Source: Thermococcus sp.
Lineage (GTDB): Archaea; Methanobacteriota_B; Thermococci; Thermococcales; Thermococcaceae
Direction: 5' to 3'
Assembly (NCBI RefSeq): GCF_015523185.1
Contig: NZ_WAKV01000065.1
Location: 1-45,318, forward strand
Length of the DNA: 45,318 nt
The notes beneath the pieces are model-generated. The model saw only the letters and a list, made by a program, of their open reading frames with translations. It searched no databases and was not told where the DNA came from. This document shows positions 1 to 45,318 of this stretch, in pieces (position 1 is the stretch's first letter; every line of letters begins with the position of its first letter). The translations under genes were made by a program, and so were the position numbers.

Positions 1-150
1 GCCGATGATTCCCAGGATTCCTGCTATGAGGAGGGACTGAAGGGCTATGAGGTTTATGAGTGAGTGCATGTATGACTCCGTCAGCAGGAGGAACGCTATC
101 AGCAACGCTGTAACTCCAAGGATGTTTATGACCTCGGTTGTAACGCTCAT
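1..150 (-). CDS. Membrane hydrogenase subunit, HyfE-like (partial, 3' end outside window)
   Basis: Only the first 50 codons are present. The reading frame begins with ATG at 150 (a second ATG overlaps at 153-151), directly at the stop of the HyfC-like gene upstream, so the two are translationally coupled. The visible residues are almost entirely hydrophobic and form two membrane spans (roughly residues 10-25 and 33-50) with a TESYMHSL loop between. Position after a HyfC-like subunit and the length of the spans resemble the HyfE subunit of group 4 membrane hydrogenases, in which it is a small membrane subunit of the proton/sodium-translocating arm. The family call is inference from context plus a short hydrophobic N-terminus; MnhC/NuoK-like proteins would look similar. 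Confidence 0.6.
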   Translation of the reverse strand, partial: MSVTTEVINILGVTALLIAFLLLTESYMHSLINLIALQSLLIAGILGIIG

Positions 151-1118
151 CATGGCACGACACCCCCAAGGAGGAAGCTTATAACGCCCATTATAGCTAG
201 CAGGAAGCTGGCTGAGAGGTAGTCAATTATCCTGAACAGCCTTATCTTCGCGAGGGTTTCTTCAACGACTACGAAGACACCGATGAGACCAAGCATCTTG
301 ACGAAGAGCCAGAAAGTCCCCTTGAGGATTTCGTATAGCGAAGCGCTCGTTGCCAGTCCCCAGGGGACGGCGAAGACGTTGAGGAAGACCGACATGAGGA
401 TGAAGGATTTCATATAGCTAGCCCACGTGTTGAGTGCGTAGAGCGGGCCGGTGTATTCAAGCCCTTTCCCTTGGTCGAGCATACCGAGCTCGTTACTTCC
501 GTGGGACTCTATCGGCAGTTTTCCGGTGTCAAAGAGCAGTAGCATGAAGAAGGCCGCGGTTATGAGTATGTGCGTCGGGCTCAGGTACCAGCCCTCGGAA
601 GTTATCTTGTGGTTCATTAGGAACGGGTTGTTCGTTCCCGTCAGTATAGCAACGCCAAAGAAGACCATTATGAGGACCGGCTCGGCAAAGGCGCTGAAGT
701 TAACCGCTCTCGTGGCTCCTATGCCCGTGTAGTAGCTTCCCGTTCTTTCCGTTGCCAGTATTGAGACCATCGCCGCTAAGCCGAAGATGAACGTTCCCCC
801 GAAGAAATCAACCGTCGGAGCGAACCAGCTCGGAAAGTTGCCGATAATTGGCAACACCCAGGGCAATGTAAGCATAGCTCCGAACGCTATGAACGGGGCG
901 AAGACAAAGAACGAACTCGCCCCCCCAGGAACCAGGGTTTCCTTCCTGAAGAACTTCGCCAGGTCGTAGTAGGGCTGAAAGATGCTTATTCCCTTCCGCG
1001 ACTCTATCCTTGCCTCGGCCTTCTTGAGTATACCAACTATCAGCGGTGAAAGCAGGAGCACGACTATAACCTGGACTACACCGATAAGTATTCTGTCTTC
1101 CGGGGTCAATGGCGTCAC
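150..1118 (-). CDS. Membrane hydrogenase subunit HyfC/HycD-like (NuoH/complex I subunit 1 family)
   Basis: A 322-residue polytopic membrane protein with about eight spans. It carries NuoH/HycD family landmarks: an N-terminal span followed by the cytosolic loop KAEARIESRKGISIFQPYYD, then KFFRKE, and a loop near residue 200 with FDTGKLPIESHGSNELG. In group 4 membrane-bound hydrogenases this subunit anchors the NiFe catalytic module to the ion-pumping arm and forms the quinone-site-like cavity. The ATG start at 1118 is preceded by a strong GGAGGTGA ribosome site. It is the first gene after a TATA box and operator-like repeat, so it opens an operon that runs out of the window through the HyfE-like gene. 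Which electron donor the complex serves (formate, CO or ferredoxin) cannot be told from this fragment. Confidence 0.85.
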   Translation of the reverse strand: MTPLTPEDRILIGVVQVIVVLLLSPLIVGILKKAEARIESRKGISIFQPYYDLAKFFRKETLVPGGASSFFVFAPFIAFGAMLTLPWVLPIIGNFPSWFAPTVDFFGGTFIFGLAAMVSILATERTGSYYTGIGATRAVNFSAFAEPVLIMVFFGVAILTGTNNPFLMNHKITSEGWYLSPTHILITAAFFMLLLFDTGKLPIESHGSNELGMLDQGKGLEYTGPLYALNTWASYMKSFILMSVFLNVFAVPWGLATSASLYEILKGTFWLFVKMLGLIGVFVVVEETLAKIRLFRIIDYLSASFLLAIMGVISFLLGGVVP

Positions 1119-1193
1119 CTCCAGACGTGGAGAGAACAGGCGTCATCAGCCCCTCTTTCGGGGCACTTAGGGCGGACGCCTTCGCCCGGAATT

Positions 1194-1232
1194 TTACCCG
1201 GAATGGGTAACGTCAAGCCTTTTTAAACTTTT
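1194..1232 (-). promoter_or_regulatory. Hydrogenase operon promoter with inverted-repeat operator candidate
   Basis: On the minus strand a TATA-like GTTTAAAAAGG lies at about 1231-1219. Immediately downstream, where transcription should begin, is a perfect inverted repeat TTACCC-5 bp-GGGTAA (1194-1210). This placement over the start site fits a repressor. A small hairpin-forming GCCCC...GGGGC lies at about 1149-1164 in the leader. The regulator is not identified. Confidence 0.5.
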
Positions 1233-1259
1233 TGTGAACGGGGATGTTCCTTACTGAAA

Positions 1260-1490
1260 TTATTCTGAAGACTGCTCATTTGGGTTCTTTTTCTTGACGA
1301 GGTATTTGTTCATGATTTTCATAGCCTCTTCGTTCTTCCACCTGCCCCCATAGAGCCGGTTTTCAGCTATATAACCCGCCAGTTTTATAGCCAGGGTCTG
1401 GTTCTCATGATAGAGCTCGTATATTTTGAAATTCAGAGTGGCTTCTTTTTTCGACAGTTCAAGGAGTTTTCTCCTCAGCTCCTCCACCAT
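1260..1490 (-). CDS. Small hypothetical protein, helical N-terminus
   Basis: A 76-residue protein with ATG at 1490 preceded by a very strong purine-rich ribosome site (AAGGAGGGGGG). The first half (MVEELRRKLLELSKKEAT) is a charged amphipathic helix; the middle has an alternating hydrophobic helix (LAIKLAGYIAENRLYGGRWK) and the end is lysine/asparagine rich. It overlaps the preceding coiled-coil gene by 32 bases in another frame, so the two are coupled and probably act together. No cysteines, no signal peptide, no membrane span. No family recognised; probably Thermococcales-restricted. Confidence 0.6.
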   Translation of the reverse strand: MVEELRRKLLELSKKEATLNFKIYELYHENQTLAIKLAGYIAENRLYGGRWKNEEAMKIMNKYLVKKKNPNEQSSE

Positions 1491-1647
1491 TTTCCCCCCT
1501 CCTTAAAAGCTCGTTTTCCCTCCTGAGTTCCTCAAGAGCCCTTCTCAGAACCTCATTGTCCCGTTTCATTTCCTCGTACTTGGCCTCCATCAGCTCGAGA
1601 AGGGTCTCAAGTTCCTCAACCCTCTTCCTAAGTTCTTTTTCCTCCAA
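1459..1647 (-). CDS. Small coiled-coil hypothetical protein
   Basis: A 62-residue protein that is almost wholly a single long coiled coil: leucines recur at heptad spacing from residue 6 to about residue 50, with alternating Glu/Arg/Lys, and the end is a flexible Gly-rich tail (GENGGGAEEKTP). The start is a TTG at 1647, six bases after GAGGGTGA, which makes it the best start. It lies 48 bases downstream of valS on the same strand, with TATA-like stretches between, so it may have its own promoter or be cotranscribed. The overlap with the next gene suggests a two-protein assembly. Function unknown. Confidence 0.6.
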   Translation of the reverse strand: MEEKELRKRVEELETLLELMEAKYEEMKRDNEVLRRALEELRRENELLRRGENGGGAEEKTP

Positions 1648-1695
1648 GGTCTCACCCTCGAGGGGTTGGTTAAAATCAATAAAAAGGTTGGTGGG

Positions 1696-4362
1696 TCAAT
1701 AGAAAAGAACAACAGCGTCCCCAACGACTGCGGTCTCAACCTCCTCGCCCTCGCTGAACACCGCCTTCCTTATGACAACGTCGTCCTTGGTAAGCTCTAC
1801 CTTTTCCCCTTCAACCTCGAATTCAACTTTTCCGGTCTCCTTAAGGGCTTTCGCCACTTCTTCCGCGTTCTCCTTGAGGTAGGCGGTAATCTTAGGCACG
1901 AGCTTTCCATAGCGCGGGCCAACGGTTCTGAAGTTCGGCTTTATCTCGATGATGCGCTCTTCGAGTTCCGGCCCCCCTTTGATAATCTCAAGCCTCTCGA
2001 TGTTCATGGTTCCGGCGATGTCCTTCTCTATGGTCTTGAGCTTCTCGTAGGAGTCGGTGGCGTATATGGCAACGTGCTTGAGCTTCGCGTTCAGAGCGAG
2101 ACCGTGGCTGTTCTTGTAGCGTCTAATGGCTCCGACTATCTCGCGGGCGAGCTCGCCGAGTTTCTCTGCTTCCTCGTCAATCCTCTCCTCCCTGAACTTC
2201 GGCCACTCAAGAAGGTGGACACTCTTTGCCTTAACCCTCTCGCGGAAGAGGTTCTGGTAGAGCTCCTCGGTTATGTGGGGCACGAAGGGAGCCAGCAGGA
2301 GCATGGTGTTGTAGAGCAACTCGTAGAGCGATGCTTTGGCCTTGAGCTTGCTCTCCTCGTCGTCGCCGTAGAGGCGGTACTTAATCATCTCGATGTAGTC
2401 ATCGGCAACCTCGTGCCAGACGAAGGTTATCAGCTCTCTGGTAAGAAGGTTGAAGCGGTACTTTTCCATCTCCTCGGTGGCGAACTTTATGAGTTTGTGA
2501 AGCCTTGAGAGAATCCAGCGGTCGAGGGGCTCGAGCTCGGCTGGGGCTTTAGCGGGGTTAAAGTCCTCTAAATGCCTCTCTGCGAAGCGGTAGATGTTCC
2601 AGACCTTTTGTAGGAAGCGGAAGTTGTAGTCAACCGTCTCCCACTTGAACGGGTGGTCCTCTCCTGGGGGAGCTAAGGCGGTCCAGAGCCTTAAAGCGTC
2701 GGCACCGTACTTTGGAATCACCTCGTCTGGAGCAACGACGTTGCCATAGCTCTTGCTCATCTTCCTTCCGTCCGGTCCTGCAACCATACCGTTGATGAGG
2801 ACGTCCTTCCAGGGCTTTTCTCCTGTTAAAACCCAAGTTCTGAATATAGTGTAGAAGGCCCACGTCCTTATGATGTCCGTTCCCTGTGGCCTCAGAGCGG
2901 TCGGGAAGTTGTGCTCAAACCAGCGCTTCCCTTCTTCATCTCCCTTTATAGCGTCGTGCCACCTGCTTATTATCAGCGGGGTTATGCTGGAATCAACCCA
3001 GCAGTCGAGGACATCGGTTACTGGCTTCGGCTCGCTTCCATCGGAGCATTTTCTCGGCGGTTTATCGAAGCGCGGGTCCACAGGCAGGTCTTTCTCATCG
3101 GGCAGGATTATCTCACCGTTGTCGCAGACCCAGAAGGGAATCGGCGTTCCGAAAACCCTCTGCCTGCTTATGACCCAGTCCCAGTCCATTGACTCGGCCC
3201 AGTCCTTCAGGCGAAGGAACATATCCTCAGGATACCAATTGATTTCCTTTGCCACCTTGACTATCTCGTCGGTGAAGTCCTTCACCTTTATGAACCACTG
3301 CTTCTTTGGAAGGAGTTCAATAGGCGCCATACAGGAGCTCCTCTCGGTGTGCCTCAGAACGCGGTGCTTTATCTTCTCCTTCTTGTATAGGAGACCCATC
3401 TTCTCAAGGTCTTCAGCTATCTTCTTTCTCGCCTCCTCAGTCTTCAGGCCCTTGTAGGGACCAGCCCTCTCGTTCATCGTTCCGTCCTCGTTGATTGCAA
3501 TAATTACCGGCAGGTTGTAGCGCTTCTGCCAGACAACGTCCTGCTCGTCACCGTAGGTACAGTTGTAAACTGCTCCAGTTCCAAAGCTCGGGTCAACGTC
3601 TTCATCAGCTAAAACAGGGACTTCGCGCTCGAATATCGGGAGCTTCACCTTTTTCCCCACGACGTCTTTATACCTCTCGTCATCTGGATGAACAAATACA
3701 GCGACACATGCCGGCATGAGCTCTGGCCTCGTGGTCGCTATTGGCACGTGACCACTTCCATCAGCCAGGGGGAGCTTGATGTAGTATAGGTAACCCTCTT
3801 CCTCGACATAGCCGACCTCGGCCTTGGCAAGGCTCGTCCTACACCTCGGGCACCAGTAGACCGGGTGTTCGGCCTGGTAGAGGAGGCCTTTCTTGTAGAA
3901 CTCTATTAGGGACTTTTGCACAGTCGCTTTATACCAGTCGTCCATCGTGTGATACTCCAAATCCCAGTCGGCTGAATAGCCTATCCTGATGAACTGGTTC
4001 CTCATCGCTTCGATGGCCTGCCACGTCCATTCGATACACTTCTGGAGAAACTTCTCCGGCTGGTCCTTGCTTATGCCAAACTCCTTCTCGACCTTCAGTT
4101 CAGTTGGCAAACCATGGTTGTCAAAGCCCTGAGGAAAGAGAACGTTGTAGCCGGTCATCCTCTTGTAGCGCGCGATTATGTCAATCCAGGTGTGACTTAA
4201 GACGTGGCCGAGATGGAGCGTTCCGCTCGTGAACGGCGGGGGAGTGTCTATAGCGTAGCTCGGCCTCTTTTCGTCAAGCTCGTATTTGTAAATCTTCTCA
4301 TCGAGCCAGAACTTCTGCCACTTGGGCTCAATCTCGTTCGGGTCGTAGTTCTTGGGGAGCAT
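1696..4362 (-). CDS. valS: Valyl-tRNA synthetase
   Basis: An 888-residue class I aminoacyl-tRNA synthetase that charges tRNA-Val with valine, with editing of misactivated threonine. Visible landmarks are the HLGH signature at residues 50-53, a zinc-ribbon-like WCPRCRTSLAKAE early in the editing insertion, the KMSKS loop (GRKMSKSYGNV, roughly residue 540), the WALAPPGEDHPFKW region and a C-terminal anticodon-binding helical domain. Length is normal for archaeal ValRS. ATG at 4362 follows GGAGGATGAT, which overlaps the end of the MFS gene five bases upstream, so the two genes are translationally coupled. Identity is essentially certain. Confidence 0.97.
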   Translation of the reverse strand: MLPKNYDPNEIEPKWQKFWLDEKIYKYELDEKRPSYAIDTPPPFTSGTLHLGHVLSHTWIDIIARYKRMTGYNVLFPQGFDNHGLPTELKVEKEFGISKDQPEKFLQKCIEWTWQAIEAMRNQFIRIGYSADWDLEYHTMDDWYKATVQKSLIEFYKKGLLYQAEHPVYWCPRCRTSLAKAEVGYVEEEGYLYYIKLPLADGSGHVPIATTRPELMPACVAVFVHPDDERYKDVVGKKVKLPIFEREVPVLADEDVDPSFGTGAVYNCTYGDEQDVVWQKRYNLPVIIAINEDGTMNERAGPYKGLKTEEARKKIAEDLEKMGLLYKKEKIKHRVLRHTERSSCMAPIELLPKKQWFIKVKDFTDEIVKVAKEINWYPEDMFLRLKDWAESMDWDWVISRQRVFGTPIPFWVCDNGEIILPDEKDLPVDPRFDKPPRKCSDGSEPKPVTDVLDCWVDSSITPLIISRWHDAIKGDEEGKRWFEHNFPTALRPQGTDIIRTWAFYTIFRTWVLTGEKPWKDVLINGMVAGPDGRKMSKSYGNVVAPDEVIPKYGADALRLWTALAPPGEDHPFKWETVDYNFRFLQKVWNIYRFAERHLEDFNPAKAPAELEPLDRWILSRLHKLIKFATEEMEKYRFNLLTRELITFVWHEVADDYIEMIKYRLYGDDEESKLKAKASLYELLYNTMLLLAPFVPHITEELYQNLFRERVKAKSVHLLEWPKFREERIDEEAEKLGELAREIVGAIRRYKNSHGLALNAKLKHVAIYATDSYEKLKTIEKDIAGTMNIERLEIIKGGPELEERIIEIKPNFRTVGPRYGKLVPKITAYLKENAEEVAKALKETGKVEFEVEGEKVELTKDDVVIRKAVFSEGEEVETAVVGDAVVLFY

Positions 4363-4366
4363 CTTA

Positions 4367-5515
4367 TCATCCTCCGTCGGGTTTTTCAGTGATGTTACCC
4401 CCTTCAGCGGGGACGCTTAAAAAGGTTAATCTCCAGATAGGGAGGGCAGACAACAGGCCGAGGGAGCCGGCCAAGACGTAGGCCAACTCAAGGCCAAGGT
4501 TTCCGGCCAAGGCACCTATGGCGGTGTTTGCAATTGCCATGAAGGCACTTCCAACGGTGCTCAGCGTCGAGTTCACGGTGGAGCGAACCTCGTTCGGAAT
4601 GAAGTCGTTTCTGAGCACCGCCATTAGTGGACCCCTTGCCCCCAGCGTGCCCTCTACCGCGAAGAGCAGTGCAAGGCTCGTCCATACGTTGGGGGCTAAA
4701 CCGAGTAGCAGGATTTCAAGGCTAAGAACTACTGTCAGCAACGCTAAGGTCTTTGGTGTTGAGTCGAGTCTTCTCGATAGCCTCGCTCCCATTGATGTTG
4801 TGAGGAGCATCAGGGCGAAAATGGGCCCGAGGTATTTGGCCGGAAGTCCCCGTGCCTTCATCAGGAGCATCCAGAAGGTGAAGAAGGCCCTGGCCGGAAA
4901 GCTGAGTAGGAACGACGAAATCAGGAGCAGGTGAAGGCCTCTGTTTCCGATGACCTCGGCTAGGCCCCTGCGTAGTATTCCTGAATAGTTGAGCTCGGCT
5001 TTCCCCCTGTTGTCCGACAGGAGTATCAAGGCCATAGCTCCGGACAGGATTGAAAGAGCTCCTGCAACGAGCACCGGGAGGTTGGGGGCAATGTTTGCCA
5101 ACACTCCCCCGAGGAAGCCTCCAGCAAATCTGACCGGGCCCGAGATTTCTTTGACCCTTCCGAGGATTGCCTTCACGGCTTTCCTGTCCTTCAACGAATC
5201 GTAGAGCCACGGAACCATCGTTCCGCTGACGAGTGCGCTCCCGAGGCCGGAAAGGGACGCTCCCAAGAGGGCCCCAATCAGGCCTCCAGAAAGGGCCACC
5301 ATGAGCAGTCCAAGACCGAAGAGGGAACTCCCGAGGGCGTACGTCTTTATCCTACCGTATCTGTCGGCAACTCCACCGGTCGGAAAGTCCGTAAGGAGCT
5401 GTGCAAGTTCCGAAACGCTCTGAACCAAGCCAATCTCAGAAAAGCCGAGCCCGATGTTTTTAAGCCAGAGGCTCAGGTAGGGCCCTAGAACTCCCGGGTT
5501 GAGGGAGCTTACCAA
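4367..5515 (-). CDS. MFS family transporter
   Basis: A 382-residue membrane protein with 11-12 predicted spans and the major facilitator loop signature DFPTGGVADRYGRIK between spans 2 and 3, so a solute or drug exporter/importer of unknown substrate. The start shown is a TTG at 5515, but the same frame stays open to about 5573 and the upstream residues (LKWGFITTALVSSLN) read as the missing first half of the first span, so the true protein is probably longer. No in-frame ATG, GTG or well-placed TTG is found there; see the finding on this start. It precedes valS by four bases and follows a methyltransferase gene on the same strand. Confidence 0.8.
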   Translation of the reverse strand: MVSSLNPGVLGPYLSLWLKNIGLGFSEIGLVQSVSELAQLLTDFPTGGVADRYGRIKTYALGSSLFGLGLLMVALSGGLIGALLGASLSGLGSALVSGTMVPWLYDSLKDRKAVKAILGRVKEISGPVRFAGGFLGGVLANIAPNLPVLVAGALSILSGAMALILLSDNRGKAELNYSGILRRGLAEVIGNRGLHLLLISSFLLSFPARAFFTFWMLLMKARGLPAKYLGPIFALMLLTTSMGARLSRRLDSTPKTLALLTVVLSLEILLLGLAPNVWTSLALLFAVEGTLGARGPLMAVLRNDFIPNEVRSTVNSTLSTVGSAFMAIANTAIGALAGNLGLELAYVLAGSLGLLSALPIWRLTFLSVPAEGGNITEKPDGG

Positions 5516-5596
5516 CGCAGTCGTTATGAAGCCCCATTTCAGACCACGCTCCTCGTTTCCGATGGACGATAGGCATCACCCGTGCACAGAAGGAGA

Positions 5597-5609
5597 CATA
5601 GTTTAAAAA
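5597..5609 (-). promoter_or_regulatory. TATA box for MFS-valS transcription
   Basis: The minus-strand reading CTTTTTAAACT is a good archaeal TATA element. A start about 25 bases downstream falls at 5576-5580, right at an ATG (5576) that is out of frame with the MFS protein. Confidence 0.5.
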
Positions 5610-5632
5610 GATAGTGGGTCAGAGGCAACCGG

Positions 5633-6262
5633 TCACTTCACGGCCTTTATAACCACAAAGCTCCCCTCGCCGTAGCCGGGCTTAACGGGTTCAATCCCCT
5701 TTATCTCATCCAGCCTGTGGAACAGTGTTTGAAGGACCTCGAACTTTCTGAAGCCGGCCTTTTTGAGAAGCTCCAGGAGTTCTTCCGTTGAGAAGAACCT
5801 CGCTTCCCTGTAAAAAACGCTCTCCTCTTTGTGTTCCTCGTAGTACCTCCCGATTGGACTGTCCCTGTCAACGAAGCCTATTATTAGAGCCCCACCCGGT
5901 TTGAGAACGCGGTAGGCTTCTCTTAAAGCCCTCTCAGGGTCGTTAACGAAGCAGATAGTGGTGACCATCAAAAGATAGTCGAGGCTCTCATCGGGGAAAG
6001 GGAGGTTTTCCGCAACACCTTCTATGACCTCTATGCCCCTTTTTCTGGCTACCTCTGCCATCGCTTTGGAAGGCTCGACGCCGAGCTTTATCCCGAGCGG
6101 TGCCGCAAAGCGACCGGTTCCCACGCCTATCTCTGCTCCTCTTCCTTCCTTCGGTAAAAGCCTCCTCACCGCCTCAAGCTCTGAGAGGTAAGCATAGCGG
6201 TGCCTCTCGAACCAGTTCTCGTAGCGGTCGCGGTGCTTCTCGAAGGGTTCAACCTTGGGCAT
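5633..6262 (-). CDS. SAM-dependent class I methyltransferase
   Basis: A 209-residue protein of the Methyltransf_11 type. Motif I (AEIGVGTGRFA) lies near residues 42-52, an acidic residue at the end of strand 2 follows in GVEPSKAMAEVARKRG, and motifs further on include DESLDYLLMVTTICFV and the post-motif LKPGGALIIGFVDRDSPIG. The fold binds S-adenosylmethionine; the methyl acceptor is unknown. The ATG at 6262 overlaps the end of the upstream aspartate aminotransferase gene by 14 bases, so the pair is an operon, but this does not by itself reveal the substrate. UbiE-like or arsenite-type activity is not supported by any cysteine pattern. Confidence 0.85.
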   Translation of the reverse strand: MPKVEPFEKHRDRYENWFERHRYAYLSELEAVRRLLPKEGRGAEIGVGTGRFAAPLGIKLGVEPSKAMAEVARKRGIEVIEGVAENLPFPDESLDYLLMVTTICFVNDPERALREAYRVLKPGGALIIGFVDRDSPIGRYYEEHKEESVFYREARFFSTEELLELLKKAGFRKFEVLQTLFHRLDEIKGIEPVKPGYGEGSFVVIKAVK

Positions 6263-7877
6263 TCAGGTCACCCTGCCTCTGGAACTCCTCGTAGTATTCA
6301 TCCAAGATTTTCCTTATGGTTCTGCCTATGGTGAGATAGTCTATCTCCCTAAGGTTCGCCAACGAAACCCTTGCTGAAGGGTGAGGAACCTCAAAACCTT
6401 TACCGGGTAAAAGGACAACCCCTGCCTCTTTGGCAAGCCGTATTATGAACTCCTCCGGCGGGAAGTTCTCCATGAACCAGCGGGAGAACTCCTTTCCGTA
6501 GAGCCTCTCGCTCAGCTCCTCCATGTCGAGGAGGGTGTAGTAGTAGGTGTAGTTCGGGTTTTCAACCGGTTCAAGGCCTATTCCCCTGTACAGCGCCCTG
6601 TAACGGCGCCTGAGGATTCTCTTGACGGCTTTCTTGTAGGTTTCTTCCTCATCCATCAGGCCGTAAAGTGCAAAGAGCACCATCTGAACCTGCTGGGGCG
6701 TCGAGAGTCCGGCGGTATGTCTCAAAGCCACGTTCCTGCTGTCGGCAACGAGCCTGTCTATGAACTTCAGCCCCCTAGGATTGGGGGTTATGAGGGCATA
6801 CCTCTTGTCCAGCTCCTCCTGAATTTCCTCTGGAAGTTTGGCAATCAGTCTATCAACGACGTTGTCCTTGTGGAGAGCTATAACGCCGAGCCTCCAGCCT
6901 GTGGCCCCAAAATACTTGGAGAAGGAATAGACCAGTATAGTGTTGTGGGGCAAGACGGAATAGACTGACTTGAAGTCCTCTGCAAAGGTCGCGTAGACAT
7001 CGTCGGTGATGATGATTAAGTCTTCCCTCTCGTTCTCGACTATCTCCCTGAGCTTTTCGAGAACTCCCTCCTCAAGCTTCACCGCCGTTGGGTTGCCAGG
7101 GTTTACAAGGAAGAACGCCTTTATCTCTGGGTTCCTAAGCTTCTCAAGTTCTTCGTCCGGTATCTGGTAGCCGAGTTCGGGCGATGCATTAACTTCAACT
7201 ATCTCAAGCCTGTACTGGTCGAGTTTTGGTATCTCAAGGTAAGGACTGAATATTGGAACCGCTATCGCTATCTTGTCCCCTGGGTTCAGGAGGTGGTTTG
7301 CTTTGAGGGACTCGAAGAGATAGGCCATAGCTCCGGTTCCACCTTCCACTGCGAAGAGCTGGGTTTCCTCGACTATTGCATAACCGAGGTCGTAGCCGGC
7401 CCCCATCTCTTTTAGGAGATATCTCGCGACTATCTTTTCCGCGAGGGGGAGCATTCTCGGCGGGGTCGGATATTCACAGCCGAGATAGCCCTGAACCATC
7501 TCGTGAAGGAAATCATCGGCCGAAAAGCCAAGGTAGTCCCTCACGTAGCTTACGGCTGAATTAAGGAACCTCGTTCCTCTCTCGTTCCAATGGTTTCTGA
7601 TGAATATTTCAAAGCGCGCCTCTATGCCGTCCTTCTCGCAGTGCCCTCCTATGAGGTCCCCCATGTAGCCGAAGTGCCTTTCTGCTTCGCTTAGCGCGAA
7701 CTTCCCGAGCTGTAGGTAAGCATACCTCGGTTCCAACGCCAGAAAGTTCGGATTACCCCTACCGGCGTTGAGCATCATCCTTTCGGAGTTCCTGCTGGCG
7801 AGTTTTATGAGAAGTTCCTTGAACTCGAAGGGGCTGAGCTCGTCGAGCTTTTTGAGGTTCTCAAAAATCTCCTCCAT
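6249..7877 (-). CDS. asdA: Bifunctional aspartate aminotransferase / aspartate 4-decarboxylase-like PLP enzyme
   Basis: A 542-residue fold-type I PLP enzyme. Visible residues are NPGNPTA at 259-265, the PLP-pyridine aspartate region DDVY at 292-295 and the Schiff-base lysine K321 in SFSKYFGATGW. The unusually long N-terminal and central insertions (for example GGHCEKDGIEARF and the AHRT-like ADSRNVALRHTAGLSTPQQ region) are typical of aspartate 4-decarboxylases (AsdA), which turn aspartate into alanine and CO2 and also transaminate. The start chosen is ATG 7877, after GGGGGTGTCT and about 30 bases from a TATATAAAA box; a further upstream ATG would lie in the divergent promoter. Whether decarboxylation or transamination dominates cannot be judged. 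Confidence 0.85.
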   Translation of the reverse strand: MEEIFENLKKLDELSPFEFKELLIKLASRNSERMMLNAGRGNPNFLALEPRYAYLQLGKFALSEAERHFGYMGDLIGGHCEKDGIEARFEIFIRNHWNERGTRFLNSAVSYVRDYLGFSADDFLHEMVQGYLGCEYPTPPRMLPLAEKIVARYLLKEMGAGYDLGYAIVEETQLFAVEGGTGAMAYLFESLKANHLLNPGDKIAIAVPIFSPYLEIPKLDQYRLEIVEVNASPELGYQIPDEELEKLRNPEIKAFFLVNPGNPTAVKLEEGVLEKLREIVENEREDLIIITDDVYATFAEDFKSVYSVLPHNTILVYSFSKYFGATGWRLGVIALHKDNVVDRLIAKLPEEIQEELDKRYALITPNPRGLKFIDRLVADSRNVALRHTAGLSTPQQVQMVLFALYGLMDEEETYKKAVKRILRRRYRALYRGIGLEPVENPNYTYYYTLLDMEELSERLYGKEFSRWFMENFPPEEFIIRLAKEAGVVLLPGKGFEVPHPSARVSLANLREIDYLTIGRTIRKILDEYYEEFQRQGDLNAQG

Positions 7878-7904
7878 TACAGACACCCCCTTCTTTCTTC
7901 CCGC

Positions 7905-7963
7905 TGAAGTATATAAAAGATGCCCAAGCAATACGATTAGGGTAACCGAAAAGTTTATAAATA
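7905..7963. promoter_or_regulatory. Divergent promoter region between asdA and the NifX-like gene
   Basis: Two TATA boxes face away from each other. TTTTATATACTT on the minus strand (about 7920-7906) serves asdA, and GTTTATAAATA on the plus strand (7953-7963) serves the NifX-like gene starting at 7998. Confidence 0.6.
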
Positions 7964-7977
7964 TGTGCATATGCACA
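7964..7977. promoter_or_regulatory. Perfect 14-bp palindrome, operator candidate
   Basis: TGTGCATATGCACA is a perfect dyad starting at the base after the plus-strand TATA box and ending 20 bases before the start codon of the NifX-like gene, so it should cover the transcription start. This is the usual place for a repressor site in Thermococcales. The binding protein is unknown. Confidence 0.5.
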
Positions 7978-7997
7978 AAATATCGGAGGTGATGTGA

Positions 7998-8591
7998 ATG
8001 AAGATTGCGATACCGACCAACGGAGGAGGTAGAGAAGATACTGTCGCCCCTGTCTTTGCAAGGGCACCAGCCTTTTATATAGCAGATATTGACGAAAAAG
8101 GGAACATAGTTAGCGAGAAGGTCATTCAGAACCCTGCTTCAGCAGTGGGAGGGGGAGCAGGACCAATGGCCGTTCAGACCCTTATCAATGAGGGAGTTGA
8201 TGCCATAATCGCACCACAGGTTGGTCCTAACGCCCTTGGAGTTATACAGGCAGCGGGGATAAGGCTCTACCAGATTGCTCCAGGAACGCCTGTTGAGGAG
8301 GCTATAAAGGCCGCTGTTAGTGGAAGCGCTGGACAGTTCATCGCTCCAGCACAGGCACCCACTCCAGCCCCAGCGACGCCAACGCCAGCCTACGGTCCAT
8401 ATCCGGCTCCGGCCTATCCAGCGTATCCGGCCTACGGCTTCGGCCCCGGTTGGGGTAGAGGCTGGGGCCGCGGATGGGGACGCGGTAGAGGATGGGGCAG
8501 AGGAAGAGGCTGGGGAGCTAAGCTCGGTTACTGCCCATGGACAGGTAGACCGAGCAGAAGGGCCCTCCGCTGGTTCTACGGCTGGTGGTGA
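7998..8591 (+). CDS. NifX/NafY-family protein with Pro/Ala linker and Gly-Trp-Arg repeat tail
   Basis: A 197-residue protein in three parts. Residues 1-110 are a dinitrogenase iron-molybdenum cofactor (NifX/NifB C-terminal) domain: MKIAIPTNGG start, APVFARAPAFYIADID, and APQVGPNALGVIQAAGIRLY. Residues 115-147 are a Pro/Ala/Tyr-rich linker, and 150-173 are repeated GWGRG units, followed by a short basic, aromatic tail ending in FYGWW. Family members bind metal-sulfur clusters or are of unknown use in organisms that lack nitrogenase, as here. ATG 7998 follows GGAGGTGATG. It is followed by a small membrane protein and a second NifX-like gene, all with Gly/Arg-rich segments. Confidence 0.8.
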   Translation: MKIAIPTNGGGREDTVAPVFARAPAFYIADIDEKGNIVSEKVIQNPASAVGGGAGPMAVQTLINEGVDAIIAPQVGPNALGVIQAAGIRLYQIAPGTPVEEAIKAAVSGSAGQFIAPAQAPTPAPATPTPAYGPYPAPAYPAYPAYGFGPGWGRGWGRGWGRGRGWGRGRGWGAKLGYCPWTGRPSRRALRWFYGWW

Positions 8592-8623
8592 GGCCTTTCC
8601 CTTTAATTTCTGGAGGCCTTGAT

Positions 8624-8854
8624 ATGCCACGCGGAATGGGTAGAGGTTATGGGAGAGGGGGTTATTACGGCAGGAGAGCTTATCCCTTCGGGGGCTTTTA
8701 CGGAGTTCTTGACCTGTTAATCCTGCTCGGAATACTATACTTCCTGTTCAAGCTGTTCCTCGTTGCCCTGCCGTATGCCCTAGGTCTGGTGGTTCTCCTC
8801 CTCATCAGGTCACTCCTCAGGAACAGGATTTTCGGTTTTTGCGGGCCTTTTTGA
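8624..8854 (+). CDS. Small membrane protein with Gly/Arg/Tyr-rich N-terminus
   Basis: A 76-residue protein. The first 26 residues are Gly/Arg/Tyr rich (MPRGMGRGYGRGGYYGRRAY), followed by two hydrophobic spans (about 28-46 and 48-64) and an arginine-rich end with a CGPF terminus. ATG 8624 is preceded by TGGAGG at a normal distance; longer versions from 8585 would overlap the preceding gene's stop without a better ribosome site. It sits between two NifX-like genes and shares their low-complexity composition, so it may tether or partner them at the membrane. That role is inference. No family recognised. Confidence 0.65.
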   Translation: MPRGMGRGYGRGGYYGRRAYPFGGFYGVLDLLILLGILYFLFKLFLVALPYALGLVVLLLIRSLLRNRIFGFCGPF

Positions 8855-8910
8855 GCCTATGCAAAATTTTTTAAGTTCGGGTTATCTAATCCAGCCGGAG
8901 GTGGTGGAAA

Positions 8911-9357
8911 ATGAGGATTATCGTGTCCACAGTGAGCGGTGGCCTTGACGACCGCGTCAATCAGGCCTTTGGGAGAACCCCAACTTTCACAATAGTTGAC
9001 GTTGACGAAAACGGCAGGATAGTGAACGTTCAGGTTGTTCCAAACCCCGGCTACTCCCAGCCGAGAGGGGCGGGCGTTACCGCGGCTCAGTTCGTGATAG
9101 ACCAGGGAGCCGATGCCGTCATAGCGGGCCAGTTCGGGCCAAATTCATACGGAGTCCTCCAGACTGCGGGAATAAGGATGTTCTCGGCTCCGGCGACCAT
9201 GAGGGTTAGGGAGGCAGTAGAGGCCCTTCTGCGCGGGGAGCTACAGCCCGGAATTCAGGGAGGAGCAGGAATGGGCCCCGGTAGGGGCATGGGCGGAGGA
9301 ATTGGCAGAGGACGGGGCATGGGTCGCGGTATGGGGAGAGGACGCGGCGGCTGGTGA
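8911..9357 (+). CDS. NifX/NafY-family protein with Gly/Arg/Met-rich tail
   Basis: A 148-residue protein. Residues 1-112 form a dinitrogenase iron-molybdenum cofactor domain (MRIIVSTVSGGLDDRV, FGRTPTFTIVDVD, AGQFGPNSYGVLQTAGIRMF). Residues 116-148 are a repeated GRGMGRG-type tail. It is a paralogue of the protein at 7998, sharing the domain but with a shorter, Met-containing tail and no Pro/Ala linker. ATG 8911 follows GGAGGTGG, and a TATA-like TTTTTTAAG lies about 40 bases upstream, so it may have its own promoter. T-rich DNA follows the stop (9360-9400), consistent with archaeal termination. Metal-cluster binding is a family property, not shown here. Confidence 0.8.
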   Translation: MRIIVSTVSGGLDDRVNQAFGRTPTFTIVDVDENGRIVNVQVVPNPGYSQPRGAGVTAAQFVIDQGADAVIAGQFGPNSYGVLQTAGIRMFSAPATMRVREAVEALLRGELQPGIQGGAGMGPGRGMGGGIGRGRGMGRGMGRGRGGW

Positions 9358-9515
9358 GGGTTAATTTTCCCTTTCTGTTCTGTTTGTTCTTTTCACTTTG
9401 CTGGGTTACTTGGGTTCTGGTGTGCATCATGTAATTTTTAATGGATTTTACTCATTTCGAAAAGGTTAAATAACTATCCTGGCCAGAATATCCAGTTATA
9501 CACAAGAGGACGACT

Positions 9516-11124
<1,609 letters not shown>

Positions 11125-11154
11125 CCTTTATTGAGCTTAGGGAAGTGAAATCAA

Positions 11155-11184
11155 GTTGCAATAAGACTTCAGGAGAATTAAAAC
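11155..11184 (+). CRISPR. Single orphan CRISPR repeat (degenerate)
   Basis: Thirty bases starting GTTGCAATAAGACTTC and ending GGAGAATTAAAAC match the Thermococcales repeat family (Pyrococcus furiosus repeats begin GTTCCAATAAGACT and end GAATTGAAAG). The last bases differ from the usual GAAAG end, as in terminal repeats of arrays. No second copy or spacer is found in the window. It lies 31 bases from the cas2 remnant and 50 bases before the PTPS-type gene, marking where an array was lost. Confidence 0.75.
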
Positions 11185-11234
11185 GAAGGGACAACGTTTA
11201 TCAATTCCTCTCCGAGTTTTACTTCGGTGGTTGC

Positions 11235-11582
11235 ATGAAGGCCCGCGTCATCGAGCGCTTCAAGTTCGAGTCCGCCCACGCAGTTCTCATAGACGGCCAG
11301 ACAGAGGAAATTCACGGACACACCTTTAGACTCGAGGTGGCCGTCGAAGGAGAACTGAAAAAAGGTTATATCATGGACTTCCTGCAGTTGAGAGCTATCG
11401 TGGAAGATGTCATTAAAAAACTTGACCACAGGAACCTCAACACCCTCTTCGAGAACCCGACAACTGAGAATATAGCCTTATGGATTGCCAGTGAGATTAA
11501 GAAAAGGCTCCCTGATAGGGTCAGGCTTCGCCGTTTGACACTCTGGGAGGGTGAGGAAAACGGAGTTGAGTTAGAGTTCTAA
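11235..11582 (+). CDS. 6-pyruvoyl-tetrahydropterin synthase family protein, PTPS-III-like motif
   Basis: A 115-residue COG0720 protein. Zinc-ligand histidines are visible in FKFESAHA and in EEIHGHTF, and a third conserved histidine lies in LDHRNLN. The catalytic cysteine of ordinary PTPS/QueD (C-x3-HGH) is absent; instead a glutamate lies three residues before HGH (E-x2-HGH), the pattern described for PTPS-III enzymes of folate/pterin synthesis. A second paralogue at 39060 has the cysteine form, so the two should have different jobs. Start ATG 11235 is chosen because it gives normal family length; the open frame upstream includes the CRISPR repeat and is not coding. Confidence 0.8.
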   Translation: MKARVIERFKFESAHAVLIDGQTEEIHGHTFRLEVAVEGELKKGYIMDFLQLRAIVEDVIKKLDHRNLNTLFENPTTENIALWIASEIKKRLPDRVRLRRLTLWEGEENGVELEF

Positions 11583-11584
11583 GT

Positions 11585-12055
11585 TCAAACGTCCTCTGCG
11601 AGGGCTTCTGTGACGTTCTCCGCCATGACGATACTGTTTGTCTTCTCAAACGAGACTTTCCCCGAGATGGGAACACCCACGGGAATGCTCTTTTTCTTAT
11701 CTTCCGTTATCTCCCAGCTTATTAGGTCCCCCTCCTCAATCTGGAGGGCTTTTATCAATCCGGCTGGCCCTTCGATTATATACTTGGCAGGTTTTTTTGG
11801 TGAATAGACCTTCCACCTCTTTGCCCTTTTAAAATCAACGACCCTCTTCGTCGAATCCAACCAGATGACATCAATGTCACTCAGCATGAAAAACATGTGA
11901 ATCGAGGCGTTAAGCCTGCTTTCAACTGGCAGAACGAAAACGAGAGAATAGTTAACGTTGCTAACGAGCATTAATCCTCTAAACCGTCGGAGAAAGTTAT
12001 CAGCCAACTTAACCGCTCCATGCCAGACCCTGTTCTTTGTCTCGTTGATTATCAT
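11585..12055 (-). CDS. DUF192 family protein
   Basis: A 156-residue protein with the DUF192 pattern: an early RFRGLM segment, [22 protein letters not shown], and [25 protein letters not shown]. The family is a small beta-barrel of unknown function, often secreted in bacteria, but no signal peptide is seen here. Its stop lies two bases from that of the convergent PTPS-type gene. It is divergent from the prefoldin gene, sharing a short intergenic region with AACTTTTAAATAAC. Cytoplasmic role unknown. Confidence 0.8.
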
Positions 12056-12154
12056 ACTTCCGGGTTGGAGGTTCAGATTAATAAGCCTGCCGGCGAAAAA
12101 CTTTTAAATAACAAAAGGTTACTAAAAAATGAGAACGGGAAGGAGGTGATGGGA

Positions 12155-12583
12155 ATGGCCGAGGAGAAGAAGGTCAAAACCCTTGAGCAGATTCAGGACG
12201 AGATTAGGAGCTACCTCGGTGAAATTGAGTACCTCAGGAGCCAAGTTGGTGCGATAGACGCAACAATCACCGACCTCAGAACCGTTGACGCAACCCTGGC
12301 CTACATAAAGGACAAGGGCAAAGGAAAGGCAATATACATTCCACTCGGTGGCGGAATCGCGATAAAGGGCAAGATTGAGGACCCCGAGGATGTTATAATG
12401 GACGTCGGAGCAGGAATTCTCGTGGGAGCGACAATTGACGAGGCCAGAGAGAACATCGAAAAGAGGATAAATGCCCTCATGAACCTCCGCCTAGCCCTGC
12501 TGAGGAAGATTGAGGAAGACACGAGAAAGGTCAACGAGCTCCTTAAAGAGCTCCAGGAGATGAACCCCGAGGAGAAGAAGTGA
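12155..12583 (+). CDS. pfdA: Prefoldin alpha subunit
   Basis: A 142-residue archaeal prefoldin alpha subunit, the hexameric chaperone that holds unfolded proteins for the thermosome. It shows the two terminal coiled-coil helices (from EQIQDEIRSYLGEIEYLRSQ and ENIEKRINALMNLRLALLRK) around a beta-hairpin centre (YIPLGGGIAIKGKI and VGAGILVGATIDEA). ATG 12155 is at the proper distance from AGGAGGTGAT; another ATG two codons upstream is possible. A TATA box (CTTTTAAATAAC) lies near 12100. It is followed 43 bases later by a prefoldin beta-like gene. Confidence 0.93.
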   Translation: MAEEKKVKTLEQIQDEIRSYLGEIEYLRSQVGAIDATITDLRTVDATLAYIKDKGKGKAIYIPLGGGIAIKGKIEDPEDVIMDVGAGILVGATIDEARENIEKRINALMNLRLALLRKIEEDTRKVNELLKELQEMNPEEKK

Positions 12584-12626
12584 TTCTTCCTCGGCCATTC
12601 CTTTTTAATTCCTTGGGGGTGGTTTT

Positions 12627-12917
12627 ATGGAGGCAGTGAAGGCCTACGAGCTCCAGCTCGAACTCAGGCAGATTAGGGAACTCAGAAATGCCATCGAGCT
12701 CAAGATGAAGGAGCTTGAGTACGCGGAAGGAATAATAACCGCTTCCAAGTCCGAGAGGAAACTTTACAGGGCGTTCTCAGACCTACTAGTTGAGATAACC
12801 AAGGACGAGGCTATCGAGCACATCGAAAGAATGCGCCTTGTCTACAAGAGGGAACTTGAAAAACTCAAGGAGAAAGAGAAGAAGATAATGGAGGAGCTTT
12901 CAAGGCTCACTTCTTGA
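12627..12917 (+). CDS. Prefoldin beta-like small coiled-coil protein
   Basis: A 96-residue, wholly helical protein. It has two coiled-coil segments (about 6-34 and 62-94) joined by a short section RAFSDLLVEITKDEAIEHIE that resembles the middle of prefoldin beta subunits (where LLVKTTKDEA is usual). ATG 12627 follows GGGGGTGG. Directly downstream of pfdA, it may be an alternative partner for that subunit; Thermococcales are known to carry more than one prefoldin subunit of each class. It is shorter than a standard beta subunit (about 117 residues). The call is by pattern, not by search. Confidence 0.6.
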   Translation: MEAVKAYELQLELRQIRELRNAIELKMKELEYAEGIITASKSERKLYRAFSDLLVEITKDEAIEHIERMRLVYKRELEKLKEKEKKIMEELSRLTS

Positions 12918-13458
12918 GGCCTTCAGCTATCTCAAACCCCTTCTTGAGTGCTCTAACGTTTATCTCTTCCGTCCCGTGGGGGACGGCGTCTCTCACTGCC
13001 TTTTCTATTGCTTCCCTGCTTACTATTCCGGTAACGCCCACCAGTATTCCGAGGGTTAAGATGTTCATGGTCAGGCTCAGTCCCGTTGTTTCCTCTGCTA
13101 TCTCCGTAAGGGGGAGCGCTATGACGTTGAGCTTCTTCTCGAACTCAAAGTCCCTATGCGGAACGAGGTCCTTCTCGACGATAATGGTTGCCCCTTCCTT
13201 GACAGTGTGAAGGTACTTGGTGTAGGCTTCCTGGGAGAAGAACACGGCGTAATCCGGGTGGAGTGTCTTCGGGTAGTCTATCGGTTCATCGCTTATGACA
13301 ACCTCCGCCCTGCTCGCTCCTCCCCTCGACTCTGGCCCGTAGCTCTGGGTCTGCACCGCGTAGAGGTTCTCGTAAACAGCTGCTGCCCTTCCAAGGATAA
13401 CGCTCGCCAGGATAACGCCCTGTCCGCCGAAACCGCTGAAGAGAACTTCCTTCCTCAT
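12907..13458 (-). CDS. 2-oxoacid:ferredoxin oxidoreductase, gamma subunit (second complex)
   Basis: A 183-residue gamma subunit with FSGFGGQGVILA, the SYGPESRGGASRAEVVIS segment and EIAEETTGLSLTMNILTLG, as in the porG/korC family. It forms the interface of the heterotetramer that oxidatively decarboxylates a 2-oxoacid with CoA, reducing ferredoxin. ATG 13458 sits four bases inside the end of the beta gene, with GGGGTGGGAG before it. It is the last of seven co-directional genes. Compared with the first gamma subunit (15445) it has a distinct N-terminal loop. The 2-oxoacid used is not identifiable by eye. Confidence 0.88.
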   Translation of the reverse strand: MRKEVLFSGFGGQGVILASVILGRAAAVYENLYAVQTQSYGPESRGGASRAEVVISDEPIDYPKTLHPDYAVFFSQEAYTKYLHTVKEGATIIVEKDLVPHRDFEFEKKLNVIALPLTEIAEETTGLSLTMNILTLGILVGVTGIVSREAIEKAVRDAVPHGTEEINVRALKKGFEIAEGLKK

Positions 13459-14303
13459 TGCTCCCACCCCATCATCCTCTTGGCGCGCTTTATGTACTCT
13501 CTATACTCCCTAACGAGGCCCGGCCTGTCCCTGTCAACGAACTCCCCAATGATAATCTTGCCCTCAAGCTCCTCCTCGCTCATCTTCTTCGCCTTGGCGA
13601 GGGGAACTGTTATCTTCTGGTACCAGCGGATTAGCTCCGGGGCGGTCTTCATCCTGTTCCTCCTTCCGAAGCTTATCGGACATGGCGAGAGAAACTCAAC
13701 TAGGGTAAAGCCCTCCTTGCTCAGGGCCTTCTTTATGCTGTTGATGCCTTGCAAGTAGTTGAAGACCGTCCATCTAGCGACGTAGTTTGCCCCAGCCGAG
13801 ACCGCCAGCTGGGCGATGTCGAAGGGGTTCTCGAACTGGCCGTAGGGAGCTGTGGTTCCCTTCAGGCCCTTGAGTGTAGTTGGAGCCACTTGGCCACCTG
13901 TCATTCCGTAGGTGAAGTTGTTGATGAGAATAACCGTAACATCGAGGTTCCTCCTTATGGCGTGGATTAGGTGGTTTCCTCCAATGGCAGCTGAGTCGCC
14001 GTCTCCCATGAAGGCGATTATCTTGAGGTCTGGATTGGTGAGTTTTATCCCGGTAGCGAAGGCCAAAGCTCTCCCATGAGTGGTATGTAGGCCGTCGAAG
14101 TTAACAAACCCCGGAACGCGGGATGAACAGCCTATTCCGCTTACCCAGACTATCTCATCCTGGTTGAGGCCGAGGTCGTCTATGGCCCTCAGTGTGAACT
14201 GGAGAACGCTCCCGATTCCACACCCAGGGCAGAATATCGTCGGAAGCATGTCCTTTCGGAGGTATTTGTCGCGAATCTCGTAAGCGGACTTCAAATACAT
14301 CAT
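13455..14303 (-). CDS. 2-oxoacid:ferredoxin oxidoreductase, beta subunit (second complex)
   Basis: A 282-residue thiamine-diphosphate-binding subunit. It contains the CPGCGIGSVL cysteine motif, the TPP motif GDGDSAAIGGNH...NNFTYGMTGGQ, and SPCPISFGRRN. It holds one [4Fe-4S] cluster and the cofactor that attacks the 2-oxoacid. It overlaps the alpha gene (ATGA-type overlap at 14300) and the gamma gene, so all three are coupled. It is a paralogue of the beta subunit at 15961, with similar length and motif order. Confidence 0.92.
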   Translation of the reverse strand: MMYLKSAYEIRDKYLRKDMLPTIFCPGCGIGSVLQFTLRAIDDLGLNQDEIVWVSGIGCSSRVPGFVNFDGLHTTHGRALAFATGIKLTNPDLKIIAFMGDGDSAAIGGNHLIHAIRRNLDVTVILINNFTYGMTGGQVAPTTLKGLKGTTAPYGQFENPFDIAQLAVSAGANYVARWTVFNYLQGINSIKKALSKEGFTLVEFLSPCPISFGRRNRMKTAPELIRWYQKITVPLAKAKKMSEEELEGKIIIGEFVDRDRPGLVREYREYIKRAKRMMGWEQ

Positions 14304-15448
14304 CCCACCACCTTCTCAACTATCTCTATTGGAGTGTGAACCTCACCGCCTATCTTGGCTATTAGCTCCACCTCGGCCTTTCCGTTGGCACCTTCCTTGA
14401 CGAGGTGGTAGAGCTGCCCCATGTTCATCTCGGGAACGTAGATTTTTCTCACCTGCTCGGCGAGCTCTTCAATCATCTCGAAGTCGAAGGGCCATATCGT
14501 GTTGAGCTTGAGCAAACCGGCTTTAACACCCCTCTCACGGAGAACCTTCACGGCTCTTATCGCGGAGCGGGAGACTATTCCAGTGCTTATTATTGCTATC
14601 TCGGCGTCCTCAAGCATGAACTTTTCATAGCTTATGATTTCGTCTTTGTGGTCTAGTATCTTCCTGAAAATCCTCCGTATGAGCATCTCATGAATTTCCG
14701 CGTCGACAGTCTTTGGCCTTCCGCGCTCGTCGTGCGTCAGACCGGTCACGTAGGTGCGGTAACCCTTACCGAATATCGGCATAGGTGGGACTCCATCTCC
14801 GTGAGGGTCACCGAAGGGGAGTTTAGCTTCCTCCTCGTTGGCAGGAAGCTTCCTGTTAACGATTTCAATCTCATCGGGGTTCGGAATGTAAACCCTCTCA
14901 CGCATGTGGGCTATCTCCGCGTCCGTGAGCAGGACAACGGGAGTTCTGTATTTTTCCGCGAGGTTGAAGGCCTTAATCGTAAGGTCGAATGCCTCCTGAA
15001 CCGTTGAGGGGCTCAAAACGATAAGCATGTGATCGCCGTGTGTTCCCCAGATTGACTGCATTATGTCTCCTTGGGCGGGTAGAGTTGGCTGGCCGGTTGA
15101 GGGCCCACCACGCTGGACGTCAACGACAACAATAGGCGTCTCCGTCATTACCGCATAACCAAGGTTCTCCTGCATCAGGCTGAAACCCGGACCAGAGGTT
15201 GCGGTCATAGCCTTCGCCCCAGCCCAAGAAGCACCGATTATCGCGGCTATGCTGCCTATCTCGTCCTCCATCTGTATGCTCACTCCATCAACGAGGGGCA
15301 TGTAGAGGGCCATTGCCTCGAATATCTCGCTGGCCGGCGTTATTGGATAGCCAGCGTAGAAGCGACAGCCGGCCAAGATTGCCGCCCTCGCTATTGCCTC
15401 ATCACCCTGTATGAAATCGGACTTCCCAACGGGAAACGGATATCTCAT
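14300..15448 (-). CDS. 2-oxoacid:ferredoxin oxidoreductase, alpha subunit (second complex)
   Basis: A 382-residue alpha subunit with GDEAIARAAILAGCRFYAGY, PITPASEIFE, TATSGPGFSLMQENLGYAVM and VDVQRGGPSTGQPT, the standard porA/korA landmarks (the pyrimidine domain and substrate pocket). It overlaps the gamma gene of the first complex by four bases and so lies downstream in one operon. A 75-bp stretch inside it (14777-14851) is identical at DNA level to the first alpha gene. In Pyrococcus furiosus the equivalent gene order joins 2-ketoglutarate oxidoreductase to a second oxidoreductase of unclear substrate; this looks the same. Confidence 0.92.
   Translation of the reverse strand: MRYPFPVGKSDFIQGDEAIARAAILAGCRFYAGYPITPASEIFEAMALYMPLVDGVSIQMEDEIGSIAAIIGASWAGAKAMTATSGPGFSLMQENLGYAVMTETPIVVVDVQRGGPSTGQPTLPAQGDIMQSIWGTHGDHMLIVLSPSTVQEAFDLTIKAFNLAEKYRTPVVLLTDAEIAHMRERVYIPNPDEIEIVNRKLPANEEEAKLPFGDPHGDGVPPMPIFGKGYRTYVTGLTHDERGRPKTVDAEIHEMLIRRIFRKILDHKDEIISYEKFMLEDAEIAIISTGIVSRSAIRAVKVLRERGVKAGLLKLNTIWPFDFEMIEELAEQVRKIYVPEMNMGQLYHLVKEGANGKAEVELIAKIGGEVHTPIEIVEKVVG
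14777..14851. repeat. 75-bp perfect match to 17294-17368 (alpha-gene gene-conversion tract)
   Basis: The bases from CGGCATAGGTGGG to GCAGGAAGCTT are identical in both alpha genes, while the DNA on each side diverges at once, including synonymous positions. It encodes the segment around FGDPHGDGVPP. Confidence 0.85.
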
Positions 15449-15957
15449 TTGGATCCCTCCTCAAATCCGGCCCTAAAAGCCTTGATATTTATATCCTCAG
15501 TCCCCTTTGGGACGCGCCTCTTAATAGCTTCCTCAACGCTCTCCTTCTTAACGACCCCAGTCTTGGCGACCAGATAACCCAAAGCCACCATGTTAACCGT
15601 TAGGGCAAGCCCCGTAGTTTCCTCGGCTATCCTCGTGAAGGGAGCACCTACGTAGTCCCTATCCGGCCTAACGAGGTCAGTCTCAATGATTAGGAGGCCG
15701 TCCTCCTTGAGTGAGTCCTTAACAGTGTCGTAGCCGAGCTGGTGGAGGGCAACGAGAACGTCGGCCTTCGTGACTATTACGTCGTAAATCGGCTCTTTGG
15801 AGATTATAACGTCCGCTATGGAGTGGCCGCCCCTACTCGCTGAACTGTAGTCTTGGGTCTGAAGAACGTTGAGGCCTTCAATCGCGGCAGCCTCACCGAG
15901 TATGACCCCGGCCAGGACAACGCCCTGACCGCCGATACCTGCGAACCTAATCTGCAT
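15445..15957 (-). CDS. korC: 2-oxoglutarate:ferredoxin oxidoreductase, gamma subunit
   Basis: A 170-residue gamma subunit with FAGIGGQGVVLAGVILGEAA, TQDYSSASRGGHSIADVIIS and EETTGLALTVNMVALG. It is the fourth gene of the first complex in transcription order (delta, alpha, beta, gamma). ATG 15957 follows the end of the beta gene by three bases. Assignment to 2-oxoglutarate rather than pyruvate follows the Pyrococcus furiosus gene order and is therefore moderately sure; the family assignment itself is firm. Confidence 0.87.
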   Translation of the reverse strand: MQIRFAGIGGQGVVLAGVILGEAAAIEGLNVLQTQDYSSASRGGHSIADVIISKEPIYDVIVTKADVLVALHQLGYDTVKDSLKEDGLLIIETDLVRPDRDYVGAPFTRIAEETTGLALTVNMVALGYLVAKTGVVKKESVEEAIKRRVPKGTEDINIKAFRAGFEEGSK

Positions 15958-15960
15958 ACC

Positions 15961-16821
15961 TCACACCTCCTTAAGCCCGAAGTGCTCCTGGACATCGTCG
16001 ATGAGCTTGTTGAGTTCTGTAACGAACTCGGGCCTCTGCCTGTCGACGAACTCGCCGATTACGAACTTGCCCTCAAGCTCCTCCTCGTTCATCTTTCTGG
16101 CCTTGCTTATCGGCACGCTGTTCTTCAGGAACCAGCGGAGCATTTCAGCGGGCTCTTTCATACTGTTCCTCCTTCCGAACTGCACCGGGCACTGGGAGAT
16201 GACCTCGACGAGGGAGAAGCCCTTAACGGTCAAAGCTTTCTTGATGCTCTCGATGAGCTGGTAGACATGAGCGGTGGTCCATCTCGCCACGTAGCTCGCT
16301 CCGGCAGCGGCAACGGTTTCGGAAATCTTCAATGGATGCTCTATGTTCCTGTAGGGGGTCGTGGTGGTTTTGGCGCCGAAGGGCGTTGTAGGGGCCACCT
16401 GACCGCCGGTCATTCCGTAGATGAAGTTGTTGACGAGTATGACCGTTATGTCTATGTTCCTCCTTGCCGCATGCAGGAGGTGGTTTCCTCCTATACTGGC
16501 CAAATCACCGTCTCCGCTTATGACGACGACCTTCTTGTCCGGAAGGCCGACCTTAACTCCGGTGGCAAAGGCTATCGCCCTGCCATGGGTTGTGTGTAGT
16601 GTGTCTGCCAAAAAGTAGGGTGAGGCTATCCACGCAGAGCAACCTATTCCGCTGACAACGACCAAGTTCTTAGGGTCGAGCTTGAGCTGGTCAACCGCGT
16701 TGGCAAAGGCGTTGAGAACCGTTCCACCCCCACACCCAGGGCAGAGGGCAGTTGGGAGGGCTTCTTTCCTAAGGTACTTGATGAGCGGATATTTTGAGTA
16801 GATTTCAGGCATGGGCAACAC
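15961..16821 (-). CDS. korB: 2-oxoglutarate:ferredoxin oxidoreductase, beta subunit
   Basis: A 286-residue TPP-binding subunit with the CPGCGGGTVLNAF motif, SGDGDLASIGGNHLLHAARRN with NNFIYGMTGGQ, and SQCPVQFGRRN. It carries thiamine diphosphate and an iron-sulfur cluster, generates succinyl-CoA from 2-oxoglutarate and passes electrons to ferredoxin. It overlaps the end of the alpha gene by 17 bases. Its paralogue at 13455 shares most motifs. Cys residues near the N-terminus and in VVSGIGCSAWI are conserved in the family. Confidence 0.9.
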   Translation of the reverse strand: MLPMPEIYSKYPLIKYLRKEALPTALCPGCGGGTVLNAFANAVDQLKLDPKNLVVVSGIGCSAWIASPYFLADTLHTTHGRAIAFATGVKVGLPDKKVVVISGDGDLASIGGNHLLHAARRNIDITVILVNNFIYGMTGGQVAPTTPFGAKTTTTPYRNIEHPLKISETVAAAGASYVARWTTAHVYQLIESIKKALTVKGFSLVEVISQCPVQFGRRNSMKEPAEMLRWFLKNSVPISKARKMNEEELEGKFVIGEFVDRQRPEFVTELNKLIDDVQEHFGLKEV

Positions 16822-18001
16822 CCCTTATCTCGCGAAGGATTTCCCCAACGGTTAAAGGAACCCCACCTATCTTGTTGATTCCCCTTAGAAGAACGTCGTC
16901 GTTGATGAAGCGCTGAACTTCAAGAATCATCTGGCCGAGGTTCATCTCGGGGACTAGTATAGCCCTAACGCGCTTTCCTAGTTCCCTCATTCTCTCACCC
17001 GGGAACGGGTGGACTGTCTTCGGCACGAAGAGACCCACTTTGATGCCTTCCTCTCTGGCCTTGAGAACGGCTCCGAGAGCCGGACGAGCGGTTACGCCCC
17101 AGCTGACGACGAGGATTTCAGCGTCATCAATGAAGTGTTCCTCATATTTCTCATAAACGTCCCGGTTCTTCTCTATCTTCCTGTGTATTCTCCTAACTAG
17201 CCTGTCGTGGACTTCTGGGGTGTAAACGTCCCTCAAACCGTTCTCCTTGTGGGTCGAGCCCGTAACGTGGGTGAAGTAGCCGTGACCGAAGAGCGGCATA
17301 GGTGGGACTCCATCTCCGTGAGGGTCACCGAAGGGGAGTTTAGCTTCCTCCTCGTTGGCAGGAAGCTTACGATAGGTAATTTCCACTTCCTCAACGTCTG
17401 GAATCCTGACGAGTTCGCGCGTGTGAGCAAGAACACCGTCGAAGAGCATAACCACAGGTGTCCTGAGTCTCTCCGCTATATTAAAGGCCCTTATTGTTTC
17501 CCAGAACGCATCCTGCCCGCTGGTCGGTGAGACCGCTATAATCGGATGGTCACCGTGTGTTCCCCATCTGGCCTGGAAGAAGTCTCCCTGCGCTCCTTTC
17601 GTTGCCTGCCCAGTGCTTGGCCCGCTCCTCTGCACATCGACAAGAACAAGTGGCGTTTCAGTCATTACCGCATAACCAAGGTTCTCCTGCATGAGCGAAA
17701 AGCCCGGACCAGAGGTTGCGGTCATCACCTTGAGGCCAGTCCACGAGGCGCCTACCATGGCCGCTATGCTTCCAATCTCATCCTCCATCTGGAGGTAATA
17801 ACCTCCAAGCTTTGGAAGCTCCCTGGCCATCGTCTCGGCTATTTCGCTCGACGGTGTTATGGGATAACCAGCGTAGAAGCGACAGCCCGCGAAGATTGCG
17901 CCGTAAGCCACCGCTTCATTCCCCTGCATGAAGTAGTTGTCAGGTTTGTAGAGCTTTTTAATGAGCCTAATCTGCTCCGGCTCGTCGCCGCGGATTATCA
18001 T
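16805..18001 (-). CDS. korA: 2-oxoglutarate:ferredoxin oxidoreductase, alpha subunit
   Basis: A 398-residue alpha subunit with GNEAVAYGAIFAGCRFYAGY, PITPSSEIAETM, TATSGPGFSLMQEN and VDVQRSGPSTGQAT. It is 16 residues longer than its paralogue at 14300, mostly at the N-terminus. The start ATG at 18001 lies three bases after the delta gene's stop. It contains the partner copy of the 75-bp identical tract (17294-17368). Function: the substrate-binding half of the TPP enzyme, making acyl-CoA for the peptide-fermenting and biosynthetic metabolism of the cell. Confidence 0.9.
   Translation of the reverse strand: MIIRGDEPEQIRLIKKLYKPDNYFMQGNEAVAYGAIFAGCRFYAGYPITPSSEIAETMARELPKLGGYYLQMEDEIGSIAAMVGASWTGLKVMTATSGPGFSLMQENLGYAVMTETPLVLVDVQRSGPSTGQATKGAQGDFFQARWGTHGDHPIIAVSPTSGQDAFWETIRAFNIAERLRTPVVMLFDGVLAHTRELVRIPDVEEVEITYRKLPANEEEAKLPFGDPHGDGVPPMPLFGHGYFTHVTGSTHKENGLRDVYTPEVHDRLVRRIHRKIEKNRDVYEKYEEHFIDDAEILVVSWGVTARPALGAVLKAREEGIKVGLFVPKTVHPFPGERMRELGKRVRAILVPEMNLGQMILEVQRFINDDVLLRGINKIGGVPLTVGEILREIRGVAHA
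17294..17368. repeat. 75-bp perfect match to 14777-14851 (alpha-gene gene-conversion tract)
   Basis: Second copy of the identical tract, in korA. A shorter identical stretch of about 30 bases also occurs near 17663-17695 and 15147-15178. Confidence 0.85.
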
Positions 18002-18004
18002 GAG

Positions 18005-18274
18005 TCACCACCTTACCGCGATGGCGAAGTCCGGGCAGAGAAGTTCACAGAGCTTACACTTGACGCACTTCTCGGCGTGAACAGGTATCGGATAGTGAAC
18101 GCCCTTTTCACTGAGCTCCTTGCTCCACTCAAAGACCTTTCTCGGGCACATCTCGACGCAAATTCCACAACCCTTACATAGAAATGTATCAATGTCAATC
18201 TCAACGATTCCTTCCGCCTTTCCGACGACAAGATAGCCGTTCTTTTCGACAACGGTGTTCGCATTTTCCGCCAT
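18005..18274 (-). CDS. korD: 2-oxoglutarate:ferredoxin oxidoreductase, delta (ferredoxin-like) subunit
   Basis: An 89-residue protein with two [4Fe-4S] motifs, CKGCGICVEMCP and CVKCKLCELLCP, that carry electrons from the TPP centre to free ferredoxin. The start ATG 18274 follows GGGGTGAT; longer frames upstream run through the promoter. It is the first gene of the seven-gene operon. Only one delta subunit is present for the two alpha-beta-gamma sets, so it either belongs to the first complex alone or is shared. Confidence 0.92.
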   Translation of the reverse strand: MAENANTVVEKNGYLVVGKAEGIVEIDIDTFLCKGCGICVEMCPRKVFEWSKELSEKGVHYPIPVHAEKCVKCKLCELLCPDFAIAVRW

Positions 18275-18312
18275 CAATATCACCCCTCGACAGGGCCGTT
18301 TACGTTTGTCAA

Positions 18313-18347
18313 CATTTAAAGCTTTCGCGGATGGACATTGATGTCCA
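18313..18347 (-). promoter_or_regulatory. Promoter of the oxidoreductase operon with upstream palindrome
   Basis: On the minus strand a TATA box GCTTTAAATG (18322-18313) lies about 40 bases before korD. Just upstream is a perfect inverted repeat TGGACAT-TG-ATGTCCA (18332-18347), next to the BRE position. That spacing suits an activator or a regulator competing with TFB. Confidence 0.5.
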
Positions 18348-18419
18348 GAAAACATGCATTCGAACAGGACCGTGCATCAGAATAGAAATTTAGAAAAAAC
18401 TAATAAAAATTCGAAACGA

Positions 18420-19394
18420 TTACCAAGTCAAAAGTTGCCAGTCGAGGAGGCCGTTCTCGACGATGTAGCTCCACTCCTCCCTGCACTCCGGTTCGAGGTT
18501 TTTAAGGTAACTGAGGTCCTGCGTTGCCGAGAACTTCTTTATAGCCCTGCCAATAGTTCTGTCATAGTCGGTCAGGCAGTTATGGGGCCCCCTTGGTGAG
18601 CCAGCTCCGACGGGGTCGCTGAGGATTCTCTTGTCTGGAAAACGCTTCTTGGCCCATATGAGAACTTCAACCGCACTCCAGAGCCACGGCGGACGGTACT
18701 CCTTCTTCTCCCAGAGTCTCTCGTAGAGCGTTCCCTTCTGGATGTCGGTGATGTTTATTGAGAAAGTATCCGTATAGGGCTCAGCTTTGAGTATACTCTC
18801 CTTCGCGTCCCTTATCCCATCTCTCTCGCTCAGGAAGATTGGCTTGAGCAGGAGGTAGGTTTTCACCTTTGCCCCCGCCTTTCGAGTTATCTCCGATGCC
18901 CTGACGAAGTCCTCAAAGGTGTTGCCCTTGTTGATTGAAATCTCAGCGATATCGTCGTTCGCCGTTTCAAGGCCGATAGCGACCTCGAAGTGCTTGTCTG
19001 GAACTATCTCGGCCAGCTCTTTAACGGCATCGTACCTAACGAGTTCGCTCCTGCTCTCAATGACGATTTCCTCGACGTTTTCCATCTTTGAGAGAATCTC
19101 AAATATTTTCCTTCGGGTTTCTGGCTTAAGCTCGCCGTTGTCGAGGAAGGAACCTGAGGTGAACATCCTGACCGCGAAGGGCCCCTTCTTGCCCTCGATT
19201 TTTTTGAGGGCCTTGCGGACGTAGTCCACTATCGCATCTTGACTCCATTTTGTCTTAGGTGCAGAGGTCGGATAGGCACACATGTAGCAGGCCTTCCCTA
19301 TTCGAAAGCGGTAGCATCCTATCGTCGGCAGGATTATGAAGAGCGCCGTTCCCGGCTTTCCGGCCACGTTGTCCTCGCTTGTCCAGTACGTCAT
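18420..19394 (-). CDS. Radical SAM archaeosine biosynthesis protein RaSEA-like
   Basis: A 324-residue radical SAM protein whose cluster cysteines are spaced as in the TIGR01210 family: IGCYRFRIGKACYMCAYP (C-x8-C-x2-C). Further landmarks are TSGSFLDNGE, EVAIGLETANDDIAEISINKG and LKPIFLSE. In Thermococcus kodakarensis a protein of this family, RaSEA, works with archaeosine synthase to turn the lysine adduct of preQ0 in tRNA into archaeosine. ATG 19394 follows AGGTGAGAAG and there is a TATA box CTTTAAAAA near 19430. The gene stands alone upstream of the korD promoter. The QueD-type gene at 39060 acts early in the same pathway. Confidence 0.75.
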   Translation of the reverse strand: MTYWTSEDNVAGKPGTALFIILPTIGCYRFRIGKACYMCAYPTSAPKTKWSQDAIVDYVRKALKKIEGKKGPFAVRMFTSGSFLDNGELKPETRRKIFEILSKMENVEEIVIESRSELVRYDAVKELAEIVPDKHFEVAIGLETANDDIAEISINKGNTFEDFVRASEITRKAGAKVKTYLLLKPIFLSERDGIRDAKESILKAEPYTDTFSINITDIQKGTLYERLWEKKEYRPPWLWSAVEVLIWAKKRFPDKRILSDPVGAGSPRGPHNCLTDYDRTIGRAIKKFSATQDLSYLKNLEPECREEWSYIVENGLLDWQLLTW

Positions 19395-19618
19395 CTTCTC
19401 ACCTGAGGGTCGCTTGTGGACAGGGTTTTTAAAGATGTGTGCTTAGAGAAGCTATTTATATCTGGTGACCAAAAGCTAAATGGTGGGAGATGGTGAGAGA
19501 ACGGACGTTTAAAGAACTGAAAGAGCGGTGGGGGTTGAGCGGGGAGTTACAATCCGGAGTGAAGTTAGTATATAGTGTTTTGGAGATACCTAAAAGTAAA
19601 GAGGGTGAAGAAGTAAAT

Positions 19619-20395
19619 ATGAGAATCCTCCTAACGAATGACGACGGCATCTACTCCAACGGCCTGCGCGCAGCTGTAAAGGCCCTGAGCGAGCTCGGCG
19701 AGGTTTATGTCGTTGCGCCACTCTTCCAGAGGAGTGCAAGCGGAAGGGCTATGACCCTTCACCGGCCGATACGGGCAAAGCGTGTGAACGTTCCGGGGGC
19801 AAAGGTAGCTTACGGCATAGACGGGACTCCAACAGACTGCGTTATCTTTGCTATAGCGCGCTTTGGGAAGTTTAACTTGGCTGTCAGCGGGATAAACCTC
19901 GGAGAAAACCTGAGCACAGAAATAACGGTCTCAGGGACTGCTTCAGCCGCCATAGAAGCCTCTACCCACGGAATCCCGAGTATAGCAATAAGCCTTGAAG
20001 TTGAATGGAAGAAGACCCTCAGCGAGGGGGAGGGAATAGACTTCTCGGTTTCGGCCCATTTTCTCAAGAGGATAGCCCAAGCGATACTTGAGAGGGGTCT
20101 TCCCTCCGGGGTGGACATGCTCAACGTTAACGTTCCGAGCGATGCAACGGAGAGGACCGAGATAGCCATAACGAGGCTCGCAAGAAAGCGATACTGCCCG
20201 ACCATAGAGGAGAGGATTGACCCGAGGGGACATCCTTACTACTGGATTGTGGGGAGAAGAAAGACTGAATTCGAGCCGGGAACCGATGCCTACGCCCTGA
20301 AAGTGGAGAGAAAGGTCAGTGTAACACCGATAAACATAGACATGACGGCGAGGGTGGATTTTGACTTGGTTAGGGAAACCTTAGGAGGGCAGTGA
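19619..20395 (+). CDS. surE: 5'/3'-nucleotidase SurE
   Basis: A 258-residue SurE family phosphatase. The metal and active-site signature MRILLTNDDGIYSNGL is at the very N-terminus, followed by APLFQRSASGRAMT, GTPTDCV and SGINLGENLSTEITVSGTASAA. It dephosphorylates nucleoside monophosphates and some other phosphate esters with a divalent metal. ATG 19619 gives the normal N-terminus; the frame upstream encodes 43 codons without homologous pattern and is preceded by a TATA-like TAGTATATAG at about 19566. It is convergent with ftsY, with 75 bases between stops. Confidence 0.93.
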   Translation: MRILLTNDDGIYSNGLRAAVKALSELGEVYVVAPLFQRSASGRAMTLHRPIRAKRVNVPGAKVAYGIDGTPTDCVIFAIARFGKFNLAVSGINLGENLSTEITVSGTASAAIEASTHGIPSIAISLEVEWKKTLSEGEGIDFSVSAHFLKRIAQAILERGLPSGVDMLNVNVPSDATERTEIAITRLARKRYCPTIEERIDPRGHPYYWIVGRRKTEFEPGTDAYALKVERKVSVTPINIDMTARVDFDLVRETLGGQ

Positions 20396-20470
20396 TTGCC
20401 TAATCTAAAAACAAGAGCTAAAAACGAGCGTTGGGCCCGGATAAAGCTGAAGGAAGAATAAGAACACAAC

Positions 20471-21457
20471 TCACTCTTCCCCGAAAATCCTCTCCACGAA
20501 CCACTTCTCGTCGAAGAGCTTCAAATCATCGTAGCCCTGTCCGACGCCAACGAAGAGTATCGGCGCACCGATGGCGTGGCTTATGCTCAGGGCAGCCCCA
20601 CCTCTGGCGTCTGCATCGAGCTTCGTCAAAATCACTCCGTCTATCTTAACAGCTTCATTGAACTGCTTGGCCTGCTCAACAACCGCGTTTCCGCTCAGAC
20701 TGTCACCAACAAAGATAACTAGGTCAGGCTTCGTGACGCGGACTATCTTCTTCATCTCGTCCATGAGGTTCCTGTTGAGCTCGTTCCTCCCGGCGGTATC
20801 AACGAGGACCACATCAACGCCCCTCGCCTTCGCGTGCTGTATGGCATCGTAGGCTACCGCCGCCGGGTCGGCCCCGTAGTCGTGCTTGATGACCTTAACA
20901 CCGACGCGCTTCGCGTGCTCTTCCAGCTGTTCTATGGCTCCAGCCCTGAAGGTGTCGCTTGCCGCTACGACAACGCTTAACCCGTTCTTCTTCAGCCAGT
21001 GGGCGAGCTTTGCTATTGTCGTTGTCTTCCCCGAGCCGTTGAAACCGACAAAGACTATAACAAAGGGCTTCTCCTCTTTAGAGCGAATCATCTCCAAGAG
21101 GTCGAGCTTTTTCTCGGGAGTTAGAATTTCAAGTATCACTTCCCTGAGGGCGTTTTCTATAAGCTCGGCCTTGTTAGTGCCGATGCGAACCTTCTTTCCA
21201 ACAAGCTTTTCTTTGATTTTCTCCCTGAGTACTTCAACGGTCTCAAGGGCAACATCTGCCTCAAGGAGTTCAAGCTCAAGCTCATCCAGGGCATCTTCAA
21301 CGTCTTTCTCCTTAATCTCAACTTGGAGAAGCCTCTCAATGATACCCGGCTTTTTCTCAGTTTCAACTTTCTTCTCGACCTCTTTCTCCTCTTTCTCAAT
21401 CTTCTCTTCGACCTGTCTGGTGAACTTCCTGAGCTTTTCCCTGAGCTTTCCGAACAT
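20471..21457 (-). CDS. ftsY: Signal recognition particle receptor FtsY
   Basis: A 328-residue SRP GTPase that receives ribosome-nascent-chain complexes at the membrane. The N-terminal ~50 residues are a charged helix ([15 protein letters not shown]), then the four-helix N domain, then the G domain with the P-loop at 138-146 ([10 protein letters not shown]), the [15 protein letters not shown] and DTAGRNELN switch segments and [17 protein letters not shown] 21457 follows GGGTGAGAGC; a TATA box (CTTTTTATATG) lies about 30 bases upstream. Close relative of Ffh but with the FtsY-type acidic N-terminus. Confidence 0.95.
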
Positions 21458-21519
21458 GCTCTCACCCGGAGAAGAGAGGGAGAAGGCATATAAAAAGCCC
21501 TCGGCGATAGCTGGTGTCA

Positions 21520-21999
21520 TCACCACTCAGACCCGAAGCCACTCGTCATCGGGTGCCTTATGTAGGTCTTCCTCTCAACAACCCGACCGTTTTCGAGCTT
21601 ATAAACGTTCAAAATCTCTACCCCTACAGTTTCTCTCCTGTAGGCTATGAGATAGTCAAGGTAGTTCCTGAGTCTGTACCTGACTATCGAATCTCCAACG
21701 TAGCGCTCCTCGTAGAGCAGGACAAGCTTTCCCTCTTCGCGTTTGAGTCCAAGCCAGTGGAGAAGCTTCTCCCGCTCGACACCTCTTCTGGCCAGTGGAT
21801 TTACGATGAGATAAACCGGAAAGTCCGCCCGGAAGGGATTTCCAACGTAGACTTCACCCCCAACTGAGAAAGGAAGCCCTTCAGCTAGGGCCTTCCCCTT
21901 CCGCTTTACCCACGACTGGAGGTAAATCCTAGCTATCTTCTTACTCCCACCTGAGACCATCACAATGCCTGAGTCAAGGTTGAGTATCTCCCTCAGCAT
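21520..21999 (-). CDS. Hypothetical protein (Thermococcales type)
   Basis: A 159-residue cytosolic protein with mixed alpha/beta composition. An internal stretch reads [39 protein letters not shown], then a basic, Tyr-rich segment ([17 protein letters not shown]) and a C-terminal strand with a histidine (YIRHP). There is no signal peptide, membrane span or cysteine. A TATA-like AATAATTTAACC lies about 30 bases before ATG 21999, so the messenger is leaderless or nearly so. It lies upstream of ftsY on the same strand and is divergent from the BMP lipoprotein gene. No family recognised. Confidence 0.65.
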
Positions 22000-22129
22000 A
22001 CGCTTCCTTTTAACTTTTGTGTCCGGGTTAAATTATTTTCGTCCGTTTGGATACAGGTGGACACCGCAAAGTATTTATCGGAGCCCTGATGAATAAACCT
22101 TTACAAAATAACATGAGGTGTGTTAGGCT

Positions 22130-23440
22130 ATGCGAAAGCTATTCGGTTTGTTGTTGGTGGGCCTTATGGCCCTTAGCGTCGTGGCCAGCGGCTGTATCAG
22201 CGGTGGTGGAACTTCGACAGGAACTGCAACCAACGTGCCCACAAAGATAAACATCCTCTACACCTACACCGGTTCCTTCGGTGACCCCGCTAAGGGTAAG
22301 CAGGCCGCGCAGGCCCAGCTTCAGCAGGGTGCCTGGGTCATCTACCAGGTCGCAGGCGGAACTGGTCTCGGTGTCTTCGAGGCTGTCGGCGACTACTTGA
22401 AGGCTCACAACAAGAAGATGGGCCCACCGTTTGCAATAGGCGTTGACTCTGCCCAGGACTGGATTAAGCCCGGTGTTATAATAGCGAGCATGATGAAGCG
22501 CGTTGACGTCGGTGTTTACAACGCCGTCAAGCAGGCTGAGGAGAATCAGTTCAGAGGCGGTGTTGTCGAGCTCGGCCTTAAGGAGGGCGGCGTTAAGCTC
22601 TCAACGATAGAGGACGTTAAAGCAATGTTCGACTCCCTCCCGCCCGATGTAAGGGAGAAGAAGCTCAAAGACCTCGGATTTGAGAACGAGGACCAGCTCA
22701 TCCAGTTCCTCGAGCAGACCAGGAAGGAGGTTCCGGACTGGATTTGGCAGGCGGTTGACCAGCTCCAGAAGCAGATAATCAACGGCCAGATAATCGTCCC
22801 GAAGGCGACCTCCAAGGACCAGATTGAGCTCCTCAGGAAAGCCCAGAACTGGACTGTTATGGAGCAGTACGCCAAGGAGTGGGCCGCCAAGGAGCCAAAG
22901 CCAGAAACCTACTTCAACAAGACCCTCAACGAGAGGAAGAACACCAAGAAGATAGCCATCGTCTACGACGTCGGCGGCAGGGGTGACCTGAGCTTCAACG
23001 ACATGGCCTACATGGGCGCCGAGAGGGCCGTTAAGGAGTTCGGCCTTCAGCTCACCGAGATTCAGAGCAACAGCGAGAACGACTACCTCCCGAACCTCAG
23101 GAGCCTCGCCAAGACCGGGGAGTACGATATAATAATTGCCGTCGGATTTATGATGACCAACGCTGTCAAGCAGGTCGCCAAGGAGTATCCAAAGCAGAGG
23201 TTCGTCCTCATTGACGGTTACGACCCCAACATGCCACACAACGTCCAGATGGTCCTCTTCAAGGAGAACGAGGGTTCAGCCCTTGCAGGCGCTCTCGCGG
23301 CCCTTATAGCACTCAACGACCACAAGGACACAATAGGCATCGTCCTCGGTATGGAGATTCCGGTTCTCTATAAGTTTGAGGGTGGCTATCGCTTCGGTGC
23401 CTACTGGGCCCTCGACTACTACAAGAACCACAAGCAGTGA
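22130..23440 (+). CDS. BMP-family nucleoside-binding lipoprotein, circularly permuted
   Basis: A 436-residue lipoprotein: signal peptide ending in the lipobox VASGC (Cys22), a Gly/Thr linker, then the parts of a PnrA/BMP domain in swapped order. Residues 40-160 are the second half of the family domain (YTYTGSFGDPAKGK, YQVAGGTGLGVFEA, IGVDSAQDW). Residues 161-272 are a helical region normally found at the C-terminus. Residues 274-435 are the first half (IAIVYDVGGRGDLSFND, DIIIAVGF, LAGALAALIA, GYRFGAYWALDYYKN). In the Pfam Bmp family the order is first half then second. Directly followed by ATPase and two permeases, so the ligand is probably a nucleoside. ATG 22130 follows GAGGTG; TATA near 22070. 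Confidence 0.85.
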   Translation: MRKLFGLLLVGLMALSVVASGCISGGGTSTGTATNVPTKINILYTYTGSFGDPAKGKQAAQAQLQQGAWVIYQVAGGTGLGVFEAVGDYLKAHNKKMGPPFAIGVDSAQDWIKPGVIIASMMKRVDVGVYNAVKQAEENQFRGGVVELGLKEGGVKLSTIEDVKAMFDSLPPDVREKKLKDLGFENEDQLIQFLEQTRKEVPDWIWQAVDQLQKQIINGQIIVPKATSKDQIELLRKAQNWTVMEQYAKEWAAKEPKPETYFNKTLNERKNTKKIAIVYDVGGRGDLSFNDMAYMGAERAVKEFGLQLTEIQSNSENDYLPNLRSLAKTGEYDIIIAVGFMMTNAVKQVAKEYPKQRFVLIDGYDPNMPHNVQMVLFKENEGSALAGALAALIALNDHKDTIGIVLGMEIPVLYKFEGGYRFGAYWALDYYKNHKQ

Positions 23441-23475
23441 TTTTTCTTCTCCTTTTGTTTTCCTTTTGAGTTTTG
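23441..23475 (+). terminator. T-rich spacer after the binding-protein gene
   Basis: The spacer between the lipoprotein and ATPase genes is a series of T-runs (TTTTTCTTCTCCTTTTG) typical of archaeal intrinsic termination. Partial termination here would give more binding protein than transporter. Confidence 0.45.
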
Positions 23476-23488
23476 GAGGTGATTGAAA

Positions 23489-25024
23489 ATGGAGGAGCAA
23501 ACTCCAGTGCTCGAGATGAGAGACATTGTTAAGGTTTATCCTGACGGCACAAAGGCCCTCAAAGGGGTCACCATCAAAGTTTACGAGGGCGAAATACTCG
23601 GCCTTCTCGGCGAGAACGGTGCCGGAAAAACAACCCTCATGAAAATCCTCTTCGGAATGCTCAAACCGACAAAGGGCAAAATCTTTCTTAGGGGAAAGGA
23701 AGTTCGCTTTAAGAGTCCAGCCGATGCTATAGCGAATGGCATTGGAATGGTACACCAGCATTTCACCCTCGTTGAGGTCTTCAACGCCCTTGAGAACATC
23801 ATTCTCGGAATGGAAGGTCATGGCTTGCTCTCGAAGATTGACGTTGAAAGTGCGAGAAAGAAGCTCCAGAAGCTCATGGGCGAGCTGAACTTTCAGGTTC
23901 CGCTGGACGTTCCAGTTGAAAACCTTCCCGTCGGAATCCAGCAGAGAATTGAAATTTTAAAGATGCTATATCGTGATGTTAATATTCTGATTCTCGACGA
24001 ACCTACGGCGGTTCTTACCCCAATAGAGGTCAGGGAACTCTTTGCAGTCTTGAAAAAGCTCAAAGAACAGGGAAAGACGATAATCTTCATCAGTCACAAG
24101 CTCAACGAAGTTATGGAGATAACGGACAGAGTTACGGTCATAAGGAAAGGAGAAGTCGTCGGAACCGTCAAGACTAGCGAGGCAACACCCCAACTCCTCG
24201 CGAGGATGATGGTGGGAAGGGACGTCGTTCTTAGAATTGAAAAGCCCCCAAAAGAGCCGGGGGATGTTGTGTTTAGAGTTGAGAATCTCTGGGTGAAAGG
24301 GGACAGGGGCGAGGAAGCCGTTAGGGGACTTACCTTTGAGGTTCACGCTGGAGAGATTTTTGGTATAGCCGGTGTTGAGGGCAACGGTCAGAGCGAGCTG
24401 ATAGAAGCCATAGCAGGATTGAGAAAGATAGAAAAAGGCAAGGTTTACCTCAAGGACGTTGACATCACCGGCAAAAAACCCAGAGAGCTCTACGACATGG
24501 GAATGGCCCACATTCCAGAGGATAGAACCCACATGGGATTAATTCTAGAAATGACAGTAACTGAGAACTCCATCCTTGGAATGCACTGGAGGAAGGAGTT
24601 CTCGAAAGGTTTTCTACTCGACTGGAATAGGGCAGAAGAACACGCGAAAAGACTAATTGAGGAGTTTGAAGTCAGCGCTCCGGGAACCAAGGCACCCGTT
24701 AAAAGCCTGAGCGGCGGAAACCAGCAGAAGCTCATCGTCGCTAGGGAAGTCAGCAAAAGGCCGGAGTTCATAATAGCGGCACAGCCAACGCGTGGTGTTG
24801 ACGTTGCCTCGACGGAGTACATAAGAAACTACTTAGTTAAGCTGAGAAACGAGGACAAAGCAGTTCTTCTTGTCTCTGCGGACCTCGATGAGGTTCTCCA
24901 GCTCAGTGACAGAATGGCCATAATGTACGAAGGCCAGTTCATGGGCATAGTGAAACCCAATGAAGTTACTGAAGAACAGATTGGACTCATGATGGGAGGT
25001 GTTAAAGTTGAGCTTCAAAAATGA
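23489..25024 (+). CDS. Nucleoside-type ABC importer ATPase (double NBD, YufO/NupO type)
   Basis: A 511-residue ATPase with two nucleotide-binding domains in one chain. The first has Walker A GENGAGKTTL, a signature replaced by VGIQQRIEI and Walker B ILILDEPTAVLTP. The second has a degenerate Walker A (GVEGNGQSEL), an intact signature LSGGNQQK and a Walker B ending AAQPTRGVD, without the usual catalytic glutamate. Such asymmetry is common in the sugar/nucleoside CUT2-like importers. ATG 23489 follows GGAGGTGAT. It powers the two permeases downstream. Confidence 0.93.
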   Translation: MEEQTPVLEMRDIVKVYPDGTKALKGVTIKVYEGEILGLLGENGAGKTTLMKILFGMLKPTKGKIFLRGKEVRFKSPADAIANGIGMVHQHFTLVEVFNALENIILGMEGHGLLSKIDVESARKKLQKLMGELNFQVPLDVPVENLPVGIQQRIEILKMLYRDVNILILDEPTAVLTPIEVRELFAVLKKLKEQGKTIIFISHKLNEVMEITDRVTVIRKGEVVGTVKTSEATPQLLARMMVGRDVVLRIEKPPKEPGDVVFRVENLWVKGDRGEEAVRGLTFEVHAGEIFGIAGVEGNGQSELIEAIAGLRKIEKGKVYLKDVDITGKKPRELYDMGMAHIPEDRTHMGLILEMTVTENSILGMHWRKEFSKGFLLDWNRAEEHAKRLIEEFEVSAPGTKAPVKSLSGGNQQKLIVAREVSKRPEFIIAAQPTRGVDVASTEYIRNYLVKLRNEDKAVLLVSADLDEVLQLSDRMAIMYEGQFMGIVKPNEVTEEQIGLMMGGVKVELQK

Positions 25025-26054
25025 GCTCAGAGGATACGCAAAGCCCGTCGCTGAAAGCGTTCTAGCCATACTCATCGGCGCGTTTGCTGGAGCCCTCGTC
25101 CTCTGGTTCAGTGGCTATAGTGCAGGTTCCGCTTATTACTGGCTTATAAAAGGTTCACTGGGCTCAATAGATGGCATTGCGGAAACGCTGAGCAAATCGG
25201 CCCCGCTAATCCTAACGGCGATAACTTTCGCGATAGGGGCTAGAACCGGACTCTTCAACATCGGTGCCGAGGGAACCGTTTACTTCGGTGCGATAGCGGC
25301 GATAATCGTTACCCAGCACCTTCAGAACCCGATAGCGGGCCTCCTCGCGGGCCTTCTCATTGGGGCTCTGTGGGCCCTTCCAGCGGCGGTTCTTAAGGTC
25401 TACCGTGGGGTTCACGAAGTTATATCAACGATAATGTTCAACTGGATTGCATTCTTCCTCGTCAGCTGGCTGGCCGTCAGCGTTTACTACAACCCAAAGG
25501 ACCCCAACAGTACACTTCCAGTTCCTTCCTCAGCCAGACTCCCGCTTCTCGTAAAAAACACCAGCCTTTCGTGGGCGTTTATAATCGCGATAATAACCGC
25601 GGTGATTGTCTTTATAGTGATGTGGCACACTAAACTCGGTTATGAACTCAGAACCAGTGGTCAGAACCCAAGGGCGGCGGAATATGGTGGAATAAATCCC
25701 AGGCGCTCAGCAATCTGGTCCTTTGTCATTGGAGGAATGACTGCGGGATTAGCTGGTGCGGGGATAGTGATGGGCACGCCCCCGAGCTACGCCATAACTC
25801 AGGGACTGGCCAACGTCTACGGCTACGGTTTCGACGGAATAGGTGTTTCCCTCGTCGGAAGGAATCATCCCCTCGGCATAATTTTTGCTGGGATACTCTT
25901 CGGAGCGCTAAGTGCGGGAGCGACGGCAATGCAACAGTACGCCCATGTTCCCCTTGAGATGGTCAAGGTCATTGAGGGTATCATAATCATAGCCGTTGCT
26001 GTTCCTGGTCTGCTCGACATATTCACAAAGCTCTTCAGGAGGGGGAAGGCATGA
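25008..26054 (+). CDS. Nucleoside ABC importer permease 1
   Basis: A 348-residue BPD_transp_2 permease with about 8-10 spans. It has the family's ITFAIGARTGLFNIGAEGTVYFGA and GVHEVISTIMFNWI segments and, later, AAEYGGINPRRS, the cytoplasmic loop that meets the ATPase. The likely start is TTG 25008, seven bases after GGGAGGTG and inside the end of the ATPase gene; a GTG three codons earlier is also possible. It pairs with the second permease to form the channel. Confidence 0.9.
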   Translation: MSFKNELRGYAKPVAESVLAILIGAFAGALVLWFSGYSAGSAYYWLIKGSLGSIDGIAETLSKSAPLILTAITFAIGARTGLFNIGAEGTVYFGAIAAIIVTQHLQNPIAGLLAGLLIGALWALPAAVLKVYRGVHEVISTIMFNWIAFFLVSWLAVSVYYNPKDPNSTLPVPSSARLPLLVKNTSLSWAFIIAIITAVIVFIVMWHTKLGYELRTSGQNPRAAEYGGINPRRSAIWSFVIGGMTAGLAGAGIVMGTPPSYAITQGLANVYGYGFDGIGVSLVGRNHPLGIIFAGILFGALSAGATAMQQYAHVPLEMVKVIEGIIIIAVAVPGLLDIFTKLFRRGKA

Positions 26055-26962
26055 ACGAGACAATGGTAATCAGCCTTCTCCTAGGGTCACTCGCGGCGAT
26101 GGTTCCGATAGCCCTGACGAGTATAGGGGCAGTGATAAGCGAGAGGGCCGGTGTCGTCAACATAGGCTACGAGGGAATTCTGATGTTCGGAGCGTTCTTC
26201 GGGGCAATCTTTGCAGAGTTAGCCGGCAACGGCTGGATTGGCCTTCTTGGTGGTGCCTTTATTGGGCTCCTCTTTGGTGTCCTCCACGGTGTCTTGACGG
26301 TTTACCTGAAGGGCGACCACGTGATTCCCGGTATAGGTATTAACCTCCTCGGCTACGGTGGGGTGGCCTTTGGAATAAGGGCCTACTGGGGAACTGCCGG
26401 CCAGCACCAAGTTCCAAGTAACGCCCAGATTAGCCCGCTGTGGATGGACGCCTTCGGAAACTCCCTGAGCCCCCTAGTGCCAATAACGATAGTGGTCGCG
26501 ATAATAGCCTGGTGGGTACTGTTCAAGACGCCATTCGGGCTGAGAATAAGGGCTGTCGGTGAGAACCCCGAAGCGGCCGATGCCCTCGGAATAAACGTCG
26601 AGCTTTACCGCTTCACTGCAGTTTTAATAGCAAGCGCGTTGGCAGGTGTTGCAGGAGCTTACCTCAGCGTTGACTGGCTGGGAACTGTGACAAAGACTAT
26701 AGCCGCTGGAAGGGGTTTCATAGCGTTAGCTAACATGGTATTCAGTGGCTGGAATCCACTGATAGCCCTCGGAGGAGCGTTCCTCTTTGGATTCTTCGAC
26801 AACTTCGCCATCTACATCCAGAACAACCCATGGCTTGCAGGAACGATACCCTGGCAGTTCATAGCGACCTTGCCATATGTAGTGACGCTGATAGTAGTTG
26901 CGGGGATAATAGGGAGAGCCAGGCCACCAAAGTGGGACGGAAGGCCCTACAAGCGCGAGTGA
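26051..26962 (+). CDS. Nucleoside ABC importer permease 2
   Basis: A 303-residue BPD_transp_2 permease with about 8 spans. It shows SIGAVISERAGVVNIGYEGILMFGAFFGA at the start and ENPEAADALGINVELYR as the ATPase-contact loop. It overlaps permease 1 by four bases (ATGA), so both are made in equal amounts. It is the last gene of the importer operon, followed by five bases to the stop of the opposite-strand metal-binding protein gene. Confidence 0.92.
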   Translation: MNETMVISLLLGSLAAMVPIALTSIGAVISERAGVVNIGYEGILMFGAFFGAIFAELAGNGWIGLLGGAFIGLLFGVLHGVLTVYLKGDHVIPGIGINLLGYGGVAFGIRAYWGTAGQHQVPSNAQISPLWMDAFGNSLSPLVPITIVVAIIAWWVLFKTPFGLRIRAVGENPEAADALGINVELYRFTAVLIASALAGVAGAYLSVDWLGTVTKTIAAGRGFIALANMVFSGWNPLIALGGAFLFGFFDNFAIYIQNNPWLAGTIPWQFIATLPYVVTLIVVAGIIGRARPPKWDGRPYKRE

Positions 26963-26967
26963 TTCTT

Positions 26968-27951
26968 TCATTTTTTCAATATCACCCCAAGGGCGGTCCC
27001 CAGAACAACACCCGTAACAAGGGCGAGAAGAGCGTAGGTAACTGAAGTATTTTCACTTTTTTCCGGCTTTTCCACATTCTTTGAGGTCGATATTGCCCTG
27101 AGTATCGAAGCGGTGTTCTTTACCAGCCATTCAGTGTAGTTTCCGGAGTTCCAGAAGACCGTTATCTCCGCCAAGGGCTTTCCGCTCTTTTGGGCAAGTT
27201 CAATAGAGGCTTTTTTAAGCTGTTCCGGGCTGTCGGAGCCGTAGACTATAAGCGAGCTCTTCTCTGCCGTCGGGACGAGCTGGTCAACTCCTATCGCCGG
27301 GACCTCTTCCTCAGGTTTTATGGACGATATAGCCTTTATCCCGAGCCAATCAAGGGCGTACTCATCGGGAGGCATCTGAATTACAGCGGTGGCGTTTTTT
27401 GGTGCGAGGGACTTGTAGGCCTCAACTATTGCCAGAACCCTCTCCCTGAACTTTTCGAAGTCCCTTTGATAAGTCTGCGCGTTCGCCGGGTCAACTTCAA
27501 TCAGCGCTTTTTCGGTTGCTTCTGCTATGGCTATGGCGTTGTATGGGTCGAGCCAGACGCCGTGTGGGTTGTCCTTGTTGTGATACCAGTATTCCGTTGC
27601 ATAGTGAAAGCCGTATTTCATGTAGTCATCCACGAAGAGGACCTTCCCTGTTATCGTTCTTTCTTTTTCAAGCTCGGCAATCCTTTTCTCAACCGGCAGG
27701 TGTCCGCCCGTGGTCACTATAACCTCTGCCCGGGACAACAACTCGACCTGCTTCGCGGTCAGCTGATAGTCATGGGGGTCAACACCCGGAGGAACTATAA
27801 CTTCGACGTTTACGCCCGGGAACGCCTCCTGAACTATTGAGGCTATCGGGGCTATTGTAGTAACAACTGTAACGCTTTTTTCTGCCAAGACGCCGTTCGC
27901 TGGAACGAGGCCAAGCATCAGCAGGGCAATTATTATCAACACCTTCCTCAT
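26968..27951 (-). CDS. ZnuA/TroA-like metal ABC transporter binding protein, membrane anchored
   Basis: A 327-residue secreted protein. A signal peptide covers about residues 1-23, the TroA-like domain follows (VVTTIAPIASIVQEAFPGVNVEV, PPGVDPHDYQLTAKQ with a ligand histidine, GGHLP, PHGVWLDPYN), and a C-terminal membrane span (about 303-323) anchors it outside the cell. Cluster A-I proteins of this kind deliver Zn or Mn to an ABC importer; no permease or ATPase for metal is in the window. TATA GGTTTAAAAGG lies near 27990 and AGGGTGACC is the ribosome site. Anchoring by a C-terminal span is common in archaeal binding proteins. Confidence 0.85.
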   Translation of the reverse strand: MRKVLIIIALLMLGLVPANGVLAEKSVTVVTTIAPIASIVQEAFPGVNVEVIVPPGVDPHDYQLTAKQVELLSRAEVIVTTGGHLPVEKRIAELEKERTITGKVLFVDDYMKYGFHYATEYWYHNKDNPHGVWLDPYNAIAIAEATEKALIEVDPANAQTYQRDFEKFRERVLAIVEAYKSLAPKNATAVIQMPPDEYALDWLGIKAISSIKPEEEVPAIGVDQLVPTAEKSSLIVYGSDSPEQLKKASIELAQKSGKPLAEITVFWNSGNYTEWLVKNTASILRAISTSKNVEKPEKSENTSVTYALLALVTGVVLGTALGVILKK

Positions 27952-28060
27952 CTTAGGTCACCCTAATTCTTCTCGATGTTCGCCTTTTAAACCTCCCCCG
28001 CAACCCTTATAACCCATTCCATTTACTACTACTGGGTAGAGTCATAAAAAGATTCCTCGC

Positions 28061-29842
28061 ATGGGTAATCTGGCGATTTTTGCGACGTCACTTGGAGCCC
28101 CCGGAACGGCTGCACTCAGGGTAACTCCCAACGTCAGCGTTGAAATAAACCCAAATGCCGAACTGCTTGGAATAGTCTACTACCTCGCCTTTGGAAACGA
28201 CACCTTCGTCATAAACAGGGAAAGCTATCTGGCCGATGTCGAGGAGCACTTCGAAAAGTTCAGAGACTCAAGGGCGGTGTTACTCCTGAAGATATACATG
28301 TCTCAGGCGAGAAACGTTCCCGAAAGGGACTACTGCTTATGAACCTTGAGTACTACCTTTTGCTCTGCTCTAATCCCCCCGAGATTGAACCCTTAACGCA
28401 ACTCAACTACCCGTGGTTTGAGGACACTTTTCTCCCAGCCCTCAGGGAGTTCGCGAGAGAAACTAATTTCACATCCTTTTACAGGGCCCATGAGAACTAC
28501 TACGCTGGAGACCTGAGGATTTATGAAAATGCCCTCAGAACACTTCCTCCCGATGAGTTCATGGGCAGAAGCGCTGGGGTTCACGACGTTACCTACGAGC
28601 TCCTTCATCCATATCTCGTCGCAGTCCACGGCCACAGCTTCAGCCCTAAAATCAACGGCACGGAAATCTGGGGTGCCGGTGAGATGCTTCCCCTCGTGAG
28701 GAGAACTCCCCAGAGAACCCTCTGGAGCTATAAAACGGCGAGAGACACCATGTTCGGCCTGCCCCTCAACGGGGACTACGTCGTGGGCGAAAACCTAAAC
28801 GAGCTCCTTTACCTCGGCTTCGTCTACCACGAGCTCGGACATGACGTCACTGTCCCGGAAATCTACTCGTACCCGAACCTGACCAGCCTTACCTACTTCG
28901 TCGACGCAATTAGGGAAGACATGCCCTACCTCAGCAGGTATGACATGCACTTCTGGAGCAGAACTGGAATGCTCTACGAGGGCTTGCCGACGCCTGGGAG
29001 AACTACGCGATAAGTCACGTAAACGAGAACTACACCCTCCCGGCAATCAACATGCAGAAGGCCTGGGGTGAGTTCTGGGTTGAGTGGCTCCTCAACAGAA
29101 CGGCCTACTATTCAAAGCCTGAGCAGGAAAACTGGAAAGCCCTTCTCAGACTACGTCTGGAAAATCCTCGACGAGATGAGGAAATTTGCGTCACCAGAAA
29201 ACGTCAGCGAGGTTTATTCGAGGGAAGTTCCGGTTACGCCCCTGAGGGCCTTCGACAGGGGGGCTGAACTCGGCAGGGTTGTGGTCGTCTACGGAACGGC
29301 CAATCCCGACCCGAGCGGGACAGAGAAGGACAGAGAAACTGCTAAAAGAATAGCGGAGAACCTTGAGAAGTTCTACTCCCAGTGGACGTCGCCGGTAAAT
29401 GTCGTTGTGAAACCGGACGTGAACGTTACGGAGTCCGACCTCGGGGAGTTATCGTACTCGTCGGTGGCCCGGTCTCGAACCGGCTTGTAAATGAACTCGA
29501 CGAAAAGTTTCCTCTCCGATTTGAGAAGGTCAATGGAGAGTGGGTTTTAACCCACGCTAGGAACGTCACGAGCTTCCTCCTCCTTGGGGAGAACAGCACA
29601 TTGAAAAAACTTACGGAAACGTTACCGTCGCCGTTGGAAGCCTGAAGAACGTTTCCGGGACGAGCGTTTTAATGGCCATCAGGAATCCATACAACGAGGA
29701 CAACTACCTAGTCTGGGTTGCTGGCGAGAACAGGAACCTGACGGCACTCTTCGAGAACCCGACCTACTACCTCAGCAGTTACGAGATATGGAGTAAAGAA
29801 GGGATAGAGCTGGGGTTCTACGTTCAGCCGGTTTCTTCCTGA
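28061..29842 (+). pseudogene. Frameshifted DUF4932-like protein gene with HELGH motif
   Basis: Several open stretches on the plus strand join into one long protein if frames are changed. The order is: NVSVEINPNAELLGIVYYLA (from 28061); NYPWFEDTFLPALREFA with VYHELGHDVTVPEIYSY (28339 frame); ADAWENYAISHVNENY and GEFWVEWLLNRTA (from about 28990); ILDEMRKFASPENVSE and VVVVYGTANPDPSG (29068 frame); VLVGGPVSNRLVNELDEK; and finally NPYNEDNYLVWVAGENRN to a TGA at 29842. At least five frameshifts. The HExxH pattern recalls a zinc metallopeptidase-like active site, and the family resembles DUF4932. A signal peptide is missing at the 5' end. It is clearly dead. Confidence 0.8.
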
Positions 29843-30138
29843 CTTCTTCCTTTCCTTTCCCCGAGGTTATCGCTCTTTATGTGGGGCTTACCGATGGCTA
29901 TCGTGAAGCCCTTGAAGGAGTCGTCCTTCCTGTTGAACTCTATCGCTAGAGGGAGGCCGTTGTCCTCGTTGAAGACTATTCGAACGATTCTCGCCCGAGA
30001 GTGGTCATTGAGGTAGTCCTCTTTCAAACTTTCGTAGTTGTTGATGATGTTGTCTATACTCTCGCTGTGCATGTCGTAGATTTCCCGCGCATAGACGCTG
30101 TGGTTCCTGATTTCCTGAACTTTCTTTTTCCTGTCCAT
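29824..30138 (-). CDS. Hypothetical protein, charged helical
   Basis: A 104-residue protein of mostly charged residues: an N-terminal helix (RKKKVQEIRNHSVYAREIYDMHSESIDNIINNYESLK) followed by strands (ARIVRIVFNEDNGLPLAIEF, GFTIAIGKPHIK). No membrane span, cysteine pair or known motif. It lies 9 bases downstream of the phosphoribosyltransferase gene on the same strand and its 3' end overlaps the end of the DUF4932-like pseudogene. Probably cotranscribed with the phosphoribosyltransferase. Function unknown. Confidence 0.6.
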   Translation of the reverse strand: MDRKKKVQEIRNHSVYAREIYDMHSESIDNIINNYESLKEDYLNDHSRARIVRIVFNEDNGLPLAIEFNRKDDSFKGFTIAIGKPHIKSDNLGERKGRSQEETG

Positions 30139-30147
30139 TCAAACACC

Positions 30148-30795
30148 TCAGGCTTTGCGCCATTTCCCGTCGCGGAACTTAAAAACTTTCCTCCTCTCCG
30201 CAATTCTGAGGGCCTCCTCGAGCTTTCCCTTTGGCACGTCCATACCATGGAGTTCCCTGAAGAGCTCGACTATTTCGTCGGTAGAAACCGCTTCCTTCTC
30301 CTCAAGGATGTTGTTTACCAGGTTAATCATGTCCTCGACGAAGTTCCAGGGAAAGACTATCCAAGCCCAGTCTATCTCCTCACCGAAGTAGTCCGGCTTA
30401 AAGCGCGAGCCCTTGATTGTGAGTAGCGTCGCGGTTCTTATCTCATCAGGTTTTTGGTTCTCCACGTAGTTCTTCGCGAGGGTTAGGCTTTCACCGGTGT
30501 CGCTGATATCATCGACAATGAGAACCCTCTTGCCCTCCAGATTATAGTTGCTACCGTACTTAAGCCTGGCCTTGCCGTCCGGTGTTGCAGTAACGCCCCA
30601 GTGCTCGACCTTGAGGCTCACCAGGTCCTTAACGCCAAGATAGTCGCAGTAGAGCCTTGCCGGAACCCATCCACCGCGGGCGAGGCCGACTATAACGTCC
30701 GGCCTCCATCCATCCTCCAGAACCTTCCAGGCCCCTTCCTTAGCCCATCTTTCAATGTCCACCCAAGAAGCGAGATACGCCGGAAACTTCTTCAT
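30148..30795 (-). CDS. Purine-type phosphoribosyltransferase
   Basis: A 215-residue type I phosphoribosyltransferase with the PRPP-binding loop VLIVDDISDTGESL near residues 99-112 and the earlier PDVIVGLARGGWVPARLYCDYLG hood region. Such proteins in Thermococcales salvage hypoxanthine, guanine or xanthine to the nucleotide. The sequence extends about 60 residues beyond the core with a C-terminal winged-helix-like helical segment (DEIVELFRELHGMDVPKGKLEEALRI). TATA CCTTAAATAAAAGG lies about 30 bases before ATG 30795. Base specificity cannot be judged by eye. Confidence 0.88.
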   Translation of the reverse strand: MKKFPAYLASWVDIERWAKEGAWKVLEDGWRPDVIVGLARGGWVPARLYCDYLGVKDLVSLKVEHWGVTATPDGKARLKYGSNYNLEGKRVLIVDDISDTGESLTLAKNYVENQKPDEIRTATLLTIKGSRFKPDYFGEEIDWAWIVFPWNFVEDMINLVNNILEEKEAVSTDEIVELFRELHGMDVPKGKLEEALRIAERRKVFKFRDGKWRKA

Positions 30796-30936
30796 TGGAT
30801 TTCCCTTGAATATGCAAAACTGACCTTTTATTTAAGGTTTTTGGCGGGAATTTTGACTTCCTCCTGTTAAACCCAATGTCAAACGTCCGCCCCAAAGGTT
30901 TTTTATTTCATGACCGAATTACTAAGGGTGGCCCGG

Positions 30937-31728
30937 ATGATTGGGATAGACCTCTCTGGAAAGCTGGCCTTCACAACTGCATCAAGCAAGGGCATAGGCT
31001 TCGGCGTAGCCAGGGTTCTCGCAAAGGCTGGTGCAGACGTAATTCTGCTCTCTAGGAACGAGGAAAACCTGAGAAAGGCGAGGGAGAAGATAAAGGCTGA
31101 GAGCGACGTTGAGGTTCACTACATAGTCGCCGACCTTACAAAGCGCAAAGACCTTGAGAGAACGGTGAGAGAGCTCAAAAACATAGGTGAGCCGGATATC
31201 TTTTTCTTCTCCACCGGCGGGCCAAAGCCCGGTTACTTCATGGAGATGGACATGGAGGACTGGGAAGGGGCTGTTAAGTTACTCCTTTACCCCGCGGTCT
31301 ACCTGACAAAGGCCCTCGTTCCGGCCATGGAGAGAAAGGGCTTTGGCAGGATAATATACTCCACGAGCGTGGCCATAAAGGAGCCTATTCCGAACATAGC
31401 CCTCAGCAACGTCGTCAGGATTTCGATGGCCGGCCTCGTTAGAACGCTCGCCAAGGAGCTCGGACCAAAGGGGATAACCGTTAACGGAATAATGCCGGGC
31501 ATAATAAGAACCGACAGGATGATACAGCTGGCCAAGGACAGGGCCGAAAGGGAAGGGAAGACCGTTGAGAAAGCCCTTGAGGATTACGCGAAGCCGATAC
31601 CCCTCGGGAGGCTTGGCGAGCCTGAGGAGATAGGCTACCTCGTGGCATTCCTCGCGAGCGAGCTGGGAAGCTACATAAACGGCGCCATGATTCCGGTTGA
31701 CGGTGGAAGGCTTAACTCGGTGTTCTAA
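30937..31728 (+). CDS. SDR family oxidoreductase lacking the canonical Tyr-x3-Lys
   Basis: A 263-residue short-chain dehydrogenase. The Rossmann dinucleotide loop TASSKGIGFG lies at 14-23 and the end pattern FLASELGSYINGAMIPVDGGR is classical. The active-site stretch reads ALSNVVRISMAGLVRTLA, where the catalytic Tyr and Lys of ordinary SDRs align with Ser157 and Arg161; this is a feature of the BKR-like SDR subgroup (cd05344-like) rather than local damage. ATG 30937 is about 30 bases from a TTTTTTATT TATA box; an ATG at 30910 lies before the expected transcription start. Substrate unknown. Its 3' end overlaps the last gene of the low-GC island. Confidence 0.85.
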   Translation: MIGIDLSGKLAFTTASSKGIGFGVARVLAKAGADVILLSRNEENLRKAREKIKAESDVEVHYIVADLTKRKDLERTVRELKNIGEPDIFFFSTGGPKPGYFMEMDMEDWEGAVKLLLYPAVYLTKALVPAMERKGFGRIIYSTSVAIKEPIPNIALSNVVRISMAGLVRTLAKELGPKGITVNGIMPGIIRTDRMIQLAKDRAEREGKTVEKALEDYAKPIPLGRLGEPEEIGYLVAFLASELGSYINGAMIPVDGGRLNSVF

Positions 31729-33085
31729 AGTTTTGCCGAACTTTTGCTTTTGTTTCGGGATTTTGTTCTTCCTTGTAATAAATTTTATATTTTATTTCAA
31801 TCCACGATTTAACTGAGTCTGGATACAAGATATCTTTTCTAAGAGACGAGATATAACCTGCTTTTTCCATTTTTTGGTCTTTAAGTATTCCTTCTATCAT
31901 ATTTATTTCATCTTTCCAGTCACTATCTTTCTCAATAATAAGAGGGATTTTTATAAACTCATGAAATGCGTACAAAAAGACTCTACTTTCCCTTACTTCT
32001 GTTGCCTTATTCTTCTTATTTTCACATACACACTTGACATTTCTACATATTACCTCATATGTTGTGCCAAGAAGGTGTAAAAATACTAAAATCACTGAGG
32101 TATCGTCTTTTTCTTCATTCCCCTTGCCCAGTAGTACAATTGAATACAGAGAAGTAATGACACCCGTTAAATACTCACTAAGTTTCTTATGTAACTTGCT
32201 TTCCCCAAGAGATATATCAATCCAGAGATTGTTTTTCATGATCTCTAGGGATTTCTTTAAAATCCTATTAATGCTAAGGTAATACACAACTATTTCCATA
32301 ACAACTATTACTGCTATCGAGGATATCATATCTGAATATGATATATCCACTGATCCTATTAACGACATATTTTCTCCAAGATTTGCAAGAACGACTAAAG
32401 TAGTCTCTGACAAGTACGAGATTGAAATTATCCAGAATATAGTAACTGCGAAAAATTCTATTATACTCCATAAATATTTAGATATCGGTTTGTCGTTATT
32501 CCTAATTAGGCCTAGGTATTTCAAAAGACTGACTATAGGATAAATAATCCCCCCTTCAAATAGCAGCCATCTATGAAATTCTCTTGAAAAGATGGGCAGT
32601 GTGACATTATAAAATATAATCAAACTCCCAAAATCCAAAATTCCTCTTTCTTTGAACATTAGAAATGCGAGAAGAAATATTGCATAGCTCATAATCGTTA
32701 TAAATACCAGTGGAAGAAAAAGCGAGAAAATTTTATAGAGTGCAAGAATGCTGGTTACAAACATTATCACTAGGGTAAACTTAACAATTTTCCTTGTATG
32801 CCCAATTATTGGAATAAAAAATAATCTGGAGAACAAAAAATAGCCCAAGAAAATACAAGGCAGATAAATTAAAGATGGAGCAATGGAAAAACTGGAAACA
32901 AATGACTTAATAAATGATTGACACTTTGGATATATAAGCAAAATAATGAAACTATATGGCACAATAGCCCCGTACAAATTTAAAACTGAAAAAATATTGC
33001 GTGGGATCTTAGCACTGTCCCTAGTAATACCCCCTAACATTTTCTCTACATATGACTGAGATGATGAGTTATTATTCATTTTCAT
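31712..33085 (-). CDS. Island protein 4: multi-span membrane protein with cytosolic C-terminal domain
   Basis: A 457-residue protein of no family I recognise. Roughly seven hydrophobic spans lie within residues 35-275 (for example APSLIYLPCIFLGYFLF and IVKFTLVIMFVTSILAL), then a soluble helical domain of about 180 residues rich in Lys, Glu and Cys (VICRNVKCVCENKKNK). ATG 33085 is six bases after GGGGGTG and overlaps the end of the preceding island gene by 14 bases. The 3' end overlaps the convergent SDR gene by 17 bases. Codons are visibly more A+T-rich than in neighbours, consistent with acquisition. Possible roles are channel, sensor or effector; nothing in the sequence decides. Confidence 0.7.
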   Translation of the reverse strand: MKMNNNSSSQSYVEKMLGGITRDSAKIPRNIFSVLNLYGAIVPYSFIILLIYPKCQSFIKSFVSSFSIAPSLIYLPCIFLGYFLFSRLFFIPIIGHTRKIVKFTLVIMFVTSILALYKIFSLFLPLVFITIMSYAIFLLAFLMFKERGILDFGSLIIFYNVTLPIFSREFHRWLLFEGGIIYPIVSLLKYLGLIRNNDKPISKYLWSIIEFFAVTIFWIISISYLSETTLVVLANLGENMSLIGSVDISYSDMISSIAVIVVMEIVVYYLSINRILKKSLEIMKNNLWIDISLGESKLHKKLSEYLTGVITSLYSIVLLGKGNEEKDDTSVILVFLHLLGTTYEVICRNVKCVCENKKNKATEVRESRVFLYAFHEFIKIPLIIEKDSDWKDEINMIEGILKDQKMEKAGYISSLRKDILYPDSVKSWIEIKYKIYYKEEQNPETKAKVRQNFRTPS

Positions 33086-34262
33086 TATGAGCACCCCCGC
33101 CCCTTGAGAGTTCTACTACTGGCTTGAAACTGCGGACGATGTAACATGGGTAATACTCGCAGGTGTGAGTCCATTTTAATAAATATAGCCTTTTGACACT
33201 ATCTCCATTTTGATCCGAGGAGAGATAATAAAGCGCTTCTGTTCTGCCGTTTTCCCTATTTTTTTGTTTCCAATTCTCGATAATATTATTTAAATATCTA
33301 GTGAGATTAAATTTAAACTTCTCAGCTTTGTTAAGATCATGATAATGAATAGTAATTACCACCGCATTTATTGGAATGTCACCATAGTCATTTTTATTTT
33401 GAGTGCCTGTATATTCTCCTATGCCAATCAGTTCAAGTAAGGTATTTTCCGTGGTGTAACATCCGTGATCTCTAATGTACATTATATCCTTAACAGTTAA
33501 CATATCTATGCTACTTTGATTGATTTCAGGTGAATTCTCCAATCGTGATAAGGGGCATGTTCCCATCTTAGGGCACTTAACTTCACTAGAGTTATCAATT
33601 TTATACGGAGCTGAGGAGACGGGCCTTTCTACATCATCATAGGCCACAGCCAGATACCTATTTATAAAGCCCCTTTTATTAGATGGTATTGTCACATTTT
33701 CGATTTTTAGAAGATTTATAAGCCCTATAATAGCTTTAAGTGTATTTTCCCTATCAAGGCATGCAGTGATCTCCATGACACTGAGGATATTATCATCATC
33801 CTTACTCTTTTTTTCTATGGAGTTTTCATCTGCTGTCCTTTCGGTTTTTTGGTCGTTAGTTCTTTCCACACTCTTTTCTTTTTTGTTCTCTATTTTTAGC
33901 TCAATGATAGCGTGGAATCTAGCCCTCGGACGAAGAGAGACTAAGCGATTTGTTGGCGAATCAAATATTGTAGCTTCTGAGTATCCAAACCGCTCACAAG
34001 TCTCAACGGTGATATACTTTATATCTAGATACACCTGTGACTTATCATCTATATTTGCTTGGGACTTAAATTTTATTTTCTGACTGCCCTCTTTATCTTT
34101 ATGATTACTTAAAACTTTTGTTAATATCTCCCCTAATTTTCGAGTTCTTTCGTTATCTTCAACACTAATTCCATTCTCAAAATAATCAAGAAGTGAGTAT
34201 AAAGTTCCCGGTTTGTCTTTCACGCACGCAACTAAGCGGAACTTCACATATTTACCCGACAA
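33072..34262 (-). CDS. Island protein 3: soluble protein with ACT-like N-terminus
   Basis: A 396-residue soluble protein, unrecognised as a whole. The start VKFRLVACVKDKPGTLYSLLDYF resembles the ligand-binding edge of an ACT domain (hydrophobic strand, then D-K-P-G-T-L before a helix). A second, similar strand-helix stretch follows a charged linker (about 123-158): SVMEITACLDRENTLKAIIGLINLL at 161-185. The C-terminal part has CPKMGTCPLSR and a HTCEYYPCY pair. The start is a TTG at 34262, nine bases after GAGGGGG, overlapping the upstream gene by 11 bases; a GTG five codons on is possible. The ACT reading is an impression from pattern, so a small-molecule-sensing role is only inference. Confidence 0.65.
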   Translation of the reverse strand: MSGKYVKFRLVACVKDKPGTLYSLLDYFENGISVEDNERTRKLGEILTKVLSNHKDKEGSQKIKFKSQANIDDKSQVYLDIKYITVETCERFGYSEATIFDSPTNRLVSLRPRARFHAIIELKIENKKEKSVERTNDQKTERTADENSIEKKSKDDDNILSVMEITACLDRENTLKAIIGLINLLKIENVTIPSNKRGFINRYLAVAYDDVERPVSSAPYKIDNSSEVKCPKMGTCPLSRLENSPEINQSSIDMLTVKDIMYIRDHGCYTTENTLLELIGIGEYTGTQNKNDYGDIPINAVVITIHYHDLNKAEKFKFNLTRYLNNIIENWKQKNRENGRTEALYYLSSDQNGDSVKRLYLLKWTHTCEYYPCYIVRSFKPVVELSRGGGAHNENE

Positions 34263-36051
34263 GGTTTGAAACCCCCTCTCTAATAGTTTTATATGGCTGG
34301 AAAAGATGAAGCCTCATGAGGTTAATATCATTGGCTTTTGCACTTTCGAGCAATCTCTCAAACTCGTGCTGAAAGAAGTAAGGTGCAATAATCCAGTAGT
34401 TTTTATTATTTGAATTCCCATACAATGCTGACAATGCTTTAAAAAGCTCAATGCATGATGCTTCAGTAGATCCCTCCTTGCCAATCACTACGAATATTGG
34501 AACTATATCTTCATTTTCTGATTTTAGTTTATTAAGAAGATGAGTCAGTGTTCTAAACAAAAGCTCAGGAGAGACGTTTACTGTAAGCACCTTTTTAAAC
34601 TCTCCTCTATTGTGTTGTTCATGTCTAATTGGCAAATAGAACTCATACAACCTTTCTCTGATAAAAGAATCACCACTTTCTTGTCTTAGGGAGCATAGTA
34701 TGTTATCAGGCACTATTAATGCAGGATCTTGGTGTTTTCTTCGTTTTTTTCTTAGACAAGATAATTTATTAGAGTTTTCAATAATAAATGGGTCGTGAGT
34801 TAAAACAACAACATTATGTAAGTACTCATTATCGTCATCCTCAATTAGAGACCTAATCAAAGGTTCTCGTTGTAGCTTGTCCCATGCTTTCAATGAATAA
34901 TATAATTCTGGTCCACTACCTATAAAAAAGATAACATATTTGTTTTCCGTTTGAGCAATATTGGCAATAGCTGCATAAATTCTCCTCATCAAAAGGTTAC
35001 TAAGCTCTGATGGAGGATAAAATCTTAAAACCTTTCCCTCAAGTTCCCTTTGAGAAACTTCAGAGTAAGATGTCGAATTTGACGCTCGAACAACAACAAA
35101 CGAAGATGAATGTTTCTGAAGTAGATAATTTTCAATTTCTTTATCCCCAAATGTTTGTATAATAGCCTTAGATTTTTCTAAATTCAGTAGATTCCAAACA
35201 TTATCACTTCTTAGGTTCGAACTCAGGATAGGCACATAAATTCGTTCACCCCATATGGGGATGATTTCCTCAAGGCCGACAGTCCCTAACTGGGGATTTT
35301 CGGTCTTGTAGTCCCATTTATGATGCTCTTTGTCAACAATTATAAGGTAAGGGAAAAATCTTCTAAGATTTAACCTCTCCCCGTCATAAAGCCAAAACCA
35401 TTTTACCTTTTTTTGTTCCTCTTTTATCTCCTCATCCGATTTTGAGAGATACAAGAGATGGAGCAATCTCTCTGAAATACTTTTACCAACATTTCCATAC
35501 CCTCCGATGACAATGTGATCTTTTAATGTCAATATCTCAGGAATTAACGTCTGGAATACCTTCTCTATATGGGCTAGAGGATAGCTCTCCATAGATTTTA
35601 GAGTATTGTCCAATAAAGCTAGCAAAAGGCCAAATGAAAAAAGGAAAGTTGATACTATAAGATCCCGAGAGGATATTTTAAAAAGGAGCAAAGTACCTAT
35701 AAGTAGTAACGGAGAAGAGAAGATAAAGAGCAATATATTGTAGGGAAAATAAACCTTAGAAATCTCGAGTAGCTCTAAAATAGGAGTACCAAAGAGATGC
35801 TTGTACTTAACCCATTTAATCAGAAAAACTGTAAAAAGAGAGAGACCCCAGACAATTGAATATAGAGTTATGAATATATTATTTGTGAAGACTATGTTAT
35901 GTTCCAAATAATAAACGCTAATAAAACTTGCCCACCCAATCCCCACCTCAACAAATACATACATCACTGGCAAAAGAATGTCAAGTTTTGTATAAGCTAC
36001 AACAATGAATATAAACAACACTAACCCACCTAGTATAATGACAAATTCCAA
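34252..36051 (-). CDS. Island protein 2: 5-TM protein with two TrkA-N/RCK-like Rossmann domains
   Basis: A 599-residue protein. Spans lie at about 3-19, 27-48, 57-78, 103-124 and 129-149. Residues 177-325 look like a TrkA-N (RCK) nucleotide-binding domain: HIVIGGYGNVGKSISERL with the GxGxxG loop at 183-189, an acidic residue after strand 2 (YLIIVDKE, Asp240) and the LNLEKSKAIIQTFGDKEIEN pattern. A second Rossmann-like unit begins YVIFFIGSGPELYY (372). The C-terminal 200 residues are an unrecognised alpha/beta domain. RCK domains normally gate potassium transport in response to NAD(H), ATP or cyclic dinucleotides, but I see no pore filter. ATG 36051 follows GGAGGGAC. Confidence 0.75.
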   Translation of the reverse strand: MEFVIILGGLVLFIFIVVAYTKLDILLPVMYVFVEVGIGWASFISVYYLEHNIVFTNNIFITLYSIVWGLSLFTVFLIKWVKYKHLFGTPILELLEISKVYFPYNILLFIFSSPLLLIGTLLLFKISSRDLIVSTFLFSFGLLLALLDNTLKSMESYPLAHIEKVFQTLIPEILTLKDHIVIGGYGNVGKSISERLLHLLYLSKSDEEIKEEQKKVKWFWLYDGERLNLRRFFPYLIIVDKEHHKWDYKTENPQLGTVGLEEIIPIWGERIYVPILSSNLRSDNVWNLLNLEKSKAIIQTFGDKEIENYLLQKHSSSFVVVRASNSTSYSEVSQRELEGKVLRFYPPSELSNLLMRRIYAAIANIAQTENKYVIFFIGSGPELYYSLKAWDKLQREPLIRSLIEDDDNEYLHNVVVLTHDPFIIENSNKLSCLRKKRRKHQDPALIVPDNILCSLRQESGDSFIRERLYEFYLPIRHEQHNRGEFKKVLTVNVSPELLFRTLTHLLNKLKSENEDIVPIFVVIGKEGSTEASCIELFKALSALYGNSNNKNYWIIAPYFFQHEFERLLESAKANDINLMRLHLFQPYKTIREGVSNLVG

Positions 36052-36069
36052 AAAAGTCCCTCCTTGGGA

Positions 36070-36210
36070 TCATTTCAATATGACCATGCCGTGATTGATG
36101 TCTTCTTTCCGACCTAGTCCACTATTGATCTTGCCGTGGATCCAATCGTTGATCCACACTACCATAGGGATCCAGACGAGCACAGAGATTAGCGAGATCA
36201 CAGCGTCCAT
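36070..36210 (-). CDS. Island protein 1: 46-residue single-span membrane peptide
   Basis: A small open frame, below the usual size cut-off, with ATG 36210 preceded by the strong ribosome site GGGGGATGAT and stopping 18 bases before the TrkA-N gene. The peptide has one hydrophobic span (about residues 3-23, ISLISVLVWIPMVVW) followed by a basic, charged tail (GLGRKEDINHG). A TATA-like GATAAATAAAAAGG lies about 35 bases upstream (36240-36252), so it would be the first gene of the island operon. Good ribosome site, close spacing and a credible membrane helix support it; no homologue is known to me. Confidence 0.55.
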   Translation of the reverse strand: MDAVISLISVLVWIPMVVWINDWIHGKINSGLGRKEDINHGMVILK

Positions 36211-36239
36211 ATATCATCCCCCATGGGAATTTACTTTCC

Positions 36240-36254
36240 TTTTTATTTATCAGG
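36240..36254 (-). promoter_or_regulatory. TATA-like promoter of the low-GC island operon
   Basis: The minus-strand reading GATAAATAAAAAGG is followed about 30-35 bases later by the first start codon. It is the only convincing promoter before the four overlapping island genes. Confidence 0.45.
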
Positions 36255-36313
36255 CTAACTTAAACATTTCCCTATTTCACCCAAGTGGTTATAAATCTTG
36301 TGGTAACTTGTCA

Positions 36314-37110
36314 TTAAATTCTTTTTTGGGTATGGAATATCTTTTCATAGGCCCGCTTTATTCTGTCGTAGTCGCTTTTTGTAAACGTGCACTCCTTCAC
36401 ACAGACCAAACAGCCGAAGGTTCTTGAGAAGGTCACGGCGCACTTTTTGTAGTCCACGTGCACCTCTGCCCAATTCTCAAGGATTTTTAAGGCTTTAGAT
36501 AGATTGCCTGAGCCAGGCAGGCCTAACACAGACGTTGAAGTGGTCGGAGAAGTCCGGGATTCACCCGTGTTCTTTCGCCCCGTCGTCTGTGTAAGGGAAC
36601 TTAAGGTCGGTATAAACCGCGGTGATCCTCACGCTCGGTCCATGCTCGGGGGTTATCAGAAGTACGTGCTTTCCTATGTGTCCTAAACCCGCTTTCTGGG
36701 CTAGTAAGAGGAAATTCGTGCTCTCTCCCACTGCCAAGTCCGGCTGAGCATTATACCCCTCTCCCCCAGCCATCCCGCCATCTTGTAGGCCCCTCTGGTG
36801 AGGGTATAATAGGTTCTCCACACCTCTATACCCGCCCTAACGCCTGGGCTTTGAGATTTCGCTCTTCCTCATCTCGCCTATCAACACGATGGCGTTTTCA
36901 AAGAGCACGGCCCTGTCAAGACGATGAGCATCTTGAGGATGTGAACTCCGTGTTTCCCGTATAACGCGACCACCTCCGACACGAGCCGGCCCTCTGAAGA
37001 GTCCGGTGAGTTCTCAAAAACAGGCTTTACGTCTGCGAATTTTTCTCACGTCCAGAAAGACCGTGTAGACGAACCTTCTGGCGAGCTTTGCCTTGAGGCT
37101 CCAGAGTTCA
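36314..37110 (-). pseudogene. Decayed 4Fe-4S protein gene (QueG/reductive dehalogenase-like)
   Basis: On the minus strand, pieces in changing frames give, in order: LFENAIVLIGEMRKSEIS (about 36905-36850), GYNAQPDLAVGESTNFLLLAQ with KAGLGHIGKH and PEHGPSVRITAVYTDL (36780-36610), then GCLVCVKECTFTKSDYDRIKRAY at the 3' end (from 36420). This is the plan of a QueG-like iron-sulfur protein, with its last cysteine motif partly surviving (CLVCVKEC). Several frameshifts, internal stops and at least one deletion have destroyed it. It lies next to the promoter of the low-GC island. Confidence 0.7.
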
Positions 37111-37190
37111 CCTCAACACTGAGGAATATTGTCAGGGTCTTAAAAGGACAACCTTTTATAGTCTGTTACAAACCCCTCTGAGGTGATATC

Positions 37191-37499
37191 ATGCCGATTA
37201 TGAGGCTCTGGCACGGTCGCGTTCCGAGGGAGAAGGGCGACGCCTATGAGAGATTTCTCATCGAGAAGGCCGTTCCCGACTACAGCTCGGTTGATGGACT
37301 TTTAAAGCTCTACTTCACGAGAAGGGACGTGAAAAACGAAATCCACTTCCTCTTGGTTACCATCTGGGACTCGTGGGAGGTCATCAAAAAGTTCGCCGGC
37401 GAGAACCCCGAGCTGGCCTAGTACTATCCCGAAGACGATGAATTCCTCCTCGAAAAGGAGAAGTACGTCCAGCACTACGAGACCTTCTACGAGGAATAG
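37191..37499 (+). pseudogene. Antibiotic biosynthesis monooxygenase-like small protein, interrupted by TAG
   Basis: ATG 37191 opens MPIMRLWHGRVPREKGDAYE, and the frame encodes a 102-residue ferredoxin-like (ABM-fold) protein. A single TAG at 37419-37421 cuts it after NPELA; the same frame then continues YYPEDDEFLLEKEKYV to its natural-looking end at 37499. Everything else is intact, including a TATA box (CCTTTTATAG) near 37158 and a GAGGTGAT ribosome site. One base change (for example AAG to TAG) explains it. ABM-fold proteins degrade small aromatic or haem substrates or have no known function. Confidence 0.65.
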
Positions 37500-37544
37500 A
37501 CACAACTCTTTTCTATCCCTCCAGCTTTATCCCGAGTGGTAGCG

Positions 37545-38089
37545 ATGAGAAAGGGGCCAGCTAGCGGAAATTGGAGCGGGGATTTTCCTGAACCGCTCCT
37601 GATGGCACCTCACGGAAAACGCGATAAGCGACCTCAGAAGGCTTGGCCTCAATCCCAACTGGGTCCTCAATACCGCCTTACACTCTCGACGGTTTTGGCG
37701 ATTTACTACGCGATTGGTCTTCTGGCAGAAATTCGGAATTCTGTTGAGCGAGCAGGCGTTGTCATCTTCATCGTTGGCCTTGGCTTCCTCGCGCTAATCG
37801 GCATCTTCCCGGAGGAAATTCACCACACTACTACGTCAGCTGGGGCTTCTTCGTTGTTTCAAGCGTCGGATTTCTTATTGCCGGAATTGGAATGGGTCTA
37901 TCTGAGGAGAGAGACTTGGCAGTATTCAGCATCGTGCTCTTCATCACCGGCTGGATTATGGCAACGTGGGCAAGGAACCACTTTGAGGGGGTTGCACCCG
38001 CCGAGTTCGTAGGGGTCTTCGGCATCATTGCATGGCACTACACATTAATATGGAAAAGGTTCACAAAGGTTCTTCGTCCCAGAGACTGA
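37545..38089 (+). pseudogene. Frameshifted DUF998-type membrane protein gene
   Basis: ATG 37545 begins MRKGPASG, then frames change. LAIYYAIGLLAEIRNSVE and GVVIFIVGLGFLALIGIFPE lie in one frame (to about 37815). SWGFFVVSS, then GMGLSEERDLAVFSIVLFITGW and EFVGVFGIIAWHYTLIWKRF, follow in another to the TGA at 38089. The joined protein has about six spans and the DUF998 pattern. At least two to three frameshifts. It overlaps the 3' end of the PPC-domain gene on the other strand. Confidence 0.7.
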
Positions 38090-38483
38090 GGTTGTTCCCC
38101 CTCTCCTTCCTTACCAGCGGCTCCCCAACGAGCTCCTGGACGTAGAGCTCCGCAACAAAGACCTCCCCCTTCATGAGGTGCCCGCCAAAGACGTTGCCGT
38201 TCGCGTTTCCAAGGGTAACGTGCAGGTGTGCAAAGGGTTTCCCATCCTTGATGCTGACATTGCCTAGGAGTGTCAGCAGTTCAAACGTCCCAAAGAGCTC
38301 GATTCTCTTGTAGGCTTTAATCTCCTCGGAATAATACCCAACCACCGGGTTTCTGAGTGAGCCAATGCCCTTAACTATAGCGGTTTTTATCCCGTTCTTT
38401 TCGGCGAAACCGTTCACAAAGTCGAGCAGGTCAACCCCCTCAGGGGCTCTTAAAAGAAAGACCCTACCCGGTTCAAACTCCAT
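38061..38483 (-). CDS. PPC-domain (DUF296) DNA-binding-type protein
   Basis: A 140-residue protein with the plant and prokaryote conserved (PPC/DUF296) domain. It shows GRVFLLRAPEGVDLLDFVNGFAEKNGIKTA, VKGIGSLRNPVVGYY, ELLTLLGNVS and the conserved HLHVTLGNANGNVFGGHL motif with metal-binding histidines. In archaea and bacteria these are stand-alone trimeric proteins of unknown role; in plants the domain is joined to AT-hooks. No AT-hook is present here. ATG 38483 has only a weak ribosome site. Confidence 0.85.
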   Translation of the reverse strand: MEFEPGRVFLLRAPEGVDLLDFVNGFAEKNGIKTAIVKGIGSLRNPVVGYYSEEIKAYKRIELFGTFELLTLLGNVSIKDGKPFAHLHVTLGNANGNVFGGHLMKGEVFVAELYVQELVGEPLVRKERGNNLSLWDEEPL

Positions 38484-38537
38484 GTTTCCACCCCAAAGCT
38501 AATAAGAGCGCAACAATTTAACGCTTTGGGTGGTTCG

Positions 38538-39050
38538 ATGGAGGTTAAAGGGGCGATTATGGCAATACTTCCCGAGCTTGAGGAACTCGGCGAGGTTGAC
38601 TTCGAGCAATACTCCCCACCGTATCCGAACCTCCTGAAAGCATTCCTTGAGAGCGGGAAAAAAGGTCTCCCTGAGTTTGAAAGGTTTGCCGAAAGTACCG
38701 TGGGAAAAGATGCTGTTGGACGGGTTCTCCTCTCACTACTTCAGTATCTCCTAATCAGGTACCGCCGCTTTGAGGATTACAGCGTTGTGAAGCCGACGAT
38801 AAAAGTTTTCCTAACACTTAAGGGCTGGCTCATCGAGAACGGCCTTGGAAAGGACTGGAACAGAGTTTTGGGATCCTTCATTGGCTATCTCGTTAGCATG
38901 TTGCCCCTTATCGCCGAACACGAGGACAAAGACATAGCCCTCGCATACACAAAGCTTATGGAGAACCTCACAAGGGAAGCCTCAGAGAAGTTTGATGAAG
39001 ATTATTATTACGAACTCCTTGAGAGAGTCAACGAATTGAAAAAAAGATAA
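38538..39050 (+). CDS. Hypothetical all-helical protein
   Basis: A 170-residue soluble protein that appears wholly alpha-helical: repeating amphipathic segments such as AIMAILPELEELGEVDFEQY, GRVLLSLLQYLLIRYRRF and TIKVFLTLKGWLIENGLGKDW, with an acidic, Tyr-rich C-terminus (DEDYYYELLERVNELKKR). ATG 38538 follows GGGTGG, and TATA-like AACAATTTAACG lies about 25 bases upstream. No motif for catalysis or binding is seen. Likely lineage-specific. Confidence 0.65.
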   Translation: MEVKGAIMAILPELEELGEVDFEQYSPPYPNLLKAFLESGKKGLPEFERFAESTVGKDAVGRVLLSLLQYLLIRYRRFEDYSVVKPTIKVFLTLKGWLIENGLGKDWNRVLGSFIGYLVSMLPLIAEHEDKDIALAYTKLMENLTREASEKFDEDYYYELLERVNELKKR

Positions 39051-39059
39051 TGGAAAAAA

Positions 39060-39515
39060 CTAACGCTCAAGAATGACCTCAGCGTAGCTCCTCGGGTCCT
39101 CCCAAACTTTGACCAGGATTTTTTTCACGTTTTCTCCTGCCTTCTCGACTATCCTCTCCGCGAACCACTCTGCTATGTATTCTGCTGTCACATTGGGCTT
39201 GTCTAGGATTACGACTTCATCTTCGGGGAGCTCTATCTTCTTGCCGTTCTTCTCGACTATAACCCTGTCCCCGCTTTTCCGGACAATCCACCCCTCGCTG
39301 ACTAGAATCCGGTGGTCGAGGAGCTTCACGAGGTTGCTAAGGTGGTTGAAGTCGAATATCATGCCGTTCTCGTTCAGTTCACCCCATATCTCCACGTCAA
39401 CGTTGTAGGTGTGGCCGTGTATCCTGAGGCATTTGCTCTCGTATGGCAGGGCAAGAAAGTGCGAACTATCGAAGTCTTTGTGCCAGCCTATCTTCCTCTC
39501 CACCAGCCTGAACAT
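39060..39515 (-). CDS. queD: 6-carboxytetrahydropterin synthase QueD-type
   Basis: A 151-residue COG0720 protein with the full C-x3-HGH motif (CLRIHGHTYNVDVE), the first zinc histidine in FDSSHFLALPYES, a LDHRILVSEG segment and the C-terminal catalytic Glu region (KILVKVWEDPRSYAEV). It would convert 7,8-dihydroneopterin triphosphate toward preQ0, the base used for archaeosine in tRNA, fitting the RaSEA-like gene at 18420. An insertion of about 25 residues (IVRKSGDRVIVEKNGKKIEL) separates the two halves. It is convergent with the hypothetical gene at 38538. Confidence 0.82.
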   Translation of the reverse strand: MFRLVERKIGWHKDFDSSHFLALPYESKCLRIHGHTYNVDVEIWGELNENGMIFDFNHLSNLVKLLDHRILVSEGWIVRKSGDRVIVEKNGKKIELPEDEVVILDKPNVTAEYIAEWFAERIVEKAGENVKKILVKVWEDPRSYAEVILER

Positions 39516-39590
39516 ACTCTCACCCTTTGCCGTTTTCCCGTTAAGGTTATAACCCTAACTGGACAAATTGGGGCAAAAGGAGGACTGGAA

Positions 39591-39941
39591 ATGCCTATGG
39601 GAGGACCCGGATGGAGACGCGGAAGGGGAAGGAGACGAAAGATGAGAATGATTGGCTTCATTCCTCAGGTCAGGCACTTCTATCCTGCACTCCCTCCGAT
39701 TACTCAGCCAAAACCCCCGATATTTATGACGTATGAGGAGTTTGAAGCCCTAAGGCTCGTTGATTACGAGGGCCTAACCCAGGAGGAGGCAGGAAAAAGA
39801 ATGGGTGTTTCTAGGGGCACCGTTTGGAGGGCTTTGAATTCGGCCCGAAAGAAGGTTGCCCAGATGCTCGTTGAGGGGAGGGAGCTGATAATCCTTCCTC
39901 AGGGAAATGAGGTCCCAAGGGGACCTGGAGAAGATAGATAA
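39591..39941 (+). CDS. DUF134 family DNA-binding protein
   Basis: A 116-residue DUF134 protein. A basic Gly/Arg-rich start (MPMGGPGWRRGRGRRRKMR) is followed by MTYEEFEALRLVDYEGLTQEEAGKRMGVSRGTVWRALNSARKK, a sigma-70 region 4-like helix-turn-helix. The family is often found next to, or fused with, NifX-type proteins; two NifX-type genes lie at 8 kb in this window and share the Gly/Arg-rich flavour. ATG 39591 follows AAAGGAGG. It is divergent from queD, with a symmetric GGTTATAACC at about 39545 in the shared promoter, a possible self-regulation site. Confidence 0.85.
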   Translation: MPMGGPGWRRGRGRRRKMRMIGFIPQVRHFYPALPPITQPKPPIFMTYEEFEALRLVDYEGLTQEEAGKRMGVSRGTVWRALNSARKKVAQMLVEGRELIILPQGNEVPRGPGEDR

Positions 39942-41083
39942 CTGTTCGAATTCAGGAATTCTAAATAGAGGGGGGTCTTCTTGGGGATTAAAAGGGATAT
40001 AATTGAAGTTTTATTTTTAGGTTATCCTAATTCCGTGCTGGATTTATCTCTCAGATTTTTGGGTGAGTTTTTACTTGTATAAGATATAGTTAATTTAATA
40101 TATGATATTGTTAAAATTGAACTTCAAATATAGTTTGTTTTATAAATTTTTATGAATAATAAAACAAAATTACAAATAAAAATAAAAATACTAAATAAAT
40201 AAGTAAAAATTCTGAAAAATATACTAGATTGTAAAGTAAACCCTCGTCAAAATGAGTACAAACATCCACTAAGACCCCCTAGAGAGTTGCAACAGTGATG
40301 AAGTGAGTTGAGGGGATTATTGTGGATAGAAACACACTGTTAATACTGTTTTCATGATTATTCGAACGGGGGCTAATTATCGCTCTATGCACGTATGAAA
40401 CGTCCCCAGATAACACAAGGGAGAGTTAGCATCAATGAAAAAACCAACTAAAAACTGGCCAATCTAAACCTCAAGCAGGAAGTTAAGTTTTTATTCTTAT
40501 TAGGTTCTCATACTTCTCATAATTGTTAATGCACATTTTAAGTCATTAATTTGAGATATAAGATACATTATATCTAATTTTTAAGTATAAAGTTGTTCAT
40601 TATAAGGCGCCTTATTAAAACTAAGTTGAAGCTATTAGGGATTTGGAATAAAAGTCCGGCCAATATATATTAGCGCCGTTAAGTGCATGCCCCACAAATT
40701 TACCTGTAAACGTGACTTTCCACACGACTAACTACGATAAATTGTAATAGAAAAAATCGAGATTTATATGGGCTTAATTTAGGTATATTTGTCAGTTTGG
40801 CCCACAGAGGTATATTACTAACATTCCACGAATCTCTCCAATATTCTTATTTAAGATAGTAGATTTTTTGAGTTTTATAAAATTTTTTATAATTGCACAT
40901 TTTAAATAACAAAAAGTTTTAGTTTAGTTTTAAAAATTAAATAAAATATAAAATTAGACTTAGTTTAACAAAAACTAAAATTTAGAAATATAATTTTTAT
41001 GAAAAATAGGCTTATAAATTAATACTATAAATAATAAATACTCTCTCAAAAATCAAGAGAGTTGGTAATAAAAACTGAAAAAA
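39942..41083. other. 1.1-kb A+T-rich gene-free stretch
   Basis: No gene is seen. The ends are extremely A+T-rich (40080-40240 and 40850-41040), with long A/T runs and short inverted repeats (for example AGATATA...TATATCT near 40555). In the centre, about 40240-40460 and 40600-40780, there are patches of nearly ordinary composition without an open frame, ribosome site or tRNA-like fold that I can make out. It lies between the convergent ends of the DUF134 and purB genes. It could be a decayed element or hold an unrecognised RNA. Confidence 0.6.
41040..41083 (-). terminator. purB terminator region with hairpin
   Basis: Minus-strand DNA after the purB stop has T-runs (GATTTTTTCAGTTTTTATT) and then a perfect 7-bp stem ACTCTCT/AGAGAGT with a 9-base loop (41040-41062). 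The T-runs are the usual archaeal terminator; the hairpin may protect the 3' end. Confidence 0.5.
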
Positions 41084-42427
41084 TCAGAGAGAACACTCGC
41101 GGACATAGCGAAGCACGTTGTCCACTATCTCAGGAGCGACACCAATATAATCCTCCGGCTTCAGGGAGGCCAAATCTTTCTCGCTTAAGTACCTTCTAAC
41201 TTCCTTACTCTCTCTAACGACCTCAAGGAAGTCCCTTCCTTCCCTAAACGCCTTCATTGCAAGCTGTCTAACGAGCTCATGTGCCTCCTGTCTCCCCATA
41301 CCCTTCTCAGCAAGCTTGAGCATCAGCGGTTCGGCCATTATGAGATTCCTCGTAAGATAGAGATTCCTTTTTATATTCTCAGGGAAGAACTCCAACCCTT
41401 TAAGAACCTCGATAGTAACCCTGAACATCTCATCGAGCAGGACAAAGCTCTCGGGGAGAATAACCCTCTCAACCGAAGAGTTCGTTAAATCCCTCTCGTG
41501 CCACAGAGGATTGTTGAGCAAAGCGGGGACAACGTTGGAGTAGATAACCCTTGCCAGACCGCACACCTTCTCGGTTCTTACAGGATTCCTCTTGTGGGGC
41601 ATCGTTGACGAGCCAACCTGCTTCTCGCCGAAGGGTTCACTCACCTCGAGGATTTCCGTCCTCTGGAGGTTCCTAATCTCAAGGCCTATCTTGTCGAGCG
41701 TTGACGCAACCAACGCCAGAAACGTCACTAGCTCCGCGTAGAGGTCTCTCGAGACGAGCTGGTTCGTAATCAGGGCTGGCTTTAACCCAAGGTCCTCCAT
41801 GACGAGTCTCTCAAGCTCAAGTGCTCTCTCTCCAAAGGACGCGGCGGTTCCAACTGCCCCTCTCATCTTGCCTATGAGAACCCGCTTTTTAATCTCCTCC
41901 AATCTTTCGAGGTGCCTCTGAACCTCATCGAGCCAGAGGGCGAACTTCATGCCATAAGTTGTCGGAACCGCGTGCTGGCCGTGTGTTCTACCGATGCAGA
42001 CGGTGTATTTATGCTCTTCAGCGAGCCCCATCAAAACGTTGCGGAGCTCCTTCAAATATCCTTCAATCAACCCAAGACTCTCCTTTATAAGGAGCGCGTT
42101 GGCGGTGTCTATTATGTCGTTAGAAGTCGCTCCGATGTGAACGTACTTGCCATGCTCGCCGCAGACCTCACTTAAAGCTTTGACAACTGCCATTATATCG
42201 TGTTGTATCTCGGCCTCTATCTCCTTCACCCTCTCGAGCTTTACCCACTTCGTGTTGGCCCTCTCAGATATAACGCGGGCGCTCTCCTCAGGTATGTTGC
42301 CGAGTTTTGCGTGTGCCCTCGCCAGAGCCGCCTCAACGTCAAGGAGCTTCTGAAGCTTGTTCTCCTCGTCCCAGATGCGCCTCATCTCTTCGCTCCCGTA
42401 CCGGTAGTCAATCGGATGAACCGCCAC
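41084..42427 (-). CDS. purB: Adenylosuccinate lyase
   Basis: A 447-residue fumarase/aspartase-superfamily lyase that splits SAICAR and adenylosuccinate in purine synthesis. It opens with AVHPIDYRYGSEEMRRIW, has EIQHDIMAVVKALSE and GATSNDIIDTANALL (TSNDI-type active-site segment), RTHGQHAVPTTYG and the signature loop GSSTMPHKRNP. The start chosen is GTG 42427, five bases after GGTGAT, which gives the usual N-terminus; an ATG four codons earlier has no ribosome site. An inverted repeat just upstream may be its operator. Confidence 0.94.
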   Translation of the reverse strand: MAVHPIDYRYGSEEMRRIWDEENKLQKLLDVEAALARAHAKLGNIPEESARVISERANTKWVKLERVKEIEAEIQHDIMAVVKALSEVCGEHGKYVHIGATSNDIIDTANALLIKESLGLIEGYLKELRNVLMGLAEEHKYTVCIGRTHGQHAVPTTYGMKFALWLDEVQRHLERLEEIKKRVLIGKMRGAVGTAASFGERALELERLVMEDLGLKPALITNQLVSRDLYAELVTFLALVASTLDKIGLEIRNLQRTEILEVSEPFGEKQVGSSTMPHKRNPVRTEKVCGLARVIYSNVVPALLNNPLWHERDLTNSSVERVILPESFVLLDEMFRVTIEVLKGLEFFPENIKRNLYLTRNLIMAEPLMLKLAEKGMGRQEAHELVRQLAMKAFREGRDFLEVVRESKEVRRYLSEKDLASLKPEDYIGVAPEIVDNVLRYVRECSL

Positions 42428-42456
42428 GTTAATCACCATTTTTCTGATTATTTTAG

Positions 42457-42481
42457 ATGTTAAAACGTTTTCTTTTAACAT
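42457..42481. promoter_or_regulatory. Inverted repeat in the purB promoter
   Basis: ATGTTAAAA, a 7-base spacer, then TTTTAACAT form a perfect inverted repeat 30-55 bases before the purB start. Its A+T-rich arms overlap the only TATA-like sequence there, so a bound protein would block TBP. A further half-similar element (TTTTAACGTTAA) adjoins it. Confidence 0.5.
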
Positions 42482-42622
42482 TTTAACGTTAATTTTTGGA
42501 GTTTGAATGGGCGATTTTGAGGCCGGTTCGACCATTAAGGAGGAAGATTGCAATAAGAACCGAAAAGTATTTAACCCCATCCCGGCGATAGCCTAACGAC
42601 AAAACTTCCGGAGGTGCCAGAA

Positions 42623-42898
42623 ATGGCTGAGGAGCACGTCGTCTACATCGGAAAGAAGCCGGTTATGAACTACGTCCTGGCCGTTATCACCCAATTCAAT
42701 GAGGGTGCCAAGGAGGTTAGCATCAAGGCTCGCGGTAGGGCCATCAGCAGGGCCGTTGACGTCGCCGAGATCGTCAGAAACAGGTTCCTCCCCGAGGTCA
42801 GGGTCAAGGAAATCAAGATAGGCACCGAGGAGCTTCCGACCGCTGACGGTAGGACTGCCAACACCTCGACCATCGAGATTATCCTCGAGAAGCCGTGA
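42623..42898 (+). CDS. albA: Chromatin protein Alba
   Basis: A 91-residue Alba dimer-forming DNA/RNA-binding protein. Landmarks are [18 protein letters not shown] (the conserved Lys pair that contacts nucleic acid), [23 protein letters not shown], then the hairpin between [10 protein letters not shown] and [12 protein letters not shown] that reaches into the minor groove. ATG 42623 lies at the right distance from GGAGGTG, with a TATA box AAAGTATTTAACC near 42567. A T-rich stretch after the stop probably ends transcription. Confidence 0.97.
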
Positions 42899-42967
42899 AT
42901 TTGATTCCTTTCCTTTTCCTTCGGGTTTATTGGCAAAGCTTAATAGCATTAATACTTAAATCTTCTG

Positions 42968-43531
42968 GTGGCTCCCTTGAAGTACGATACGCTAGACGTT
43001 ACCGATGAAAGGGTCAAGGAACTGGCTCAGGTTCTTGCAAACGATAAAGCTATGACGATTCTAAGGCTTCTCCACGAGCGGGAGCTCTCGATAAGTGAAA
43101 TTTCAAACGAACTGAAAATGCCGATGTCAACGGTTTCGTATCACCTTGACAAGCTCCTCCGTGTTGGCCTTGTGGAGGTTTCCGGGAAGAAGTACGGGAA
43201 GAGACTGCAGGAGGTGAAGCTCTACCGGGCATCAAGCCGACCGATTCTTCTACTACCAAGACCGACCAAACGGGAGAAAACTTCAACCTTTGATAGGTTA
43301 AGGGTAATAACCCTCTCCATTGCAACGGGACTTTCGCTACTCGTTTACTGGCTCTTCAGAGAACACTACACGGGCTCAAGGACCCAAACTGAAACAATAA
43401 GAGTTTTCTCACTCTCAAATGAGACCGCAAGTCGCTCGTATCCCTCTGGAAGTCACATCCCGATAATTTTGGCCATAGTGACCTTTGCCCTAGTGGTTTC
43501 CCTTGGGTGGTTCGTTAAGAAACGTTTTTAA
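42968..43531 (+). CDS. Winged-helix (ArsR-like) regulator with C-terminal membrane spans
   Basis: A 187-residue protein. Residues 10-90 are a winged helix (LANDKAMTILRLLHERELSISEISNELKMPMSTVSYHLDKLLRVGLVEV). Two membrane spans follow (about 112-128 and 165-181) with a Ser/Thr-rich, likely extracellular loop between, suggesting a membrane-bound one-component sensor. The GTG at 42968 is shown; a TTG at 42977 (giving MKYDTLDV), placed after GGTGG and close to the expected transcription start, is as likely. It lies 69 bases after alba on the same strand. Signal and targets unknown. Confidence 0.8.
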   Translation: MAPLKYDTLDVTDERVKELAQVLANDKAMTILRLLHERELSISEISNELKMPMSTVSYHLDKLLRVGLVEVSGKKYGKRLQEVKLYRASSRPILLLPRPTKREKTSTFDRLRVITLSIATGLSLLVYWLFREHYTGSRTQTETIRVFSLSNETASRSYPSGSHIPIILAIVTFALVVSLGWFVKKRF

Positions 43532-43568
43532 GAAACTCAAACCAACCCCCGCTGTGAGGTGAGCACCA

Positions 43569-44093
43569 ATGATGACCGTGGGACAGGTGGTCAAGAGAAA
43601 GGCAGTGATTGTTAAACCGGACGACACCATAGAGAGAGTCGCAAAGATACTCTCAAGGCATAAGGTCGGAAGCGCCGTTGTTGTGGAAAACGAGGAAATC
43701 GTTGGGGTTATAACCGACAGGGACATCCTCGACAAGGTCGTCGCCAAGGGACGCGACCCTAAAACCGTCAAGGTCCGCGAAGTTATGACCAGAAACCCAA
43801 TAACCATAGAGGACGACTACGACATAAGCGATGCGATAGACAAGATGATGGAGAAGGGAATAAGAAGGCTCCTCGTCACGAGGCTTGGAAAGCCCTTGGG
43901 CTTCGTTACAGCCGCAGACCTTCTCGCGGCGTTGAACGCTATGAACAGCGAGGAAGAGGAGGAAGAAGTCGAAGAGACAGAGGTTTATGGAATCTGCGAG
44001 CTCTGCGGTCAGTACGGACCCCTATACAAGGTCTACATCGAGGGACAGGAAAGATGGATTTGTGAAAGTTGTAAGGACAGCCTTAACCTCTAG
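43569..44093 (+). CDS. CBS-domain pair protein with C-terminal zinc ribbon
   Basis: A 174-residue protein. Two CBS domains (about 5-60 and 68-122: TVGQVVKRKAVIVKPDDTIERVAKIL and VREVMTRNPITIEDDYDISDAID) bind adenine nucleotides as a rule. An acidic linker (SEEEEEEVEETEVYG) leads to a four-cysteine ribbon CELCGQYG...ICESC. ATG 43569 follows GAGGTGAGCACC. Proteins of this build are common in Thermococcales; the target is unknown. Its 3' end overlaps the convergent NTPase gene by 11 bases. Confidence 0.85.
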   Translation: MMTVGQVVKRKAVIVKPDDTIERVAKILSRHKVGSAVVVENEEIVGVITDRDILDKVVAKGRDPKTVKVREVMTRNPITIEDDYDISDAIDKMMEKGIRRLLVTRLGKPLGFVTAADLLAALNAMNSEEEEEEVEETEVYGICELCGQYGPLYKVYIEGQERWICESCKDSLNL

Positions 44094-44619
44094 CCTTTAG
44101 TTCCCTCATAATTTCATCGAGGATTATTCCGAACTCTCTGTTTCTGTTCTCGAAGCTCAGAACGTGGAGTCTCCCAAGGGGTCTAAACTTCTCCGTCATT
44201 TTCCTATGGACAACCGCTAAGAGGGGCTTTTCCGATTTCAAAACCTCTCCAACGGCCTTGATGAACTCGTCGCTCTTGTACTCCATCGGGCCAATTTCGT
44301 CGATGATTATCAGGTCGGCCTCAACTAACGCGCGCCTTATCGCCGAAACACCGACCCGCTCAAGCTCATCAAGGTGGATGATGTATTTTCCAAAGGGAAC
44401 TCCGGGCAGATGGGATGTTCCGCGGAGGCTCGCCAAGGTTCCCTCTTCGCCGGTGTCGAGGGCGGTGATTCTGAACCCAACGCGCTTTCCACCCCTGCGT
44501 ACTTCCCGCGTTATCATGCCACCGACGATGTAACCCCAGCGCTCAACTTCTCTTGCGACCCTCTCGACGAGCGTTGTCTTTCCAACCCCTGCCGGGCCGG
44601 TTACGAAAACCCTGACCAT
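44083..44619 (-). CDS. THEP1-type nucleoside-triphosphatase
   Basis: A 178-residue P-loop NTPase of the archaeal THEP1 family. Walker A GPAGVGKTTL lies at 8-17, then GGMITREVRRGGKRVGFRI, and the Walker B-like LIIIDEIGPMEYKS at about 97-110, where the acidic DE pair serves catalysis. THEP1 of Aquifex and human NTPCR hydrolyse NTPs slowly; the cell role is unclear. ATG 44619 follows GGTGAT. It is divergent from mtnA. Confidence 0.88.
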   Translation of the reverse strand: MVRVFVTGPAGVGKTTLVERVAREVERWGYIVGGMITREVRRGGKRVGFRITALDTGEEGTLASLRGTSHLPGVPFGKYIIHLDELERVGVSAIRRALVEADLIIIDEIGPMEYKSDEFIKAVGEVLKSEKPLLAVVHRKMTEKFRPLGRLHVLSFENRNREFGIILDEIMRELKARG

Positions 44620-44674
44620 TTTTATCACCGAAGGAGCTTTAAGTTGATGCCTTAAACCCTTTGGGGTGGTCGCT

Positions 44675-45318
44675 GTGGAGGTAAGGTATAAGCCGGAGGA
44701 ACTCACGAAACTCCCCAGAAGCGTTCGCTACGAGAGGGGAAAGGTCATCATGATTGACCAGACTCTTTTGCCAAGGGAATTCAAGACGATTGAGCTGAGA
44801 ACCGTTGAGGAGGTTGCCGAAGCCATCGTTACAATGAAGGTCCGAGGTGCACCAGCGATTGGAGCCTCTGCCGCCTTTGGTTTGGTGCTCTACGCAGACA
44901 CGACGAAGGCTAAAACGAAGGACGAATTCATGGACGGCTTTTATTCCGCTTACGACAGGCTCAAGAACACGAGACCCACAGCGGTGAATCTCTTCTGGGC
45001 GCTCAACAGGATTAGGAAGCTTGTAGAGGAGAACCTTGAGAGTCCTCTGGAGGAGATAAAGAGGCTCATCGTGAGCGAGGCCCAAAAGATTGCCGACGAG
45101 GACGTTGAGGCGAACCTCAGGATGGGCCATTACGGCGCCGAAGTTTTGCCAGAGGGAAACGTTTTGACCCACTGCAACGCCGGAAGCCTTGCAACGGTCC
45201 AGCTCGGGACTGTTGGCGCTGTGCTGAGGGTAATGCACAAGGACGAAACGCTGAAGCTCCTCTGGGTGGACGAGACGAGACCCGTTCTCCAGGGCGCCCG
45301 GTTAAGCGCGTGGGAGTA
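44675..45318 (+). CDS. mtnA: S-methyl-5-thioribose-1-phosphate isomerase (partial, runs off the window)
   Basis: The frame opens at GTG 44675 after GGGGTGG and continues to the end of the window (about 214 codons of an expected ~355). It starts VEVRYKPEELTKLPRSVRYERGK and contains MKVRGAPAIGASAAFG, THCNAGSLATVQLGTVGAVLR (the conserved cysteine) and ETRPVLQGARLSAWE, the last matching the methionine-salvage MtnA rather than the R15P isomerase relatives. It isomerises methylthioribose-1-phosphate in methionine salvage. The C-terminus with the catalytic Asp is outside. Confidence 0.88.
   Translation, partial: MEVRYKPEELTKLPRSVRYERGKVIMIDQTLLPREFKTIELRTVEEVAEAIVTMKVRGAPAIGASAAFGLVLYADTTKAKTKDEFMDGFYSAYDRLKNTRPTAVNLFWALNRIRKLVEENLESPLEEIKRLIVSEAQKIADEDVEANLRMGHYGAEVLPEGNVLTHCNAGSLATVQLGTVGAVLRVMHKDETLKLLWVDETRPVLQGARLSAWE

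Follow-up and report, generated by a model that had tools for sequence, protein, structure and literature searches.

A circularly permuted, predicted nucleoside-binding lipoprotein of the NupD type in Thermococcus and its distribution among the Thermococcaceae

Binding proteins of the BMP/PnrA family (PF02608) are known from PnrA/TmpC of Treponema pallidum, PnrA of S. pneumoniae, BmpA/BmpD of Borrelia and 4pev of Aeropyrum. With these the Thermococcus protein described here has in common its family, predicted fold, pocket motifs and operon type; unlike it, however, they all have the ordinary order of segments, lack its linker and have the lipid tether adjoining the first N-lobe strand. Another relative is TK0657 of T. 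kodakarensis, which was named NupD in 2025, credited with a 'flipped domain arrangement' and presented in a superposition (PMC12628685). When the mutated nupD of an evolved T. kodakarensis strain was deleted, growth on adenosine or uridine was slower, and growth on guanosine, inosine or cytidine was zero (PMC12628685). Through TK0657 the permuted protein type is already described; the word permutation is not used in that paper, whose main text treats neither distribution, origin, linker nor operon replacement, and no further paper on Thermococcus NupD or TK0657 was found in the literature searched. Among Type I (Cluster B) binding proteins, a naturally permuted one has also been reported, the glucose-binding TpMglB-2 (Tp0684) of T. 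pallidum, designated 'Type Ic / Cluster Bc', which has retained ligand binding and conformational change despite the permutation (PMC4990184, 2016).

The window analysed here is a stretch of 45,318 nucleotides from Thermococcus sp. (contig NZ_WAKV01000065.1, assembly GCF_015523185.1), in which positions 22130-23440 of the + strand form an uninterrupted frame of 436 codons encoding a BMP/PnrA lipoprotein. A Pfam profile search matched the protein to PF02608 with an E-value of 6e-51 and a score of 173.6 bits (curated cut-off 24.1), in two parts (scoring 105.5 and 70 bits) that stand in the reverse of the N- to C-terminal profile order: nt 22235-22630 (protein about 38-170), covering profile positions 152-276, lie upstream of nt 22955-23401 (protein 276-424), covering positions 4-149. 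The protein is thus a permuted member of PF02608, and these matches bear out a preliminary description of the window, which had seen swapped halves in an intact frame. Its junction positions (codon 40 at 22247 and codon 274 at 22949) are likewise correct, and an ATPase and two permeases stand next to the BMP gene as it had said. The best solved relative, 4pev, has the ordinary order. The locus is composed as follows.

20471..21999, - strand: upstream flank, ftsY and a 159-aa ORF, common to permuted and ordinary genomes
22130..22195, + strand: signal peptide and lipobox Cys (codons 1-22, ...VVASGC), from sequence; also the proposed 5' recombination zone of the cassette
22196..22246, + strand: low-complexity tether from the lipidated Cys to the first strand (codons 23-39), from sequence; its length varies among orthologues
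22247..22882, + strand: former C-terminal segment, now first (PF02608 152-276 plus archaeal C-terminal helices; profile, alignment, model), carrying the pocket residues of the YTGSF, GVFEA, GVD and MMKRVD motifs
22883..22948, + strand: new linker AAKEPKPETYFNKTLNERKNTK, codons 252-273, from former C-terminus to former N-terminus (alignment)
22949..23437, + strand: former N-terminal segment, now last (PF02608 4-149, VYDVGGRGDLSFND ... YKFEGGYRFG; profile, alignment, model), stopping in the loop that precedes strand INILYTYTG of ordinary proteins
23489..25024, + strand: cognate ABC ATPase of NupA type with two nucleotide-binding domains (operon context; permuted-operon clade with SH-aLRT 100)
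24999..26054, + strand: permease 1, NupB/C type (operon context, tree)
26051..26962, + strand: permease 2, NupB/C type (operon context, tree); its 3' end is the proposed 3' recombination zone of the cassette
26968..27951, - strand: downstream flank, gene for a ZnuA-like metal-binding protein, common to permuted and ordinary genomes

Farther downstream, at 28061-29487, a DUF4932-like gene seems to be broken into pieces of 93, 224 and about 154 codons that stand in different frames, and appears to be a pseudogene or to contain sequencing frameshifts.

The search for further copies covered 94 Thermococcaceae genomes, 61 of which belong to the genus of the window. Colinear matches of 80-95% identity occur in 21 further genomes of the genus (20 full-length and one truncated by a contig end), and the permuted order was verified in every one of the extracted genes. 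A 47-residue junction query, spanning only the new linker and the first residues of the former N-terminal segment, found exactly 22 of the 61 genus genomes; comparison with other Thermococcus BMP proteins, proposed earlier as a check on the permutation, returned both the same order and junction in these genomes and the ordinary order in all other Thermococcaceae that have a BMP gene. Outside the family, five archaeal loci, including Thermogladius and other Desulfurococcales, are ordinary as well, and since all sampled outgroups share that order, the permuted one is derived. The window comes from an 85-contig draft, in which two fragments of an ordinary gene might have been joined in the wrong order during assembly or binning; we give such an artefact practically no credence, because order and junction recur in 21 other assemblies, among them the five complete, single-contig chromosomes of G004, G010, G033, G035 and G036, and because the permuted order of T. 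kodakarensis was noted independently (PMC12628685). Among plasmids, 78 records matched BMP in part, each over less than 80% of the query, and at that sensitivity no permuted copy was seen.

TK0657 is 83% identical to the window protein and, though from another species, agrees with it in permuted order, junction, linker and the nupDABC gene order of its operon, so that the window protein is of the NupD type. One of the complete genomes, G010, matches TK0657 in carrying Thr39 and Lys117 at the published genome positions (PMC12628685), and judged by this region it is T. kodakarensis KOD1 or identical to it here. The impairment of nucleoside-dependent growth on loss of nupD is published for TK0657.

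Two Thermococcus loci stand apart from this pattern. The BMP operon of G022 (L121, G022:C20) has a BMP gene of ordinary segment order, resembles the divergent operon type of another genus (g12, 47% identical) and is found without the usual ftsY/159-aa ORF flanks; it is probably a further replacement or acquisition. G081, which carries the permuted operon, also has a single 1071-aa frame (L085:7797-11009; G081:C1, around 58456-59562) in which a BMP domain of ordinary order is joined to what is likely a membrane-spanning stretch, to DUF7662 and to a Ser/Thr protein kinase domain; this fusion is likely to be a nucleoside-sensing receptor kinase.

Alignment places the cut precisely. Ordinary proteins read ...GYRFGVKWAEDYYKQKTGKDVNIDVLYTYTGSF... 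across it and end in ...MEELAKQW(ESS) or slightly earlier; the permuted fold begins with INILYTYTGSF, reaches ...MEQYAKEW, passes through the linker to KIAIVYDVGG... and ends at ...GYRFGAYWALDYYKNHKQ. An extra helical region had been thought to join the old ends, and about 22 residues of it (codons 252-273) are indeed new, being kept in 22 of 22 permuted genes and absent from every ordinary-order protein in a comparison made against ordinary termini; most of the remainder, however, is the C-terminal extension that archaeal BMP proteins ordinarily have. The cut is the loop between a helix and the following strand, H136-160 and E167-172 in the ordinary control model. When placed by the lobe limits of BmpA (N-domain 8-115 and 243-269, C-domain 116-242 and 270-322; PMC13325309) and by the mapping of the pocket motifs, it falls within the C-terminal lobe and not at the hinge, and the YxxGF motif that had been taken for the hinge sits in a helix of this same lobe. 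The two halves are therefore not the two lobes, and from the sequence the three ordinary hinge crossings should be kept and the linker should add a fourth, running from C-lobe to N-lobe. A fourth crossing is known from TpMglB-2, in which, by contrast, the first three N-lobe strands have moved to the C-terminus by a cut in the N-lobe and the permuted part is 13% identical to its ordinary counterpart, against about 70-75% in the window protein. Since Type Ic / Cluster Bc implies a cut inside the N-lobe, the window protein, cut between H136-160 and E167-172 in a C-lobe segment, falls outside it.

Structure prediction, which had been suggested as a further check, gave a confident AlphaFold2 model of the permuted protein (pLDDT 93.2, pTM 0.92), in which the elements of the ordinary fold appear in rotated order; the input alignment contained ordinary half-proteins, by which this confidence may have been raised. 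The elements run from E6-11 to H206-219, through a short E/H linker, and from E239-246 to H376-399. An ordinary-order control (pLDDT 92.2) has the same elements in the other rotation, so that in the models the permuted series is the control series rotated. Against PnrA structures, Foldseek aligned 154-168 columns of the permuted model and 359-386 of the control; as Foldseek aligns sequentially, the permuted model was matched one half at a time, and these half matches agree with a permutation in the manner of a sequential alignment and not of a rotated superposition. The rotated equivalence itself is drawn from sequence, from the order of the elements and from the superposition published for TK0657. 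In a separate Foldseek match, PDB 5er3 of Rhodopirellula baltica aligned sequentially with the permuted model over 407 columns (TM 0.58 of target, rmsd 9.1, 10% identity), which may reflect lobe pseudo-symmetry or another permuted binding protein.

All nucleoside pocket motifs are present, namely the Phe of SFN, the Asp of LIDG, the Phe of KFE, the Phe of GSF, the Val-Asp of GVD and the Lys of MMK, as judged by alignment with PnrA-Sp and Lbp sequences and assigned to numbered BmpA residues (PMC13325309) by motif order and spacing. We infer that nucleosides are bound in the cleft usual for the family. The N-lobe would supply the SFN Phe and the LIDG Asp, and the C-lobe would be built from both ends of the chain, with the C-terminal segment contributing the YKF Phe and the N-terminal one the GSF Phe, the GVD Val-Asp and the MMK Lys; the lipid tether would be attached to a strand of the C-lobe instead of the first N-lobe strand.

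The permuted form arose once within the sampled family. In a BMP tree computed with the halves restored to a common register, the permuted proteins form one clade (SH-aLRT 100), and the same holds for trees of each half alone (99 and 96) and for the ATPase and permease tree, in which the permuted operons form a clade with SH-aLRT 100; in the sampled trees no permuted gene was grouped with ordinary-type permeases. Fusion and fission are a known route to permuted proteins, and the nearest ordinary rows do differ somewhat between the half-trees, as might be expected had halves of two BMP paralogues been fused; we nevertheless regard such a chimera as unlikely, given that each half yields a single permuted clade, that by distance both halves are near some of the same ordinary lineages (a placement of weak support, 79 and below for the A half) and that among permuted genomes a second, ordinary-type BMP operon was seen in G005 alone. 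G005 is the one genome within the family with both types (L070, permuted; L086, ordinary), each beside its own copy of the flanking 159-aa ORF. Because this bin is 53% complete, a strain mixture is likely, and the double operon may come from a mixed bin.

Both operon types occupy one site, between ftsY/159-aa ORF and the znuA-like gene. The flanking-gene tree requires 8 switches between forms, and a DNA tree of RpoB and EF-2 from 30 genomes requires 9, at least 7 of them by well-supported branches, and rejects a single permuted clade (AU p 2e-78), so that vertical inheritance of the permuted form is rejected. Four pairs of permuted and ordinary sister genomes were compared for breakpoints (G004/G014, G010/G020, G024/G031 and G081/G076). 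DNA identity is mostly high upstream, drops within the first 25 codons or so, remains at about 55-80% through the operon (up to 87% in ATPase stretches) and recovers close to the end of permease 2 and on into znuA. G004 and G081, which are both permuted but not sisters, are 86% identical across the operon and mostly 66-82% on both sides. The simplest reading is that whole ordinary operons were replaced at the same site by recombination in the conserved signal-peptide region and at the end of the last permease. Both types are old and divergent, with permease 1 only 57-66% identical between them, which could instead point to an ancient duplication followed by differential loss; this hidden paralogy is still less probable than a paralogue fusion, for both types have the same flanks, sister species are highly identical to either side of the operon and differ mainly within it, and nearly no genome has both types, the exception being the incomplete bin G005 with its two flanking-ORF copies. 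Apart from replacement by transfer, the pattern may reflect an old polymorphism of two alleles sorted within a recombining population, a reading that the data do not separate from it. It is further possible, though we lean against it, that the permuted and ordinary operons have long persisted as two alternative alleles of one locus, a cassette of about 4.7 kb from signal peptide to permease 2 that is exchanged by recombination, both being kept for a functional difference such as substrate range, tether geometry or the avoidance of attack on a surface protein.

Strong purifying selection acts on both halves, with dN/dS of 0.01-0.09 in each between close pairs of permuted genes; in the linker, which has few sites, the values are more variable (0 to 0.65). 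The earlier view of a natural, functional permutation in a working operon is supported by the shared junction, by dN/dS, by the fold and by T. kodakarensis genetics, but the permutation is not peculiar to this genome.

The standard route to a circular permutation is a tandem duplication whose outer halves are then lost. In the present case an ancestor within the Thermococcaceae would have duplicated the gene in frame and in tandem and then lost the outer halves while keeping the signal peptide, and the permuted operon would later have been fixed in several species as recombination put it in place of the ordinary one at this locus. The kept signal peptide fits this route; no tandem-duplicated intermediate was found among the sampled genes, and the mechanism of origin is accordingly inferred. 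Microhomology at AAGATA had also been suggested to have helped the rearrangement. The word does occur at both junctions, at 22244 and 22949, a few bases from the 22246 and 22946 region first given, but it encodes Lys-Ile in frame at both, has 24 copies on the + strand of the window and 27 on the other, and is absent at the first junction of seven permuted genes (G004, G073, G081, G082, G035, G021 and G027), so that it offers no evidence for microhomology and the suggestion is rejected.

Taken as a whole, it is very probable that the window gene is an orthologue of nupD, encoding the permuted, lipid-anchored BMP/PnrA binding subunit of the NupDABC nucleoside importer, with one origin, replacement of operons at the same site, binding in the usual cleft and descent from a duplication. 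As far as the literature searched shows, the single origin, the strict co-inheritance with a distinct ATPase and permease set and the repeated replacement of the ordinary operon have no published precedent. Two warnings follow for practice, that profile searches return such permuted proteins as two partial matches and that the NupD operon is no guide to species trees. Most natural permutations have been seen between proteins too diverged to reveal their origin or importance. Here orthologues of the two orders share about 70% identity, lie at the same site in sister species and always come with matching permeases, and the genetically tractable T. kodakarensis is among the species with the permuted form, so that direct tests are possible. 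If the two operons are indeed long-lived alleles of one locus, the genus would be a natural experiment on the effects of permutation in a binding protein and its transporter.
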